From the NCBI RefSeq assembly GCF_001304615.2, contig NZ_CP032683.1, positions 2,356,001 to 2,420,000 of the forward strand: DNA of 64,000 bases. Direction: 5' to 3'. A model generated the notes under the pieces. The model did no database searches and was not told where the DNA came from. It saw only the letters and a list, made by a program, of their open reading frames with translations. The stretch's first letter is position 1; every line of letters begins with the position of its first letter. The position numbers and the translations under genes are program-made. The DNA is from Methanosarcina flavescens (GTDB lineage Archaea > Halobacteriota > Methanosarcinia > Methanosarcinales > Methanosarcinaceae). Of this stretch, positions 1 through 64,000 are shown in pieces.

Positions 1-662
1 CTCTTGGAGATTCAAAAACTGCTCAATTGAAAAGTGGGGAAGTTCTTACCTCTAATTTTACCCTTGATGTCCCTCAAATCCAGTCAAAAGCCAAAGAGAT
101 TCAGGATCAGCTGAACTATTCCTCGGATCCTACAATCGAAATTGTTACTTCCATCAATTATGAAGGTAAAATAAATGGGAAAGAAATTACGGGTACAGAG
201 AGCTTTGCTATACCTGTTAACATCAGTTCTACATACTACCAGATGCCTGAAGAATTTGGGTTCGTCAAGAATACATATAATAATATCTGGGTCCAGAAAC
301 CTCCTTCTCTCTCAACGGTAAAACTCCCTCTGCTTTTATTCCTATTAAGCGTGGTCCTGCTTGGAGCGATGATTCCCGTCAGGAAAATGAGTAGAGTTGA
401 TCCTGAGTACATTGAAAGACTGGAAAAAGAAGAAAAAAATTCGTCTTTTAAGGAGTTTATAAGCGAGGGCAAACTCCCAGAAAACAGGAAATCCCTTCTG
501 CAGGTCGAGATTTCTTCACTTCAGGATCTTATAGATGCTGCTGCTGATATGAATGAAAGAGTAATCCATGATGCTGGAACCGGCACATATTTCACAATTC
601 ATAGTGGTGCATTGTACATTTTCTTTGATGCACCTCTAGGAGAAAACCAGATAAACAATTAA
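1..662 (+). CDS. DUF5305-like membrane protein, C-terminal part (5' end outside window)
   Basis: The reading frame is open to the left edge, so the first in-frame start codon, a TTG at 27, is probably internal and the true start lies outside the window. The visible part has an extracellular-looking beta-rich segment with S/T-rich and GKINGKEITG-type residues. One membrane helix follows (LPLLLFLLSVVLLGAMIPV, about nt 322-378), then a charged cytoplasmic tail. This layout matches archaeal DUF5305-type proteins as I know them; the function is unknown. The family name is from recall and the partial status is seen directly. Confidence 0.7.
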   Translation, partial: LGDSKTAQLKSGEVLTSNFTLDVPQIQSKAKEIQDQLNYSSDPTIEIVTSINYEGKINGKEITGTESFAIPVNISSTYYQMPEEFGFVKNTYNNIWVQKPPSLSTVKLPLLLFLLSVVLLGAMIPVRKMSRVDPEYIERLEKEEKNSSFKEFISEGKLPENRKSLLQVEISSLQDLIDAAADMNERVIHDAGTGTYFTIHSGALYIFFDAPLGENQINN

Positions 663-735
663 AAATTAAAGCCATCAATTTCTGTCAAATTTCTAAAGCG
701 AGAAGTTCTTTTCCACTCATATTTATGTATTGAGC

Positions 736-1117
736 TCATCCCAAAACTTGATTTACCCTCACTATTGCTGCTAACATTACAACTCCAAGGTATGATATTT
801 CTTTGACTTCATATCTTGGAAAAACTTTCTTGTATGACTCTATCCAGCTAAAGAACCTTTCTATTGCACTTTTCTTTTTGAACTCTTCCCAATCTACCTT
901 TATTGGTCTTCCTTTCTTCTTTTTCTTTCTATTTCTTTTGTTTACTGGTATATTGGACTTTATTCCTCTTCTTCTATTATATTTTCTGATACAACCTGTT
1001 GTAACAACATACAAAATCCCATTCATTAACTTCCTTAAGTCAGAACGAGGTCTTCCTGTATGTGGTTTCTGTGGAGGAAAATGATGTTCTATGGATTCCC
1101 ATAGAACATCGCCGATT
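736..1117 (-). pseudogene. Internally deleted IS5-type transposase remnant
   Basis: The minus-strand frame is open from about 1117 to the TGA at 736-738. It begins with an IS5-type N-terminus (DVLWESIEHHFPP, TGRPRSDLRKLMNGILYVVTTGC). It then jumps directly to the C-terminal catalytic part (IRKYNRRRGIKSNIPVNKR, SAIERFFSWIESYKKVFPRYE). The whole middle, with the first DDE acidic residues, is missing although the frame is kept. The element's upstream end is also gone, because the frame runs straight into iorB sequence near 1112-1117. It cannot encode an active transposase. The family assignment rests on the GRPR..NGI.YV..TGC and IERFFSW motifs; the exact IS name is not assigned. Confidence 0.8.
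1083..1110. repeat. 12-bp inverted repeat inside the IS remnant
   Basis: GATGTTCTATGG at 1083-1094 is the reverse complement of CCATAGAACATC at 1099-1110, with a 4-nt ATTC loop. It looks like a terminal hairpin, but on the minus strand it codes for the DVLWESIEHH part of the transposase. It is therefore most likely ordinary coding sequence with fortuitous or family-conserved symmetry. Confidence 0.7.
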
Positions 1118-1556
1118 GTGAGCCATATCCGGATCTGGCAAACTTATGGCTCCATGATCCCGAAAAAAGGCGCAGACCTTATGCTTGCCCTTGAGCCAAT
1201 GGAAGCCGTAAGGTACCTAGATTTCCTGAAAGACGGTGGGATTATTATAGTAAATACCCAGCCTGTAGTTCCTGTAACCGTTACTTCGGGTCAGGCAAAA
1301 TACCCTGAGGTTTCAGATACCCTTGATGCCCTTGTCTGAAAAATACATAGTAAAAGCCTTCAATGCCGATGAACTGGCGTTTGAAGCCGGGAGCAGGCTT
1401 TCAATGAATGTCGTAATGGTAGGGGCAGTTTCAGGCTATCTGCCCATTCCGAAAGAAACCCTGCTTGAGAGCATAAAAGCCCTTGTGCCTCAGAAAATGG
1501 TTGAAGTGAATCTCAGGGCTTTTGAAGCAGGAAAACAGAAAGTAGAGGAAAGTTGA
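1118..1556 (+). pseudogene. iorB: Indolepyruvate ferredoxin oxidoreductase beta subunit, 5'-truncated and frameshifted
   Basis: The remnant begins at VSHIRI, next to the IS relic, and covers roughly the last three quarters of IorB (YGSMIPKKGADLMLALEPME ... NADELAFEAG ... SMNVVMVGAVSGYLPIP). IorB with IorA oxidatively decarboxylates aryl-pyruvates using ferredoxin. The frame breaks at about 1332-1334: GCC CTT G TCT GAA reads DALV-stop, whereas deleting one T gives the expected DALSEKYIVKAF. The second part is open from 1323 to the TGA at 1556. The usual glycine after HIRI is a tryptophan. No iorA is next to it. With no 5' end and a frameshift it is a dead gene. Confidence 0.85.
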
Positions 1557-1575
1557 GACTTAGAAAATCTAAAAC

Positions 1576-1623
1576 TTTCCTTTTTAGAACTTTTTTTCCT
1601 TTTTAGAACTTTTCTTTTTTTTC
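1576..1623 (+). terminator. T-rich terminator with exact 19-bp tandem repeat
   Basis: TTTCCTTTTTAGAACTTTT occurs at 1576-1594 and again, without a gap, at 1595-1613, followed by more T's to 1622. Oligo-T tracts terminate archaeal transcription, so this is a plausible terminator after the iorB relic. The duplication itself is seen directly. Confidence 0.55.
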
Positions 1624-1688
1624 ATTGCCTATGCCCATATATACAGGCTTTTTAACGGGGCAATTTAAATATTCTCGTTTTATACACC

Positions 1689-1696
1689 TATATAAA
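1689..1696 (+). promoter_or_regulatory. Candidate TATA box for the ACP cassette
   Basis: TATATAAA at 1689-1696 lies in the AT-rich leader before the acp start at 1837. The spacing would give a leader of about 110-120 nt. A second AT-rich box (AATATAAATA, near 1749) is an alternative. The call rests on base composition and position only. Confidence 0.35.
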
Positions 1697-1836
1697 TATA
1701 TTACATTTAAGAAGTAAGACTTTAATTAAATAGTAAAAATACATCGTCAATATAAATACATAAATTATAGAGTTAACTTTCATTGAGAACAGATACTTTA
1801 CCTATGACCCACTACATGTGAAGGGGATACTCAAAC

Positions 1837-2082
1837 ATGGAACAAATTAAGAATGATATTGTCGATTATTTGAAGGCTAATTCTTTTATGGACAATAACA
1901 CTCTCCTGAATGATAATGATTCTCTCACTCAAAATGGCATAATAGATTCAATTGGTTTGCTTGAACTTATGGATTATATCTGTGAGAAATATTCTATTGA
2001 TATTCCTGAGGACATGCTCACCCCGGAAAATTTTGATACTCTGGAAGGAATTGCGAATATGATAATTAAGCTGTCGAAGTGA
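1837..2082 (+). CDS. Acyl carrier protein
   Basis: This 81-residue acidic protein carries the phosphopantetheine attachment motif D-S-I-G, with Ser38 as the predicted attachment residue, in the helix NGIIDSIGLLELMDYI. Length and residue pattern match stand-alone acyl or aminoacyl carrier proteins. Archaea such as Methanosarcina lack a type II fatty acid synthase, so a specialised pathway is more likely than lipid synthesis. A GGGG-containing ribosome site at 1823-1826 precedes the ATG. The AMP ligase begins 6 nt downstream, which suggests that enzyme loads this carrier. Carrier identity is clear; the cargo is unknown. Confidence 0.88.
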   Translation: MEQIKNDIVDYLKANSFMDNNTLLNDNDSLTQNGIIDSIGLLELMDYICEKYSIDIPEDMLTPENFDTLEGIANMIIKLSK

Positions 2083-2088
2083 CACAGT

Positions 2089-3582
2089 ATGCGGATTGAT
2101 GCGTATATCAGCGAGTACGCCAGAAAAACCCCTCAAAATATTGCTCTTGAAGAGGGCACAAATTCCATTTCCTATAGCTGCCTTGACACTGATATAAATG
2201 CTATTGCTTCACATTTGACAGATTTTAATCACTGTCGGTTTGCAATCCTGGCAGAGTCAAGCATGCGGTATATAAAGATGCTTATGGCAGTATACCGATC
2301 AGCTAACATTGCCATTCCTCTGCCAATAGAATTTCCCAGGTTCAGTCTTGAGAAGCTTCTTGACACAGCCCATATCAACAATATCCTCACAACCGATACC
2401 CAGTACTCAAGATTTGGAGAGGGATTTTTTGAGCGTTTTGGAACTGTAATAGTTCTTTCCAGGGATACTTCCGTAAACATTCTCCGCAAAAATATCGAGA
2501 CTGAACGGAATAATCCTGAACTTCGGCTTGTTCTTTATACCTCAGGCACAACAGGTACTCCAAAAGGAGTCATGTTAAGTGACAGAAATCTTGTATCAAA
2601 TGCAGAATCCATAATCAAGGTACTTCGGCTAACCTCCAGTGATAAAGGAGCGCTTGTAATATCCCCTCATCATGCTTTTGGGAATTCCATAATTAACTCC
2701 CACCTGGCGTCTGGGGGTTCGGTCTGTGTTGGGAATATGAATTTCATTGCTTCAGTTTTCAACCTTATAGAATCAGATGTCTCAATATTTTATGGAGTAC
2801 CCAGCACTTACCGTATACTTCTCAAATATCCTGATAGATTCAAACGATCCTTTGCAAAGGTCAGAACTGCTGCATCGGCAGGTGGAGGAATGGATAAAGC
2901 TATTGTGAAAGAAATGAAGGAGTTAGTTCCTGGTCTTGAAATCCTTCCTATGTACGGCCAGACTGAAGCGACTGCTAGACTTGCCTACCTGCCCGCAGAA
3001 GATGTGGATGAGTTTGTTGACACTATAGGAAAAGCAATTCCTGGTGTTACACTTGATGTTTTTGACTCCGATTGCAATCCCGCAGAGATTAACACAACAG
3101 GCGAACTGGTTGCTGCTGGAGATAATATTATGCTGGGTTATCTGGACGACGAGATTGCAACTGAAAAGAAAATTATCAATGGTTGGCTTCATACCGGCGA
3201 TCTTGCACAGAAACTTCCCAATGGATATATCCGACTTCTCGGGCGCAAAGATGACCTTATAAAAATAGGTGACCATCGTGTTAATCCGCGAGAGATTGAA
3301 AGAAATATAGAAGAGAATACCGAGGTCTCCAAGGTTTTTGTCGTACCTGTGCCTCATGAGCTTATGGGAACTGCAATCAGTCTCCTTGTCATACCTTCAG
3401 AAGGAACAGAAATCGAAAATCTGTTTTCGTTCTGCCGTAAAAACCTTCCAGGCTACCTGTGCCCAAGAGAAATCCTGTTCATTGATCATCTACCCTTGAG
3501 CGAAAACGGGAAAATATCCAATCGATCCATAATAGAGGAGTACAAACATGTCAAAGCTAATATGCAAAAAGTGTGTTCTTGA
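2089..3582 (+). CDS. AMP-forming acyl-CoA/acyl-ACP ligase (ANL family)
   Basis: This 497-residue class I adenylate-forming enzyme is complete. The P-loop-like motif TSGTTGTPKG is at residues 151-160. The A5 region reads YGQTEATAR. The hinge has HTGDLAQKLPNGYIRLLGRKDDLIKI, read as two motifs: the TGD and the GRKDD. The C-terminal catalytic lysine lies in PLSENGKI. It should activate a carboxylic acid as an acyl-adenylate and pass it to a thiol. The ACP immediately upstream makes loading of that carrier the natural inference (an EntE- or DltA-like role) rather than CoA ester formation. The substrate cannot be read from the sequence. Its 3' end overlaps the next gene by 35 nt, indicating translational coupling. 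Confidence 0.9.
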   Translation: MRIDAYISEYARKTPQNIALEEGTNSISYSCLDTDINAIASHLTDFNHCRFAILAESSMRYIKMLMAVYRSANIAIPLPIEFPRFSLEKLLDTAHINNILTTDTQYSRFGEGFFERFGTVIVLSRDTSVNILRKNIETERNNPELRLVLYTSGTTGTPKGVMLSDRNLVSNAESIIKVLRLTSSDKGALVISPHHAFGNSIINSHLASGGSVCVGNMNFIASVFNLIESDVSIFYGVPSTYRILLKYPDRFKRSFAKVRTAASAGGGMDKAIVKEMKELVPGLEILPMYGQTEATARLAYLPAEDVDEFVDTIGKAIPGVTLDVFDSDCNPAEINTTGELVAAGDNIMLGYLDDEIATEKKIINGWLHTGDLAQKLPNGYIRLLGRKDDLIKIGDHRVNPREIERNIEENTEVSKVFVVPVPHELMGTAISLLVIPSEGTEIENLFSFCRKNLPGYLCPREILFIDHLPLSENGKISNRSIIEEYKHVKANMQKVCS

Positions 3583-4564
3583 TTCCGATATTCCCGGTAT
3601 CCAGATTAACGAGGAAAGTGGTCTCTGCCATTTCTGTGAGACATATACTCCTCTTACTCTTCAGGAAAAGACTGATTATCTGACAAGAATAGAAAAACTT
3701 TTTGAACAATACGCAGGGACGGGAAACTACGATGTAATTTATGCACTTTCAGGGGGCAAAGACTCTTCATACACCCTTTATAAACTTAAAAAAGATTATC
3801 CCTTTTTGAAAGTTCTTGCTGTTCAGTTCAATAATGGTTTTACTTCCGAGGGTGCAATTAAAAACGCAAAAAAGATTTGTGAGATTACAGGCTGTGATTA
3901 TTTCCAGTTGACAATGAAAGAGGAAATTCTGCTTGATACATTCCGAAAAGCTGCTGAATCTTATGACGCCTTTCCTAGATTTGCCAAATATCGAGCCAGT
4001 GATATCTGTAATGTTTGCATCAGTATCATTAAGCAAAAACTGATCGAAAAAGCCATCACTGAGAAGGCTCCTTTTATTGTATTTGCTTTTACAGCTGGTC
4101 AGTCTCCTAATCCTATAATCCCTCTCTCGGCAAATTTTCTCAAGTGGTCAAGAAACCTGTTTGAAACCCAGCTCCAAAAAATAGGGGTTGATGATAAGGA
4201 TGAAGTTTTCCTCCTGAAAAAATCGGTTCTTGCAAATCTGGGTGAGAATGTTCCGAGTATCCTTCATCCTCTCTGCCTATGGGATTATAATGAAGATGTA
4301 ATACTTGAGACCCTGCTTGAAATCGGCTGGGAATCCCCAGGAATCAACGACAGCAACTCAACTAACTGTATCTTGAATTCCTTTGCCTGTTACAACCACC
4401 TGAAGAAATATGGATTCCACTCATACACCTTTGATATTGCAGGGCTTGTTCGAAGCGGGGATATGTCGAGGGAAGAAGGGTTTGAGAAAATTACTCAGGA
4501 ACTCTCTCAACCCCTGATAATGGAGGCTGCAAAGAAGCTTAATTTCGATTTAAATCGATTTTGA
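3548..4564 (+). CDS. PP-loop ATPase related to N-acetyl sugar amidotransferases (WbpG/WbuX-like)
   Basis: The 338-residue protein opens with a zinc-finger-like pair of Cys motifs (CKKCVLDSDIPG ... CHFC, residues 6-29). A PP-loop follows (ALSGGKDSSYTLYKL), the ATP-pyrophosphatase signature of enzymes that adenylate a carbonyl or carboxyl group for attack by ammonia. A second Cys pair, CNVC, lies in the middle. The layout matches the sugar amidotransferase family that makes acetamidino groups in O-antigens. That family normally works with HisH/HisF-like partners that supply ammonia; none is encoded nearby. The start overlaps the AMP ligase by 35 nt. The true substrate may be the carrier-bound acid or a sugar. 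Confidence 0.8.
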   Translation: MSKLICKKCVLDSDIPGIQINEESGLCHFCETYTPLTLQEKTDYLTRIEKLFEQYAGTGNYDVIYALSGGKDSSYTLYKLKKDYPFLKVLAVQFNNGFTSEGAIKNAKKICEITGCDYFQLTMKEEILLDTFRKAAESYDAFPRFAKYRASDICNVCISIIKQKLIEKAITEKAPFIVFAFTAGQSPNPIIPLSANFLKWSRNLFETQLQKIGVDDKDEVFLLKKSVLANLGENVPSILHPLCLWDYNEDVILETLLEIGWESPGINDSNSTNCILNSFACYNHLKKYGFHSYTFDIAGLVRSGDMSREEGFEKITQELSQPLIMEAAKKLNFDLNRF

Positions 4565-4570
4565 GACTTT

Positions 4571-4622
4571 TAACTAAGATTCAACATAAGTGGTACATAA
4601 CTAAGATTCAACATAAATGGTA
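4571..4622 (+). repeat. Two 25-bp direct repeats upstream of the nadE-like gene
   Basis: Copies lie at 4571-4595 and 4598-4622, 27 bp apart centre to centre. They differ at one base (core ACTAAGATTCAACATAA). They fill the 78-bp gap between the PP-loop gene and the NadE-like gene. This spacing is close to operator spacing on one DNA face, but a simple slippage duplication is equally possible. Confidence 0.8.
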
Positions 4623-4642
4623 TTCATTCCGAGGGTTAAGCT

Positions 4643-5635
4643 ATGGAAGCAGCAGAAGGTAAAAATGTCCATATTCTGGAAGAACTTAATCGAGATATTG
4701 AAAATTTATCTTTAAATCTCAAGAAATTTATTAAAGAGCAAGTAAGTGTTTTTAAGAAAAGAGGGGTGGTCATAGGAGTATCTGGAGGAATAGACTCTGC
4801 AATAGCATTAACCCTCTGTGTCCATGCACTTGGGAAGGAAAACGTGTACTGTCTTCTCCTTCCTGAAGACGAATCCTCTCCTTCCAGCGCAGCCCTTGGA
4901 GCTGAAATCTGTGAGAGCCTTGGAGTTCCATACGAGGAAGTGTCCATCTCCCCTATCCTCAGGTCGCTTAATATCTATGATAAAAAGGAACAGATTATAA
5001 AGCGAACCTGCCCTGATTACGACCCTGATCTCCATAAGACGTCGCTTGTTCTTCCTGATTTTCTTAACCAGGGACTTTTAAATGTTCCTTATATCCAGCT
5101 TGTTAAAGATGGGGTACCTGCTGGGAAGTACAGACTGAAAGCGAATGATTATCTTGAATTAATAGGACTTCAGAATGTCAAACAGAGATCTCGAATGCTT
5201 GTTCAGTATATGTATGCTGAGAAGTTGAACTATGCGGTTTGCGGGACAACGAATAAGACAGAACTGTTTCTTGGTCAGTTTGTGAAATACGGGGATGGAG
5301 GCTCAGATTTTGAACCTCTAGCTGACTGTTATAAGGTCCAGGTTTATGCCCTGGGTAGACTGCTTAATGTCAACGAAGCTATTATGAAACGTCCTCCAAG
5401 TGCTGATACCTGGAGCCATTTTACTAGTGATGAAGAATTTTACTGGCGTATGCCTCTTGAGATTCTGGATCAGCTTCTGTACGCTCAGGAGCACCAGTTG
5501 CCGACCGAGGTGATTGAGAAAAATACCGGACTATCAAGTGAAACTATAGAAAAAGTCCTGATACATATCAACAGGATTAGAGATAGTACGGAGTATGTAC
5601 GAGCCGCGCCGCCTATCTGCTATATTAGCAGGTAA
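4643..5635 (+). CDS. NAD synthase-like, ammonia-dependent amide ligase (NadE family)
   Basis: This 330-residue N-type ATP pyrophosphatase has the motif VSGGIDSAIALTL near residue 52. It also has the NadE block CGTTNKTELFLGQFVKYGDG followed by DFEPLADCYKVQVYALGRLL, and a modified RPPSADTW...TSDEEF segment. NadE makes NAD from deamido-NAD and ammonia. This protein lacks the N-terminal glutaminase domain and is longer than typical archaeal NadE, with an insertion around residues 115-175. It follows the ACP, AMP ligase and PP-loop genes on the same strand after a repeat-filled 78-bp gap. A dedicated amidation role in that pathway is therefore at least as likely as housekeeping NAD synthesis. The family call is sound; the substrate is inferred. 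Confidence 0.8.
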   Translation: MEAAEGKNVHILEELNRDIENLSLNLKKFIKEQVSVFKKRGVVIGVSGGIDSAIALTLCVHALGKENVYCLLLPEDESSPSSAALGAEICESLGVPYEEVSISPILRSLNIYDKKEQIIKRTCPDYDPDLHKTSLVLPDFLNQGLLNVPYIQLVKDGVPAGKYRLKANDYLELIGLQNVKQRSRMLVQYMYAEKLNYAVCGTTNKTELFLGQFVKYGDGGSDFEPLADCYKVQVYALGRLLNVNEAIMKRPPSADTWSHFTSDEEFYWRMPLEILDQLLYAQEHQLPTEVIEKNTGLSSETIEKVLIHINRIRDSTEYVRAAPPICYISR

Positions 5636-5812
5636 AGACAGAAGTAATCTACATTAAATTGAGGATATGTACAGAGTCTAAAATACTCTTATTTATTTCA
5701 TTCTTCCGAGTTATTCATAATTTTTTTCGAGTTTATTTTAATGGAAAAACCTTTCTTTTTATCTATTTGCTGCTGTCTTTTACCTTCCGTTTTCCAACCA
5801 TTTTTTTCTATA

Positions 5813-5828
5813 AGGAAGTGCGGCAAGT
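5813..5828 (+). other. Shared 16-bp element, copy 1
   Basis: AGGAAGTGCGGCAAGT here matches AGGAGGTGCGGCAAGT at 27547-27562 with one difference. Both follow a long T-rich tract and both lie about 600 bp before a paralogous GT2 gene (starts 6412 and 28215). It may be a leftover of a shared ancestral upstream region or an RNA element. Confidence 0.7.
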
Positions 5829-6143
5829 GACAGACAGAAACAAATGTAATGCAAAAGATTCATGCTTGAAGGGAAAAAACGAGCAGAACAAATAATGATG
5901 CTGTAATACTGGGTGCAAATACTTTAGCTTCGATGATGCTGTTTTTTTTGGATTTGTCTCTGACTTTTTGACATTTATTATTCTATTTTCTTTTCCGGCC
6001 TACTTTTTCCCAAAAAACAGTTTAATTGTGGAGTTAGGTGTGAAGTTATAAATCGATATCATCAGCACAATCATCTTTCATAAATTATTTTGTTGAAAAG
6101 TATATCCATTAACTTTATATAATCTTCTAATGTAACTTCTGTA

Positions 6144-6176
6144 ATATAATGTTATTTGAATCGATTAACATTATAT
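6144..6176. promoter_or_regulatory. 11-bp perfect inverted repeat
   Basis: ATATAATGTTA at 6144-6154 is mirrored by TAACATTATAT at 6166-6176 around an 11-nt spacer that contains AATCGATT. Its place upstream of the glycan genes and its even arms suit a regulator-binding site; a weak RNA hairpin is the alternative. Confidence 0.45.
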
Positions 6177-6262
6177 GATAAATCTAAGATTTCCAACAGA
6201 AAAACACGCTTGAACTTTTAACAATAGCTTGTGTGAAAGATCCCTAATTTAGTGGAGTGCTT

Positions 6263-6319
6263 ATGAAATTCAAGTGTAGCGTTTGTGGTGATTATTACAC
6301 TTGTTCACTTTGTTATTAA
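6263..6319 (+). CDS. Possible 18-residue four-cysteine micropeptide
   Basis: An ATG after AGTGGAGTG encodes MKFKCSVCGDYYTCSLCY and then TAA. Two CxxC pairs lie 6 residues apart, like a minimal zinc knuckle. The first ten residues resemble the start of rubredoxin (CSVCG), so it could also be a truncated rubredoxin relic. It precedes the GT2 gene by 92 nt on the same strand. There is no independent evidence of expression. Confidence 0.3.
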   Translation: MKFKCSVCGDYYTCSLCY

Positions 6320-6411
6320 ATTGTAATATCCAAGACAATCTCTGTATAAAAATTTCCAAACACCTTGACAATAACGTCTCAACAATAAGTCTCAGAAAAG
6401 AGGTCTTGAAA

Positions 6412-7383
6412 ATGAGCAGTGAGCTTTGTATGGATAATAGCAATCAAAGCATGATTAAAAACAAAGAACAAATATTCACTGCTATTAAGGCTCCTCAAAA
6501 TCTAACTGTGATTCTTCCTGCTTACAATGAAGAAGTATCCATTGGAAGCATAGTCCTTCTTTCCAGATTGTATGCAGATAATGTCATCGTTGTTGATGAT
6601 GGCAGTTCTGACCGCACAGCTGAAATAGCTAGAAAAGCCGGAGCTGAAGTGATAGTCCATGAAGTTAACCGCGGAAAAGGCGAAGCCTTAAAAACCGGCT
6701 TTACAGCAGCAGCTAATCTAGGTGCTGATATAATTGTGACAATGGACTCCGATGGTCAGCATAACCCTGCTGATATTCCGAAGTTAGTTGATCCTATTAT
6801 CCGAGGTGAGGCTGATATTGTCAGCGGTAGCCGTTATTTAAATGGTCTGGGTAGAAATACTCCTGTCTACCGCCGTTTTGGACAAAAAATTCTGGACAGA
6901 TTTACCAATCTGAACTCAGGTCTCAAAATTACTGATTCTCAGAGCGGCTTCTATGCATTTGCAGCTTCTACAAGAGATGCCTTTCGCTTCACTGACAAGG
7001 GTATGGCAATAGAAAGTGAAATGCTCGCAGATGCAGGAAAGGCAGGTTTTAGAACTAGAGAAGTAGAAATTGGTGCCCGTTATGATGTGGAGTGCTCGAC
7101 TTTAAGCCCGATTAAACACGGATTTGAGGTTTTTTCAAAGATTTTAAGGGATATAGAGCTTGAGAAGCCCCTTTTCTGCTTCACAGTGCCTGGTACGCTA
7201 CTTGTAATAGCCGGTCTCTCTACAGGAGCTTACTTTCTGCATGTCTTTATCTCAGGAGGAAACCTCTATTTCGGACCTACAATACTTATGGTTCTCCTTA
7301 CTGTTGTAGGGAGCTTTTTGGCGCTGATTGGTATACTATTGCATTCAATGTCCACAATCATTAGAGATATCAAAGGAGTTTAA
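6412..7383 (+). CDS. GT2 glycosyltransferase, dolichol-phosphate-mannose-synthase-like, with C-terminal membrane pair
   Basis: The ATG at 6412 follows AGAGGT and gives 323 residues, the same length as the paralogue at 28215. A GTG- or TTG-initiated extension to 6301 is unlikely. GT-A motifs are ILPAYNEEVSIGS, VIVVDDGSSDRT, the metal-binding TMDSDGQHNPADI, SRYLNG and QSGFYAF. Two membrane helices end the protein (about residues 255-280 and 288-315). Such enzymes move a sugar from a nucleotide donor to a polyprenyl phosphate at the cytoplasmic face. Paralogues lie at 28215 and 29921. It opens a plus-strand run of glycan genes. Confidence 0.88.
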   Translation: MSSELCMDNSNQSMIKNKEQIFTAIKAPQNLTVILPAYNEEVSIGSIVLLSRLYADNVIVVDDGSSDRTAEIARKAGAEVIVHEVNRGKGEALKTGFTAAANLGADIIVTMDSDGQHNPADIPKLVDPIIRGEADIVSGSRYLNGLGRNTPVYRRFGQKILDRFTNLNSGLKITDSQSGFYAFAASTRDAFRFTDKGMAIESEMLADAGKAGFRTREVEIGARYDVECSTLSPIKHGFEVFSKILRDIELEKPLFCFTVPGTLLVIAGLSTGAYFLHVFISGGNLYFGPTILMVLLTVVGSFLALIGILLHSMSTIIRDIKGV

Positions 7384-7459
7384 AGCTTAATAATTGGCTG
7401 CAGCATAATGTTTTATTTTTCGAGCAGAAGAGGCTAATGGTTTCAGAGGAGTTAATAAG

Positions 7460-8485
7460 ATGGATAATATTCCCAAAGTGTCTGTTGTTGTTTGCTCATA
7501 TTCTCATGAGAGATATTGGGACACTATCGAGACGATAGAGTCGTTAGTCAAGCAATCTTATAAAAATATTGAGATTGTTCTAGTGGTCGATAGAAATCTA
7601 GATTTATTTAAAGCCTTTAATGAATCCGAGTATCTGAGATCATTAGATAATTTGATAATAGGTTTTTCAAATTTGCCTGGTTTATCGAATGCTCGAAATA
7701 AAGGAGTTGAACTCTCCTCTGGGAGTATTATCGCATTTATTGATGATGATGCTATCGCAGATAAAGACTGGATTTCTAATTTAGCAGTTTTTTATAAAGA
7801 TCCAGAGGTTGTCAGCGTGGGAGGCCCTATGAAACCATTATGGATATCGGGTGAAGCTAAATGGATTCCAGAGGAGTTTTACTGGACAATGGGTTGTTCG
7901 TATAAAAGTCAAAAAGACACGATCCATTGTGTGAGGAGTAATTTCGGCTCTAATATGTCGTTTAGAAGTATGGTATTTAGTAAAGTTGGTCTTTTTGATG
8001 ATAAATACGGTCTGATAAATAACAACATGAGAACTGGGGAAGAGACTGAATTTGGTATTAGAATTTTGAATACGTTAAATAATTCAAAGATAATATATAC
8101 TCCAGACGCGGTTGTCTACCACAAAATATTTGAATTCCGTAAATCTTTTTCGTTTTTAGTGAAGCGATGTTTTGGATACGGTCGTGCGATATCAAATATA
8201 GGTAGTCAGAAAAAATTAGTAGATAATCAATTACAGTCGACGGAGACAAATTTTTTAAGTTATCTGATAAAATTTTCTTTCCCTGAAAGATTGAAAAATA
8301 TTATTCGTCTAAGAAGCGTCTGTACTAACATTGCAAATATTGTTGCACTCCTTACTTTTTGTATGGTTGTATTTGGAGGCTTTGCCAGCGGGGAATTAAT
8401 TCAATTGATTAACTCATTTTCAAGAGTTATTTTACATTTTAATGAAAGTTCGCATAATTATTTTGGCAAAGAGAAAACTGATTAA
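7460..8485 (+). CDS. GT2 family glycosyltransferase
   Basis: The 341-residue protein has a GT-A fold start (KVSVVVCSYSHERYWDTI), then GLSNARNKGVELSSG and the metal-binding acidic cluster AFIDDDAIADKDWI. An acceptor-side TGEETEFGIRIL follows. A single hydrophobic segment near residues 290-312 may anchor it to the membrane. It lies 76 nt after the DPM1-like gene, with GAGGAG before the ATG, so the two are probably cotranscribed. It resembles Agl-type N-glycan transferases in general layout; sugar specificity is unknown. Confidence 0.87.
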   Translation: MDNIPKVSVVVCSYSHERYWDTIETIESLVKQSYKNIEIVLVVDRNLDLFKAFNESEYLRSLDNLIIGFSNLPGLSNARNKGVELSSGSIIAFIDDDAIADKDWISNLAVFYKDPEVVSVGGPMKPLWISGEAKWIPEEFYWTMGCSYKSQKDTIHCVRSNFGSNMSFRSMVFSKVGLFDDKYGLINNNMRTGEETEFGIRILNTLNNSKIIYTPDAVVYHKIFEFRKSFSFLVKRCFGYGRAISNIGSQKKLVDNQLQSTETNFLSYLIKFSFPERLKNIIRLRSVCTNIANIVALLTFCMVVFGGFASGELIQLINSFSRVILHFNESSHNYFGKEKTD

Positions 8486-8662
8486 CTTATAATTTACGTA
8501 CCAAATGTATAAAATTAAATATAATAACTCCATTAGTTAAAACTATGCTCTAGAAAATTTAACAGCCTAATGCTAATATTTTTTCAATTCAAGCATCTCA
8601 CACATAATTTTATTTAAATTATAGATAAACACTTTAGTTTTGAAAAAATTTAATATGTTGCG

Positions 8663-10297
8663 GTGGGCATTTTGAACAAGAATTTATTGCGCTCGACTAT
8701 TCTTGCTTTTTCCACTTTTCTATCTGTCCTATGGATATTTTTTATGCACATTAACTGGGACTACATACAAGAGATCAGGCATTCAGACCCTATCTGGCTT
8801 GTTAACGGCGTTTGGCCCTGGATACATATTATAATTATAATGTACGTATTACTTTTCCTTATAATAGTGAAGTACGATCTAAAGGGAAAAATATTCCATC
8901 TTATTTTTATCGCTTATTTAGTATTAGTCATAGATGCAACGCCATATTTTTTGTCTACTTTATATCGTTTCCCAGACACTATTAACGTAGTACACGCGTC
9001 TGTTTTGCTCCCAGAAGTATTATCTGACTCGATTGATTTGTCCTATCCTGAAAGTTTCCCTGGCTCTTACATGTTGTTTCATATAGTTCATTTACTGGCA
9101 GGTATAGATTTATTTGCGTTTTCTCGGTTTATTTTCACACCTTTAGTTTTAATATCCATGTTTGTCTTCTGGTATTTATTAACAGAACATCTTTTTGATT
9201 CAAGAGTTGCCTTTATTTCAACTGTGGTTGCAATTCCAACACAAATTATCGAAATATCACTTACTCCCAATTCTTTAGCTATAATATTAACATTAATTTG
9301 CTTATTCTCATGTGTCTCAGATAAATGGAACACAAAAATTCTATTTTACATAGTTGCGATTGTACTTGTATCAACCCATGCAATACATCCGATTGTATTG
9401 CTAGTGATTCTTGCGTTTTTTTATTCTTATATTCGTATAACCAAGTTAAACATACTGGATATAACTTGGAAAAAAATTTGTTTCGTATTTCTCTCTTGGA
9501 TCACATGGATATTCTCACCATCCTGCGTTATGGGTGCCGGAATAATTGAAACTCTTCATCGTATGCTGTCTTTGGAAAGCAGAAATTGGAGTCATGCCTC
9601 CACGTATACAGTTGGTACTGGAAATCTAGCAGCGGATTATGTATGGATACAAAATCTTACTATGTTTAAATATGAGCTGTATGCACTGGTTTTGGCAGTT
9701 ATAATCGTATGCGATCTTTACTTTATAGGTTTTTATGCCTTCACTACTAACAATATAAATATGTTAAAAGAGCCCAAACTTATTATGAAATATTTTATGC
9801 TGCTACTAGGTGTGATTTTCTCAACCATTACTTTAGGTAATTTGATTTTAGGGGGATCAGATACTCAGAATATTATTAGTCGAACATTAAATTATTCACT
9901 ACTGTTTGTTTCAATATTTATAGCTTCATCATTCAACTCTTTAAATATTCCATCCAAGCCTTTACGTAGAACTATTAAAGGTTTCTTTATTGTTTTTCTA
10001 TTGATCGCCTTTGCAACATATCCATTTTATTCGTACGGCAGAGATTCCTATATCAATTATCCTACGTCTCAGGAAGTCGGATCTAATTTTTTCAGGGATC
10101 ACGCGCCTGATGATAATCTAAATGCAGTTTCATCCTACACTAAAGCGGCATATTTCTATCAAATGATTGAAGGTAGAGATGATGAAGAGAGTAATGTGAG
10201 GAGATCTACTGTGTATGTTAACGGGTGGTATTCTATGAATTATCAGACTGTAGCCAGTCATGATGTTAGTAATGAGGTGACATCAAGTTTTGGATGA
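8663..10297 (+). CDS. Polytopic membrane protein, possible GT-C-type glycosyltransferase
   Basis: The 544-residue protein has about a dozen predicted membrane helices and a hydrophilic C-terminal tail from about residue 465. The loop DATPYFLSTLYRFPDTINVVHAS and a SYPESFPGSYMLFH segment follow the early helices, as in archaeal GT-C-like proteins that use lipid-linked sugars. No oligosaccharyltransferase WWDYG motif is present. The start is GTG 8663 or TTG 8672; GGTGGG overlaps the first and precedes the second. The tail ends abruptly, so C-terminal truncation is possible. Function is inferred from topology and neighbours only. Confidence 0.7.
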   Translation: MGILNKNLLRSTILAFSTFLSVLWIFFMHINWDYIQEIRHSDPIWLVNGVWPWIHIIIIMYVLLFLIIVKYDLKGKIFHLIFIAYLVLVIDATPYFLSTLYRFPDTINVVHASVLLPEVLSDSIDLSYPESFPGSYMLFHIVHLLAGIDLFAFSRFIFTPLVLISMFVFWYLLTEHLFDSRVAFISTVVAIPTQIIEISLTPNSLAIILTLICLFSCVSDKWNTKILFYIVAIVLVSTHAIHPIVLLVILAFFYSYIRITKLNILDITWKKICFVFLSWITWIFSPSCVMGAGIIETLHRMLSLESRNWSHASTYTVGTGNLAADYVWIQNLTMFKYELYALVLAVIIVCDLYFIGFYAFTTNNINMLKEPKLIMKYFMLLLGVIFSTITLGNLILGGSDTQNIISRTLNYSLLFVSIFIASSFNSLNIPSKPLRRTIKGFFIVFLLIAFATYPFYSYGRDSYINYPTSQEVGSNFFRDHAPDDNLNAVSSYTKAAYFYQMIEGRDDEESNVRRSTVYVNGWYSMNYQTVASHDVSNEVTSSFG

Positions 10298-10314
10298 GTT
10301 GTAAACTTTTAATC

Positions 10315-10355
10315 AGTTATTTAAATAAAAGTTTTAATCAGCTATTTAAATAACT
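10315..10355 (+). terminator. Hairpin downstream of the 544-residue membrane protein gene; spacer to 10951
   Basis: AGTTATTTAAATA (10315-10327) pairs with TATTTAAATAACT (10343-10355), followed by TTTTAAAATTTTT. The two arms are also near-direct repeats of CTTTTAATCAG-TATTTAAATAA. It is likely a terminator. The rest of the spacer to 10951 is AT-rich and shows a small AAAACTCA-ACTC-TGAGTTTT hairpin at 10638-10657 and TTAATCGATT at 10596, but no gene. Confidence 0.5.
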
Positions 10356-10951
10356 TTTAAAATTTTTACCAGAGAGTTAATCCAAAAAGTATTATATTTC
10401 AATTCATTATCATTTGAGTAATGATAAAACTGAAAATAGAGCACATCTATGAAATTTTCTCAAGATTTCTGGATAATATAGAGTTTTATTATCATTGCCA
10501 GAAGAGTGGATCGACAAACATAGAAAGATAAGCTAATCTAAAACCAATTTATTTCCATAACAATAAAGTTCTCGAAATTTCCCCTAATTAGAAAATTAAT
10601 CGATTATCCCAAATTCGAGATTTAAAACTTGAGACTTAAAACTCAACTCTGAGTTTTGGGATGTCTTCAATGTTAGTCTCAGATAGACTCATAGAGGATA
10701 AATTCTTGTTGATATTCAGAAGTTCCTTATACCGGGAAAGAAAAATGAGAACTAACTTATATGCTCTACTTTGCATGTTTATGGATAAGCTTTGGAATAG
10801 TGGGACATTTTAGGTAGGATCTAAGATTTAGGTTGAGATAGAAAGTAAAAGTAAAAAGGTTAGGTAAAAGGTGCTTTGAGTGAACTCATCCATTTTTAAT
10901 TATTGTTGGCTCGTTATTAATTTCGTCTATAGTAAAGTATTACATGAGAGA

Positions 10952-12169
10952 ATGAGTGATGAGGCCACCCACTTTCTTAAAAATTTATCATATGTAGGAT
11001 TTGGAACATTAATTGGAATGGTTTTTTTATTTACTTTTAACGTGCTTGTTGGCAGACTTCTTGGTCCATTAGAATATGGAAAGTTCAGTCTAATTCAATC
11101 TATCTCAATGTTTTTGTATATTCCAATGCTTATGGGTTATCATAATGCAATGGTAAAATACAACGCTGAAGTAGAAAACTATGATAGACAGAAAACTGTG
11201 ATCTCAACAACTTATATTTTAGTAATCATTTTTACAATAGTATTTGTGTTTATATATTTAATTACTCCGCAAAAAGTATTAGAATATTTTTCTGTGCCTA
11301 GCGAAATGTTCCATCTATCTATTGTTTTTGCTGTACTGTATGTAATTTATACTCTTCTAATAAGTACATTGAATGGATTACATAAGATGAAAATCTTTGC
11401 AATGGTTGCCCCAATCCATAGTTCAATACTGCTATTTACATTATTATGCGTAGTTTATACAAACGCACTAACATATAAATCTGCAATATTTTCAATGTTT
11501 GTTGCATATCTAATAACAAGTAGCTTTATGTTGATTTATATTAGCAGGTATCTCGTACCTATATTTGATACCTCTTGGGCAAACACATTGACAAAATTTG
11601 CCATATACTCAATAATTGGAAGCCTAATATTTATATTATATACTAATATAAATCAAATATTTATCAATATGTATATGAATACTGAAGCCCTGGGGATATA
11701 CAATGCCTACAGTTTTGCTTCGATAAATACTGCAGCCATATTTTTTAATATTTTTAATAGTGTATTTTTTCCAACTGCATCAAAATGTAATGATATGACT
11801 ATCATTTTAAAAAGAATTAATAAGATTACACCCTATTTAATTGGATTTGGAATTCCTATTATGGTTTTTATCCAATTTGTTATTTTAAATATATATGGCA
11901 GTTCATATACCATAGATATTCTATTAATGATTTCATTTGCTATTTTTAGTATTTTGATCGTTTATTATGGAATATATAATTGGACTTTCTGCTCAAGAGG
12001 TATAAATGGTGTTAAATCAGTAAATAAATCCTCAATCCTGATAGCAATCATCAATATAATTTTGGCTATGTATCTTATACCACGTATGGGAATAATTGGA
12101 GCCCCAATATCAACTGCTATTGCGTTAATTATAGGAATATATTTTTTATTAAACAAAGGAAAATTTTAA
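10952..12169 (+). CDS. Wzx-type lipid-linked oligosaccharide flippase
   Basis: The 405-residue protein has an evenly spread set of about a dozen hydrophobic helices. It has the polysaccharide-synthase start ATHFLKNLSYVGFGTLIGMV followed by GRLLGPLEYGKFSLIQS. The MATE/MOP flippase family moves undecaprenyl- or dolichyl-linked glycans across the membrane. I choose ATG 10952 over GTG 10880, because the extra 24 residues are not part of the family pattern and GAGAG precedes 10952. It is the first of two flippases in the window. Its gene is very AT-rich. Confidence 0.85.
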   Translation: MSDEATHFLKNLSYVGFGTLIGMVFLFTFNVLVGRLLGPLEYGKFSLIQSISMFLYIPMLMGYHNAMVKYNAEVENYDRQKTVISTTYILVIIFTIVFVFIYLITPQKVLEYFSVPSEMFHLSIVFAVLYVIYTLLISTLNGLHKMKIFAMVAPIHSSILLFTLLCVVYTNALTYKSAIFSMFVAYLITSSFMLIYISRYLVPIFDTSWANTLTKFAIYSIIGSLIFILYTNINQIFINMYMNTEALGIYNAYSFASINTAAIFFNIFNSVFFPTASKCNDMTIILKRINKITPYLIGFGIPIMVFIQFVILNIYGSSYTIDILLMISFAIFSILIVYYGIYNWTFCSRGINGVKSVNKSSILIAIINIILAMYLIPRMGIIGAPISTAIALIIGIYFLLNKGKF

Positions 12170-12492
12170 ACTATGATAAAATCGAATCCCGTGCTTGAAT
12201 AATCAATAAAAATCTGTAAAGAGTATGCATTCCATTATGAAAATCTAAACAAACTATGTTTATATCAGTATATCGATAGGAGTGATACTTCCATAGTTAA
12301 GTTCTATTTAGCAAGTAATTTCCCATGCTGAAACAGCTTTATCAGACCAATATAAAAATTAATTAACTGAATAATTGAGCAAGGAAAAAAATTAAAGATC
12401 TATTGCAAAATATTGTCTGAGTTTTTCATATATGTACTATGTATAAAAATAAATTAATCGATTTCTAATGTGCATTAAAAAGAAGTGAAGTT
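12170..12492. other. AT-rich spacer with candidate promoter
   Basis: No gene is seen. TGTATAAAAATAAA near 12440 could be a TATA box for the GT4 gene that starts at 12493, and a TTAATCGATT sits at 12454-12463. Confidence 0.4.
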
Positions 12493-13584
12493 ATGAAATT
12501 AATATATTTTTATCCTAAAACAGACAATGCACCTGCAAATTTAGCACGTGAGTTATACTCAGCTATTAAAATTCAAAAAGATTTAGATTTATGTATCAGT
12601 CTTTATCCTTGCAACGATCTATATCCAATGGGATCATGCAGCTTAATTGATTTACTTTTTCATTCTAATGATTTTATTGGTGTTCATATGACTACAAGTC
12701 CTTTTTTTGCTCCAATAAAACGATTTTTATTGCATCTAATAGCTGTATTAAAAGGAACACCTATTATTTTAAATTATCATGGTGATATTCGAATAGAAAC
12801 TATGAATCAGCTTAAAAATAAAAACTGGGTCAACTTCCTTAAATATATTCCAAGCTATCTTTTTGTTTCCCGATTCCTGAAAAATGCAGAAAAGGTAATT
12901 GTAAATTCATATAATATGAAATCTCTTGTTGAGAGAAAATATAATGTATCAAATGTTTGCGTTATACCCAATGCAATAGATGATTTTTGGTTTTCTAAAA
13001 GCAAATCAAAAATACATCTGGAAGGTTGTCCTTCTATTTTCTATCATGGCAGACTTTCTTATGAAAAAGGGGTTGATCTTCTTATTAAAGGTCTTGCAAA
13101 GAGTAAAAGATCAGATGCAATTTTATATATTTCAGGCATTGGTGATCAATTAGATTACTTGAAGTCTATTGCTGCAGAAGAAGGAATTAGTGATAACGTA
13201 AAGTTTTTAGGTAAAACTACAAACGATGAACTGAAGATGTATCTATCAAGTGTTGATCTGGCAATATATCCTTCTAGATATGAACCTTTTTCCCTTGCTA
13301 TTTTAGAGGCTTTTGCTACACTAAACGGTATTGTATTCTATTCTAATAAGGCAGGGATAAATGACTTTGTAAATAATATGAATTTTGAGCTGAAATCTTT
13401 TGAACCCACTGTTGACGAAATTGCGAATATTATTCGGAGTCACTATTCTGCCGAAGAAGTGGATCACATTGTATCAATGCAAAAGAAATTTGCAAAATTT
13501 TTTACATGGGATTCAGTTTCTACTCAATATCTTCAAATATACAATGAGTTGAAAATGAAGTATGAAATTGCAAAAAGAGCATGA
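12493..13584 (+). CDS. GT4 family glycosyltransferase
   Basis: The 363-residue GT-B enzyme has an N-terminal domain without a clear donor motif. The C-terminal half has YHGRLSYEKGVDLLIKGL, typical of the GT4 donor-site entry. The EX7E pair lies in SRYEPFSLAILEAFAT, where the two glutamates bind the nucleotide sugar. It probably adds a hexose to a lipid-linked or surface glycan in the cytoplasm. It stands alone between two wide spacers, downstream of the flippase. The ATG follows AAGAAGTGAAG. Confidence 0.87.
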   Translation: MKLIYFYPKTDNAPANLARELYSAIKIQKDLDLCISLYPCNDLYPMGSCSLIDLLFHSNDFIGVHMTTSPFFAPIKRFLLHLIAVLKGTPIILNYHGDIRIETMNQLKNKNWVNFLKYIPSYLFVSRFLKNAEKVIVNSYNMKSLVERKYNVSNVCVIPNAIDDFWFSKSKSKIHLEGCPSIFYHGRLSYEKGVDLLIKGLAKSKRSDAILYISGIGDQLDYLKSIAAEEGISDNVKFLGKTTNDELKMYLSSVDLAIYPSRYEPFSLAILEAFATLNGIVFYSNKAGINDFVNNMNFELKSFEPTVDEIANIIRSHYSAEEVDHIVSMQKKFAKFFTWDSVSTQYLQIYNELKMKYEIAKRA

Positions 13585-14063
13585 TCTGCTGCAACAGGGA
13601 ATAAAATCGGGAATATGTAAATATTATACATTTAATTGTTAATGATATGAGATCTTAATTTGCCAAACAAAGCCTAATTCGGTTTACTTATTTTCAAGTT
13701 ATAACTACCAGTTTTATATTAAACTTTTATTTGATATCTAAATGAGGCATACTACAATATCCTGCAAATAGTCTCCATTTAATTCAGTAATTAATTTCAT
13801 TCTAAAACTAATTTTGTTTATTATATGATAAAAATCATAACTAATTTTTCATACCAGTTAGTCAATTGATTATTTAAAATTCATGGCTTAAAGACCTAAT
13901 TCTACATTTTAGAGTCCTCAGTATTAGTTTTTGGCTAACAATCCAAAAAAAATAATACAGATACAATTAAATATTTTGGAATCTGTTTATTCTGTATGAA
14001 AAATATTCAAAACTGTCGATTTTAAACAGTTACGAATATTTTAATTCATAAGGGGGGTTTAGT
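13585..14063. other. AT-rich spacer, nothing recognised
   Basis: About 480 bp with no convincing open frame. A purine-rich GGGGGG ribosome site at 14052-14057 near its end belongs to the next gene. Confidence 0.5.
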
Positions 14064-14084
14064 ATAAATTGTACTAGGATACTT

Positions 14085-15308
14085 TTGTTTTTCCTTACAT
14101 TGTGTTTGTTGACGCCATTAACAGTGAGCGCTCAAACGTTTCCTGTTAATAACAATCTGGACTGGTGTGGGATTACTTGGTATGTACCTGCAGCAAACTC
14201 AAACACATGGGTAGATGACCAGAACAATCTGCACATGAGATTAGAAAAGATCAATGGCAGATGGTGTGGTGCTATTCTTGAAAGCCGTAATACCGTTAAA
14301 TATGGAAAATTTACATGGGTTATTAGCTCTTCTTCCTTAAATTTGGAGAGAAATACAACTATTGGTTTATTTATATATCACGATGATAGAAACGAGCTTG
14401 ACATAGAGATAAACCAATGGCCTGGGACTGACCAACATTTATACTTCGTGAATCAACCTGGATCAGTTGAGGATCATCCTGAAAACATTTCTTATGGTGT
14501 TTTCTCGTCTAATCCTCATCTGAATGATAAAAACATAGCATATTCGATAGAGTGGACTCCTGATTATGTGTACTATTCTGCCACTGCAGAAGATGGAACC
14601 ATAATTCTAGACTGGACTTATTCAGATCCTGAAGGTATCCCAGCAATAAACTCTACCATCTGTATGTGTCTGTTACCCCTGGCAGGAAGTTATTATCCTG
14701 CAAGTGGGAATGCAGCAGAGATAGTATTGAGTAGTTTTACCTATACTCCATATGATCCTTCCTGGAAAGAGCCTAAACAAAAACCCGTAGCTTCGTTTTC
14801 GGCATCTCCAGTCTCAGGAAGTGTACCTTTGAAAGTTGCTTTTACTGATAAAAGTACAGGGACTCCAACCTCCTGGAACTGGAATTTTGGAGATGGGACA
14901 AGTTCAACCGAGAAAAATCCAATGCATACATATTCGAAAGCAGGAACTTACACAGTAACGCTTACAGCAACCAATGCTGCAGGCAGTAATACGGCAACGA
15001 AATCAAATTACATAACAGTAGCAGGAACAGCCGTGGAAAAACCAGTTATAAACTGCTGGGGCTCACCAAGGATGGGAACTGCGCCTCTGACTGTGTACTT
15101 TAAAGACCGTAGCACAGGTTCGCCTACTTCATGGTACTGGGATTTTGGGGATGGAGCTTACTCAACACTCCAGAATCCGAAACACACATATTCAACACCA
15201 GGAAAGTATACGGTAAAGTTGACAGTAACCAATGAAGCAGGTAGCACTTCAACAACGAAATACCACTATATAGTGTCAAAGGCACCAAAGGTCTGTAAAG
15301 CCAGTTAA
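14085..15308 (+). CDS. Secreted GH16-type beta-glucanase-like protein with two PKD domains
   Basis: A signal peptide (FFLTLCLLTPLTVSAQT) is followed by a GH16-like domain, about residues 20-225. The catalytic E-x-D-x-E motif is NELDIEINQW (E104, D106, E108). Two PKD domains follow, about 231-315 and 320-400, each with a FGDG core and a T-Y/T-V-x-L strand. GH16 enzymes cut beta-1,3/1,4-glucans, galactans or related polymers outside the cell. The TTG at 14085 is the first standard start. The strong GGGGGG site at 14052-14057 instead points to ATA at 14064, in frame and giving INCTRIL in front. The gene is a paralogue of 18483-19340. Confidence 0.85.
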   Translation: MFFLTLCLLTPLTVSAQTFPVNNNLDWCGITWYVPAANSNTWVDDQNNLHMRLEKINGRWCGAILESRNTVKYGKFTWVISSSSLNLERNTTIGLFIYHDDRNELDIEINQWPGTDQHLYFVNQPGSVEDHPENISYGVFSSNPHLNDKNIAYSIEWTPDYVYYSATAEDGTIILDWTYSDPEGIPAINSTICMCLLPLAGSYYPASGNAAEIVLSSFTYTPYDPSWKEPKQKPVASFSASPVSGSVPLKVAFTDKSTGTPTSWNWNFGDGTSSTEKNPMHTYSKAGTYTVTLTATNAAGSNTATKSNYITVAGTAVEKPVINCWGSPRMGTAPLTVYFKDRSTGSPTSWYWDFGDGAYSTLQNPKHTYSTPGKYTVKLTVTNEAGSTSTTKYHYIVSKAPKVCKAS

Positions 15309-15391
15309 AGGGAGAAAATAGCAACAAAAGTGAAAATAAGAAAAAATCGGAAAGACAGGAATCAATGAAAAATATCTCAGGATTTATTCAT

Positions 15392-15415
15392 TTGCCTGCT
15401 TTGCAGGCAATTTTT
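15392..15415 (+). terminator. Hairpin terminator after the GH16 gene; spacer to 15962
   Basis: TTGCCTGC (15392-15399), a TTT loop and GCAGGCAA (15403-15410) form a perfect 8-bp stem followed by TTTTT, the form of an intrinsic terminator. The rest of the spacer to 15962 holds only the small minus-strand coding relic listed next. Confidence 0.7.
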
Positions 15416-15522
15416 AACTTTCCCAATTTTTAAACGAAGGATTTTATTTTTAAAAATCAATTAACAGCATTTCTTGTAGTATTCTATTTTGTTTTAAAAC
15501 CTGTACTCTTTGTTTCTATTCT

Positions 15523-15648
15523 TTACATATCAAACCTTAGAAAACTCTTGCTACCATCATAATATTGCCCTCTGGAAACCATATCTCCTTGCCTGACAGC
15601 TTTCCATCCCACATAAACGTTCAATACTTTATAATAATCTTCAATTTT
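15523..15648 (-). pseudogene. Short relic of an unidentified coding sequence
   Basis: The minus strand reads 41 codons without a start codon between TAG at 15649-15651 and TAA at 15523-15525. Content looks protein-like (VYVGWKAVRQGDMVSRGQYY, then DGSKSFLRFDM). Its composition is less AT-rich than the spacer around it. I do not recognise the parent family, and chance is not excluded. Confidence 0.3.
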
Positions 15649-15962
15649 CTATTGTATTGACAGCAGAAGAATTTCTTGGATTTATATTTTAAATTTAGTA
15701 AAGTCATTTTTATAAAATCTCATAGAGAATTTATGATTGAAATTGAGGAAAAAAGATGAGAAGATATTTAATTTTGACGAATAAATAATTAAACTTATTA
15801 GGGTGATGGGAGAAAGTACAATAAAATTATTTATGAGGAAAAATAGTTCGGAAAGTGAAATTAATTTAAGAAAGCTTAAGTAATCTATCATAATAATTGT
15901 TTTAAGAAGGGCTTCTAGAAATATAAAAGAAAAGTAGTATCACTTTATAAAGGGAAAGAGAC

Positions 15963-18050
15963 ATGAAACTTAAAAAAGGACTTCTGATCTGTTTAATTTC
16001 TTTTATAGCAGCTATAGGTATTGCATCTGCAACTCCAGCAGAATGTCTTAATAATAGTAAACATATAGCTGTATATCTAGAAAACGCACAGACAGTCAGT
16101 CATGATCCTTTCTGTACTTCGATGTTTTATGAGTATAACCTGACATATTTGTTTAATGATACGATTTTGTCTCAAGATTTATCAGGTATTGATTTGCTTA
16201 TAGTCCCTGAAAATCAGATGTCAAATTCAACGGCTGCAATAATAAATGATTATCTGAATAGTGGTGGGAAAGTTTGGTTTCTAAATGATCCAATATTTGA
16301 TGAGAATGGTAACTTACAAACTGCTAATCGGATAAACATTCTGGGAAATTGGAGTCAATATCCTATTAATCATGCTCAGCGAGTATATTTCAATAATACC
16401 GATCCACTTTTATCGGGCTTTCCCTCATCACTCCCGATTCAATCATCGATTGAAAGTTATACCTGGATGAGAGCTTATAGCCCTCGCTCAGGAACAATAT
16501 CGGGATTTAACTATAATGTTTTAATGCACCTGGGGCATTGGGATGGAAATATGCTTGTTAAATTTGAAAATACAACAACTGGGGCTAAAGCAATTTATTC
16601 AAACCCTAATATGTTTATCTCTGGAGGAAAAAATAGCTACTTTGACTCAAATACTGCCTCAGCACTTTTTTACTCATTGAGAGACTGGATTTTGGGTTTC
16701 GAATCAAATACATATAGTGTAGCTGTAACATATCCAAAAACAGATAAAATACTCACATTAACTATAGACGATATTCATGGTTCTGATAATGAGATACAAA
16801 CAACGTCTAATTATTTCAGAATGAAGAAAAATCTTGCATATTCTATTCCAGACACATTTTTTATTATCCCTGATAGTGATACTACAAAGAAAGGACTCAA
16901 TTATTTTTCTCAGTTTGGAGATACTCATACTATTCATCCACATGGGGTGGATTGGACTGATGTAAACACGGCAAGTAATAGTAATGTTACAATGTTTGAA
17001 GATATCATAAATGATGCCACAGGAAAAGAGGATTATGGGTTTTATAGTTTTAGATTTCCAGGAACTACAGGTACAATCCCAGCTTTTCAGATATTTGCAG
17101 ATCTTGGGTATTCAATAAGCTCAAATTATGGACCTTTTACAGGAATGGGCTCTATTGGAGATGAACTAAGTAACAATATGTTCTTCCCAAAGCAAAAGAT
17201 ACTTTATAACAAAAAAACAAATTTAATAGAACTGGAGACTCCTACTAGATACGATATCAATACTGATACCCCAGCTGATATTTATACAGATAATATTAAC
17301 AGTTTACAATATTTTAAAAATATTAACTTCCCAGCTAATTATATCATAGGAGGACATATTCAGGGGGTTATGGAAAACCCCGATATGGTTTCCAATATAT
17401 CCAAAGTTTTTGTCTATATAACTCAAAATTTAGATGATGTATCTTATGAGAGTCTGGAAACCATTGCTAAGTATAATTCGGGAATAAAAAACTCTACAAT
17501 AATAGCAACTCGTAATGATAATAACACTTCTATTGAAATTACTACTCAACAACCAATCAGTAATTTCACAATAAAATTGATTAACAATAGAAATTTAATA
17601 ACTGCTGATTATGATGGTGCAGAAATTTATGAAGACAAAATAAGATATAAAAATGGATTTTACTATATTTATCATGATGTTGATCCGGGCACTCATACAA
17701 TAAACATTACAGACACCGGAGTTCCTGTACATTCATTCTCAATGTCTTCAGATTCTGGGGTAGCTCCATTAACAGTAGCTTTTAATGACACATCTATAAT
17801 TAAATCAGAAAATTTGAGCTGGGATTTTGAAAACGATGGTATAGTCGACTCTACAGAGAAAAACCCTGTTCATGTTTTTGAAAAGGTAGGAGTATATTCT
17901 ATAAATATGACTGTTAGTAGTTCCGATGGAAGCTTCAGCTGCATAAAAACTGTTACAGTAAACCCATTCACGTCAGATGTCTTAAATAAACTGTACTGGT
18001 TCCTATACAAACATCTTAGTAAATTTCTCCCAACATCAATTTTTACCTGA
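15963..18050 (+). CDS. Exported CE4-type polysaccharide deacetylase-like protein with PKD domain
   Basis: A 695-residue protein with an N-terminal signal peptide (LLICLISFIAAIGIASA). Residues about 30-240 form a Rossmann-like domain with GIDLLIVPENQM and LNSGGKVWFLND, similar to amidotransferase-fold or DUF4350-like modules. A NodB-like deacetylase follows: TIDD near residues 267-270 (the Asp pair), the His motif THTIHPHG near 321-328, and RFPGTTGT near 364. A PKD domain lies near 580-665 (SWDFENDGIVDSTEKNPVHVF). It would remove N-acetyl groups from a surface polysaccharide. The His motif is one residue shorter than the usual HTxxHP. It sits between two GH16 genes. Confidence 0.75.
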   Translation: MKLKKGLLICLISFIAAIGIASATPAECLNNSKHIAVYLENAQTVSHDPFCTSMFYEYNLTYLFNDTILSQDLSGIDLLIVPENQMSNSTAAIINDYLNSGGKVWFLNDPIFDENGNLQTANRINILGNWSQYPINHAQRVYFNNTDPLLSGFPSSLPIQSSIESYTWMRAYSPRSGTISGFNYNVLMHLGHWDGNMLVKFENTTTGAKAIYSNPNMFISGGKNSYFDSNTASALFYSLRDWILGFESNTYSVAVTYPKTDKILTLTIDDIHGSDNEIQTTSNYFRMKKNLAYSIPDTFFIIPDSDTTKKGLNYFSQFGDTHTIHPHGVDWTDVNTASNSNVTMFEDIINDATGKEDYGFYSFRFPGTTGTIPAFQIFADLGYSISSNYGPFTGMGSIGDELSNNMFFPKQKILYNKKTNLIELETPTRYDINTDTPADIYTDNINSLQYFKNINFPANYIIGGHIQGVMENPDMVSNISKVFVYITQNLDDVSYESLETIAKYNSGIKNSTIIATRNDNNTSIEITTQQPISNFTIKLINNRNLITADYDGAEIYEDKIRYKNGFYYIYHDVDPGTHTINITDTGVPVHSFSMSSDSGVAPLTVAFNDTSIIKSENLSWDFENDGIVDSTEKNPVHVFEKVGVYSINMTVSSSDGSFSCIKTVTVNPFTSDVLNKLYWFLYKHLSKFLPTSIFT

Positions 18051-18482
18051 AATCAATGAGGATATCAAAACTATTTCACATTAGGTGAATCAATTGACTA
18101 TCTTCAATGCTGGATTTGTGGATGTAATTTAATTTTGGGATCTGCTTATGATTGCGAATAGATAGTGATCTAATTTCCAATATCATGCAACTGGTCAAAC
18201 TATGGTAGTTCCCATATCCAGATACACAAGGGGAAAATATAGAAAAAAAAATAAATGTTTATAATATGAATGCAGGTTGTAAAATGATATATTTATGTTT
18301 TAATAAATCTTAAATTAGTGCATGCAGTATTAAAAAGTAAGTTTGGATTACTCCTATAATCATTAGCCCATATGATATATTTCAGAGCAATGAGGTTTTA
18401 AAAATATTCTTATGAAAAATGGGAGAGTGATCTCCAAGCTTATTTGGCCATGATTTCCACTTAGTACCTTGGATGTTTAACG
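18051..18482. other. AT-rich spacer, nothing recognised
   Basis: About 430 bp without a gene. An AT-rich box (AAAATGATATATTTATG) near 18281 could be a promoter element for the next GH16 gene. Confidence 0.4.
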
Positions 18483-19340
18483 ATGAAAAAGCTGGTAGTC
18501 GTATTTGGCTTCATATTACTGAATCTTGTTATGCTAATAATTGTCATATTGGTTAATAATTTTAGTTTTACCTGGTTACTACCGGAAGCTCAAGACCCTG
18601 TTACAGATGTAAAGACTGGACATCCGAGTAATGTGAGTCATGGCCGCCTGTTGTGGAGTGGAATTAACTGGAGGGTGATATCTCAGTTGGAAAATAACAC
18701 ATGGGTGGACGATCAAGGGCGCTTACATATGAGGTTACAAAAAATTGGTGATACATGGTGTTGTACTACACTTGAAAGCCCTTATACCGTCAAGTATGGG
18801 AAATTTATATGGAACATAAGTTCTCCATCCCTGAATTTAGAACGTAATACATCAATAGGGATGTTTACTTATGCGAATGATACTAATGAGATTGATATAG
18901 AAATAAATCAATGGCCTGGGCATGATGAACACTTGTGGTTCACCAATCAGCCTGGATCAGTTGAAGATTATCCTTCAAATATATATTATGATGTATATTC
19001 TGATTCGCCATATTTAAATGAAACAAATATAACTTATATTATTGAGTGGGAACCTACTTATATAAATTTTTCCGTAGTTAGTAGTGATGGATCAATTATC
19101 AGTAACTGGAATTATACAAACGAGAGTGAGATTCCGCATGTAGAATCAACAATTTGTCAATATTTTGGTACTGTAGCTAATTTTACTCCTCAGAATGAGC
19201 AACCCAAAGAGATCGTCTTCAACAGTTTCCAGTATATAAGCAGTAAACAATCTTCTAACTATGAATCAGCTGATGATCTCAATCCTGAAAATGAAACGAA
19301 ATTCTATAAAGGAGTTATTGATAAACTTAATGAATTATAA
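18483..19340 (+). CDS. Membrane-anchored GH16-type glycosidase
   Basis: The 285-residue protein has one N-terminal membrane helix (residues 3-27) with no obvious cleavage site, so it is probably anchored facing outside. The GH16-like domain has the catalytic motif NEIDIEINQW (E136, D138, E140). It shares NTWVDDQ, HMRLQKIGDTW, TVKYGKF and NQPGSVEDYP with the 14085 protein, which shows they are paralogues. It lacks PKD domains. Expected role: trimming or remodelling a beta-linked surface polysaccharide. The ATG 18483 has no clear ribosome site. Confidence 0.83.
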   Translation: MKKLVVVFGFILLNLVMLIIVILVNNFSFTWLLPEAQDPVTDVKTGHPSNVSHGRLLWSGINWRVISQLENNTWVDDQGRLHMRLQKIGDTWCCTTLESPYTVKYGKFIWNISSPSLNLERNTSIGMFTYANDTNEIDIEINQWPGHDEHLWFTNQPGSVEDYPSNIYYDVYSDSPYLNETNITYIIEWEPTYINFSVVSSDGSIISNWNYTNESEIPHVESTICQYFGTVANFTPQNEQPKEIVFNSFQYISSKQSSNYESADDLNPENETKFYKGVIDKLNEL

Positions 19341-19686
19341 GCAAATGGAAAAAGTATATACCTGTAGGTTCAATCGTAGAAAATATGTTTATATTAGCAA
19401 AGAAAAGTACTTCAGGAGATATTTGAATATAAATTAGGATACTCATTCAAAGTCTCTTTATCTTTTTTCTCAAATTCTACGCTATTTGGGTCTAATGAAT
19501 AAGGAAAAGACTGCAATTTTTATTTTTTTCTCTGGATATTCTTGTATATTTTTATCCATATGATATTACTTTAAATTTTTAGGATAAGTTTATTTTCCCC
19601 TAGGACTTATTGAAATTCCTCCCTAACTCTATATGTAAAATCTGGAATTAGGGCAGAAGAACTGTCTTGGTTCTATATTAATGTAA
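19341..19686. other. Convergent spacer, nothing recognised
   Basis: About 345 bp between the plus-strand GH16 gene and the minus-strand acyltransferase. It holds several T-rich runs, e.g. at about 19518-19533, that may end transcription from the left. Confidence 0.4.
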
Positions 19687-20313
19687 TTATGATTTTCTTA
19701 AAAAATTCAATTTCCTTATTTCTCTGATATGCTTTGATCTATCACTTACTACAAGTGAATTAGGCTTTACATCTGTATCTATTATAGATCCTGCACCTAT
19801 AACCGATCCTGCACCAATTGTTACTCCGCCTAATACTATGACGTTTGCTCCGATCCAGCATCCATCTTCAACAACTATTTTCTTAATCCTATGTTTTCCA
19901 ACTCTTTTTTTTTCATTTCCTAAGTCGTGAGTGTCAGTCATGAAGAGCGTATTTGGACCTATGCCAACATTATTACCAATAAAGGTTTGTGGCCTTAACT
20001 GTACATTATAATTTATATCTACGTTATCTCCGATTTCTATTGGACCAAAAAGCTTACAAAAATTTGAAATACCTACATTTTTTCCAAAAACATATTTTCG
20101 AGTTAGCAATTCCGAGAAGTAAACATCTTTCCCGATAGATGGAATTGATTTACATTTTATAAAAGGTAATAATATAAGTCCTCTTAGCTTCCCAAGCGAG
20201 ACAATAACTGGTGAGTCTACAATTATTATTTTTGTCAGTAATAAAATTAGAGGTGTTATTATCCCATCAATCCCTTTTATAATATAGTATAACATCTCTC
20301 TTAATGAAATCAT
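19687..20313 (-). CDS. Hexapeptide-repeat acyltransferase (WbbJ/maa-like)
   Basis: The 208-residue protein has the left-handed beta-helix repeat pattern [LIV]-G-x4. Examples are IGDNVDINYNVQL, IGNNVGIGPNTLF, GCWIGANVIVLGGVTIGAG and SVIGAGSIIDTDV. The D-T-H-D at the cofactor side is typical of sugar O-acetyltransferases, which use acetyl-CoA. A hydrophobic N-terminus (GIITPLILLLTKIIIV) may give membrane contact. It likely modifies a glycan made by neighbouring genes. It is transcribed away from them, by itself. Confidence 0.87.
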   Translation of the reverse strand: MISLREMLYYIIKGIDGIITPLILLLTKIIIVDSPVIVSLGKLRGLILLPFIKCKSIPSIGKDVYFSELLTRKYVFGKNVGISNFCKLFGPIEIGDNVDINYNVQLRPQTFIGNNVGIGPNTLFMTDTHDLGNEKKRVGKHRIKKIVVEDGCWIGANVIVLGGVTIGAGSVIGAGSIIDTDVKPNSLVVSDRSKHIREIRKLNFLRKS

Positions 20314-20735
20314 GTTATTTCAACCCTTTTTTAGTCATCATCTTTCTCCGACTATTTCAGATCTGAAAATGGAATATGAGCAACTATTGATATTATTCTG
20401 GCAACTTTACATTATATAAACTAACTCTTTTATCTCGCTGGTGTGCTAGTTTTGTTATTGACTAACTATATTATGACCAAAAAAATTATTATTTTTCAGT
20501 CCATAAATTTCTTTAATTATGTTTTTCTATCCTTAAACTTATACAACTTTCAAACTTAGAAAATTATAGATTGCAGATAAATATACAAGGTTGAAAAAAG
20601 TGTAGCTTCTGATCAAAGAAATCATGGTGAAGACTGGATATCCCATTTATCAATATTTTAATTGATAAACTTCCATCCCAAGCTTCACCTGTTATTACTC
20701 TTCGATTTAAGCTATTTACTTACTCAATGTACGTT
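20314..20735. other. AT-rich spacer, nothing recognised
   Basis: About 420 bp between two minus-strand genes. No open frame or clear repeat is seen. It must contain the promoter of the acyltransferase gene. Confidence 0.4.
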
Positions 20736-22016
20736 CTAATTGCTCAGTATTGAGCCTAAAATATTTTTAAGTAATTCGATATCTAGGAATGATGAAGTGC
20801 GAATTAATTTTTTAACAAATTGATCTGAACTTCTAACTTTCCATCCTCTGGCAGTTAGGTTATTCGCATGTGCGGCTCCTTTACTTGAAGGCTCAGCATT
20901 CCCAGTTATATCTAAATAACCATTTTCGGTATTATACGAATCCATTGTTTGAAGTATTTTATCTACTTCTGTTTGGTTTAGTGAGTTTTGACTAACGTTT
21001 AAGTTAATCAAACCAGGATTATTAGATATATCTAAACTTATCAGGTTATTATTATACATATTCACGGTACCTTCTCTACCAGCAGGGAAGCAACCAGAAA
21101 GATTAGCAGCAGTATAATTGTTATCAGACGATAGAACACTTTTCAAATTCGTTGAAGTCAGGTGCAGAGTGCCGCTCTGGTTACTGTTCCAGGTGAAAAA
21201 GTCTTCTAAAAGTGGGAGCTGATTGTACGGTAATGTGCCGGTCATATGTGGATTATCTCTGATGCATACATGCCATATATTAGCTCCTGTATTGCCCCAA
21301 TTTATTGTATATGTTGGGCTTTGCTGAACTGCTGCACGAAGATCTTCCAGAGAAGGAGCTTCGGATATATCAAGATATGAAAGATTACAACATTCGAGGC
21401 AAAGCCTTTTCAGAGATGGAACGTTATGGAGCGTAATGGTATTCAACGATGTACAATAATAACATTCAATAGTATGCAGCGCCGTGAAGTTACTGAAATC
21501 CAGCTCAGTTATCGGATTATAGCTTGAAGCCCATACCTGGAGGTAAGGGGCAACATTTTCTAAACCACTGACAGCTATTACATTCTGTTGTTCTAAATTT
21601 TCTATTGTATTGGGACCTGGAGTTACTCCCCCATCTGAACCGTCATAACCAATATTGATCTTAGTTACTGCACTCCAGGGCGTTACTACCAGAGTGTTTA
21701 CTCTTGTCTCTTTTGAGCCAAATTTTACAGTAGGAGATGCAGAATTGGATGTTGAGCCATCACCAAATACCCACTTAATCTCAGGATTACCTGTGACCGT
21801 AATAATCGGTGAAAATGACGAACCAGTAGTAATAAACGTAATATTTGCTTCAGGTGTTGGAGGCTCTTTCTTCATATCTTGATTATAGTTTGAATTGTCT
21901 TTGTCTGTGTTTAAACTTATACATCCTAGAGTCGAAGCAACTAGAGCAATAATTAATAAAGTTAAAATTAATGAAGTTAAAAATTTAATTTGAGAAGTTC
22001 TGCTGAAGAATCTCAT
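20736..22016 (-). CDS. Exported lipoprotein with PKD-like and leucine-rich-repeat-like regions
   Basis: The 426-residue protein has a hydrophobic leader ending in a lipobox-like STLGC, so the Cys may be lipid-modified. A short PKD-like segment (IKWVFGDGSTSNSASP) lies at about residues 79-105. An irregular LRR-like array follows, with LTELDFSNFTALHTI-type strands, SLKRLCLECCNLSYLDIS and SLDISNNPGLINLNVS. The family is common in Methanosarcina surface proteins; no enzymatic residues are visible. Binding or adhesion is an inference. A four-copy 21-bp repeat lies about 105 bp upstream. Confidence 0.72.
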   Translation of the reverse strand: MRFFSRTSQIKFLTSLILTLLIIALVASTLGCISLNTDKDNSNYNQDMKKEPPTPEANITFITTGSSFSPIITVTGNPEIKWVFGDGSTSNSASPTVKFGSKETRVNTLVVTPWSAVTKINIGYDGSDGGVTPGPNTIENLEQQNVIAVSGLENVAPYLQVWASSYNPITELDFSNFTALHTIECYYCTSLNTITLHNVPSLKRLCLECCNLSYLDISEAPSLEDLRAAVQQSPTYTINWGNTGANIWHVCIRDNPHMTGTLPYNQLPLLEDFFTWNSNQSGTLHLTSTNLKSVLSSDNNYTAANLSGCFPAGREGTVNMYNNNLISLDISNNPGLINLNVSQNSLNQTEVDKILQTMDSYNTENGYLDITGNAEPSSKGAAHANNLTARGWKVRSSDQFVKKLIRTSSFLDIELLKNILGSILSN

Positions 22017-22121
22017 AACAGATTCCCTAACAATATTTGTTGAATTTTTTTCCTAAAACTCTATATTATTTTTGAATTTAAATTAAGTTTTAAAGTATAT
22101 AAGTTTAATTAATTTGAATTA

Positions 22122-22204
22122 TGGGCTTAAAATTAAAATCTATGTGCTTAAAATTAAGACTTATGTATTCAAAATTAAGACTTATACAATTAAAATTAAG
22201 ACAT
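22122..22204. repeat. Four tandem 21-bp repeats upstream of the lipoprotein gene
   Basis: Units lie at 22122-22142, 22143-22163, 22164-22184 and 22185-22204, with the core TTAAAATTAAGACTTAT. They sit in the promoter region of the minus-strand gene that starts at 22016. Two helical turns per unit would place all copies on one DNA face. The rest of the 22017-22435 gap shows no gene. Confidence 0.8.
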
Positions 22205-22435
22205 TACCAAGGATTCTAATTTCAAAATCACATTCTTTTAACCTATTTCATTGTCTTTCTGGTAAGAAACCTTTTATCAAATAATTACCCATTGACACTT
22301 CATTCTTTCTATCCTTTACCGGAGTAAAGCCGATTTTGGATGTACTTTTCGAAAAAAGACCTTCTGAGGAAATAAAGGTAAAAATCGTTTTAATTTATTG
22401 TTAAATCTCGTTCTAGCTCTTAATAACAGTAGGAT

Positions 22436-23989
22436 TTAAATATAAGGATTGTATGTTTGATTGTCAAGATCTATAGGACGATAATCAATGTGGGTATATT
22501 TTTCCTGATCATTCCACGATTCAAAAACTCCCAACCCTAATTCAGCTGCATAAAACTCAACTAGACCTGTAGCCTGTGAACCAACTTCTCTTCTTATATA
22601 ATCTATCATAACTGAATCTGTTGCTACAGGATCAACTCCAAAGAAAAGAGTTTCTGGGGGTTTGTTACCAAATGATTTCCATAGCGTGGGCGGAGCGGTA
22701 TTTACATTGGGGTTCCCCATAATACCGTCACCTATAATTAACCTGGTTTTATTTCGGAAAACCGGGTTATTATTAATGTCTGCCAGGAGTTTTGCAAATG
22801 AATCGGCATTGTGTGCTGGAGAGCGCCCGTGTGCATCAGCAGTATAGGAAACACTCCCAAAATTATTCTTCAAACTTAATGTTACTCTTCCAACGGTTTT
22901 AAATCCATGTCCTTTTAACTGAGGCATGTTGATTATGTAGGTTGCGTTAACAAATATTTTAGCAGGTTTTATTTTTTCAGCGTAAGCTGTGCTTGTTGAT
23001 GCATATTCCGAGTTATCCGAAACATAACCCGATAGAAAAATATTAGGTCTTCCCTCAATATATGGTCCGGAATTTTCATTTACATAGTACTTTATTTCTT
23101 TATCATAGATTCTCTCTCTAAACTGATCATGAACTGGTCTTGAGGGATCGGTTATCCATATATTTTCGGATGGGACACCAATAGATCTCAATCCTTTTAT
23201 TACCGAATTTACAATTGCTGCGTAATTAAGCATGCTCGTATCTGAATCATCATCAAAATAAAACCCGTTTGTATAATGCCAGTTATTATTGAAATTCACT
23301 TTTATTGCAACCGTTTCTCCACTTTTGTATGGGATTATTTTTCTCCATCCATCTTGAGGGGAAGTTGTCCCAGTCAATTCCATTATTCCGATCTCTACCA
23401 TCTTGTCTATTTCAGATTGATTCATGTAGTTATTCGGATTTCCCACTCCTTTCCATGTAGTGGAATTTGAATTATGAACCGCTACAACTCTATGAGGAGA
23501 AGGGAGATCATAAGCAGCTGGAATTGTTGCATATTGAGTATTAATTCCCAGTTCTTCTTGCTCAGATTCGGATAAAACTTTTCCATGCACTCCAGGCTCA
23601 ATTGGAGGAATAATCGGGTTATTATAACGCGCAAGTAAAAATAATCCAGCTATTGAAGCTGCGACCAGTACACCTAAAAGTAGTTTACTTAATTTAATAT
23701 CTTGATTTAAAAAAAGTTTAATCTTCTCGCTGTATAATAGGAGTATCGCAAAGGTACTTATATTTGCAATGGCAGCTTTCTGACAGGGGTAAACAATTCT
23801 AGAAGGTTTTGTTCCGGATCTGCACACCAGCCAGAATAAGTTTGCAAAAATTACAAATAATAAACTATTTTTAAATTTATGACTCAAATAACTTATCTTA
23901 TATTTAAAGGATGTTTTTTTGTGGTTAGTGAATGTGTGAGACTGAGTTTCATTATGAGAATGACAATGATGCTCTTTATCTTCTTCCAT
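22436..23989 (-). CDS. DUF362 domain membrane protein
   Basis: The 517-residue protein opens with a His-rich tail (HHCHSHNETQSHTFTNH). Membrane segments follow at about residues 43-60 and 72-120, including SGTKPSRIVYPCQKAA. The DUF362 domain fills the rest (VAVHNSNSTTWKG, NMPQLKGHGFKTVGRVTLSLKN, IGDGIMGNPN). DUF362 proteins often occur near redox or cofactor genes and their biochemical role is unsettled. There is no ferredoxin-type Cys cluster here. It is encoded alone on the minus strand. The His stretch could bind metal; that is inference. Confidence 0.83.
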   Translation of the reverse strand: MEEDKEHHCHSHNETQSHTFTNHKKTSFKYKISYLSHKFKNSLLFVIFANLFWLVCRSGTKPSRIVYPCQKAAIANISTFAILLLYSEKIKLFLNQDIKLSKLLLGVLVAASIAGLFLLARYNNPIIPPIEPGVHGKVLSESEQEELGINTQYATIPAAYDLPSPHRVVAVHNSNSTTWKGVGNPNNYMNQSEIDKMVEIGIMELTGTTSPQDGWRKIIPYKSGETVAIKVNFNNNWHYTNGFYFDDDSDTSMLNYAAIVNSVIKGLRSIGVPSENIWITDPSRPVHDQFRERIYDKEIKYYVNENSGPYIEGRPNIFLSGYVSDNSEYASTSTAYAEKIKPAKIFVNATYIINMPQLKGHGFKTVGRVTLSLKNNFGSVSYTADAHGRSPAHNADSFAKLLADINNNPVFRNKTRLIIGDGIMGNPNVNTAPPTLWKSFGNKPPETLFFGVDPVATDSVMIDYIRREVGSQATGLVEFYAAELGLGVFESWNDQEKYTHIDYRPIDLDNQTYNPYI

Positions 23990-24403
23990 CAGTACCTACC
24001 TTTACGCCTCAGTTCCAAAATCTTGTGTTAAAACAAATGTGATGTCACTATATAAAGTTTATAATTTTTAATTAAATAATGATGTAACCATACAATAATG
24101 CAGATTTATTAACTGGTTCTACTTCTCAAGAGTCCTTTATATTCAGGTTTTACTATGGGACTGAAGCACCTTGAACTGAAAACCAGATAACGAAAATATT
24201 CAATGGGAGGTCTTCCTTCCAGTCTTAGCTGTTAGGTATAGAAAATTAGAGGGTAACAGCTCGCTTAAAGCCCTAATCAAAACTTTTTTATATTTTAGCG
24301 TATTGTTATTACAGTAGTATATTATCATAGTAGTGATATAACATTACTTCAATGAGTTTACAATACAGCCTGACAGACACTTAAATACTTGGAAGGTATT
24401 CTT
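23990..24403. other. Divergent spacer with AT-rich promoter-like DNA
   Basis: The spacer separates the minus-strand DUF362 gene from a plus-strand small membrane gene. CTATATAAAG near 24050 is a candidate TATA box. No gene is seen. Confidence 0.4.
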
Positions 24404-24667
24404 ATGTTGTTGAGCACCATCACGTCTAGCATTATTTCTTCAAGCGCTATTTCATCGAGTGCAATTTCAATGCTTACGACCCCTGGACTTCCTCAGTATG
24501 GGGCTACAGTGACTATCGGGCTTATAGTTCTCCTTTCTCTAAAAGAAGTGTTATCTGCTTCTGAAAAATGGAATAAATATCTCAATAATTCTTTTAATCT
24601 GGCAATTGTTCCTTTGCTTTTCAGTTTTGTAGCAATTGTATTTTTCAAAGTTTTACAGATCATCTGA
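24404..24667 (+). CDS. Small hydrophobic membrane protein, unknown function
   Basis: ATG 24404 follows GGAAGGT with a 6-nt gap, so I prefer it to TTG 24389; the product has 87 residues. A serine-rich start (SIISSSAISSSAIS) is followed by two helices (about 31-48 and 66-87) joined by a short KEVLSASEKWNKYLNNS loop. It resembles small proteins I associate with Methanosarcina genomes but I cannot name a family. Its stop codon overlaps the start of the 24661 repeat. Confidence 0.6.
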   Translation: MLLSTITSSIISSSAISSSAISMLTTPGLPQYGATVTIGLIVLLSLKEVLSASEKWNKYLNNSFNLAIVPLLFSFVAIVFFKVLQII

Positions 24668-24720
24668 TCATCTCAAAGGTCATCTGATCGTCTCATAGGT
24701 ATTTGACTGTTTCACAGGTC
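24661..24720. repeat. 20-bp repeat, two good copies and one degenerate
   Basis: CATCTGATCATCTCAAAGGT (24661-24680) and CATCTGATCGTCTCATAGGT (24681-24700) are tandem, with a poorer third copy at 24701-24720. The first copy includes the stop codon of the small membrane gene. T-rich DNA follows before the convergent CPBP gene and probably terminates both transcripts. Confidence 0.75.
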
Positions 24721-24929
24721 AGGTGATTCATAGCTTCTCTAGCTAGAATTCTCTTTTTTATTATGCTTTTTCATACTTTTCATATGTTTTTATATACTTT
24801 TTATGCTTTTTATGAGAATAAATATTGAGACACGGCTGCTAATACATGGATCAGAATAAAAAAATTGTAATTAGCATAATAAGAGAATTTTAAGCTTAAC
24901 TGGCTCCTTAAAATGATTTAAAGGGGCTG

Positions 24930-26114
24930 TCAGAACGGTGTCCAGCTGCTTAGATAGTGAGGCAGGATTCCGAAAAGAAAAACATTAATGAAACCGTGCA
25001 TTAGAACAATAAACGGCAGACTTCTTGTTTTGTAAAAGGCAATACCCATTAACAATCCTACAAACCCGGTATAAAGGATTTCATGGAAGGTGCCATATCC
25101 AGAGTGCATGAGCCCGAACAGGATACTTGTAATTAACAGAGCTTCTTTCACACTCAAAGCCTGCTCTAGTCTGGTCTGGAGAATTGACCTGAAAATAAGC
25201 TCCTCAACTAAACCCACAAAGAAGACCATTATAATAGTTAACTTAAGGAGACTTTCAAAGGAAAGATCAGGGATCAGGTATCCTGTTCGAATGGTCAGAT
25301 ATTCTCCAAGCCCGAGCAAAAAACTCAAGGGCAGTGAGAGAGCAACATAACTCAGGAAATTTTTTGTGGTAATTCCGATCTCTTCTAAAGAATCTTTCTG
25401 ATGCATTACTATGACAGCTAGTGGAATTGCCAGAGGGCTATAAATAAAAACAAAAGCGTAAAGGGTAGTTTCAAAGAACACAGGCATTGAAAGGTTTATT
25501 AGCCTCAGCACAGGGAGAAGCATCAGAGCCTGGTAAATTCTAAGTATTTTAAGATCTTTTATGAGCATGTTGGAAAGAGAAAGCCCAATTAAGATTCCGA
25601 TATGTATCCAGACCGCTAATCCCATTCTCCCTGAAAAGATAAGAAGTTCGGCAAGTGCTATGAACAGAACAGGAGCTAAGGTAAAGAGCCTGAGCCTTTC
25701 GGTTTTAAAAATTTCCTGACTTATCTCGTCAAATCTGGTTAATTCAAACTTTTTATTTGGGAATTCGGCTAATTTTTGCTCCAGCGCAGTAATATGCCGA
25801 TGCGTTAGGAGAATAAGAATCCCAGTGCATATCCCACCAAACATATAAATAATGTCCACATACCACCCAATTTTCTGGAAAAGGCTGGGATTTTCATAGG
25901 GCAGCAAAGTAAATCCGTAGTCTGTTTCATCTTGCAGGATTTCAGTAGAGATTCCATCTGAAACTGGTCCTGTCAGTGCAGAAGAGGGAAGTTCGAAATT
26001 ACCTGCGGATGCAGTTCCGGGAAAGATTGCCAGTAAAACCAGAGTCAGAATTAATGCAGATATTACAGGACTCAATTTTTCTGATGTTTTATGGAAACTA
26101 ATCAGTTTTTGCAC
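24930..26114 (-). CDS. CPBP family intramembrane metalloprotease
   Basis: The 394-residue protein has a signal-like N-terminus, an extracellular loop and about eight helices. The CPBP (Abi/CAAX protease) signature is at the C-terminal side: LVEELIFRSILQTRLEQ (the Glu-Glu motif and Arg), then FGLMHSGYGTFHE and MHGFINVFLFG with the catalytic His residues. Family members cut prenylated or other membrane proteins or act in bacteriocin immunity. The target is unknown. It lies downstream of DUF1616 on the same strand but 225 bp away, so it may have its own promoter. Confidence 0.88.
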   Translation of the reverse strand: MQKLISFHKTSEKLSPVISALILTLVLLAIFPGTASAGNFELPSSALTGPVSDGISTEILQDETDYGFTLLPYENPSLFQKIGWYVDIIYMFGGICTGILILLTHRHITALEQKLAEFPNKKFELTRFDEISQEIFKTERLRLFTLAPVLFIALAELLIFSGRMGLAVWIHIGILIGLSLSNMLIKDLKILRIYQALMLLPVLRLINLSMPVFFETTLYAFVFIYSPLAIPLAVIVMHQKDSLEEIGITTKNFLSYVALSLPLSFLLGLGEYLTIRTGYLIPDLSFESLLKLTIIMVFFVGLVEELIFRSILQTRLEQALSVKEALLITSILFGLMHSGYGTFHEILYTGFVGLLMGIAFYKTRSLPFIVLMHGFINVFLFGILPHYLSSWTPF

Positions 26115-26211
26115 GGAAAATACTCCTTTTTAAGGCAGGTTCAGGTCTATGTAGGGGTTTTGTGTTTTTAAGTTCCCTGTGTACCCTTTGTTTTGAAGGG
26201 GGGCTTTGTCC

Positions 26212-26225
26212 GGGGCTCGTGCCCC
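26212..26225 (-). terminator. GC-rich hairpin between DUF1616 and CPBP genes
   Basis: GGGGC (26212-26216), TCGT loop and GCCCC (26221-26225) form a short stem in otherwise AT-rich DNA. It has no T-run on the minus strand, so it may be a processing or attenuation structure rather than a classical terminator. Confidence 0.35.
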
Positions 26226-26239
26226 TTACTCTCACTCCA

Positions 26240-26335
26240 TCACAGCAAGATGTAGTTTAGGAAATCCGCATGTGCAAAGGCTGCCAGGTTGAGAATTAGG
26301 AGGCTGGCATTTGCAGCCATCCTTCTGCGGTTCAT
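26240..26335 (-). CDS. Possible 31-residue hydrophobic peptide coupled to DUF1616
   Basis: ATG at 26335-26333 comes 3 nt after the DUF1616 stop on the same strand. The frame reads MNRRRMAANASLLILNLAAF and continues to TGA at 26240. A positively charged start followed by a hydrophobic stretch gives a one-helix peptide. Close coupling favours translation, but it could equally be the stub of a truncated membrane gene. Confidence 0.35.
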   Translation of the reverse strand: MNRRRMAANASLLILNLAAFAHADFLNYILL

Positions 26336-26338
26336 CCC

Positions 26339-27229
26339 TTAGCTGTTTTCGTTTTCGTTCACGTTTATCCAGAGGTGCAGATCCCTGTAGGGCGTGGTTT
26401 TGTCGGTCTCGTTGAAAAGCAGGAACTCAAGCTTCATGTTCTGACCTACCAAGGGTGGGGTAAATGTGACAGTCTCTTCCCAGGTCTCGTTGTGGTCAAG
26501 GGTTATATGCTGCAGGTTTTCTGGAAGGGGAAGCAACTGGTTTTCAAGCCTTACTTGCATTGTGTAATTTACAGGCCTGTATTCATGGTTTACAATGCCA
26601 ACAATCATGGTCCCACTCTGCCCGAGCGTGTAATCTGTAGTGTAATTGTCAGCTATTCCTTGCGGACCAAGCACGTAAAATTCGGTAAAGTGTTCTCCTT
26701 CTTTTGGAGTTAAGATTACATACTCCAGGGTTGCGACAGACATGAGAATTGACAGGATAAGGATAATCGTGAGAGCTCTGTCCAGCTTTGACTCCGGTTT
26801 CTCAAGGATCTCGTTTTTGAGCGAAAGGGCAGCTGCGCTGAAAGAAATCTCGAAAGCCTCAGTTTCAGGAAGGCTTGCCCGCCTTATATATGCAAGCCAG
26901 CACATGATAAATATGAATATGGATAGGCATACAAGCACAGGAAGGAGCCTGATCCCAAAAGGCGTATAATTGAGGACAAGCCCTATCAGGGGCACTATTG
27001 CAATGCTTAGCCCAAATGAAAGTGCAGTCCTTTCAATTCCGTCAAGGTCGGATTTTGCGGGAAAAAGTGCAGCAATTAAGGCGTACCCCGGCAGGAAAAG
27101 TACAAGAGGCAGCCCAAGTACGTTCCGGAGTATAGTCTCATTTATTCCGGGGGCAAGCACAAATATGTCCGTAAGGAGCACGAGCCCTATGACAATCAAG
27201 AGGTCTGAGGGAATTCTTTTTCCAGTCAT
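26339..27229 (-). CDS. DUF1616 domain membrane protein
   Basis: The 296-residue protein has four N-terminal helices (about residues 10-105, with LPLVLFLPGYALIAALFP, a hallmark of DUF1616). A fifth helix lies near 157-175. An extracellular beta-rich domain follows (NHEYRPVNYTMQV, HNETWEETVTFTPP) with several N-x-S/T sequons. The family is widespread in Methanosarcina and is often near surface-glycan or S-layer genes; no activity is established. ATG 27229 is the likely start. Confidence 0.87.
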   Translation of the reverse strand: MTGKRIPSDLLIVIGLVLLTDIFVLAPGINETILRNVLGLPLVLFLPGYALIAALFPAKSDLDGIERTALSFGLSIAIVPLIGLVLNYTPFGIRLLPVLVCLSIFIFIMCWLAYIRRASLPETEAFEISFSAAALSLKNEILEKPESKLDRALTIILILSILMSVATLEYVILTPKEGEHFTEFYVLGPQGIADNYTTDYTLGQSGTMIVGIVNHEYRPVNYTMQVRLENQLLPLPENLQHITLDHNETWEETVTFTPPLVGQNMKLEFLLFNETDKTTPYRDLHLWINVNENENS

Positions 27230-28214
27230 GCGGGTCCATCCGGCTTATAATCAAAAGATACTGTAGATATATTTTTTTAATGGTAGCAATACTTCTCTCC
27301 AATGCATTTTATTCTTTCGCTTTATTTAAGATAGCAAGTATTTTTTCCTTATAAATTTTTTCAGTTTTACCTTTTTCTGCCTTCTCATACTTCTTTTTTA
27401 CCTTTTTTCGGACTTCTTGATCTTTCTGCTTCCCTCTGCTTTTTTTCTGTTTTTAAGTTTTCTTTTTCCTGATATGTGGCAAACGAGTTGGCTCTATGGT
27501 TTTTTCCTGGATCTTTTTCTCGCTTATTTTTTTTCTTTTCTCAGCCAGGAGGTGCGGCAAGTCGCATATTAAGATAGGCGCAGCCATAAGGGCGCAGGGC
27601 TGAAAAGAGAGTTTTTGAGCAGGCAAGGCAACCCCGGTAATTGAGCTCAGATTTTTCTCAAGTTCTCTTGATGCTGTTTCTGTTCCCGAGTTTCCGACTC
27701 TTTGAGGTTTAAGTTTTCGTTTATTTACTTAGTACTCTATTCAAAGAATAATTTTTCTCAATATCGCAATTAACATTAAAATTATGTATTTGTTCTACCG
27801 GGGCTGCTTGATTAATATTGATTTTTTAGTATTATTTTATGATAATGTAAATTCGCTAAATTAATATATACGCTCCTTATTGATCCATTAATATATTGGG
27901 ATGTCAATATACTAACTTCATATAATTATTATTAGAGCTGTCAGGCATGCTGCTTTGACTTGCACTTTCAGAGCGCATCAGAACCTTGTGATAAGGCTCT
28001 AGATGATGCGTTTATTCAATTGGAGTAAAGCTGCCTGGGTATTGGAATTATATCCAACATTTTAAATATTTGTTCTCTAAACTTTTATTTATTTTATACT
28101 ATACTCATCTATTATAGTATTCCATAACATCCTCAAAATTCCAAGACAATTGAGGGCAATTCATAAAAATTTTAAAAAAGTATTTATACTATAAGTTCAT
28201 AAGAGGTTGAACAG
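27230..28214. other. Long spacer with T-rich tract and duplicated upstream region
   Basis: The left part (about 27290-27545) is strongly pyrimidine-rich. The right part, from about 27836 to the gene, is recognisably repeated at about 29551-29920: TTTATGATAATGT, CGGGTATTGxAATT and TATTTATTTTATA blocks line up. The duplication that produced the two GT2 copies therefore included their promoters. TATTTATACTA near 28178 is a candidate TATA box. No gene is seen. Confidence 0.55.
27547..27562 (+). other. Shared 16-bp element, copy 2
   Basis: AGGAGGTGCGGCAAGT differs at one base from the copy at 5813-5828. It also sits just after a T-rich tract and upstream of a DPM1-like GT2 gene. The downstream GAGCAGGCAAGGCAA is loosely similar to GAGCAGAACAA after copy 1. 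Confidence 0.7.
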
Positions 28215-29186
28215 ATGAATAATGAGCTTTCCCCCGATAAAAGCTCTCAGTGCATGGTTCAATGCGAAGAAAAAACATGCAAGGAGGTTACAGTCCCTCA
28301 AAACATAACTGTGGTTCTCCCTGCATATAATGAGGAAGTTGCCATTGGAAGCATTGTCCTGCTAACATGCAAGTACGCAGACAACGTGATCGTGGTCGAT
28401 GACGGCAGTTCAGACCGCACAGCCGACGTTGCCAGGAAAGCGGGCGCTGAGGTCATTGTTCACGAAGTGAATAAGGGAAAAGGAAGGGCTCTTAAAACAG
28501 GCTTTACAGCAGCAGTCGCTCTGGGCGCAGACATTATTGTGACCATGGACTCCGACGGCCAGCACAACCCGGCTGATATCCCGAAACTGGTTGAACCCAT
28601 CCTGAAAGGTGAAGCCGACATGGTCAACGGCAGCCGGTACCTCAATGGTCTGGGCAAGAATACCCCAGCCTACCGCCGCGTGGGTCAGACCATTCTCGAC
28701 GAAGTAACGAACCTCAACTCCGGCCTCCATATAACCGATTCCCAGAGCGGTTTTCGTGCGTTTGCCGCTTCTACAAAAGGCGTTTTTCGCTTCACTGCCA
28801 AAGGCATGGCAATTGAAAGCGAAATGTTAGCCGACGCCGGCCGCCACGGCCTCCGCATAACCGAAGTTGAAATCAGTGTCCGTTACGATGTTGACGGATC
28901 GACAGAAAACCCAATAAAACACGGTTTTGGGGTTCTTATGATGGTTCTGAAAGATATCGAATTCAACAGGCCTCTCTACTACCTGACATTACCTGGATCA
29001 ATTCTTGGAATTATCGGGCTTATTATGGGTGTCATTTTCCTTCGCGAGTTCATCCTGGGAAAAAACCTGTATTTCGGGCCTACCATGCTCATGGTTCTGT
29101 GTATTGTTATAGGGAGTTTTATGGCTTTGATGGGTATTATGCTGCATTCGGTATCTACGATTCTGAGGGATGCGCTGAAAGGTTAA
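28215..29186 (+). CDS. GT2 glycosyltransferase, DPM1-like, tandem copy A (intact)
   Basis: The 323-residue protein matches the 6412 gene in every motif: VVLPAYNEEVAIGSIV, VIVVDDGSSDRTADVARKAG, TMDSDGQHNPADIPKLVE, QSGFRAFAAST and KGMAIESEMLADAG. A C-terminal membrane pair follows (LYYLTLPGSILGIIGLIMGV and GPTMLMVLCIVIGSFMALMG). The start is fixed by AGAGGTTG nine bases ahead of ATG 28215, a spacing repeated in copy B. It likely forms a polyprenyl-phosphate sugar donor. The coding region is less AT-rich than the flanks and nearly identical in parts to copy B. Confidence 0.9.
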   Translation: MNNELSPDKSSQCMVQCEEKTCKEVTVPQNITVVLPAYNEEVAIGSIVLLTCKYADNVIVVDDGSSDRTADVARKAGAEVIVHEVNKGKGRALKTGFTAAVALGADIIVTMDSDGQHNPADIPKLVEPILKGEADMVNGSRYLNGLGKNTPAYRRVGQTILDEVTNLNSGLHITDSQSGFRAFAASTKGVFRFTAKGMAIESEMLADAGRHGLRITEVEISVRYDVDGSTENPIKHGFGVLMMVLKDIEFNRPLYYLTLPGSILGIIGLIMGVIFLREFILGKNLYFGPTMLMVLCIVIGSFMALMGIMLHSVSTILRDALKG

Positions 29187-29920
29187 AAGAGAAAAGGAGT
29201 AAAATTGATTTTTTTTCTTGAAATATTAAGAGTTGGATCTTATAACCATCTCTCTACATATGATTGATGAGTTTAGTAATCCATTTAGGTGAAACGTCTT
29301 AAAAACAGATAAGACTATGATATAATGGTTCCGTAGAAATGGTTTCGTAGAAAAACTATCTAAATTAATGTTAAGGGCTAAGGCTAACTGCTGAAAATAT
29401 AGATCACAAGACCCAGTTCAAACTAATGCAGATTTGTTATTTCATAAGTTTTCTACAAAGCCGATTTTTTTCAATACTGTAACTGGCATCAAAATCATAT
29501 CTTTGTCTTCTTAATACTGTATTAATAATATTAATCTCTTGATAGGTATTTTATGATAATGTGAATCCGCTGGGTTTATATACCTATTTCTTAATGCTCC
29601 ATTTTTATGTTGCCATCTAAACGTATTAACTCTATATTATTTGTTGCAATCTCCCTACTAACTGTTTCTACCTGAACACTCAAAATGAGCTAGAATGGAA
29701 TTGTAATACTTTAGCCACATGCATTTATTCAGATTAAAGCGAAATCGTCCGGGTATTGAAATTGTAACTAACATTTAAAATATTTTTCCTAAAAATTTTT
29801 ATTTATTTTATATTATATTAATTCATTATAATATTATCACATACATTAATATTTGGAACAGTATTAGCAAAAAATTTAAATAAGTTCTTGTAATATAAGT
29901 TCAGAAAAGAGGTTGAACAG
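29187..29920. other. Spacer between the tandem GT2 copies
   Basis: No gene is seen. The last 370 bp or so resemble 27836-28214 base by base in blocks, which marks it as the duplicated promoter region. The first half is unique AT-rich DNA. Confidence 0.55.
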
Positions 29921-30891
29921 ATGAATAATGAGCTTAACACCGGTAAAAGTTCTCAGTGCATGATTCAATGCGAGGAAAAAGCATACAAGGAGGTTACAGT
30001 CCCTCAGAACATAACTGTGGTTCTTCCTGCTTATAATGAGGAGGTCTCTATCGGAAGCATAGTCCTGCTAACTAGCCAGTATGCAGACAACGTGATCGTG
30101 GTCGATGACGGCAGTTCGGACCGCACAGCCGAGGTCGCCGGGAAAGCAGGCGCCGAAGTTGTTCGCCATGAAACGAACCGCGGAAAAGGCGCAGCTCTCA
30201 AAACCGGCTTTACAGCCGCAGCCGACCTGGGTGCAGACGTCATTGTGACCATGGACTCCGACGGTCAGCACAACCCCGCCGAGATCCCGCGGCTGGTTGC
30301 CCCAATCCTCAAAGGCGAAGCCGACATGGTCAACGGCAGCCGATACCTCAACGGCCTTGACAAGAATACCCCAGCCTACCGCCGCGTCGGGCAGACAATC
30401 CTCGACGGAGTAACAAATCTCAACTCCGGCCTCCGGATCACAGATTCCCAGAGCGGCTTCCGAGCCTTCTCAGCCTCAACAAAAGACGTCTTCCGCTTCA
30501 CTGCCAAAGGCATGGCAATTGAAAGCGAAATGCTAGCCGACGCCGGTCGCCACGGCCTTCGCATAACCGAAGTCGAAATCGGCGTCCGTTACGATGTTGA
30601 CGGATCAACAGAAAACCCAATAAAACACGGTCTTGGGGTTCTTATGATGGTTCTGAAAGATATCGAATTCAATAGGCCTCTTTACTACCTGACATTACCT
30701 GGATCAATTCTTGGAATTATCGGGCTTATTATGGGTGCCATTTTCCTTCACGATTTCACACTGGGAAAAGGCCTGTACTTTGGCCTACCATGCTCATGGT
30801 TCTGTGTATTGTTGTGGGGATGTTTATGGCTTTGATGGGTATTATGCTGCATTCGGTATCTACGATTCTGAGGGATGCGCTGAAGGGTTAA
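29921..30891 (+). pseudogene. GT2 glycosyltransferase, DPM1-like, tandem copy B (frameshifted near the end)
   Basis: The frame is open for 304 residues and then departs from copy A. Copy A reads TTC GGG CCT ACC ATG; here TTT GGC CTA CCA TGC shows one missing G at about 30782-30783. Restoring it gives an uninterrupted 323-codon gene ending at TAA 30891, the same length as copy A. The catalytic domain is intact (DDGSSDRT, DSDGQH, QSGFRAF) but the second membrane helix is scrambled (LPCSWFCVLLWGCLWL). The enzyme might still work if the altered tail inserts. A sequencing error or a slippery site is the alternative. Confidence 0.85.
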
Positions 30892-30981
30892 ATATTTAAA
30901 ATGGCTTTAATCTCTGAGATTTAATATTTCTTCTAAAGTCTATCTAAGAACTAAACCAACTCTTGAGAAGGTTCGATCTTA

Positions 30982-32031
30982 ATGCCTCGAAAGAAATCTG
31001 TAAGCATAGTCATTCTTTCATACAACAACAGGGAAGACTTGGAAGAATGCATCCCTTCTTTAATGTCTCAAACATATCAAGATTTTGAGATTATTGTAGT
31101 GGACAATGCATCTATGGACGGCAGTGAAGAATTCATAAGAACCAACTATCCCATGATAAAAGTAGTTCAGACAGGAAAAAACCTTGGATACCCTGCAGGT
31201 AATAACGCAGGCTTTGAGGTTGCAGAAGGTGAATATATTGTAGTTGTGAATCCAGATACTGTTGCAGATCCAGAATGGCTTGCTGAACTAATTAAGCCCT
31301 TAGAACGCGACCATACAATTGCAGCTACTACTTCAAAAATCCTGATCTATTACCAGAAAGACAGAATAAACACATGTGCAAACACAAGCCACCTTACTGG
31401 ACTTACCTTTTGTAGAGGACTCAATAAGTCTGTGGATGAATTCAACAACTTCCAGGCAGTAGGTGCAGTCTCAGGTTGTTCCTTTGCAATAAGACGTGAT
31501 GTTTTAAAGTATATCAACGGATTTGACCCTGACTTTTTCCTTTATATGGAAGATGCGGACCTTTCATGGAGAATACGTTTTGCGGGCGGTAAAATTCTGT
31601 ATGTTCCTGAGTCCATAATATATCATAAATTCAATCTGTCAATAGCTCCCTGGAAAGAGTTCTACCTTGAAAGAAACCGTTATTTAATTTTATTGAAAAA
31701 TCTCGATACGAAAACATTGCTATTGCTAACTCCTGCACTTGCAATAACTGAAATTGTAACAATGAGCCATGCTGTTTTAAATGGCCCCAAATACGTAAAA
31801 AGCAAATTGATGGCTTATTTATGGATAATAAAGCATATTAGAGCTATTTCAATAAAAAGAGACGAAACCCTTTCTAAAAAAAGAGTCACAGATAAGGAGT
31901 TTTTTGGACTGCTAGACTGGAGTATTCCTTTTGAACAGGTTATTGAAAACCCTATAATGAAAAGAACGACTGATATTATTTTCAATTCTTTTTATGCATT
32001 GAATATGAAAGTAATAAGAAGAATAGTCTAA
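30982..32031 (+). CDS. GT2 family glycosyltransferase, rhamnosyltransferase-like
   Basis: The 349-residue protein has the GT-A start SIVILSYNNREDLEECI, then VVDNASMDGSEEFI, the acidic pair in VVNPDTVADPEWL and the acceptor-side motif FFLYMEDADLSWRIRFAGG. This pattern is shared with rhamnosyl- and related transferases (WbbL-like). A hydrophobic patch near residues 240-262 suggests membrane association. It is the first gene of a coupled plus-strand operon reaching 36676. The dTDP-rhamnose genes at 41767-44873 make a deoxyhexose donor plausible. Confidence 0.88.
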   Translation: MPRKKSVSIVILSYNNREDLEECIPSLMSQTYQDFEIIVVDNASMDGSEEFIRTNYPMIKVVQTGKNLGYPAGNNAGFEVAEGEYIVVVNPDTVADPEWLAELIKPLERDHTIAATTSKILIYYQKDRINTCANTSHLTGLTFCRGLNKSVDEFNNFQAVGAVSGCSFAIRRDVLKYINGFDPDFFLYMEDADLSWRIRFAGGKILYVPESIIYHKFNLSIAPWKEFYLERNRYLILLKNLDTKTLLLLTPALAITEIVTMSHAVLNGPKYVKSKLMAYLWIIKHIRAISIKRDETLSKKRVTDKEFFGLLDWSIPFEQVIENPIMKRTTDIIFNSFYALNMKVIRRIV

Positions 32032-32116
32032 TTAAAAATCACAAAAACAGGGTTGATTACTGTACTGCTGCTTTACTTTGATTATTTTTTTGAAAGACTA
32101 CTGGATGGATATAAAA

Positions 32117-32557
32117 ATGAAAATATGTCTTACATGTTCCCATGGCGGTCATCTTACAGAAATTCTCCAACTAATGGATGCGTTCCAGGGTCAAGATATT
32201 TTTTTCATAACATATGAAGGAGCCAGAACAAGTGAGCTCCCAAAAAAATATACTCTAAAAAATCTGGGAAAAAATCCTGTAAGATTCTTGCTCAGTATTC
32301 CTAAAGTATTCAATATTCTGCTGCGCGAAAAACCAGATATTGTTATTTCAACTGGTTCTGAAATTGCAATCCCTGTCTTTTATACTGCAAAATTGCTTCG
32401 GATAAAAACCATGTTTATTGAAAGCCTTTGCAGAGTTGAGGAACCTTCGCTAAGCGGAAAAATAGTCTATCCCGTTTCAGATGTCTTTTTAGTCCAGTGG
32501 AAACAGTTACTTTCCAAATTCGGGAAAAAAGCACAGTACTGGGGGAATGTCCTTTGA
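32117..32557 (+). CDS. Alg14-like subunit, membrane anchor of a GT28-type GlcNAc transferase
   Basis: ATG 32117 gives 146 residues and opens with MKICLTCSHGGHLTEILQLM, the standard start of Alg14/PssD proteins; TTG 32078 and ATG 32105 are alternatives. The GGH loop, the IVISTGSEIAIPVFYTAKLL helix and IESLCRVEEPSLSGKIVYPV are family hallmarks. Alg14 recruits Alg13 to form one two-part UDP-sugar transferase that works on a lipid carrier. The stop overlaps the Alg13-like start (CTTTGA), fitting 1:1 synthesis. Confidence 0.88.
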   Translation: MKICLTCSHGGHLTEILQLMDAFQGQDIFFITYEGARTSELPKKYTLKNLGKNPVRFLLSIPKVFNILLREKPDIVISTGSEIAIPVFYTAKLLRIKTMFIESLCRVEEPSLSGKIVYPVSDVFLVQWKQLLSKFGKKAQYWGNVL

Positions 32558-33021
32558 TTTTTGTGACTGTTGGGAGCCATTATCAGGGTTTTGACAGATT
32601 AATTAAAAAAGTAGATGAGATTGCAGGAAAAATTGATGAAGATGTAGTAATGCAAATCGGAAATACAAAGTATAAGCCTGTAAATGCAGAGTATTTTGAA
32701 TTCGCGGAATACTCTAAGGTTCAAAAACTTAATTCAAGTGCTAGAATCGTAATCAGCCATGCAGGTGTTGGATCAATTTTAACCGCATTGGAACAAAAAA
32801 CTCATCTTATAATTGTTCCCCGCTTAAAAAAATATGGGGAAGTTGTAGATGACCACCAGTTACAAATTGCAAAAGAAATGTCAGATAATTCTAATGTTAC
32901 GGTTATCTATGATCTAGAAGAACTTGAAGGATCCTTAAAAACAGATTTTTCTTTCACAAAAGACTGTAACAGGAACAAACTTGTTCAATCTCTAAAAAGA
33001 TACATCTATTCAATTTCTTAA
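32554..33021 (+). CDS. Alg13-like catalytic subunit of a GT28-type transferase
   Basis: TTG 32554 overlaps the Alg14 stop by 4 nt and has GGGGGA seven bases ahead; the conserved start IFVTVGSHYQGFDRL begins right after it. The 155-residue protein matches the C-terminal half of MurG/Alg13 with VVISHAGVGSILTALE (the donor-binding H-A-G) and LIIVPRLKKYGEVVDDHQ. It needs the Alg14-like partner encoded just upstream. An open frame further upstream (32497) is the Alg14 gene read in another frame. Confidence 0.88.
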   Translation: MIFVTVGSHYQGFDRLIKKVDEIAGKIDEDVVMQIGNTKYKPVNAEYFEFAEYSKVQKLNSSARIVISHAGVGSILTALEQKTHLIIVPRLKKYGEVVDDHQLQIAKEMSDNSNVTVIYDLEELEGSLKTDFSFTKDCNRNKLVQSLKRYIYSIS

Positions 33022-33044
33022 CATGCTTATTGGTTTGATTATTT

Positions 33045-34178
33045 ATGAGAATCTGTGTAATTACATCTGCGAAATTCCCACCTGAAGAAGGAATCGGTAA
33101 TTATATTTATAATATGTCAAAGGAATTTATTCGAAAAGGGCATCAAGTTACTGTCATTACACGAGGGTCTTCCAAAGCTCAAGAAGAAAACTTTGAAGGT
33201 ATCCGATTATATAGAGCTCCGTTTTTTCCTTTATATCCCCTTCACGTACAAGTTCACGGAGTATTTGTAAATAAATTGTTCGCTTCAATTAAGTCTGATT
33301 TTGATGTAGTACATTACCATACTCCTCTACCTCCACCTATTAAAACAAATCTTCCAACAGTTACTACTGTACACACTCCTATGAAAACTGATACTGGAAT
33401 GGTAGAGCTGGTAAATCCATTTTCTCTAGCAGTAAAGCTGCAAGGAAAGGTAAGCTGTCTGATTGAATCAAGATTGTTTAATATTTCTGATATAATTACA
33501 TCAGTTGCAAGCTCTGTATCTCAAGAACTAGGCGAATATGGGTTAAATCCAGGTGATGTAGAAGTCATAGGCAACGGTGTAGATGAGAATTTGTTCTGTC
33601 CTATCCAGAATAAGACAAATGAGAAATATATTCTATATACAGGCCGGTTAAGTTACAGAAAAGGACTAGTTGATTTTATTGAATGTGGTATTAGTGTTTG
33701 TTCACGATATCCAGATGTCAATTTCAAACTTACAGGAAAAGGACCTTTATTTGAGAAATTAAAAGGAATTGTTCACGAGTCCGGCTATCAGGATAGGTTT
33801 GAATTTTTGGGTCATGTCGAGAAAAGTAAGTTAATCGAATTATATCAAAATGCAACAATATTCGTGTTGCCATCTCATTATGAAGGTCTCCCCACTACAC
33901 TGCTTGAAGCAATGTCCTGTGGTCTACCTGTTGTTGCAACTGCAGTAAGCGGGAATCTAGATGTTATAGAATCAGGAAAAAATGGAATTCTTGTTCCTAT
34001 AAAATCACCTGACAGAATGGCTGAAGCGGTATCTTTTCTTTTGGATAACGAAAAGTTGAGAACAGAACTTGGAATTGCAGCAAGAAAAACAATTGAACAA
34101 AAATTTACATGGAGTGCAATCTCTGATAAAATTCTTCGCTGCTATTACTCTATTTGTAAGGAGCCGGTTGCAATATGA
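33045..34178 (+). CDS. GT4 family glycosyltransferase
   Basis: The 377-residue GT-B enzyme has the N-terminal motif SAKFPPEEGIGNYIYNMSKEF typical of GT4, seen here as FPPEEGIGNYI. The donor side has YTGRLSYRKGLVDFI, GKGPLFEKLK and the EX7E motif HYEGLPTTLLEAMSCG. It uses a nucleotide sugar to extend a cytoplasmic lipid-linked glycan. Its stop overlaps the next ATG (ATGA at 34175), a translational coupling repeated down the operon. Confidence 0.9.
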   Translation: MRICVITSAKFPPEEGIGNYIYNMSKEFIRKGHQVTVITRGSSKAQEENFEGIRLYRAPFFPLYPLHVQVHGVFVNKLFASIKSDFDVVHYHTPLPPPIKTNLPTVTTVHTPMKTDTGMVELVNPFSLAVKLQGKVSCLIESRLFNISDIITSVASSVSQELGEYGLNPGDVEVIGNGVDENLFCPIQNKTNEKYILYTGRLSYRKGLVDFIECGISVCSRYPDVNFKLTGKGPLFEKLKGIVHESGYQDRFEFLGHVEKSKLIELYQNATIFVLPSHYEGLPTTLLEAMSCGLPVVATAVSGNLDVIESGKNGILVPIKSPDRMAEAVSFLLDNEKLRTELGIAARKTIEQKFTWSAISDKILRCYYSICKEPVAI

Positions 34179-35404
34179 AAGTCTGTATCGTATGTTATGG
34201 ATTAACCGAAAATAATATCCGGCTTCAGCCCTGGAGATACTTCTCTGAAATTGCAATTGGCCTTTCCAAGAAAAACTTTGATGTTACGATTATTACCGAT
34301 GGTTCTTCAGAGGGACAAAATCTTACTGGCATTCCAATAAGGCATGTAAAAAAGCTGAGGAAATTGCCATTCCAATCTAATACGGAATTGGTCTCTCTAA
34401 TTAAATCCGAACAACCAGACATAATTTTATGGTCAGTCACGGCTCTTGATTATCTCTATTTGAATATATTTAAACAAATAGGCATCCCTGTAATTGGATT
34501 GTTTACTGGACCCATTTACAAACCCTCAGATATAACAAGAATCGGGACTCACGAAATACTTAAAAATATAAAATTCTTATCAGCACACATTCTTTACGCT
34601 TCCTTGCCATCTTTTTTTATTCGTGGGCTTGTGAATTCTTTACATTGCAATAAAATATTTGTCATGAGCCGTAAAAATAAAGAGATAATTATAGAGAAGG
34701 GCGGGGATATACGCAAGGTTGCTCATGTTCCAGCAGGCATAGAAGAGTCTGATTTTATGAAATCTAATGAATTTAATTCAATTATCAGCAAATATAAGCT
34801 TGACAAAAATTCATTTAATATTCTCTACTTTGGGTCTCCTCTGAGCATCAGAGGTACAGATTCCCTTATTAAAGCAGTTTCAAAAGTAAGAACTCAACAT
34901 CCTTTGATTAAACTTATAATTCTTTCGAGGCGCAGAGACGGTGAATTGAGTCATGAAGAAATGGAGATTCAGGACTTAATTCTAAAACTCGGCTTAGAAA
35001 AAAATGTACAGATAATCTCCGGCTTCCTGGATAAAGATGAAGTGAAAGAATTCATTACTTTTTCCAGCTTGATCGCTTTACCCTTTAAAATTGTCCCATC
35101 TGACGTGCCAACAAGTATTCTTGAATCTATGGCTATGGGAAAAACTGTCATTTCTACAGCTCTTGACGGTATACCCGAGTTACTTGAAGACGGTAGAGGG
35201 TTTATTGTCCAACCAAATAATGACGAAGATCTAGCTGAGAAAATTAGTTTTTTAATTCAAAACCGAGATTTGACAAAGAGAACTGGTAAAAAAGCTGCCT
35301 TGTATATGCAAACATACCCGAGATGGCATGACGTGTCAGAACATGTAGTATCTGAGATTAAACAAGTTTTAGGCAGAAGATCAATAAGCAAGGTGGGTTT
35401 ATGA
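34175..35404 (+). CDS. GT4 family glycosyltransferase
   Basis: The 409-residue protein has a Rossmann N-terminal domain (MKVCIVCYGLTENN) and a GT4 C-terminal domain. Motifs are LYFGSPLSIRGTDSLIKAV, the variant donor site PFKIVPSDVPTSILESMAMG and TALDGIPELLEDG. The usual first Glu of EX7E is replaced around SDVP, so the donor pocket differs from classic members. It overlaps the upstream gene by ATGA and the downstream gene the same way. It very probably works with its neighbours on one glycan. Confidence 0.86.
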   Translation: MKVCIVCYGLTENNIRLQPWRYFSEIAIGLSKKNFDVTIITDGSSEGQNLTGIPIRHVKKLRKLPFQSNTELVSLIKSEQPDIILWSVTALDYLYLNIFKQIGIPVIGLFTGPIYKPSDITRIGTHEILKNIKFLSAHILYASLPSFFIRGLVNSLHCNKIFVMSRKNKEIIIEKGGDIRKVAHVPAGIEESDFMKSNEFNSIISKYKLDKNSFNILYFGSPLSIRGTDSLIKAVSKVRTQHPLIKLIILSRRRDGELSHEEMEIQDLILKLGLEKNVQIISGFLDKDEVKEFITFSSLIALPFKIVPSDVPTSILESMAMGKTVISTALDGIPELLEDGRGFIVQPNNDEDLAEKISFLIQNRDLTKRTGKKAALYMQTYPRWHDVSEHVVSEIKQVLGRRSISKVGL

Positions 35405-36051
35405 TCCAAAAGCCTATGTTCATATGTATTACAGGGATTGACGGGGTAGGAAAAACAACTCATGTCAATTTAATTCTAGAACACTTGCGTAAAAAAGGCA
35501 TCAAATGTCAATATAAATGGCTTCGTTTTCATCATTTATTCTCACTGCCATTACTAGCTTTTTGCAGAGTTGCAGGCTATACACGTGTGTCTACTCTTGG
35601 GGGTTCTCAAAAGTGCTCATACCATGAGTTCTACAAGTCAAGATTTATCTCGACAATATATCCCTGGATTTTATTTCTGGATACCCTATTATTTACAATC
35701 ATAAAGGTCTATATCCCAATGCTCTTTGGTACAACTATTGTTTGTGATCGTTTTGTATATGATACGTTAATAGATGTAGCTGTAGCAACTAAAGATCATG
35801 AAATATACAGAAAACCTGTTGGTAAATTATTCCTTAAACTAATACCGAAAAATGCACATTTTGTAATGCTGGATCTTGATAAATCTACTATATTTTCTAG
35901 AAGACCTGAACTGAAAGACGATCTAACTTTTAACGAGCGTTATGCTTTATATGAGAGTTTATCGTCCCAACTTAATATTCATGTTGAAAAAAACTGTGAT
36001 AATGTGACCCGAGTAAACTGTTCGATATTAAGTAAACTATTTAGGTGTTAA
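35401..36051 (+). CDS. Thymidylate-kinase-like P-loop protein
   Basis: The 216-residue protein has a Walker A motif GIDGVGKTTHV at residue 12, the TMK-type DRFVYDT (near 117-123) and a LID-like Arg pair (SRRPELK). Sequence between 45 and 105 is more hydrophobic than in true dTMP kinases (LFSLPLLAFCRVAG, LFLDTLLFTIIK). Similar proteins occur in archaeal glycan clusters with unknown substrates. Housekeeping dTMP kinase is possible but unlikely in an operon of transferases. It overlaps its predecessor by ATGA. Confidence 0.75.
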   Translation: MIQKPMFICITGIDGVGKTTHVNLILEHLRKKGIKCQYKWLRFHHLFSLPLLAFCRVAGYTRVSTLGGSQKCSYHEFYKSRFISTIYPWILFLDTLLFTIIKVYIPMLFGTTIVCDRFVYDTLIDVAVATKDHEIYRKPVGKLFLKLIPKNAHFVMLDLDKSTIFSRRPELKDDLTFNERYALYESLSSQLNIHVEKNCDNVTRVNCSILSKLFRC

Positions 36052-36052
36052 T

Positions 36053-36676
36053 ATGGCAAGAAAAATATATGCGAATATAAACCTAGGACCTTTAACACCA
36101 ATTTTTAGATTTAAAATTGTGATTATTCTTACAAATTGGTTATTTCAGGGAATATTGTATGCGGATAAAACAGAGAAAATTTTCAAACTATGTCTTGATG
36201 CAATTTTTACCTTTATAATATATAAAATTGTTTTAGGCCTAGGCATCCATATTAGTTTACTAGAGGCTTTCTTAATATCGCATACATTTAACTGGATATT
36301 TAATGGGCAACTATTTGCATTAGCGAAAAATTTTGGCATTGTGCATAACGATCCTGAAAAAATAATTGATTATGCTTATGGAATTAAAGAGAGAGCTTCA
36401 GGAGAAAAAAGCATTAACAGTGTAATTGTGTATGGCAGTCTTGTAAGGAGTGAAATTAAAAAGACTTCAGATCTCGATTTAAGAATTATTAGAAAAAAAG
36501 GTTTATTAAACGGATTAAGAGCATCTCTTTTTGGATTTAAAGAACGAAGTAGGGCATTCTTCCATCAATTCCCTCTCGACATGTACGTTGTAGATAGTCC
36601 CAAGCATTTATTGAAAATGAGATCAGACGAGGAGCCACTTGTACTTTATGATACTGATAGAGTTTTGAATAAATAG
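36053..36676 (+). CDS. Membrane-linked nucleotidyltransferase-domain protein
   Basis: The 207-residue protein begins with two likely membrane helices (about 46-72 and 75-92). The C-terminal half has a pol-beta-type nucleotidyltransferase motif: VIVYGSLVRSEIKKTSDLDLRII (G-S then D-x-D near 126-145). A later DMYVVDS could be the third Asp. Such domains add NMP to proteins, sugars or antibiotics. Membrane segments on a minimal NTase are unusual. It begins 1 nt after the kinase-like gene and closes the operon. Confidence 0.7.
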   Translation: MARKIYANINLGPLTPIFRFKIVIILTNWLFQGILYADKTEKIFKLCLDAIFTFIIYKIVLGLGIHISLLEAFLISHTFNWIFNGQLFALAKNFGIVHNDPEKIIDYAYGIKERASGEKSINSVIVYGSLVRSEIKKTSDLDLRIIRKKGLLNGLRASLFGFKERSRAFFHQFPLDMYVVDSPKHLLKMRSDEEPLVLYDTDRVLNK

Positions 36677-36870
36677 GGGGAATACATCAAAATATTTTAT
36701 GATGACCTAGATACATATTAAGTTTCCTAAATAATACACAATTCTATAAATTTACTTTTAATTAGTAAAAGTTCAATATTATTTTGAATAATAATAGAAT
36801 CATAATTTGAAATATAAATCATAGGCAAATTTTAATTTAACAATAAATTATATTAAAAAGAGCGTTTAAG

Positions 36871-38424
36871 ATGGCCAGGTTACATAAAATATGCACTGCA
36901 ATGTTATTGTTTATATTTTCTCTATTGCCATTTATTCTATATTCAAAAAATAGTATTATAGATCCTTTTTTACTACAACACGTTTCAAATCTAATTTTAA
37001 ATAGAGATGTTGGTAATGTAGATTTTGTTGGTGCAAATCTTATTTATATAAAAGGATTCGGAGTAATGTTATTAATTTTAGAAAAAATTACAGGAATTAA
37101 TTTACAAACTCTTCAATTCTGTGTGATTGTAGGTCCAATCTTCTTAATCAGTTATTATACTCTCTCAAGAGAATTTACTAGATCAAATATTCATTCTCTC
37201 CTTTTAATGACTACATTAGCCTTCGGATTTGCTACCTCATACTATAGCGTTTGGCCACATGGATGGGGCTTCACTCTTTACATTATTTTTGTCTATTTAT
37301 ATTTAAAACTTATATCCAATAGTGTATTAATAATAAAGGCAAGATACATTATTTTACTATTAATTGTTTTTGCTGCTACTAATTTTTATTCATATACGGC
37401 TGAAGTTTGGATGATTATATTTTCAATTATAGTTAATTTTTTAATTTTACTTTATTCGCATGCTTATAATAAAAATTTAAAAAATTATTTGACGCAAAAT
37501 ATATTAATAGTATTCATAACACTCTTTCTTATCTTTAATGATATAGCCTTTAATTCGTATCTACCAAAGATAAAGTTCAATGCAATATATGACTCGGCGC
37601 TTTCATTTCTTCATCCATTTTTTAGTTTTTTAGGTAGTGTTGTAACAGAGCAGTACAAATATGCGTACCATCCAGAGTCTCCTAAATTATTGGTTTTAAT
37701 TAATGCTTTAATATTAGTTCTGTTAGTGTTACCAGTTTTAGTATCCATTTTTTTTGATATTAAGAATTTACTTAATAAAGACTTTAACGTCGACTTTGTC
37801 AAAACTTCTATTATTAAATATCCTCTTGTTGTAGTTGGTTTGGCAGATACTATTATATATTCTTTGGTAGGTGTCTTCTTTTTGAGATATATTCTCTTTA
37901 TGTTTCCAATATTAGCCGTCGCTTCCGTAACTCGTTTTGAAGCAAAAAGCAAACAAAGATTCATAACTTTATTCGTATGTTGTATTTTACTCTTATCTAT
38001 CTTTTCTTTTTGTTGGAATTGGTCTTTGGACTTAAAGAACACGTCTAAGTCTCAATATAAAGAGTTCAACTATGGGGCGAATTGGATTTATAATAATGGT
38101 ATCAATACGCAAATTCTATCAGATCATTATACTGTTTCGTTATATCAAATTACATTTGCAGAAATGGGAGATAAATTGGATGGCAGGTACTACTCAGAAG
38201 AAGATTTCTACCATTTAGTAGACCCAAATTTTTTGGAACGTAATGATGGTTATTTCAAAAATTACTATGTTATAATTAACCAAGAATTTAAAAACAAAAA
38301 AACGTGGGCTGGTGGTTGGAATGACTTTACCCCTATTGTCATTCATGAGCATAATATTGAACGCAATATAAACTTAAATAAAATTTATGATGATAGGATC
38401 ACTTCTATTTTTAGAAGTTCCTAA
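36871..38424 (+). CDS. Polytopic membrane protein, possible GT-C glycosyltransferase
   Basis: The 517-residue protein has around ten to twelve helices and a hydrophilic C-terminal tail from about residue 400. An early luminal loop contains SNLILNRDVGNVDFVGANL; the acidic residues there resemble the first-loop acid of GT-C enzymes. It resembles the 8663 protein in topology but not in sequence. The gene stands after a 195-bp AT-rich gap and is convergent with the GT2 gene ending at 38933. Role inferred only from topology and setting. Confidence 0.68.
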   Translation: MARLHKICTAMLLFIFSLLPFILYSKNSIIDPFLLQHVSNLILNRDVGNVDFVGANLIYIKGFGVMLLILEKITGINLQTLQFCVIVGPIFLISYYTLSREFTRSNIHSLLLMTTLAFGFATSYYSVWPHGWGFTLYIIFVYLYLKLISNSVLIIKARYIILLLIVFAATNFYSYTAEVWMIIFSIIVNFLILLYSHAYNKNLKNYLTQNILIVFITLFLIFNDIAFNSYLPKIKFNAIYDSALSFLHPFFSFLGSVVTEQYKYAYHPESPKLLVLINALILVLLVLPVLVSIFFDIKNLLNKDFNVDFVKTSIIKYPLVVVGLADTIIYSLVGVFFLRYILFMFPILAVASVTRFEAKSKQRFITLFVCCILLLSIFSFCWNWSLDLKNTSKSQYKEFNYGANWIYNNGINTQILSDHYTVSLYQITFAEMGDKLDGRYYSEEDFYHLVDPNFLERNDGYFKNYYVIINQEFKNKKTWAGGWNDFTPIVIHEHNIERNINLNKIYDDRITSIFRSS

Positions 38425-38932
38425 CAATTTAGTAAGTGGCAAAATCTACATCTAGATTTGTATCATTTGCATACCTCTGTTAATTGTTAACTTTCAAAGA
38501 TTTATAATAACAACCAATTAATGCTCTATTTATCTTATATTTAAGATCATAAACTAAATGTTTTGTGTATCGTATAATTTATGATCTGTACACAATATTT
38601 TGAACCTGTTAATATATAGCTTAAATTATAATACAACACAGGACAATTTTGTAATATATTCAATAAAAGATTCACTTATTTCTTAGTAAATATAGTTAAA
38701 GTTAAAAGAACTTGGTAAATGTAGAGATCATCTAAATCATCTTAATACTTATTTCACCCAAACTAACGAGTAGTTTTACGAAGCTAAACAAATTGGTATA
38801 TTATAGTTCATACTAAAAATAATTTTATTCTAAAATTTTGAGATCTAGTGAGATTTTAATTTTTTTTGAAATTTAGAATCCAATTAATTGTCCTGAGCAT
38901 AGGATTTACAGAAACAACCTTGAGTTCTAAGA
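38425..38932. other. Convergent AT-rich spacer, nothing recognised
   Basis: About 500 bp between genes that end on both sides. T-runs in both directions (e.g. TTTTTTTT near 38862) may terminate transcripts. No gene or clear repeat is seen. Confidence 0.4.
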
Positions 38933-39826
38933 CTAGTACTTATAAAAAATTCCTTGGAATAAACCTTTTAAACTATATGAGATAACATTTAAGTTTTTAT
39001 TCCTTATAAACATAAACAAACAACTAAGTGGTAATTGATATAAAATAAAATATATAGTTGAAGAGAAGTATTCTAGTTTTGTAGCATATTTTTTGTGAAA
39101 TATCAATCTATTTCTGGCGGAATAATAAATTCTATAAGTTTTTATTTTTTTGATCGAGACAGATTCTTTATGCCAGATTTTAGAGCTTGGTACATAGACT
39201 AATTCAAAACCATTTCTATTCGCTTTAACCGAATAATCTATATCTTCCCATAGTAAAAAATAATCCGTAGGAAGCATACCAATTTTTTCAATAACCTCTC
39301 GTTTAATTAACATGCACGATCCAGCAACAAAATCAACATTTTTAATTTGATTAAATTGTTCATCATCTATCTTTTTCTGACCTATATGTTTTGGTTGCCC
39401 TGTGTACCAATTAATTTTTGCGCCAGCGTAATATATCATATTGTCTGGTTCTGCATAGTAAGTTTTAGGGCCGAGAATTCCGATCTTTTCATTTGAATTT
39501 GCAATTTTAACCAATTCACTTAAAAAATGCGGGTCAACTACTGTGTCATTATTTAATATCAAAACATAATCTGCTTTATTATTAATTGCATATTGTATAC
39601 CTACATTATTGCCCTTTGAATATCCCAAATTTTCCTTATTTACAATCAATTTAATATCAACTAGTTCTTGGAACTCTTCTACTGATCCATCTGTAGATGC
39701 ATTATCAATCACTATTACTTCATAATTAGGATATGTTATATTCTTTAGAGACTTAAGACAGTCTATTGTATCCTCCTTTCCATTCCAATTCAATACTATA
39801 ATACTAACTTTTGGATTTTTCTCCAG
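38933..39826 (-). CDS. GT2 family glycosyltransferase, with probable CTG start
   Basis: GT-A motifs: SIIVLNWNGKEDTIDCL, VIDNASTDGSVEEF, LILNNDTVVDPHFL and LLWEDIDYSVKANRNGF, a rhamnosyltransferase-like pattern. The first standard start is TTG 39793, but it lies after the conserved strand KVSIIVL. CTG at 39826-39824 directly follows an in-frame stop, keeps that strand and has GGAGGG seven bases ahead (39839-39834), so it is the better start. A helix lies near the C-terminus (YFILYQLPLSCLFMF). It ends the minus-strand rfb operon and may add rhamnose made by that operon. Confidence 0.83.
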   Translation of the reverse strand: MEKNPKVSIIVLNWNGKEDTIDCLKSLKNITYPNYEVIVIDNASTDGSVEEFQELVDIKLIVNKENLGYSKGNNVGIQYAINNKADYVLILNNDTVVDPHFLSELVKIANSNEKIGILGPKTYYAEPDNMIYYAGAKINWYTGQPKHIGQKKIDDEQFNQIKNVDFVAGSCMLIKREVIEKIGMLPTDYFLLWEDIDYSVKANRNGFELVYVPSSKIWHKESVSIKKIKTYRIYYSARNRLIFHKKYATKLEYFSSTIYFILYQLPLSCLFMFIRNKNLNVISYSLKGLFQGIFYKY

Positions 39827-39839
39827 TTATGATCCCTCC

Positions 39840-40209
39840 AGCTTTTGACATTATACGCTATCTTTATAAGCTTTATATTTTCGATTGTAAAGTCTTCAAA
39901 TTTATATAATGAGTGTATCCCACAACTCACTTTGCTCGCACTCGTGCTATTTTTAAATTGCTTTCATAGTCAGAAACCCGGCTCATATCTCAGATTCGAG
40001 ATTTAGAGAAGGAGTTCTGTTTAAATATTGAATTTGATTACAATGCCTATTGGATTTGATTTTGTACTTAAGGTATGTAAGCCCTAACGATTATTCACCT
40101 CACATTCCGCAGATGTATACAGATGTGTTATTTACTTACCAATTTGCTTTATTATCTCATCAAGCTTGAATTCAGTTTTTAACTTATTGCTATATCGAGA
40201 AAATAGATG
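39840..40209. other. Spacer in the minus-strand rfb operon
   Basis: About 370 bp between the flippase and the GT2 gene. It has an ATCTC-AGATTC-GAGAT hairpin near 39978-39993 and no gene. A separate promoter for the GT2 is possible. Confidence 0.4.
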
Positions 40210-41688
40210 TTATTTTTGCATACATGTGCAGAAAATAGGATTCAACATTATGACCTCATGAATTATGCTCCAGAACTGCTCCGTCTCTTGTTGGAGGCAG
40301 ATTGTAGTAATCCCGATAAATAGCATACCATAGATGCCAAATCCAATAACCCATGTCTCAGCTACTGTATTGGCTCCGAGGAATGCTCCAATATATGCTC
40401 CAGTCACGAGTACCCATCTCACAATCTTCCTGGCAGAACCTGCAACAAGGTGCAGGAGCGCCACTTCATTAAGGAGGTACCAGAGGCTGAAACTGACAAC
40501 TGCCGTAGCGGCCACGGCTGTGAGTGTGCCAAATAGATATACTGAAAGCAGATTGAGGGCCACTGCTCCGATGAGGGATGCCGCTGCAAGGACAAAGTAT
40601 GTTCTCTGTTTCCTGTAAACCTTGAAGAAGTTGGCATGGAGGATATTTATCTGTCCGCTAAACCCGATCGTGCATAGAAGGATCGCCATCAGGGGAAGGC
40701 TATCGGAATATTGAGGAAGATAGTACTTTATCCCGACAGAAAAAGGGAAATATGCAGCGAGTACTCCTGCCCAGAAGATCACAAGTGCGGATTTGAGTAG
40801 GTCGTATGCCTTTGTTCTGGTTTTAGCGCTCGACCCGGAGAGGTAAGGGAAAAAGACCTGCGATACTGCCTGAAGAAAGATCGTAGCGAGGCCGCACATT
40901 GTCATAGCAAAAGTGTAGACAGCAAATTGGGTGATAGGGAAAAACGACCCGATGGTCAACCGATCGATTGTTGCGAAGATTAGTGCAGTGAAATTTCCCA
41001 GTAAGACGAAAATTCCGATCCCGATATTTTCTTTCCCGTACTGGAGCAGGGACTTCCTATCAGTAGTATGGTAGAACAAGCAGTCACGACTATTAAATAT
41101 AAACAGAAATACTATAGTAATCCCCGTAGCCATGGTTGCAAGGATTACTGAGAAGTAACTGAAGTACCCGCTAAAGAGTATAAGTAAGACAAATATAATA
41201 AACAGTAACCCTCTTCCGATATTGACTGCTGTCACAAGTTTAAAGCGTTTTGCTGCTTGCGCTGTGAAAAGAAAGAATGTTAGTAGATTGACGATGATAG
41301 CATTGACCAGCACGGCTAGAGCTATCTCCTTGTAGGATATATCGACAAGTCCAACAATCATTATAAGGATACCGACAGTAACTCCCTGTTCCAAAAGGAT
41401 AAACCTGAAAGTTGTGGGGATTTCTTCTCTGAAGGCTTCAAAGTCTTTTCCTGCCCACCTGACAAGAATACCGTCGAGGAACCCTAAGTGCAGGATACCT
41501 ACGTAAGTCGTGTAGAGTAGGAAAAGTTGCCAGTAACCATAATCAGTTGTAGAGAGATACTTTGGAATAATGAGACTCTGGATAAATCCGAAGATCAGGA
41601 GGAGGGCTTGTCCGAAAGAATATATAAGAACGTCACTACTGAACGCTTGAAGGTTAAAACCGTTGCTTTCTCCAATTTGTTGTTTCAC
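40210..41688 (-). CDS. Wzx-type lipid-linked oligosaccharide flippase, second copy
   Basis: The 492-residue protein has about 12-14 helices and the family start FSSDVLIYSFGQALLLIFGF followed by IIPKYLSTTDYGYWQLFLLY. GNFTALIFATIDRLTIGSFF is typical of helix 7. It belongs to the MOP flippase family and is not closely similar to the 10952 protein. It lies between rfbA and a GT2 in the minus-strand dTDP-rhamnose operon, so it probably exports the rhamnose-containing glycan. The coding region is visibly less AT-rich than the left flippase. Confidence 0.87.
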   Translation of the reverse strand: MKQQIGESNGFNLQAFSSDVLIYSFGQALLLIFGFIQSLIIPKYLSTTDYGYWQLFLLYTTYVGILHLGFLDGILVRWAGKDFEAFREEIPTTFRFILLEQGVTVGILIMIVGLVDISYKEIALAVLVNAIIVNLLTFFLFTAQAAKRFKLVTAVNIGRGLLFIIFVLLILFSGYFSYFSVILATMATGITIVFLFIFNSRDCLFYHTTDRKSLLQYGKENIGIGIFVLLGNFTALIFATIDRLTIGSFFPITQFAVYTFAMTMCGLATIFLQAVSQVFFPYLSGSSAKTRTKAYDLLKSALVIFWAGVLAAYFPFSVGIKYYLPQYSDSLPLMAILLCTIGFSGQINILHANFFKVYRKQRTYFVLAAASLIGAVALNLLSVYLFGTLTAVAATAVVSFSLWYLLNEVALLHLVAGSARKIVRWVLVTGAYIGAFLGANTVAETWVIGFGIYGMLFIGITTICLQQETEQFWSIIHEVIMLNPIFCTCMQK

Positions 41689-41766
41689 TTACATGCCCCT
41701 GTATGAAAAAGTGGGGATACTTCCTTTTACGGATCGAGCTCTGTTCTATCATCTGTGAATAGTATC

Positions 41767-42501
41767 TTAGAAAAAGCCCTCTCTATGTGGGCTATTTGAT
41801 CTTTCCTTCTGAATCATCAGGCTGGCTCTCAACAAACTCTCAAATGTTCCGGCGTCACTCCAGAACCCTTTGAATATCCTGTACTCCATAACCTCCTTAT
41901 TTACATAGTAATTATTTACGTCTGTTATCTCAAGTTCTCCTCTTCGAGAAGGCTTTAGTGTTTTAATTACATCAAAAACACCAGAGTCATAAATATAAAG
42001 TCCTGTAACCGCGAAATTGGATTTTGGTTCTCTTGGCTTTTCTTCGATGTCTACTACTTTCTCACCCTTTAGTTCTGCAACTCCAAACCTGTAAGCGTCA
42101 GGCACTTCTTTCAGGAAAATTTTGGCACCGGTTTTGAAACTTTTGACATCTTCTTTTATATTGTCCTGGAAGATATTGTCGCCTAAAATTACAGTTACGC
42201 TGTCTCCATCAACAAAATCTTTTGCTAGATAGAGTGCCTGGGCAATTCCTCCAGCCTGTTCCTGGATCTCATAGGTAAAATGTACTCCGTGATCTGCCCC
42301 TGAGCCTAAAAGTTCAAGAAAATGTCCTGCGTGCCCTTTGCCTGAGACTATCATTATATCTTTTATTCCGGCACTTATCAGAGTCTCAAGTGGGTAGTAA
42401 ATCATTGGTTTGTCGTAAACTGGCAAAAGATGCTTGTTTGTAACTTTAGTCAGAGGGTAGAGTCTGCTACCTGTGCCGCCTGCAAGTATTACGCCTTTCA
42501 T
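41767..42501 (-). CDS. rfbA: Glucose-1-phosphate thymidylyltransferase
   Basis: The 244-residue protein has the nucleotidyltransferase signature GVILAGGTGSRLYPLTK, PVYDKPMIYYPLETL and VILGDNIFQ (the metal-binding Asp). It makes dTDP-glucose from glucose-1-phosphate and dTTP, the first step to dTDP-L-rhamnose. It is shorter than the usual bacterial RmlA (about 290 residues), as in many archaeal versions, and lacks the C-terminal allosteric part. The ATG overlaps the rfbD stop by 4 nt. Confidence 0.93.
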   Translation of the reverse strand: MKGVILAGGTGSRLYPLTKVTNKHLLPVYDKPMIYYPLETLISAGIKDIMIVSGKGHAGHFLELLGSGADHGVHFTYEIQEQAGGIAQALYLAKDFVDGDSVTVILGDNIFQDNIKEDVKSFKTGAKIFLKEVPDAYRFGVAELKGEKVVDIEEKPREPKSNFAVTGLYIYDSGVFDVIKTLKPSRRGELEITDVNNYYVNKEVMEYRIFKGFWSDAGTFESLLRASLMIQKERSNSPHREGFF

Positions 42502-43307
42502 ATATTTCTCTCCTTCAAATAGGCTTCAAGTGCTTCTTTCCAGTGCCTCATAGGTTCAGTTTTGGTGTTTGCAAGAACTGAATACTTCGGTCTTTTTGCT
42601 TTTCTTGAGAATTCTTCACTTGTACAGGGAAGTACGTTATCAATAATAGAAGAGGCAAATTCGTACCAGGAACAGACCCCGTCATTTGTAATGTGATAAA
42701 TTCCGGGTTCAAGTTCAATTATCTCCTTTACTCTGGCAGCCAGGTCTATTGTGTAGGTAGGTTTGCCGAACTGGTCGTTGACTACCTTTACAGTATCCAT
42801 TTCTCTGGATAATCTCAGCATGGTCTCAACGAAATTTTTCCCGTGAGTACCAAAAAGCCAGGAAATTCTAATGATCCTGTAATCGCCCATACATTCAATG
42901 ATTCTCCTCTCACCAAGAAGCTTTGAACGTCCATAGACATTAATCGGGTTTGGAGTGTCGGATTCTGCATATTCTTTCTTAGAACCATCAAAAATATAGT
43001 CAGTACTGAAATGAACCAGTTTAGCTCCAGCAATAGAGCAGGCTTCTGCAATATTTCCAGGCCCATTTCCGTTTACTTCATACGCCAGTTCCTGGTTATC
43101 CTCGCAGCCATCTACATCAGTATAGGCAGCAGCATTGATCACTACATCTGGACTGATTTCCCTGATAGCTTTCAGAACATGCTCCCGGCTTGTGATATCG
43201 AGGTCTTTGTGAGTAAACTTAACTGCATCAGGAAAAACTTTGCAAAGGTCTGATCCAAGCATCCCGCTGGAACCGATGATCAGCGTTTTAATGGCTCCCA
43301 CCACCAT
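42498..43307 (-). CDS. rfbD: dTDP-4-dehydrorhamnose reductase
   Basis: An SDR-fold enzyme with the nucleotide motif LIIGSSGMLGSDL, STDYIFDG and the catalytic YGRSK. It reduces dTDP-4-keto-L-rhamnose to dTDP-L-rhamnose, the last step. The start is uncertain: ATG 43325 and 43307 or GTG 43304/43301 lie ahead of the conserved KTLIIGSS. The SD-like GGTGGTGGGAG directly precedes an in-frame ATT at 43292, where homologues have Met. It overlaps the end of rfbB by about 28 nt and rfbA by 4 nt. Confidence 0.92.
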   Translation of the reverse strand: MVVGAIKTLIIGSSGMLGSDLCKVFPDAVKFTHKDLDITSREHVLKAIREISPDVVINAAAYTDVDGCEDNQELAYEVNGNGPGNIAEACSIAGAKLVHFSTDYIFDGSKKEYAESDTPNPINVYGRSKLLGERRIIECMGDYRIIRISWLFGTHGKNFVETMLRLSREMDTVKVVNDQFGKPTYTIDLAARVKEIIELEPGIYHITNDGVCSWYEFASSIIDNVLPCTSEEFSRKAKRPKYSVLANTKTEPMRHWKEALEAYLKERNI

Positions 43308-44245
43308 CGATTTTCTACATACCACCTGACTGTCTGTTCCAGAGCTGCATCAAAATTATATTTGGGTTTCCAGCCCATTTTCTCCAGCTTGCTGCCGTCG
43401 AGCGAATATCTGAAATCGTGGCCCTTCCGGTCTTCAACATATTCGATTGAAGATTCGTCTTTGCCGAGCATTTTAAGAAGGCGGTAAGTAATTTCGAGGT
43501 TTGTAAGTTCGTTTCCGCCGTCTATGTTGTAGATTTCTCCGCTATTGCCGTTGTGAAGGACAAAATCTACTGCAGAACAATGATCTTCGACATAAATCCA
43601 GTCCCGAACATTAAGACCGGTCCCATAGACAGGTACCTTTTTCCCTTCCATCAACCTGCTGATGAAAAAAGGAATTAGTTTCTCAGGGTACTGATATGGC
43701 CCGAAGTTGTTCGTACATCGGGTTATGCAAACGGGCAGACCATAGGTTGTATAGTAGGACATTGCAAGGAGATCTGAGCCTGCTTTGCTTGAAGAATAGG
43801 GGCTTGAAGGATTCAGGTTATCGGTCTCGGTAAAGGAACCCTCCACTGTGCTTCCATACACCTCATCAGTTGAAACATGAATGAACTTTTTTATATTATT
43901 TGCAAGTGCGCTCTGGAGAAGGGTATTTGTCCCAAGCACATTTGTTCTGACGAAAACCGAACCATCCTCTATTGACCGGTCAACATGGCTTTCGGCTGCG
44001 AAATGGACAACCTGATCTGCTTCCTTCATTACTTCATTGACGATAAGAGGGTCGCAGATATCGCCTTTGACAAAAGAATAATTCGGATTATTTTCAACAT
44101 CTTTTAGGTTGGTTAGGTTTCCTGCATATGTCAGTTTATCAAGATTTACAATTTGATAATCTGGATATTTTTCCAGCATATAATGTATGAAATTGCTGCC
44201 TATAAATCCGCAGCCGCCAGTAACCAACAGTTTCAATTTAGTCAC
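43280..44245 (-). CDS. rfbB: dTDP-glucose 4,6-dehydratase
   Basis: The 321-residue SDR enzyme has the NAD motif VTGGCGFIGSNFIHYML, VSTDEVYG and the catalytic YSSSKAGSDLL, plus RCTNNFGPYQYPEKLIP. It converts dTDP-glucose to dTDP-4-keto-6-deoxyglucose, the second step to rhamnose and the branch point for other deoxysugars. It lies between rfbC and rfbD in the operon. The length fits the family. Confidence 0.95.
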   Translation of the reverse strand: MTKLKLLVTGGCGFIGSNFIHYMLEKYPDYQIVNLDKLTYAGNLTNLKDVENNPNYSFVKGDICDPLIVNEVMKEADQVVHFAAESHVDRSIEDGSVFVRTNVLGTNTLLQSALANNIKKFIHVSTDEVYGSTVEGSFTETDNLNPSSPYSSSKAGSDLLAMSYYTTYGLPVCITRCTNNFGPYQYPEKLIPFFISRLMEGKKVPVYGTGLNVRDWIYVEDHCSAVDFVLHNGNSGEIYNIDGGNELTNLEITYRLLKMLGKDESSIEYVEDRKGHDFRYSLDGSKLEKMGWKPKYNFDAALEQTVRWYVENRWWWEPLKR

Positions 44246-44321
44246 CTTTTTGTCACGTGCATTTATTATATCTGTTTTTATCCTATGGTTGGTTATAGAA
44301 CTTAGTTGAAAACTTTAAATA

Positions 44322-44873
44322 TTAAAAATTCATTTTAGCATTTCCAAATTCTGGCAGGAGTTTGTCTTTCTCTGAAAGTTTTATGTCTTTCTCAGGGACT
44401 TTCCAGTCAATTCTTAAGGAAGAATCATTGTAAATTATGCCAGCTTCAGCTTCAGGGTGATAGTATTCATCACATTTGTACGTAAAAACTGCAGTTTCGC
44501 TTAGGACGGAAAAACCGTGAGCAAAGCCTTTTGGGATTAAAAATTGTCTTTTGTTCTCTGCGGAAAGTTCTACCCCTACCCATTCTCCAAAAGTAGGTGA
44601 ATTTTTTCTCAGGTCTACGGCAACGTCATAAACTTTTCCTTTGAGAACTCTCACAAGTTTTGCCTGGCTGTAAGGGGCTAACTGGTAGTGAAGTCCCCGG
44701 ATAACTCCATACGAAGATTTGGATTCATTGTCCTGAACGAAGTTATACTGTTTTCCCGTTAACACCTCCAGCTTTTTCTTATTGTAACTCTCAAAAAAAT
44801 AGCCGCGGTCGTCTGTGAATATCTTTGGTTCTATTATCACGAGATCTTCTATTTTGGTTTTTATCAGATTCAT
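44322..44873 (-). CDS. rfbC: dTDP-4-dehydrorhamnose 3,5-epimerase
   Basis: A 183-residue cupin with the catalytic His in GVIRGLHYQ (His62) and the motifs FTDDRGYFFESY, YDVAVDLRKNSPTFG and FLIPKGFAHGF. It epimerises dTDP-4-keto-6-deoxyglucose at C3 and C5, giving the L-configuration. It is the first gene of the minus-strand rfb operon; a 76-nt gap separates it from rfbB. A divergent promoter region faces the pgi gene. Confidence 0.95.
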   Translation of the reverse strand: MNLIKTKIEDLVIIEPKIFTDDRGYFFESYNKKKLEVLTGKQYNFVQDNESKSSYGVIRGLHYQLAPYSQAKLVRVLKGKVYDVAVDLRKNSPTFGEWVGVELSAENKRQFLIPKGFAHGFSVLSETAVFTYKCDEYYHPEAEAGIIYNDSSLRIDWKVPEKDIKLSEKDKLLPEFGNAKMNF

Positions 44874-44941
44874 CTCGTTTGCCTCTTCATTAATTCTCAG
44901 GCCGATTGTCGTGACTCTTTGATTATATTAATTTTTTATTG

Positions 44942-44958
44942 AATTACATTTTGTAATT
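44942..44958. promoter_or_regulatory. Palindrome in the rfbC/pgi divergent region
   Basis: AATTACA (44942-44948), TTT, TGTAATT (44952-44958) is a perfect 7-bp inverted repeat, placed 69 bp before the rfbC start within AT-rich promoter DNA. It could be an operator for rfbC; this is inference. Confidence 0.35.
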
Positions 44959-45111
44959 ATTTAAAGTATTTGGTTTGTGTTTATATCTTATTAATCTTAT
45001 TTTTCCCCAGAACGGGTTTAATTATATTTCTTATTTTATAATCTCAAAAAAGAAATTGTAGTTCTAAATCACATATAATTCTCAAATATTTTTAAATAGT
45101 TTGGTAGAGAT

Positions 45112-45118
45112 CTTATAT
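45112..45118 (+). promoter_or_regulatory. Candidate TATA box for pgi
   Basis: TTATATA lies about 26-32 bases before the GTG at 45144, the usual TATA-to-start spacing, so the message would be nearly leaderless. Confidence 0.5.
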
Positions 45119-45143
45119 ACTCATCTAGAACCTGCTAAACTGA

Positions 45144-45881
45144 GTGAGAAATGTGAAACCATTAATTTTTGGGGAAACCACCCGTGTTCCAGATGTAAGA
45201 ACTCTTTATGACATGAGAGAAGTCATTGCAGACAAGCAATGGCTTAAGACGGCTGAGAATTTCGAGCTATATTATATGTACAGGGAGCTTGCCCGAAGTA
45301 AAGAGGAGCTTGAACTTATGCAGGAGTTCGGACTGCGCTATGATATTACTGTCATTCCGCCAGCAAAGCTTGGGAAGGAGTACATCAAGACTGCAGGACA
45401 CTATCATCCAAAGATCCCGAAGGCGGACATCTCTTATTCAGAGATTTATCAGGTGCTGGAAGGGTCTGCAGTATATATTCTCCAGAAGGCAGGAGGGGGC
45501 TTAAAAATTGCAGATGTAATCGCTGTTGAAGCTCAAAAAGGAGATATTGTTTTTATCCCTCCTGATTACGGACATATCACGATTAACAGGTCGGAAAAAG
45601 TTTTAAAAATGGCAAACTGGGTCAGTAGGGATTTTTCCTCGCTCTACGAGCCTGTCCGGCAGTTTGGAGGAGGGGCTTATTTTCTGCTTGAGGAAGGGTT
45701 TGTCAGGAATCCAAATTATTGTTTTGTGCCGGAAATCAGGAGGCTTGAACCAAAAGGAGCTGAACTGCTCGGGCTTTCGAAAGGAGAAGACATGTATGAG
45801 CTGGTAGAAAATTTGCAGGCTCTCAGGTTCCTCAAAGAGCCAGAATCTTTGACCTGTATGTTTGAAACCGCCTACTGCTGA
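45144..45881 (+). CDS. pgiA: Glucose-6-phosphate isomerase, archaeal cupin type
   Basis: The 245-residue protein matches the metal-dependent cupin PGI of euryarchaeota. Metal ligands are visible: GHYHP (His86, His88), YSEIYQVLEG (Glu100) and PDYGHITINRS (His144), with T-A-G just before the first His. It interconverts glucose-6-phosphate and fructose-6-phosphate and so links central carbon to the glucose-1-phosphate used for dTDP-rhamnose. Start codon GTG 45144 is chosen; GTG 45153 also fits. It has its own promoter and is divergent from rfbC. Confidence 0.93.
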   Translation: MRNVKPLIFGETTRVPDVRTLYDMREVIADKQWLKTAENFELYYMYRELARSKEELELMQEFGLRYDITVIPPAKLGKEYIKTAGHYHPKIPKADISYSEIYQVLEGSAVYILQKAGGGLKIADVIAVEAQKGDIVFIPPDYGHITINRSEKVLKMANWVSRDFSSLYEPVRQFGGGAYFLLEEGFVRNPNYCFVPEIRRLEPKGAELLGLSKGEDMYELVENLQALRFLKEPESLTCMFETAYC

Positions 45882-46116
45882 CTGGGAGTAAGCTCTATGG
45901 CTTTTAACCCTTTAGAATAAAAAATTCTATAGTTCCTTCCTTTTCTAATTTATATAAGTTTGTTCACATTTTTAGAAACGTTTTTATATTTTGAAATTTC
46001 TTATCAAGGATTAGCCCATCTATTTATACTTTGGGTATAACTAACTGTATGGAGGTTAGTTTACGTTTAAATATATATTCCAGTTTTATAATACGGGCAA
46101 TTCAACAAAAAATAGT

Positions 46117-46428
46117 TTGAAAAGTAGTCTGGCTGTTCGACTTAATAACTTAAAAAAAATGGAGTTTAATCCTCTATACTGGTTTGTGCTACCAGGTTTT
46201 GTTTTCTGTTCAGGTGGGTTATACACAGGCTTCTATTTGTTACAGAATTATTACCTTGGTGGAAGACTTCCCTTCGGACCGACGGTTCTGATGGTCCTGC
46301 TAAGTATTCTGGGAATGGGGATGACCTTTACCGGAATTTTACTTCATGCAATCTCGGGTTTATTCAAGCACTTACAAGAAAACCGCCAACTTCAAAATAA
46401 TTTTTCCGAACACCAGAACTTTAATTAA
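46117..46428 (+). CDS. Orphan C-terminal membrane domain of a DPM1-like GT2
   Basis: The 103-residue frame starts at TTG 46117 (ATG 46159 is an alternative). KKMEFNPLYWFVLPGF, FGPTVLMVLLSILGMGM and GILLHAISG align with the last 75 residues of the 28215 protein (DIEFNRPLYYLTLPG, FGPTMLMVLCIVIGSF, GIMLHSVSTI). There is no catalytic domain upstream. It is either a degraded GT2 or a free-standing two-helix partner. No good ribosome site is seen. Confidence 0.6.
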   Translation: MKSSLAVRLNNLKKMEFNPLYWFVLPGFVFCSGGLYTGFYLLQNYYLGGRLPFGPTVLMVLLSILGMGMTFTGILLHAISGLFKHLQENRQLQNNFSEHQNFN

Positions 46429-46648
46429 TTGCTCCTTTCAATAACGGTTTTCTATTTCCAGTTCTCCTTCTCAATAATAATTTTTTTGCAAAGCAGTCTG
46501 GGCAAAAGTATTGATAGAAAAATAACTGTCAGTGGAAAATCGGATAATAAAATGAAGAAATAAAAAAGAAGACCGAAGAGAAGGCAGTTATGTAAACAAA
46601 CCCTTCTTCTCAAGTCTTTAACTCTTTTATGCTATTATTTACTGCTGA

Positions 46649-47995
46649 TCAAAATCGGTCTTGTAAATTTTTCCAGAGACCTGAACTACTGTCAGGTTTT
46701 GAGTTCAGCTCTTTTTCAGAATCCTGGTCAGGCTCTGTCTGGGAAGTTCCTGCTGCAAATATGGTCAGTTCTTTTTGATCAATGCTAACAATGCCTTTGC
46801 CCGGTTCATAAGCGCCTGTAAATAGCAGGTAGTCTCCAGGCAGGAGATCGTAGGTCATCAGGGAAAGGGTACTCTGGTTTTCCTCGCCTATGCTTATTGT
46901 GCCGTTGCCTTCCCCAATCAGGGTCTGGATATTATTTGAGAGCTCATCTCTATTGAGTTTGGACTCATAGTTTGTGGAGTTGATACCCAGATCCCTGGCA
47001 ATGCCGATTTCGTTAATGAAAACATCGGTCCCGGCTCTTGTTCCATTGGTGCTGAGGTTTATATCAGCTCTATAAGCTTCTTTCTTTATAAGTGCAGCAC
47101 CGTATGTGAAGTTCCCATCGACAGGCGCACCTTTGAGGCTCAGGTTAACCTCAAGATCTTCACCTTTTTCAAGTGTGTCTGCTGCATCCATTTCTAGTTC
47201 GTAGTCAAGAACTTCAAAGCAGGTTGCGGAGAGGATCACTTTTTTCATCTTGGATTTTTTTTCCTTCTCAGTTTTTTCTCCTTTCTTGTATTTCTCTCCT
47301 TTCTCAAATTTGTCCTTTTTGTTCTTATCATCAGCAAGCGTTATGAGGATGCCGTAGCACCCTGGCTCAAGGGAATCAAAAGTAAGGGGCTCAGCTAGGT
47401 CTCCGTTTTTATCTAGGGTTGCACTTATTGGGGTAGAGAAATTCGTGCCTTTGTTAAAAGCTTCTTCCAGGCTCATTGTTTTATTATCCGCAAGATCAAT
47501 AAGGATCTCTCCAGTGGAACGTACATTAAATCCCTTAATAAGGTAAATCTCCACATCCTGCTTCTTGAAATCTGAAGAGCCGTTAAAGCTCATTATTACG
47601 CTCTGGTCTTCAGTGTAAAAAGGATGTGTGGAATATGGATACGTAAATGTCAGTTCAGTATTGTTTCCTTTCTTTAATTTTGGATTTGACTGTTTTATTT
47701 TAATTTTTGCTCCCTCTCCATCCAGCTTCTTTACTCCATAATAAGTAAAATTAAGAGGCTGTGGGAGCTGGATTTCTTTTCCTCCGCTAAGCGTAATCCA
47801 GCCGCCTTCAGTAGGGCTCTCACTGTGGTCTGCTAAAACGACGCTTTCTCCTTTCTTCTCAATACTTACAATTCCGGATTCTTTTTCCGAAAATGCTGTT
47901 GACACGGAAATAAGTGAGAAAATGCAGATCAAAACCACCAGGCTCAATATCCATTTTCTACAATTTATTTCACTCATTCCTGTTTTCTTATTCAA
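46649..47995 (-). CDS. Exported Methanosarcina protein (TIGR04279-like family)
   Basis: The 448-residue protein has a signal peptide (ILSLVVLICIFSLISVSTAF). Two conserved modules follow, one with NGSSDFKKQDVEIYLIKGFNV, the other with STLSLMTYDLLPGDYLLF and KGIVSIDQKELTIFA. A Lys/Glu-rich stretch (KFEKGEKYKKGEKTEKEKK) lies between them. The 49347 protein shares both modules, so they are one family; the TIGR number is from recall. TTG 47995 has GGGGTG six bases ahead. Likely a surface protein of unknown role. Confidence 0.78.
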   Translation of the reverse strand: MNKKTGMSEINCRKWILSLVVLICIFSLISVSTAFSEKESGIVSIEKKGESVVLADHSESPTEGGWITLSGGKEIQLPQPLNFTYYGVKKLDGEGAKIKIKQSNPKLKKGNNTELTFTYPYSTHPFYTEDQSVIMSFNGSSDFKKQDVEIYLIKGFNVRSTGEILIDLADNKTMSLEEAFNKGTNFSTPISATLDKNGDLAEPLTFDSLEPGCYGILITLADDKNKKDKFEKGEKYKKGEKTEKEKKSKMKKVILSATCFEVLDYELEMDAADTLEKGEDLEVNLSLKGAPVDGNFTYGAALIKKEAYRADINLSTNGTRAGTDVFINEIGIARDLGINSTNYESKLNRDELSNNIQTLIGEGNGTISIGEENQSTLSLMTYDLLPGDYLLFTGAYEPGKGIVSIDQKELTIFAAGTSQTEPDQDSEKELNSKPDSSSGLWKNLQDRF

Positions 47996-48243
47996 TCATC
48001 ACACCCCTTATATAAACATTCAATATTTTACCTCAATTTTATTACTACTTTTTTTCTTTTGTTTAATATTCATTTTATTAGTCATTAAGTTTCCACTCAT
48101 TAATTTTTTTAATCAGATCTTATTAGATTATTAATTACGTTATATCCTCTATTTTAAAAATATTTTAATAAAAATATTTTTATAACCTGTCAAAATACTT
48201 ATAATTAATTTCAGATAAGTTAATTTAAACTCCATATGCTTTT

Positions 48244-48996
48244 TTATGATTTTCTCCTCCTCAAATAAGCCACGAACAAGATTAATACGGCTAGAATTCC
48301 TGCTACCCACATCTTTTCCGATTTGAAATCCTTCTCAGCGTCCCCTTCGATGTTTCCTGCTGCTGGCTGTAATTCTACCTGTTTTGCAATGCTCCCAACA
48401 TTTACCTCAAAACTGCCTGACGGCATAGACTTAGAATCATATGTGTAGCTGAAGCTCCCTTCAGAATCTACCTCCATTTCCTGAAAAGCCGTGATTTTTA
48501 GTTTGACACTTGGAGCATCCGACTTCCCATCAATCCTGATCTTATAGGTTCCAGGAGGGACACCTGCCTGGGAAACAGTAGCAACTCCGTCCTTTGCTTC
48601 TGCAGTTTTAGTAATCCACAGAAGCATTTTTACTCTCACATTCAGGTCATCTACCCCTGTTGCCTGCACGGTAAATCTATTATCAAAACCGGAGGGAATT
48701 CTCACATCTTCAAGCAAATACTCATATCTGCCGTCCACAACCTGTACTTCTTTTTCAAAAGTTATCAGCACGTCGGTACTCTCTCCCTCAAAACCGGTTC
48801 CTCTTATTTCCATTACATCCCCAACAACTGGATTCGCAGGAATAAGTTCCCAGCTGCCTGAAGCAACTGCTCCATGAGATAAAATAATGCACAGGAGCAT
48901 AGAAAGCAAAAGCAGAAATCCCAAATTCCCTTTATTCCTGGAAGGTAGGATAGATGTAAAAACTGGACTTACTAAATTAAATCTCTTAGAAGACAA
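48244..48996 (-). CDS. Exported single-pass protein with Ig-like domains
   Basis: The 250-residue protein has an N-terminal hydrophobic leader (LGFLLLLSMLLCIILSHGAV) and beta-rich domains with NPVVGDVMEIRGTGFEGESTD, an IPT/TIG-like opening. QAGVPPGTYKIRIDGKSDAP follows. A C-terminal helix ends in RRRKS, so it is anchored with the bulk outside. It starts at TTG 48996 after GGAGAG. It lies between the two TIGR04279-like genes on the same strand. Function unknown. Confidence 0.72.
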   Translation of the reverse strand: MSSKRFNLVSPVFTSILPSRNKGNLGFLLLLSMLLCIILSHGAVASGSWELIPANPVVGDVMEIRGTGFEGESTDVLITFEKEVQVVDGRYEYLLEDVRIPSGFDNRFTVQATGVDDLNVRVKMLLWITKTAEAKDGVATVSQAGVPPGTYKIRIDGKSDAPSVKLKITAFQEMEVDSEGSFSYTYDSKSMPSGSFEVNVGSIAKQVELQPAAGNIEGDAEKDFKSEKMWVAGILAVLILFVAYLRRRKS

Positions 48997-49346
48997 TTTG
49001 TTTAATCTCTCCTCTTGGATTTTTCGTCTGTAACAATCTAATCTTCATCAGACTAAATATTGAAAGAAGCTCGTACTTATGAAACGAATAATTATAAAAA
49101 CTGCAGACAGATATAGAAATAGATACATAAAACTGGCTTATGTATTTTACTTTTTTCGTGTATTTTTTAGCCTTCTGCGCTGTCAGAGGCAAAAAATCTC
49201 TCTGTATGTGGTTTTAGCATTCAGTAATAGGAGAAAGGATTGTAACTCTCTACATCCTTTCTCTCGATTTTTTTCCCAAATTTTTCTTTGTTGTAAAGGC
49301 TGAATGAGGATTCTCCTGCCTGCTTTCTTGAGCTTATTTCTCTGCC
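48997..49346. other. Spacer with a hairpin
   Basis: GAGAAAGGA (49231-49239) pairs with TCCTTTCTC (49255-49263) across a 15-nt loop, followed on the plus strand by TCGATTTTTTT. It lies downstream of the 49347 gene and could end plus-strand transcripts or stabilise the minus-strand message. No gene is seen. Confidence 0.45.
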
Positions 49347-51902
49347 TTACTTCCTTTTCCTCAATACAGCAAGCCCTATAAGGAGTGTTCCTGTAAAGCC
49401 TAGTAGGAAGGATGGGATCTTTGGTGGATTTCTTATGACATGAGCAATTGCTTTTGTCTGAATGTGAGGCTTGATTTCTTCAGATATGAACGTATCTGGA
49501 ATTCCGAAAACGGAACTGAGTCCCATAAAAGGAGAGTATTGACTTTTCATTGAAGAAATATTGCCAAGATAGGTTTCCGAAAGGGAACTCAGGCTCGCGC
49601 CGGGTGAGTCTTTGGATGAGATTCTCAGTTCTTTCTGTGCCAGGCCTGCGAGTCCCCTGCCTTTCTCGTGGGCTCCTGCAAAGAGGATATAGTCTCCTGG
49701 AGGGAGATCCATGCCTGTCAGGGAAAGTGTGCTCTGGTCTTCCTCGCCTATGCTTATTGTGCCGTTTTCTTTTCCTATAAAATTCTGGATCTCGTTCTTA
49801 AGCCCGTCTTTTCCGGCTCCTGACTCGTTTCCTGTCAGGCCGGCTTCCAGGTTCCTTATAATATCAACTCCGTTTACCACAGGTCTTGCCAATACTGCTG
49901 CCCGTGATGGGGTATTCTCATTTTCGCATGTATCTGCTCTTAAAAGTACAGCCCAATATGTGTAACCTGTCCTGGCAGGTGCATTCCTCAGGTTCAGGTT
50001 GACCTCAAGATTTTCGCCTTCCTCGATGGTATACGGAACTTTAGCTTCCATTCTGTACTCCAGAACATCAAAGTAATTTGCTAAAAGAATCTCTTTTTCC
50101 TGGTCAGGTTTATTAGTCTCGTTTCCTGCAAGAGTTATAAGAACCCGGTAGTTCCCGGCAGAAAGAGGACCAAGGGTCAGGGGAGGCAGATCCCCGTCAC
50201 CGTTCAGAACTGCAGGGATTTGCACATAAAATTCAGTATTGTTACTGAGAATTTCCTCTAGGCTATCTTCGTTACCATCCGTGCCATTTAAAATGGTTTT
50301 TCCAGGAAAACCAGGATCGTATGCCTTAACAAGATATATATTCACATTCTCATGTCTGAGGGTCTCAGACCCTTGATAGCTTATCTTCACGCTCTCATTT
50401 ACGGTATAAAACGAACGAAGAGGACAGTGGTATGACAGTATGAATTTCAGTTTATTCCAGCTACTTCTCTTCTGTTCTATCTCAGGTATTACAGTTTCAT
50501 TTCCTGTGCCATTCCCCGTATTGTTTGCCAGATAACATATTTTTATTTCAGGTTTCACTTCCTTATTTCCCAGATTTCCTGTCCAGTTACATTGTATTGT
50601 TTTTACCTCAGGTATCAATTTCTTACTTTCAGGGATCTTTGTGCAATTGCATACCCTTGTTTCCGGTCTCTTCTCTACTCCGGCAGCTTTTGGGCTTTCT
50701 GCTCTGTTGCATACTCTTACATCTGGGTCGGTTCTTCTTGGGGCACTATTTTTATTATCCGTTCTATTCTCTACTTTCTCTTTTAATTTCAGGTTTGCTC
50801 CGCCGTCTTCCGAGCTGGTTATGTTATTTCCTGCCTCCTGTTTCTGCTCAGGAACCTTTACTATATTTTCCTGTCGTTTGGCCCCACTGTGCCTTCCAGT
50901 ATCCTGACTCTCTTCTGTGCCTTCCTGCTTGTCTATATCGCTATTTATTCCTGTCTCATATTCTATTTCCTCTTCCACACTTTCTGAGGTATTTTCTTCT
51001 CCTGTCTTCTGCTCAGGATTCGCTCCTTCTCCTAGCGGATCTTCTATCCCTTTTTCAACTTCTGTGCCTGGTACAGGCTTGTGCCCGGTATTTTTCCGGT
51101 TTTCCGTGTTGTTATACTGTCCTGTTTGTAGATCTGGACCTCTTTTCCTGGTTTCCTGAGTTTCCTCACTGTTATTCTTTCCTGTTTGTGGACCTGGATC
51201 TTTTTTCCCGATTTCCTGAATTTCTGTACTGTTATTCTTTCCTGTTTGCGGACCTGAATTTTTTTTCCTGGTTTTCTGGTTATCCGTGTTATTCTCTTCT
51301 ACAATTTCCGGTTCCTGGTCATCATCCCTACTTTGTCCATATTGAGTCCCGTTATCTGCTCCGGTTCTTGATTCAGGGTTTCCAGCTTCGTTTTCTCCGT
51401 TATCTGCCCCGTTATTTAATCCTTTATCTGGATCCTGCCCCTTGTCCACACCTTCCTGATCACCTGCGCTGCCACTTGCTTCTTCTTGTGGCTCCGGTTC
51501 ATTTTCCGGGCTCTCTGGAATTATTGCATTATTATTTTGTATGTCACTATTAGCCTTGGTTCCCGGCTCAAACGCTTCTATTTCATTCTCTTCCCCTTCT
51601 GACCCATTACCCGATTCTACGGTTGATTCCTGGCCCGGTCCCGCACTTTTCTTGCTGTCCGTATCGCCGATTTCCTCTGTTTCATTTTCCGGACTCATTC
51701 CAGCATTTTCTGAACTGTCTGAGCTGTCATTCTCAATAATTACCTGCTCTGGACTCTGTCCGATACTTGTCCCATTTCCTGTGTTATCTTCTTCTCCTGC
51801 GGCTGGTATTGAGATTATTGAAAAAATAAGAACTAAAATAACCCATGCAGATTTCCATTTTCTGCTGTATGATTCGCTATATCTCTCTGTTTTTTTCTTC
51901 AA
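49347..51902 (-). CDS. Large exported low-complexity protein of the TIGR04279-like family
   Basis: The 851-residue protein has a signal peptide (WVILVLIFSIISIPAAGEE). A long acidic Glu/Asn/Gly/Gln-rich region follows (about residues 30-460) with many N-x-S/T sequons. Two family modules come next (SVKISYQGSETLRHENVNIYL; STLSLTGMDLPPGDYILFAG). A C-terminal helix with RKRK ends it. Two repeat arrays lie inside: three 20-residue units (51121-51300) and four Cys-containing units (about 50525-50730). It starts at TTG 51902; the AGGGGTGTAGTGA before it resembles the 47995 start region. Likely a heavily glycosylated surface protein. Confidence 0.78.
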   Translation of the reverse strand: MKKKTERYSESYSRKWKSAWVILVLIFSIISIPAAGEEDNTGNGTSIGQSPEQVIIENDSSDSSENAGMSPENETEEIGDTDSKKSAGPGQESTVESGNGSEGEENEIEAFEPGTKANSDIQNNNAIIPESPENEPEPQEEASGSAGDQEGVDKGQDPDKGLNNGADNGENEAGNPESRTGADNGTQYGQSRDDDQEPEIVEENNTDNQKTRKKNSGPQTGKNNSTEIQEIGKKDPGPQTGKNNSEETQETRKRGPDLQTGQYNNTENRKNTGHKPVPGTEVEKGIEDPLGEGANPEQKTGEENTSESVEEEIEYETGINSDIDKQEGTEESQDTGRHSGAKRQENIVKVPEQKQEAGNNITSSEDGGANLKLKEKVENRTDNKNSAPRRTDPDVRVCNRAESPKAAGVEKRPETRVCNCTKIPESKKLIPEVKTIQCNWTGNLGNKEVKPEIKICYLANNTGNGTGNETVIPEIEQKRSSWNKLKFILSYHCPLRSFYTVNESVKISYQGSETLRHENVNIYLVKAYDPGFPGKTILNGTDGNEDSLEEILSNNTEFYVQIPAVLNGDGDLPPLTLGPLSAGNYRVLITLAGNETNKPDQEKEILLANYFDVLEYRMEAKVPYTIEEGENLEVNLNLRNAPARTGYTYWAVLLRADTCENENTPSRAAVLARPVVNGVDIIRNLEAGLTGNESGAGKDGLKNEIQNFIGKENGTISIGEEDQSTLSLTGMDLPPGDYILFAGAHEKGRGLAGLAQKELRISSKDSPGASLSSLSETYLGNISSMKSQYSPFMGLSSVFGIPDTFISEEIKPHIQTKAIAHVIRNPPKIPSFLLGFTGTLLIGLAVLRKRK
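51121..51300 (-). repeat. Three 60-bp tandem coding repeats
   Basis: Units at 51121-51180, 51181-51240 and 51241-51300 each begin CCTGTTTG and encode 20 residues with the pattern (G/D)P.(T/L)QTGKNN(S/T). They lie in the low-complexity part of the exported protein. Confidence 0.85.
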
Positions 51903-52940
51903 TCACTACACCCCTGATTATCCTCTTTCCTGCCTGACCGGGATTCTCATAGATTTTAATAATTTTGATGTTATTTTTGTCTACAAGTCTGATTCTTATC
52001 ATAGTTTTTCTCTTTAAGTAAAGCAAAAGTAATAATATCCAGGTTAAAGTCCGTCTATCTATATCTCCTGGAGTCTCATTACTGAAAAATCTTCTTTTTT
52101 TATTCCGTTTTTCCTTTTAAGAATTTTTCTCCGGATTGGGCTTGCCTTCTAAAGGAATTTTACTTTTTAAGCTAGGCTTTCTACAGGCTGCAGGTCTTCA
52201 GTTTATAATCCCAGTTTGTGGGCAGGAGTAAATAAATGCAGATTTCTAAAAATAGTTCTCTCGTGCTATTATTTTTAGGTAGTAATATTTTTTATTATAG
52301 CAGCAAGTTAAGAGATTGATTATTTTGTGAACTCTCCAAATAACCAGATTTAGATAGCCCAAGTTTGAAGTTAAATAGTTCAAGTTCGAAGTATAAAAAG
52401 AAGCCTGAAAAGAATTCTGAACAGGATCTAAACTAAGAATTCTGAAAGGTCTAAAAATATAGTCAGGGTTTAATATTAATCTGAATATCCAGAATAATGC
52501 TCCGATTAACAGAATCTATCTGGTTTCAAATATTCCTGTAGCTGGCTATGTATAATATAATACACTTATGTGTAACTTACAGATAGGTATATAATACATT
52601 TAGATGGGTGCATAATACGTTAAGGTGGGTATACAATACATTTAGGTGTATAATACGTTTAGATGAGCATATTAATACATTTAGTATGTATATATCACAT
52701 TTACAGGTGGGCTATAACATACTATAATATATCACGGGTCGGTTGATATCACACTTGTAAGCTTGCCTAAGCTCCTGCTGGTCCGTAAGTAGAGCAGTAG
52801 AACTGGTATTTTTTTCAATTGAGATCTCATCACTCAAAGTTTTTATCGAAGAAATACGAGTTCGGTCTTTTTAATTTATTTGATTATTTCTTCCCTGAAG
52901 TTGATTCTTCTTTTGCAATTATCTTCTCGCCTGCAAAGGC
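51903..52940. other. Gene-free region upstream of the ribosomal operon
   Basis: No gene is seen in over 1 kb. It has short direct repeats: CAAGTT[T/C]GAAGT twice near 52360-52400 and AAGAATTCTGAA near 52411 and 52436. The TATA-like repeat array at 52547-52711 and an AAGCTT-GCCT-AAGCT hairpin near 52758 follow. Confidence 0.5.
52547..52711. repeat. Degenerate tandem repeats with TATA-like core
   Basis: Six to seven units of 19-23 bp share TATAATACRTTTAGRTGGG. Clear units: 52588-52608, 52609-52629, 52630-52648, 52649-52667, 52668-52688 and 52689-52711. They lie about 230 bp before the ribosomal-operon promoter. Each unit contains a TATA-like TATAATAC. Confidence 0.75.
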
Positions 52941-52948
52941 TTTATATA
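52941..52948 (+). promoter_or_regulatory. Candidate promoter of the ribosomal-protein operon
   Basis: TTTATATA is preceded by GCAAAGGC, a BRE-like purine-rich block. Transcription would start near 52970, about 660 bases before the uL3 ATG. The call rests on a strong TATA match and position; a closer, weaker promoter is not excluded. Confidence 0.55.
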
Positions 52949-52969
52949 TTAGATATGCCCTTTAAAGGC

Positions 52970-54647
<1,678 letters not shown>

Positions 54648-54652
54648 ACAAA

Positions 54653-55659
<1,007 letters not shown>

Positions 55660-55669
55660 GGTGTGAGGT

Positions 55670-56386
55670 ATGGGTAAAAGATTAATATCACAGAACAGGG
55701 GTAGAGGCACTCCAACCTACAGAGCTCCTTCTCACAAGTACAAGGCAGAACTGAAGCATCCTCGTGTTGATGAAAATACATCGATCCAGGGAAAAGTCAT
55801 TGATATCGAGCATGACCCTGCTCGCTCAGCTCCGATTGCAAAAGTCCTCTTTGAAAACGGAGAAGAGCTTCTCCTGCTGGCCTCCGAAGGGGTAGCATTA
55901 GGGGACACAATCAAGTGTGGAGACGATGCCGATGTTAAGCCTGGAAACATAGTTCCTATCGGAAATGTGCCTGAAGGTTTCTTTATCTGCAACATCGAGT
56001 CAAAGCCAAATGATGGCGGTAAATTCGTGCGCTCGTCAGGAGTATACGCAACTGTCGTAACTCATGAGCCTAACAGGACTGCAGTGGCAATGCCCTCAGG
56101 TACTATTAAGTGGCTTAATCCAAAGTGCAGAGCAGTTGTCGGTATTGTTGCAGGCGGTGGCAGGGTTGACAAACCATGGCTTAAGGCTGGAAAGAAATAC
56201 TACAAACTGAAAACAAGAGCTGCAAAGTATCCCAGGGTTTCAGGTATTGCCATGAACCCGCGCGACCACCCGTTCGGTGGAGGTGCCTGGAAGCACCCGG
56301 GCAAGCCCACAACGGTTAGCAGAAATGCCCCGCCCGGAAGAAAGGTCGGACTGATTGCAGCCAGAAGAACCGGAATGAAGCGCTGA
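55670..56386 (+). CDS. rpl2: 50S ribosomal protein uL2
   Basis: The 238-residue protein has [20 protein letters not shown] at the start and the conserved [20 protein letters not shown] near the end, whose His is at the peptidyl-transferase centre. The gene is preceded by GTGAGGTGTGAGG. Confidence 0.98.
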
Positions 56387-56389
56387 TGA

Positions 56390-56812
<423 letters not shown>

Positions 56813-56823
56813 GGTGAGAGGGA

Positions 56824-57279
56824 ATGGCAAGAATTGATTATTCAGTTAAGGGAGATCCTGAGACCACCTCTAAGGCTATGGGTTCTGAACTCCATATTTC
56901 TCCTAAAAAGTCCCGTGAAATCTGCTGCAAAATTAAGGGCATGAAGGTCACCGAAGCAAGAAAGTTTTTAGAAGATGTAATTGCTTTAAAACAGGCTGTA
57001 CCCTTCAAGAGGCACCATGACGGAGCAGGACACAGAAAAGGTAAGATGGCTGCAGGCAGGTACCCTGTAAATGCTTCCAAAGAGATCCTTAAGGTCCTAA
57101 AGAATGCAGAAAGCAATGCCGAATATAAGGGTCTTGAGCCCGCAAATATGTTCATTTCTCACGCAGCAATCCAACGCGGAAGGACAATTCACGGGTTCCT
57201 GCCAAGGGCTAGAGGAAGGGCCACTCCTAAAGACACAAACACTGTAAATATCGAGATGATTCTTTCCGAGGTGCGCTAA
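56824..57279 (+). CDS. rpl22: 50S ribosomal protein uL22
   Basis: The 151-residue protein has the archaeal opening [20 protein letters not shown], then [12 protein letters not shown] and [18 protein letters not shown] near the C-terminus. It lines the exit tunnel opposite uL4. The uS3 ATG follows its stop without a gap. Confidence 0.98.
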
Positions 57280-59448
<2,169 letters not shown>

Positions 59449-59458
59449 GGTGGCGAGC

Positions 59459-59809
59459 ATGGTATCCAAACAGCCAAGGAAGCAGAGAAAAGCAAGATAT
59501 AACGCACCTCTGCACATTAAGCAGAAACTCATGGGTGCAAGGCTCAGTGAATCGCTCTCCAAGGAATACGGCACAAGAAGCGCCGCAGTCATCGCGGGAG
59601 ATACCGTGAAGGTCATGCGCGGAGACTTTAAGGGTACTGAAGGAAAGGTTCAGACCGTTTCTCTTCAGGACGGCACTATTACTGTGGATGGGGTTATCTC
59701 TACCAAGGTGGATGGCACCGAAGTCCCAAGACCTATCTACCCCTCCAATGTTATGATCATAAAACTGGAACTGAAGGACGGGCGCAGAGCATCAAGCATT
59801 AAGAAGTGA
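59459..59809 (+). CDS. rpl24: 50S ribosomal protein uL24
   Basis: ATG 59459 follows GAGGTGG with a short gap and gives 116 residues starting [23 protein letters not shown] 59450 would add three residues. The KOW motif is in [20 protein letters not shown]. It starts large-subunit assembly. Confidence 0.97.
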
Positions 59810-59822
59810 GGCAGGTGATTTT

Positions 59823-60530
59823 GTGACACACCAGAAAAGACTATCAATTCCAAAAAGCTGGAAGGCCGGGAAAAAAGGTTATAAGTGGGTCTCCACCACC
59901 CGCCCGGGGCCTCACAGCAAGGTACGCAGTCTTCCGCTAGGAATCATTATTCGCGATATTCTCAAGCTCGTAGATAACAGTAGAGAAGGTAAGAGAATTC
60001 TTTCGGAAGGTAATGTTCTTGTGGACGGCATTCCCAGGAAAGACCTAAGGTTCCCTGTAGGGCTTTTTGATGTAATTACACTCCCGCTCATAAACGAAGC
60101 ATACAGAATGCTCCAGGATGAAAAGGGGCGTCTTACCCTTCATAAACTGAGCGAGACAAACGTTAACAAGCTGTGCAAGATTAACAACAAGACTACCCTC
60201 AAAGGAGGAAAGGTGCAGCTTAACCTGAATGACGGGACCAATATTCTTGGCTCTAACGAATACAGCACAAAGGACTCTCTGATTCTTTCCGTGCCTGACA
60301 AGCAGGTAGTAAAGCACCTTAAGTTCAAGGTCGGCAACCTGGCAATGGTGGTAGGCGGACAGCACTCCGGGGAGATCGGAACAATTAAGGAAATCAAGGA
60401 AGTTAAGAGTTCTAGGCACAATACAGTCACGATTTCCGGGGAAACCGATTTCGAGACGATTGAAGATTACGTGTTTGTAATTGGCGAAGACAAACCTGAG
60501 ATCAGGCTCGGTGGTGAGGCAATTGAGTAA
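59823..60530 (+). CDS. rps4e: 30S ribosomal protein eS4
   Basis: The 235-residue protein, specific to archaea and eukaryotes, has [20 protein letters not shown], an S4 RNA-binding fold ([20 protein letters not shown]) and a KOW segment ([14 protein letters not shown]). The start is GTG 59823, five bases after GGTGA. It overlaps uL5 by 8 nt. Confidence 0.97.
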
Positions 60531-61032
60531 TTCTATGCGCGCTCCGGCTGTTGAGAAGGTAATTGTCCACATGGGTGTTGGAGAAAGTGGCCAGCATCTT
60601 GTAAATGCCGAGGAGATCCTCAGGACAATCACAGGACAGGAAGTTGTCAGGTGCTTTGCCAAAAGGACTCTTCCGGCTTTCTCGATTAAAAAGAACGAAC
60701 CCATAGGCTGCAAGGTGACCCTGAGAGGCCAGAAAGCCCAGCAGTTCCTTGAGACAGCTCTAGGCATCGTTGGCAAAACCCTTGTCAGGTCCCAGTTTGA
60801 TTCCCTTGGAAACGTCTCTTTCGGAATTGAAGAACACACGGATTTTCCGGGCATGAAATATGACCCGAATATCGGGGTTTTCGGAATGGATGTAACAGTT
60901 GTGATCAAACGCCCTGGAGAAAGAATCTGCAAGAGACGGATCGCAAAAAGGAAGATCCCGACTAACCACAGGGTTACAGTTGAGGATGCAGTTGCTTTCC
61001 TTAGCGAGAACTATGGCGTGGAGGTCATGTAA
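60523..61032 (+). CDS. rpl5: 50S ribosomal protein uL5
   Basis: TTG 60523 gives 169 residues starting [20 protein letters not shown], the family start, with GGTGAGG just upstream. An open frame to 60481 adds residues with no family match. [20 protein letters not shown] and [20 protein letters not shown] are typical. It binds 5S rRNA and contacts the P-site tRNA. Confidence 0.96.
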
Positions 61033-61587
<555 letters not shown>

Positions 61588-61604
61588 GCTGGAGGAAACA
61601 GGAA

Positions 61605-62135
61605 ATGGTTAAGGAAATTGCAAGAACAATAGAGATTCCTGAAGGAATTTCCGTCTCTTTCTCTCAGGATGTGTTTACAGTGAGGGGCCCCCTGGGAACT
61701 GTCGAAAGAAAGCTCTGGTACCCAGGGATCAAGATCGACGTCAGAGAAGGCGAAGTAGTGGTGGATGCAGTATCCTCCAGGAAAGAACAGAAAGCCATGG
61801 TAGGCACCTTTACTTCCCACATCAAAAACCTGATCAAAGGCGTAAATGAAGGATTTGAGTGCAAAATGTCTATTGTGTACTCTCACTTCCCTATGCAGGT
61901 AAAAGTTGATGGTAAGTCCTTCATAATCGGAAACTTCCTTGGAGAAAAGAAGCCGAGAGTTGCAAAAATCCTTGGCGAGACAAAGGTTAAGGTAACCGGA
62001 AATGAGGTAACTATCACCGGGATCAACAAGGAAGACGTCGGGCAGACTGCCGCAAACATCGAACAGAAGACCAAGATCAGGAGATTCGACCCGAGGATTT
62101 TCCAGGATGGAATCTATATCGTGCAGAAAGCCTGA
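61605..62135 (+). CDS. rpl6: 50S ribosomal protein uL6
   Basis: The 176-residue protein has the duplicated L6 fold: [20 protein letters not shown] in the first half and [20 protein letters not shown] in the second. It sits near the factor-binding site. GGAGG is upstream of the ATG. Confidence 0.98.
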
Positions 62136-62143
62136 GGTGGGTT

Positions 62144-63568
<1,425 letters not shown>

Positions 63569-63577
63569 GGTGATTAA

Positions 63578-64000
<423 letters not shown>

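Follow-up and report, generated by a model that had tools for sequence, protein, structure and literature searches.

Two adjoining genes of Methanosarcina flavescens, encoding a TMPK-fold kinase (35401–36051, + strand, 216 aa) and a membrane-anchored pol-β nucleotidyltransferase (NTase; 36053–36676, + strand, 207 aa), are genetically coupled within a glycan operon, and their pairing recurs above chance in archaea and bacteria. The window is the whole 64,000-nucleotide stretch of DNA analysed, and it belongs to a genome assembled as one contig of 3.28 Mb. Both folds are already known. Pfam, NCBIfam, PHROGs, and PADLOC offer no specific functional name for the membrane NTase family, for the kinase that partners it, or for the operon shared by the two, and none of these resources gave a specific function for either protein. 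This agrees with the first-pass annotation of the DNA, which had seen here a step with no named pathway, and no paper describing the kinase-NTase pair was found in the open-licence PMC literature.

The preferred reading, to which slightly less than an even chance is given, is that the two enzymes together make up a phospho-decoration module in a pathway for polysaccharides or lipid-linked glycans, where the kinase adds a phosphate and the NTase then performs a transfer; for two apparently intact catalysts inherited together in glycan operons, this is the simplest reading. We infer the substrate, the order of the reactions, and the transferred group as follows. The kinase would spend ATP on phosphorylating a glycan intermediate bound to the membrane, at a hydroxyl that belongs either to a sugar within a polyprenyl-linked chain or to the carrier lipid. 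The NTase, which a hairpin of two helices carrying conserved polar residues keeps membrane-bound, would next draw on an activated donor (an NTP giving NMP, or a nucleotide donor giving an X-phosphate or a sugar) and transfer the group onto the kinase-made phosphate or a neighbouring hydroxyl, and the end product would be a phosphodiester-type decoration or cap. If this is true, the succession of kinase and membrane NTase would put a name to an enzymatic step in making the phosphate-bearing surface glycans of archaea and bacteria, glycan clusters would lose their misleading “thymidylate kinase” labels, and a small expressible two-protein system would become available for studying how PsmN-like and NTP_transf_5-like enzymes work.

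The Glycan Operon and Its Plasmid Counterpart

The two open reading frames and the 1-nt gap between them lie exactly where the first-pass annotation had placed them. They are preceded on the same strand by three GT2 glycosyltransferase genes, then by genes for PssD/Alg14-like and PssE/Alg13-like glycosyltransferase subunits, and then by two GT4 genes. With their counterparts on the Herpetosiphon aurantiacus plasmid pHAU01, these include GT2 at 29921–30835 (Haur_5098, 49% identity), GT2 at 30982–32031 (Haur_5097, 41%), PssD/Alg14-like at 32078–32557 and PssE/Alg13-like at 32497–33021 (both assigned by family-profile and pHAU01 comparison), GT4 at 33045–34178 (Haur_5094, 41.5%), and GT4 at 34175–35404, whose last 4 nt are shared with the beginning of the kinase gene; all are on the + strand. 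The GT2 genes at 28215–29186 and 29921–30835 are near-duplicates, the second of which differs at the C-terminus and is maybe frameshifted there, and the PssD and PssE frames overlap by about 60 nt (32497–32557) when PssE is taken to begin at its GTG codon. Sigma-70 and terminator scans stayed at shuffle level (50 sites against a shuffle mean of 47.2, and 5 terminators against 6.9), archaeal promoters being outside their coverage.

Downstream of the pair, 195 bp further on the same strand, a multi-pass membrane protein without a Pfam match is encoded at 36871–38424; its similarity to Haur_5091, which follows the pair in Herpetosiphon, is weak (20% identity, E 3e-6). On the opposite strand, past this frame, a GT2 gene and rmlA/D/B/C-like genes (41767–44873) are located. 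The glycosyltransferase and rml-like neighbours indicate a polysaccharide or lipid-linked glycan locus. Thus the glycan operon proposed in the first-pass annotation is borne out, while the closing position that it gave to the pair is doubtful, as the frame at 36871–38424 may extend the operon.

This setting bears on the possibility that an activated precursor is made by the pair, in which case a free sugar or alditol would be phosphorylated by the kinase and then turned by the NTase into an NDP-derivative for the neighbouring glycosyltransferases. Sugar salvage usually consists of a kinase plus a nucleotidylyltransferase, and the location amid glycosyltransferase genes would suit such a role; however, the NTase is membrane-anchored and of pol-β type. 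Sugar nucleotidylyltransferases, among them the product of the RmlA-like gene at 41767–42501, fall into a different family (PF00483), and the precursor role is considered distinctly unlikely.

A search of 72,556 plasmids with the kinase matched a single record, pHAU01, where the order GT2-GT2-PssD-PssE-GT4-GT4-kinase-NTase is that of the window. Haur_5098 to Haur_5093 match the window GT2, GT2, PssD, PssE, GT4, and GT4 in order at 27–49% identity, and a large membrane protein weakly similar to that of the window lies 3′ of the plasmid pair. It was the kinase that led to this plasmid; the NTase came to light next to it afterwards, as an open reading frame (L058, 8575–9231) between Haur_5092 and Haur_5091 that scores 117 bits to the family profile. 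Most of this frame falls into a 590-bp gap after Haur_5092 in the gene table used, from which the NTase is absent; the table is incomplete and the original record may still annotate it. Judged by gene order and protein similarity, the glycan operon including the pair travels as a unit.

The Kinase

The best Pfam match of the window kinase is Thymidylate_kin (PF02223) with 24.9 bits, just below the cut-off of 27, while the TIGR00041 score of 36.5 bits (30.1 in a second scan) is far from the equivalog cut-off of 83.25, and the match is confined to the P-loop region. The AlphaFold model (pLDDT 90.6) aligns almost end to end with dTMP kinases, the best structural match being Sulfolobus dTMP kinase 4rzx_A (Z 19.5, rmsd 2.6, 185 residues); the predicted structure is a full TMPK fold. 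In addition to the fold, it shares with dTMP kinases the P-loop GxDGxGKT (GIDGVGKTT, residues 12–20) and the DR motif (D116-R117), and alignment finds both motifs common to the kinase family and the Tmk of the same genome. Unlike dTMP kinases, it lies below both curated cut-offs, it lacks the TREP and AYQG segments, which we take to be Tmk signatures and which are missing in all 10 kinases aligned with the genome's own Tmk, and it carries W40/R42 and H75xF77; the family-specific residues of the window kinase are W40/R42, H75/F77/S80, D121, and D125. Across the 11 loci described below G12, D14, G15, G17, K18, T19, and R117 are always kept and D116 is kept in 10, while the family's own residues W40, R42, L51, R56, G59, F77, S80, D94, D121, and D125 are present in all.

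The first-pass annotation had left itself open to refutation by a dTMP-specific kinase in a genome with no other tmk; in fact a canonical tmk (150.3 bits) is encoded at G000:C1:1735205-1735786. Since the cell has this separate enzyme, the window kinase is not its dTMP kinase and a dTMP kinase role is unnecessary for it, so the housekeeping Tmk assignment was rejected on the cut-off, the canonical gene, and the absent segments. The lack of TREP and AYQG along with the family's own conserved residues suggests that the substrate is probably other than dTMP. These facts also weigh on the explanation that a diverged kinase of dTMP or of another NMP is encoded here for local nucleotide supply, e.g., for dTDP-sugar synthesis: although the fold and the nearby rmlABCD-like dTDP-sugar genes would agree with it, the TIGR00041 score, the canonical tmk, and the missing segments all speak against it, making it very unlikely.

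The description of a hydrophobic thymidylate-kinase-like protein was right as to the fold; its hydrophobic stretch is located in the model within the long helix 81–108 of the TMPK core and is not conserved. The hydrophobic peak is present only in archaeal and Pelagibacteraceae copies, while in the four Flavobacteriaceae-order kinases no 19-residue stretch has a mean hydropathy as high as 1.4. Because these relatives do without it, the stretch is not a conserved membrane segment; the kinase as a membrane protein was therefore rejected, and the kinase itself is probably not membrane-embedded.

The Membrane NTase

The NTase passes the Pfam cut-off of NTP_transf_2 (PF01909; 21.7 bits against 21) and stays just below that of PF18765 (26.0 against 26.9). 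Structure prediction, which had been suggested as a check of the active site, gave for residues 101–207 a minimal pol-β core fold matching LinB best (Z 11.1, rmsd 2.7, 105 aligned residues), then ANT(4′) (Z 10.4), with MNT structures also among the fold matches; Foldseek was weaker, with a best E of only 2.2e-3. The catalytic motifs are G128-S129, D140/D142, and the third carboxylate D176. Ahead of the core the model contains helices 14–31, 39–62, and 69–93, the last two hydrophobic and forming a two-pass hairpin (approximately 39–93), and relatives likewise have hydrophobic stretches ahead of the catalytic core, so that the earlier description of a pol-β-type NTase with N-terminal helices is upheld.

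Among the 11 loci D140/D142 are always kept, D176 is kept in 10 and replaced by E in one, and the GS motif is kept in 8, GG taking its place in G547, G548, and G636, which are three of the four copies from the Flavobacteriaceae order. From the conservation of the catalytic residues in both families the kinase and the NTase look catalytically intact. Since W29, Q32, E41, and H77 in the membrane part are invariant in all 11 copies, this part is probably more than an anchor, which suggests that it helps to bind the substrate. LinB, ANT(4′), and MNT (PF01909/PF18765) thus resemble the window NTase in the core fold and in GS...DxD with the third carboxylate, but the latter differs by the N-terminal two-pass hairpin with its invariant residues, by the conserved N153 and PL(D) segments, and by ending at the core.

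The MNT structures, together with weak matches to the MntA and PADLOC PDC-S09 models, might be read as a sign that the NTase is an MNT-type antitoxin or defence NTase whose kinase neighbour is incidental. However, these matches touch the catalytic core only, the MntA score (NF047752) is 16.4 bits against an NCBIfam cut-off of 60, and the membrane hairpin and operon context are kept across phyla, and such an origin is extremely improbable.

Conservation of the Pair

NTase and profile searches matched 3 of 59, 5 of 237, 11 of 392, 2 of 395, and 1 of 197 genomes, in sets that overlap and include the query genomes. A scan of genome contigs found 5 NTase loci, where an earlier scan with a single sequence as query had given no match. 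After removal of duplicates and of seven core-only matches, 11 distinct full-length membrane-NTase loci were counted. The core-only matches (L006 of G085 and L046–L051, scoring 17 to 29 bits against the family profile) were left out: in the NTase frames of L006, L046, L047, L048, L050, and L051 the 19-mer hydropathy never exceeds 1.13, L049 is a 99-aa core-only match (27.9 bits) with no matching frame of at least 70 aa in a later scan, and no kinase match was found in the open reading frames of these seven loci.

The 11 loci span one archaeal and three bacterial phylum-level groups: the window, G152, G014, G021, and G369 are archaeal, and the bacterial members are G546, G547, and G548 (Flavobacteriaceae), G636 (of the same order as G546), G549 (Pelagibacteraceae), and pHAU01 (Chloroflexota). 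The claim that the two genes belong together was exposed to a neighbourhood search, and the pair proved conserved: the kinase is present at all 11 loci and adjoins the NTase at 10, two genes lying between them in the Pelagibacteraceae locus (L040). Of 392 archaeal-phylum genomes, 5 have a kinase scoring above 300 bits, and it is in exactly these 5 that the membrane NTase occurs. The kinase follows a related GT4 gene at all 5 archaeal loci, on pHAU01, and, at 25% identity, in L040. No relatives were found in the viral contigs and phage records searched. The rare and scattered occurrence of the pair agrees with horizontal transfer. Kinase and NTase identities correlate over 10 loci (Mantel r 0.75; 0 of 2000 permutations), a value that the split between archaea and the Flavobacteriaceae order alone could drive and that is therefore no proof of pairing.

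Compared with the window, G152 has GT4, kinase, and NTase identities of 55%, 74%, and 67%, and G014, of the genus Methanosarcina, has 73%, 75%, and only 33%. The divergent NTase beside a conserved kinase in G014 implies that the partners are exchangeable and may act independently. This leads to the main rival, itself rather unlikely, that two independent modifications of the same polysaccharide are made, the kinase acting at one position and the NTase on a hydroxyl elsewhere, with co-inheritance through the shared repeat unit. LinB and ANT(4′), the closest NTase structures, modify hydroxyls and do not need prior phosphorylation, which agrees with this rival as do the exchange in G014 and the separated genes of L040; the pairing at every membrane-NTase locus and the kinase/NTP_transf_5-like fusions described below point instead to direct partnership.

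Related Kinases and Known Systems

With the kinase profile, 30 places in 24 of the 392 archaeal-phylum genomes were found at E 1e-12 or better; 5 of them score above 300 bits and all others at most 150.5. A partner (membrane NTase, other NTase, or PF01663) accompanies the kinase at 24 of the 30 places, a count uncorrected for how often NTases or phosphodiesterases adjoin arbitrary genes of such operons. It does not equal 24 independent events, because a single genus group (G246, G255, G264, G272, and G278) contributes 10 of the 30 places. The membrane NTase is the partner at 5 places and an NTP_transf_5-like protein at 8, while L067, L068, L071, L082, L084, and L087 have neither partner type.

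The NTP_transf_5-like partner is adjacent in L069, L070, and L080, one gene off in L086, and fused in L073, L075, L079, and L081, which are natural fusions of both domain orders. Only L075 and L080 pass the PF14907 cut-off, which L073, L079, and L081 do not reach; L069, L070, and L086 were called by BLAST to the domain of L073. NTP_transf_5 (PF14907) resembles the window system in having the same kind of kinase, a glycan-operon setting, and an NTase partner; it differs in that the window NTase is membrane-bound and has no PF14907 match at E ≤ 1, and it is itself uncharacterised.

A PF01663 phosphodiesterase is the partner at 11 places, by scan above the cut-off in L072, L074, L077, L078, L083, L085, L090, and L091 and by BLAST in L076, L088, and L089, which makes a PF01663 neighbour the second recurrent partnership of TMPK-like kinases. 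In L026 a glycan-operon TMPK-like kinase also adjoins a PF01663 phosphodiesterase/nucleotide pyrophosphatase-like protein.

In passages of PMC9266682 and PMC7533575 on pseudomycoidin knock-outs, PsmK is described as phosphorylating the C-terminal Ser and PsmN as needed to add one or two hexoses, and nucleotidylation followed by the action of a host glycosyltransferase is, per review, not excluded. As there portrayed, PsmK/PsmN resembles the present pair in combining a kinase gene and an NTase-family gene with sequential action on one target, and differs in its peptide substrate and in its kinase, since a passage of PMC7533575 describes lasso-cluster kinases of this sort as HPr-kinase type; the likeness drawn here is one of description. 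By analogy only, it may be regarded as the nearest tested chemistry.

Several points are counted against the sequential phosphate-then-transfer model: the NTase exchange in G014, GG in 3 of 11 NTases, E for the third carboxylate in one, the gene separation in L040, the partnerless 6 of 30 places, and a D-I/V-D-I domain of some kinase fusions that is not shown to be related. On the doubtful side stands the wider proposal that a mobile pathway shared by archaea and bacteria would use a kinase derived from TMPK, along with a pol-β NTase integral to the membrane, to produce nucleotidyl- or phosphodiester-capped lipid-linked glycans as a branch of a broader partner rule between such kinases and NTases or phosphodiesterases.

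The D-I/V-D-I domain, a putative NTase by eye only, has no Pfam match, and hhalign of its copies from L030, L033, and L059–L061 with the NTase gave a probability of 0.5%, which does not show a relation. It occurs in the kinase fusions of L033 and L034, and as an N-terminal domain fused to TMPK-like kinases of polysaccharide clusters in L030 (6240–7610), L059 (4275–5672), L060 (4109–5482), and L061 (4530–5627).
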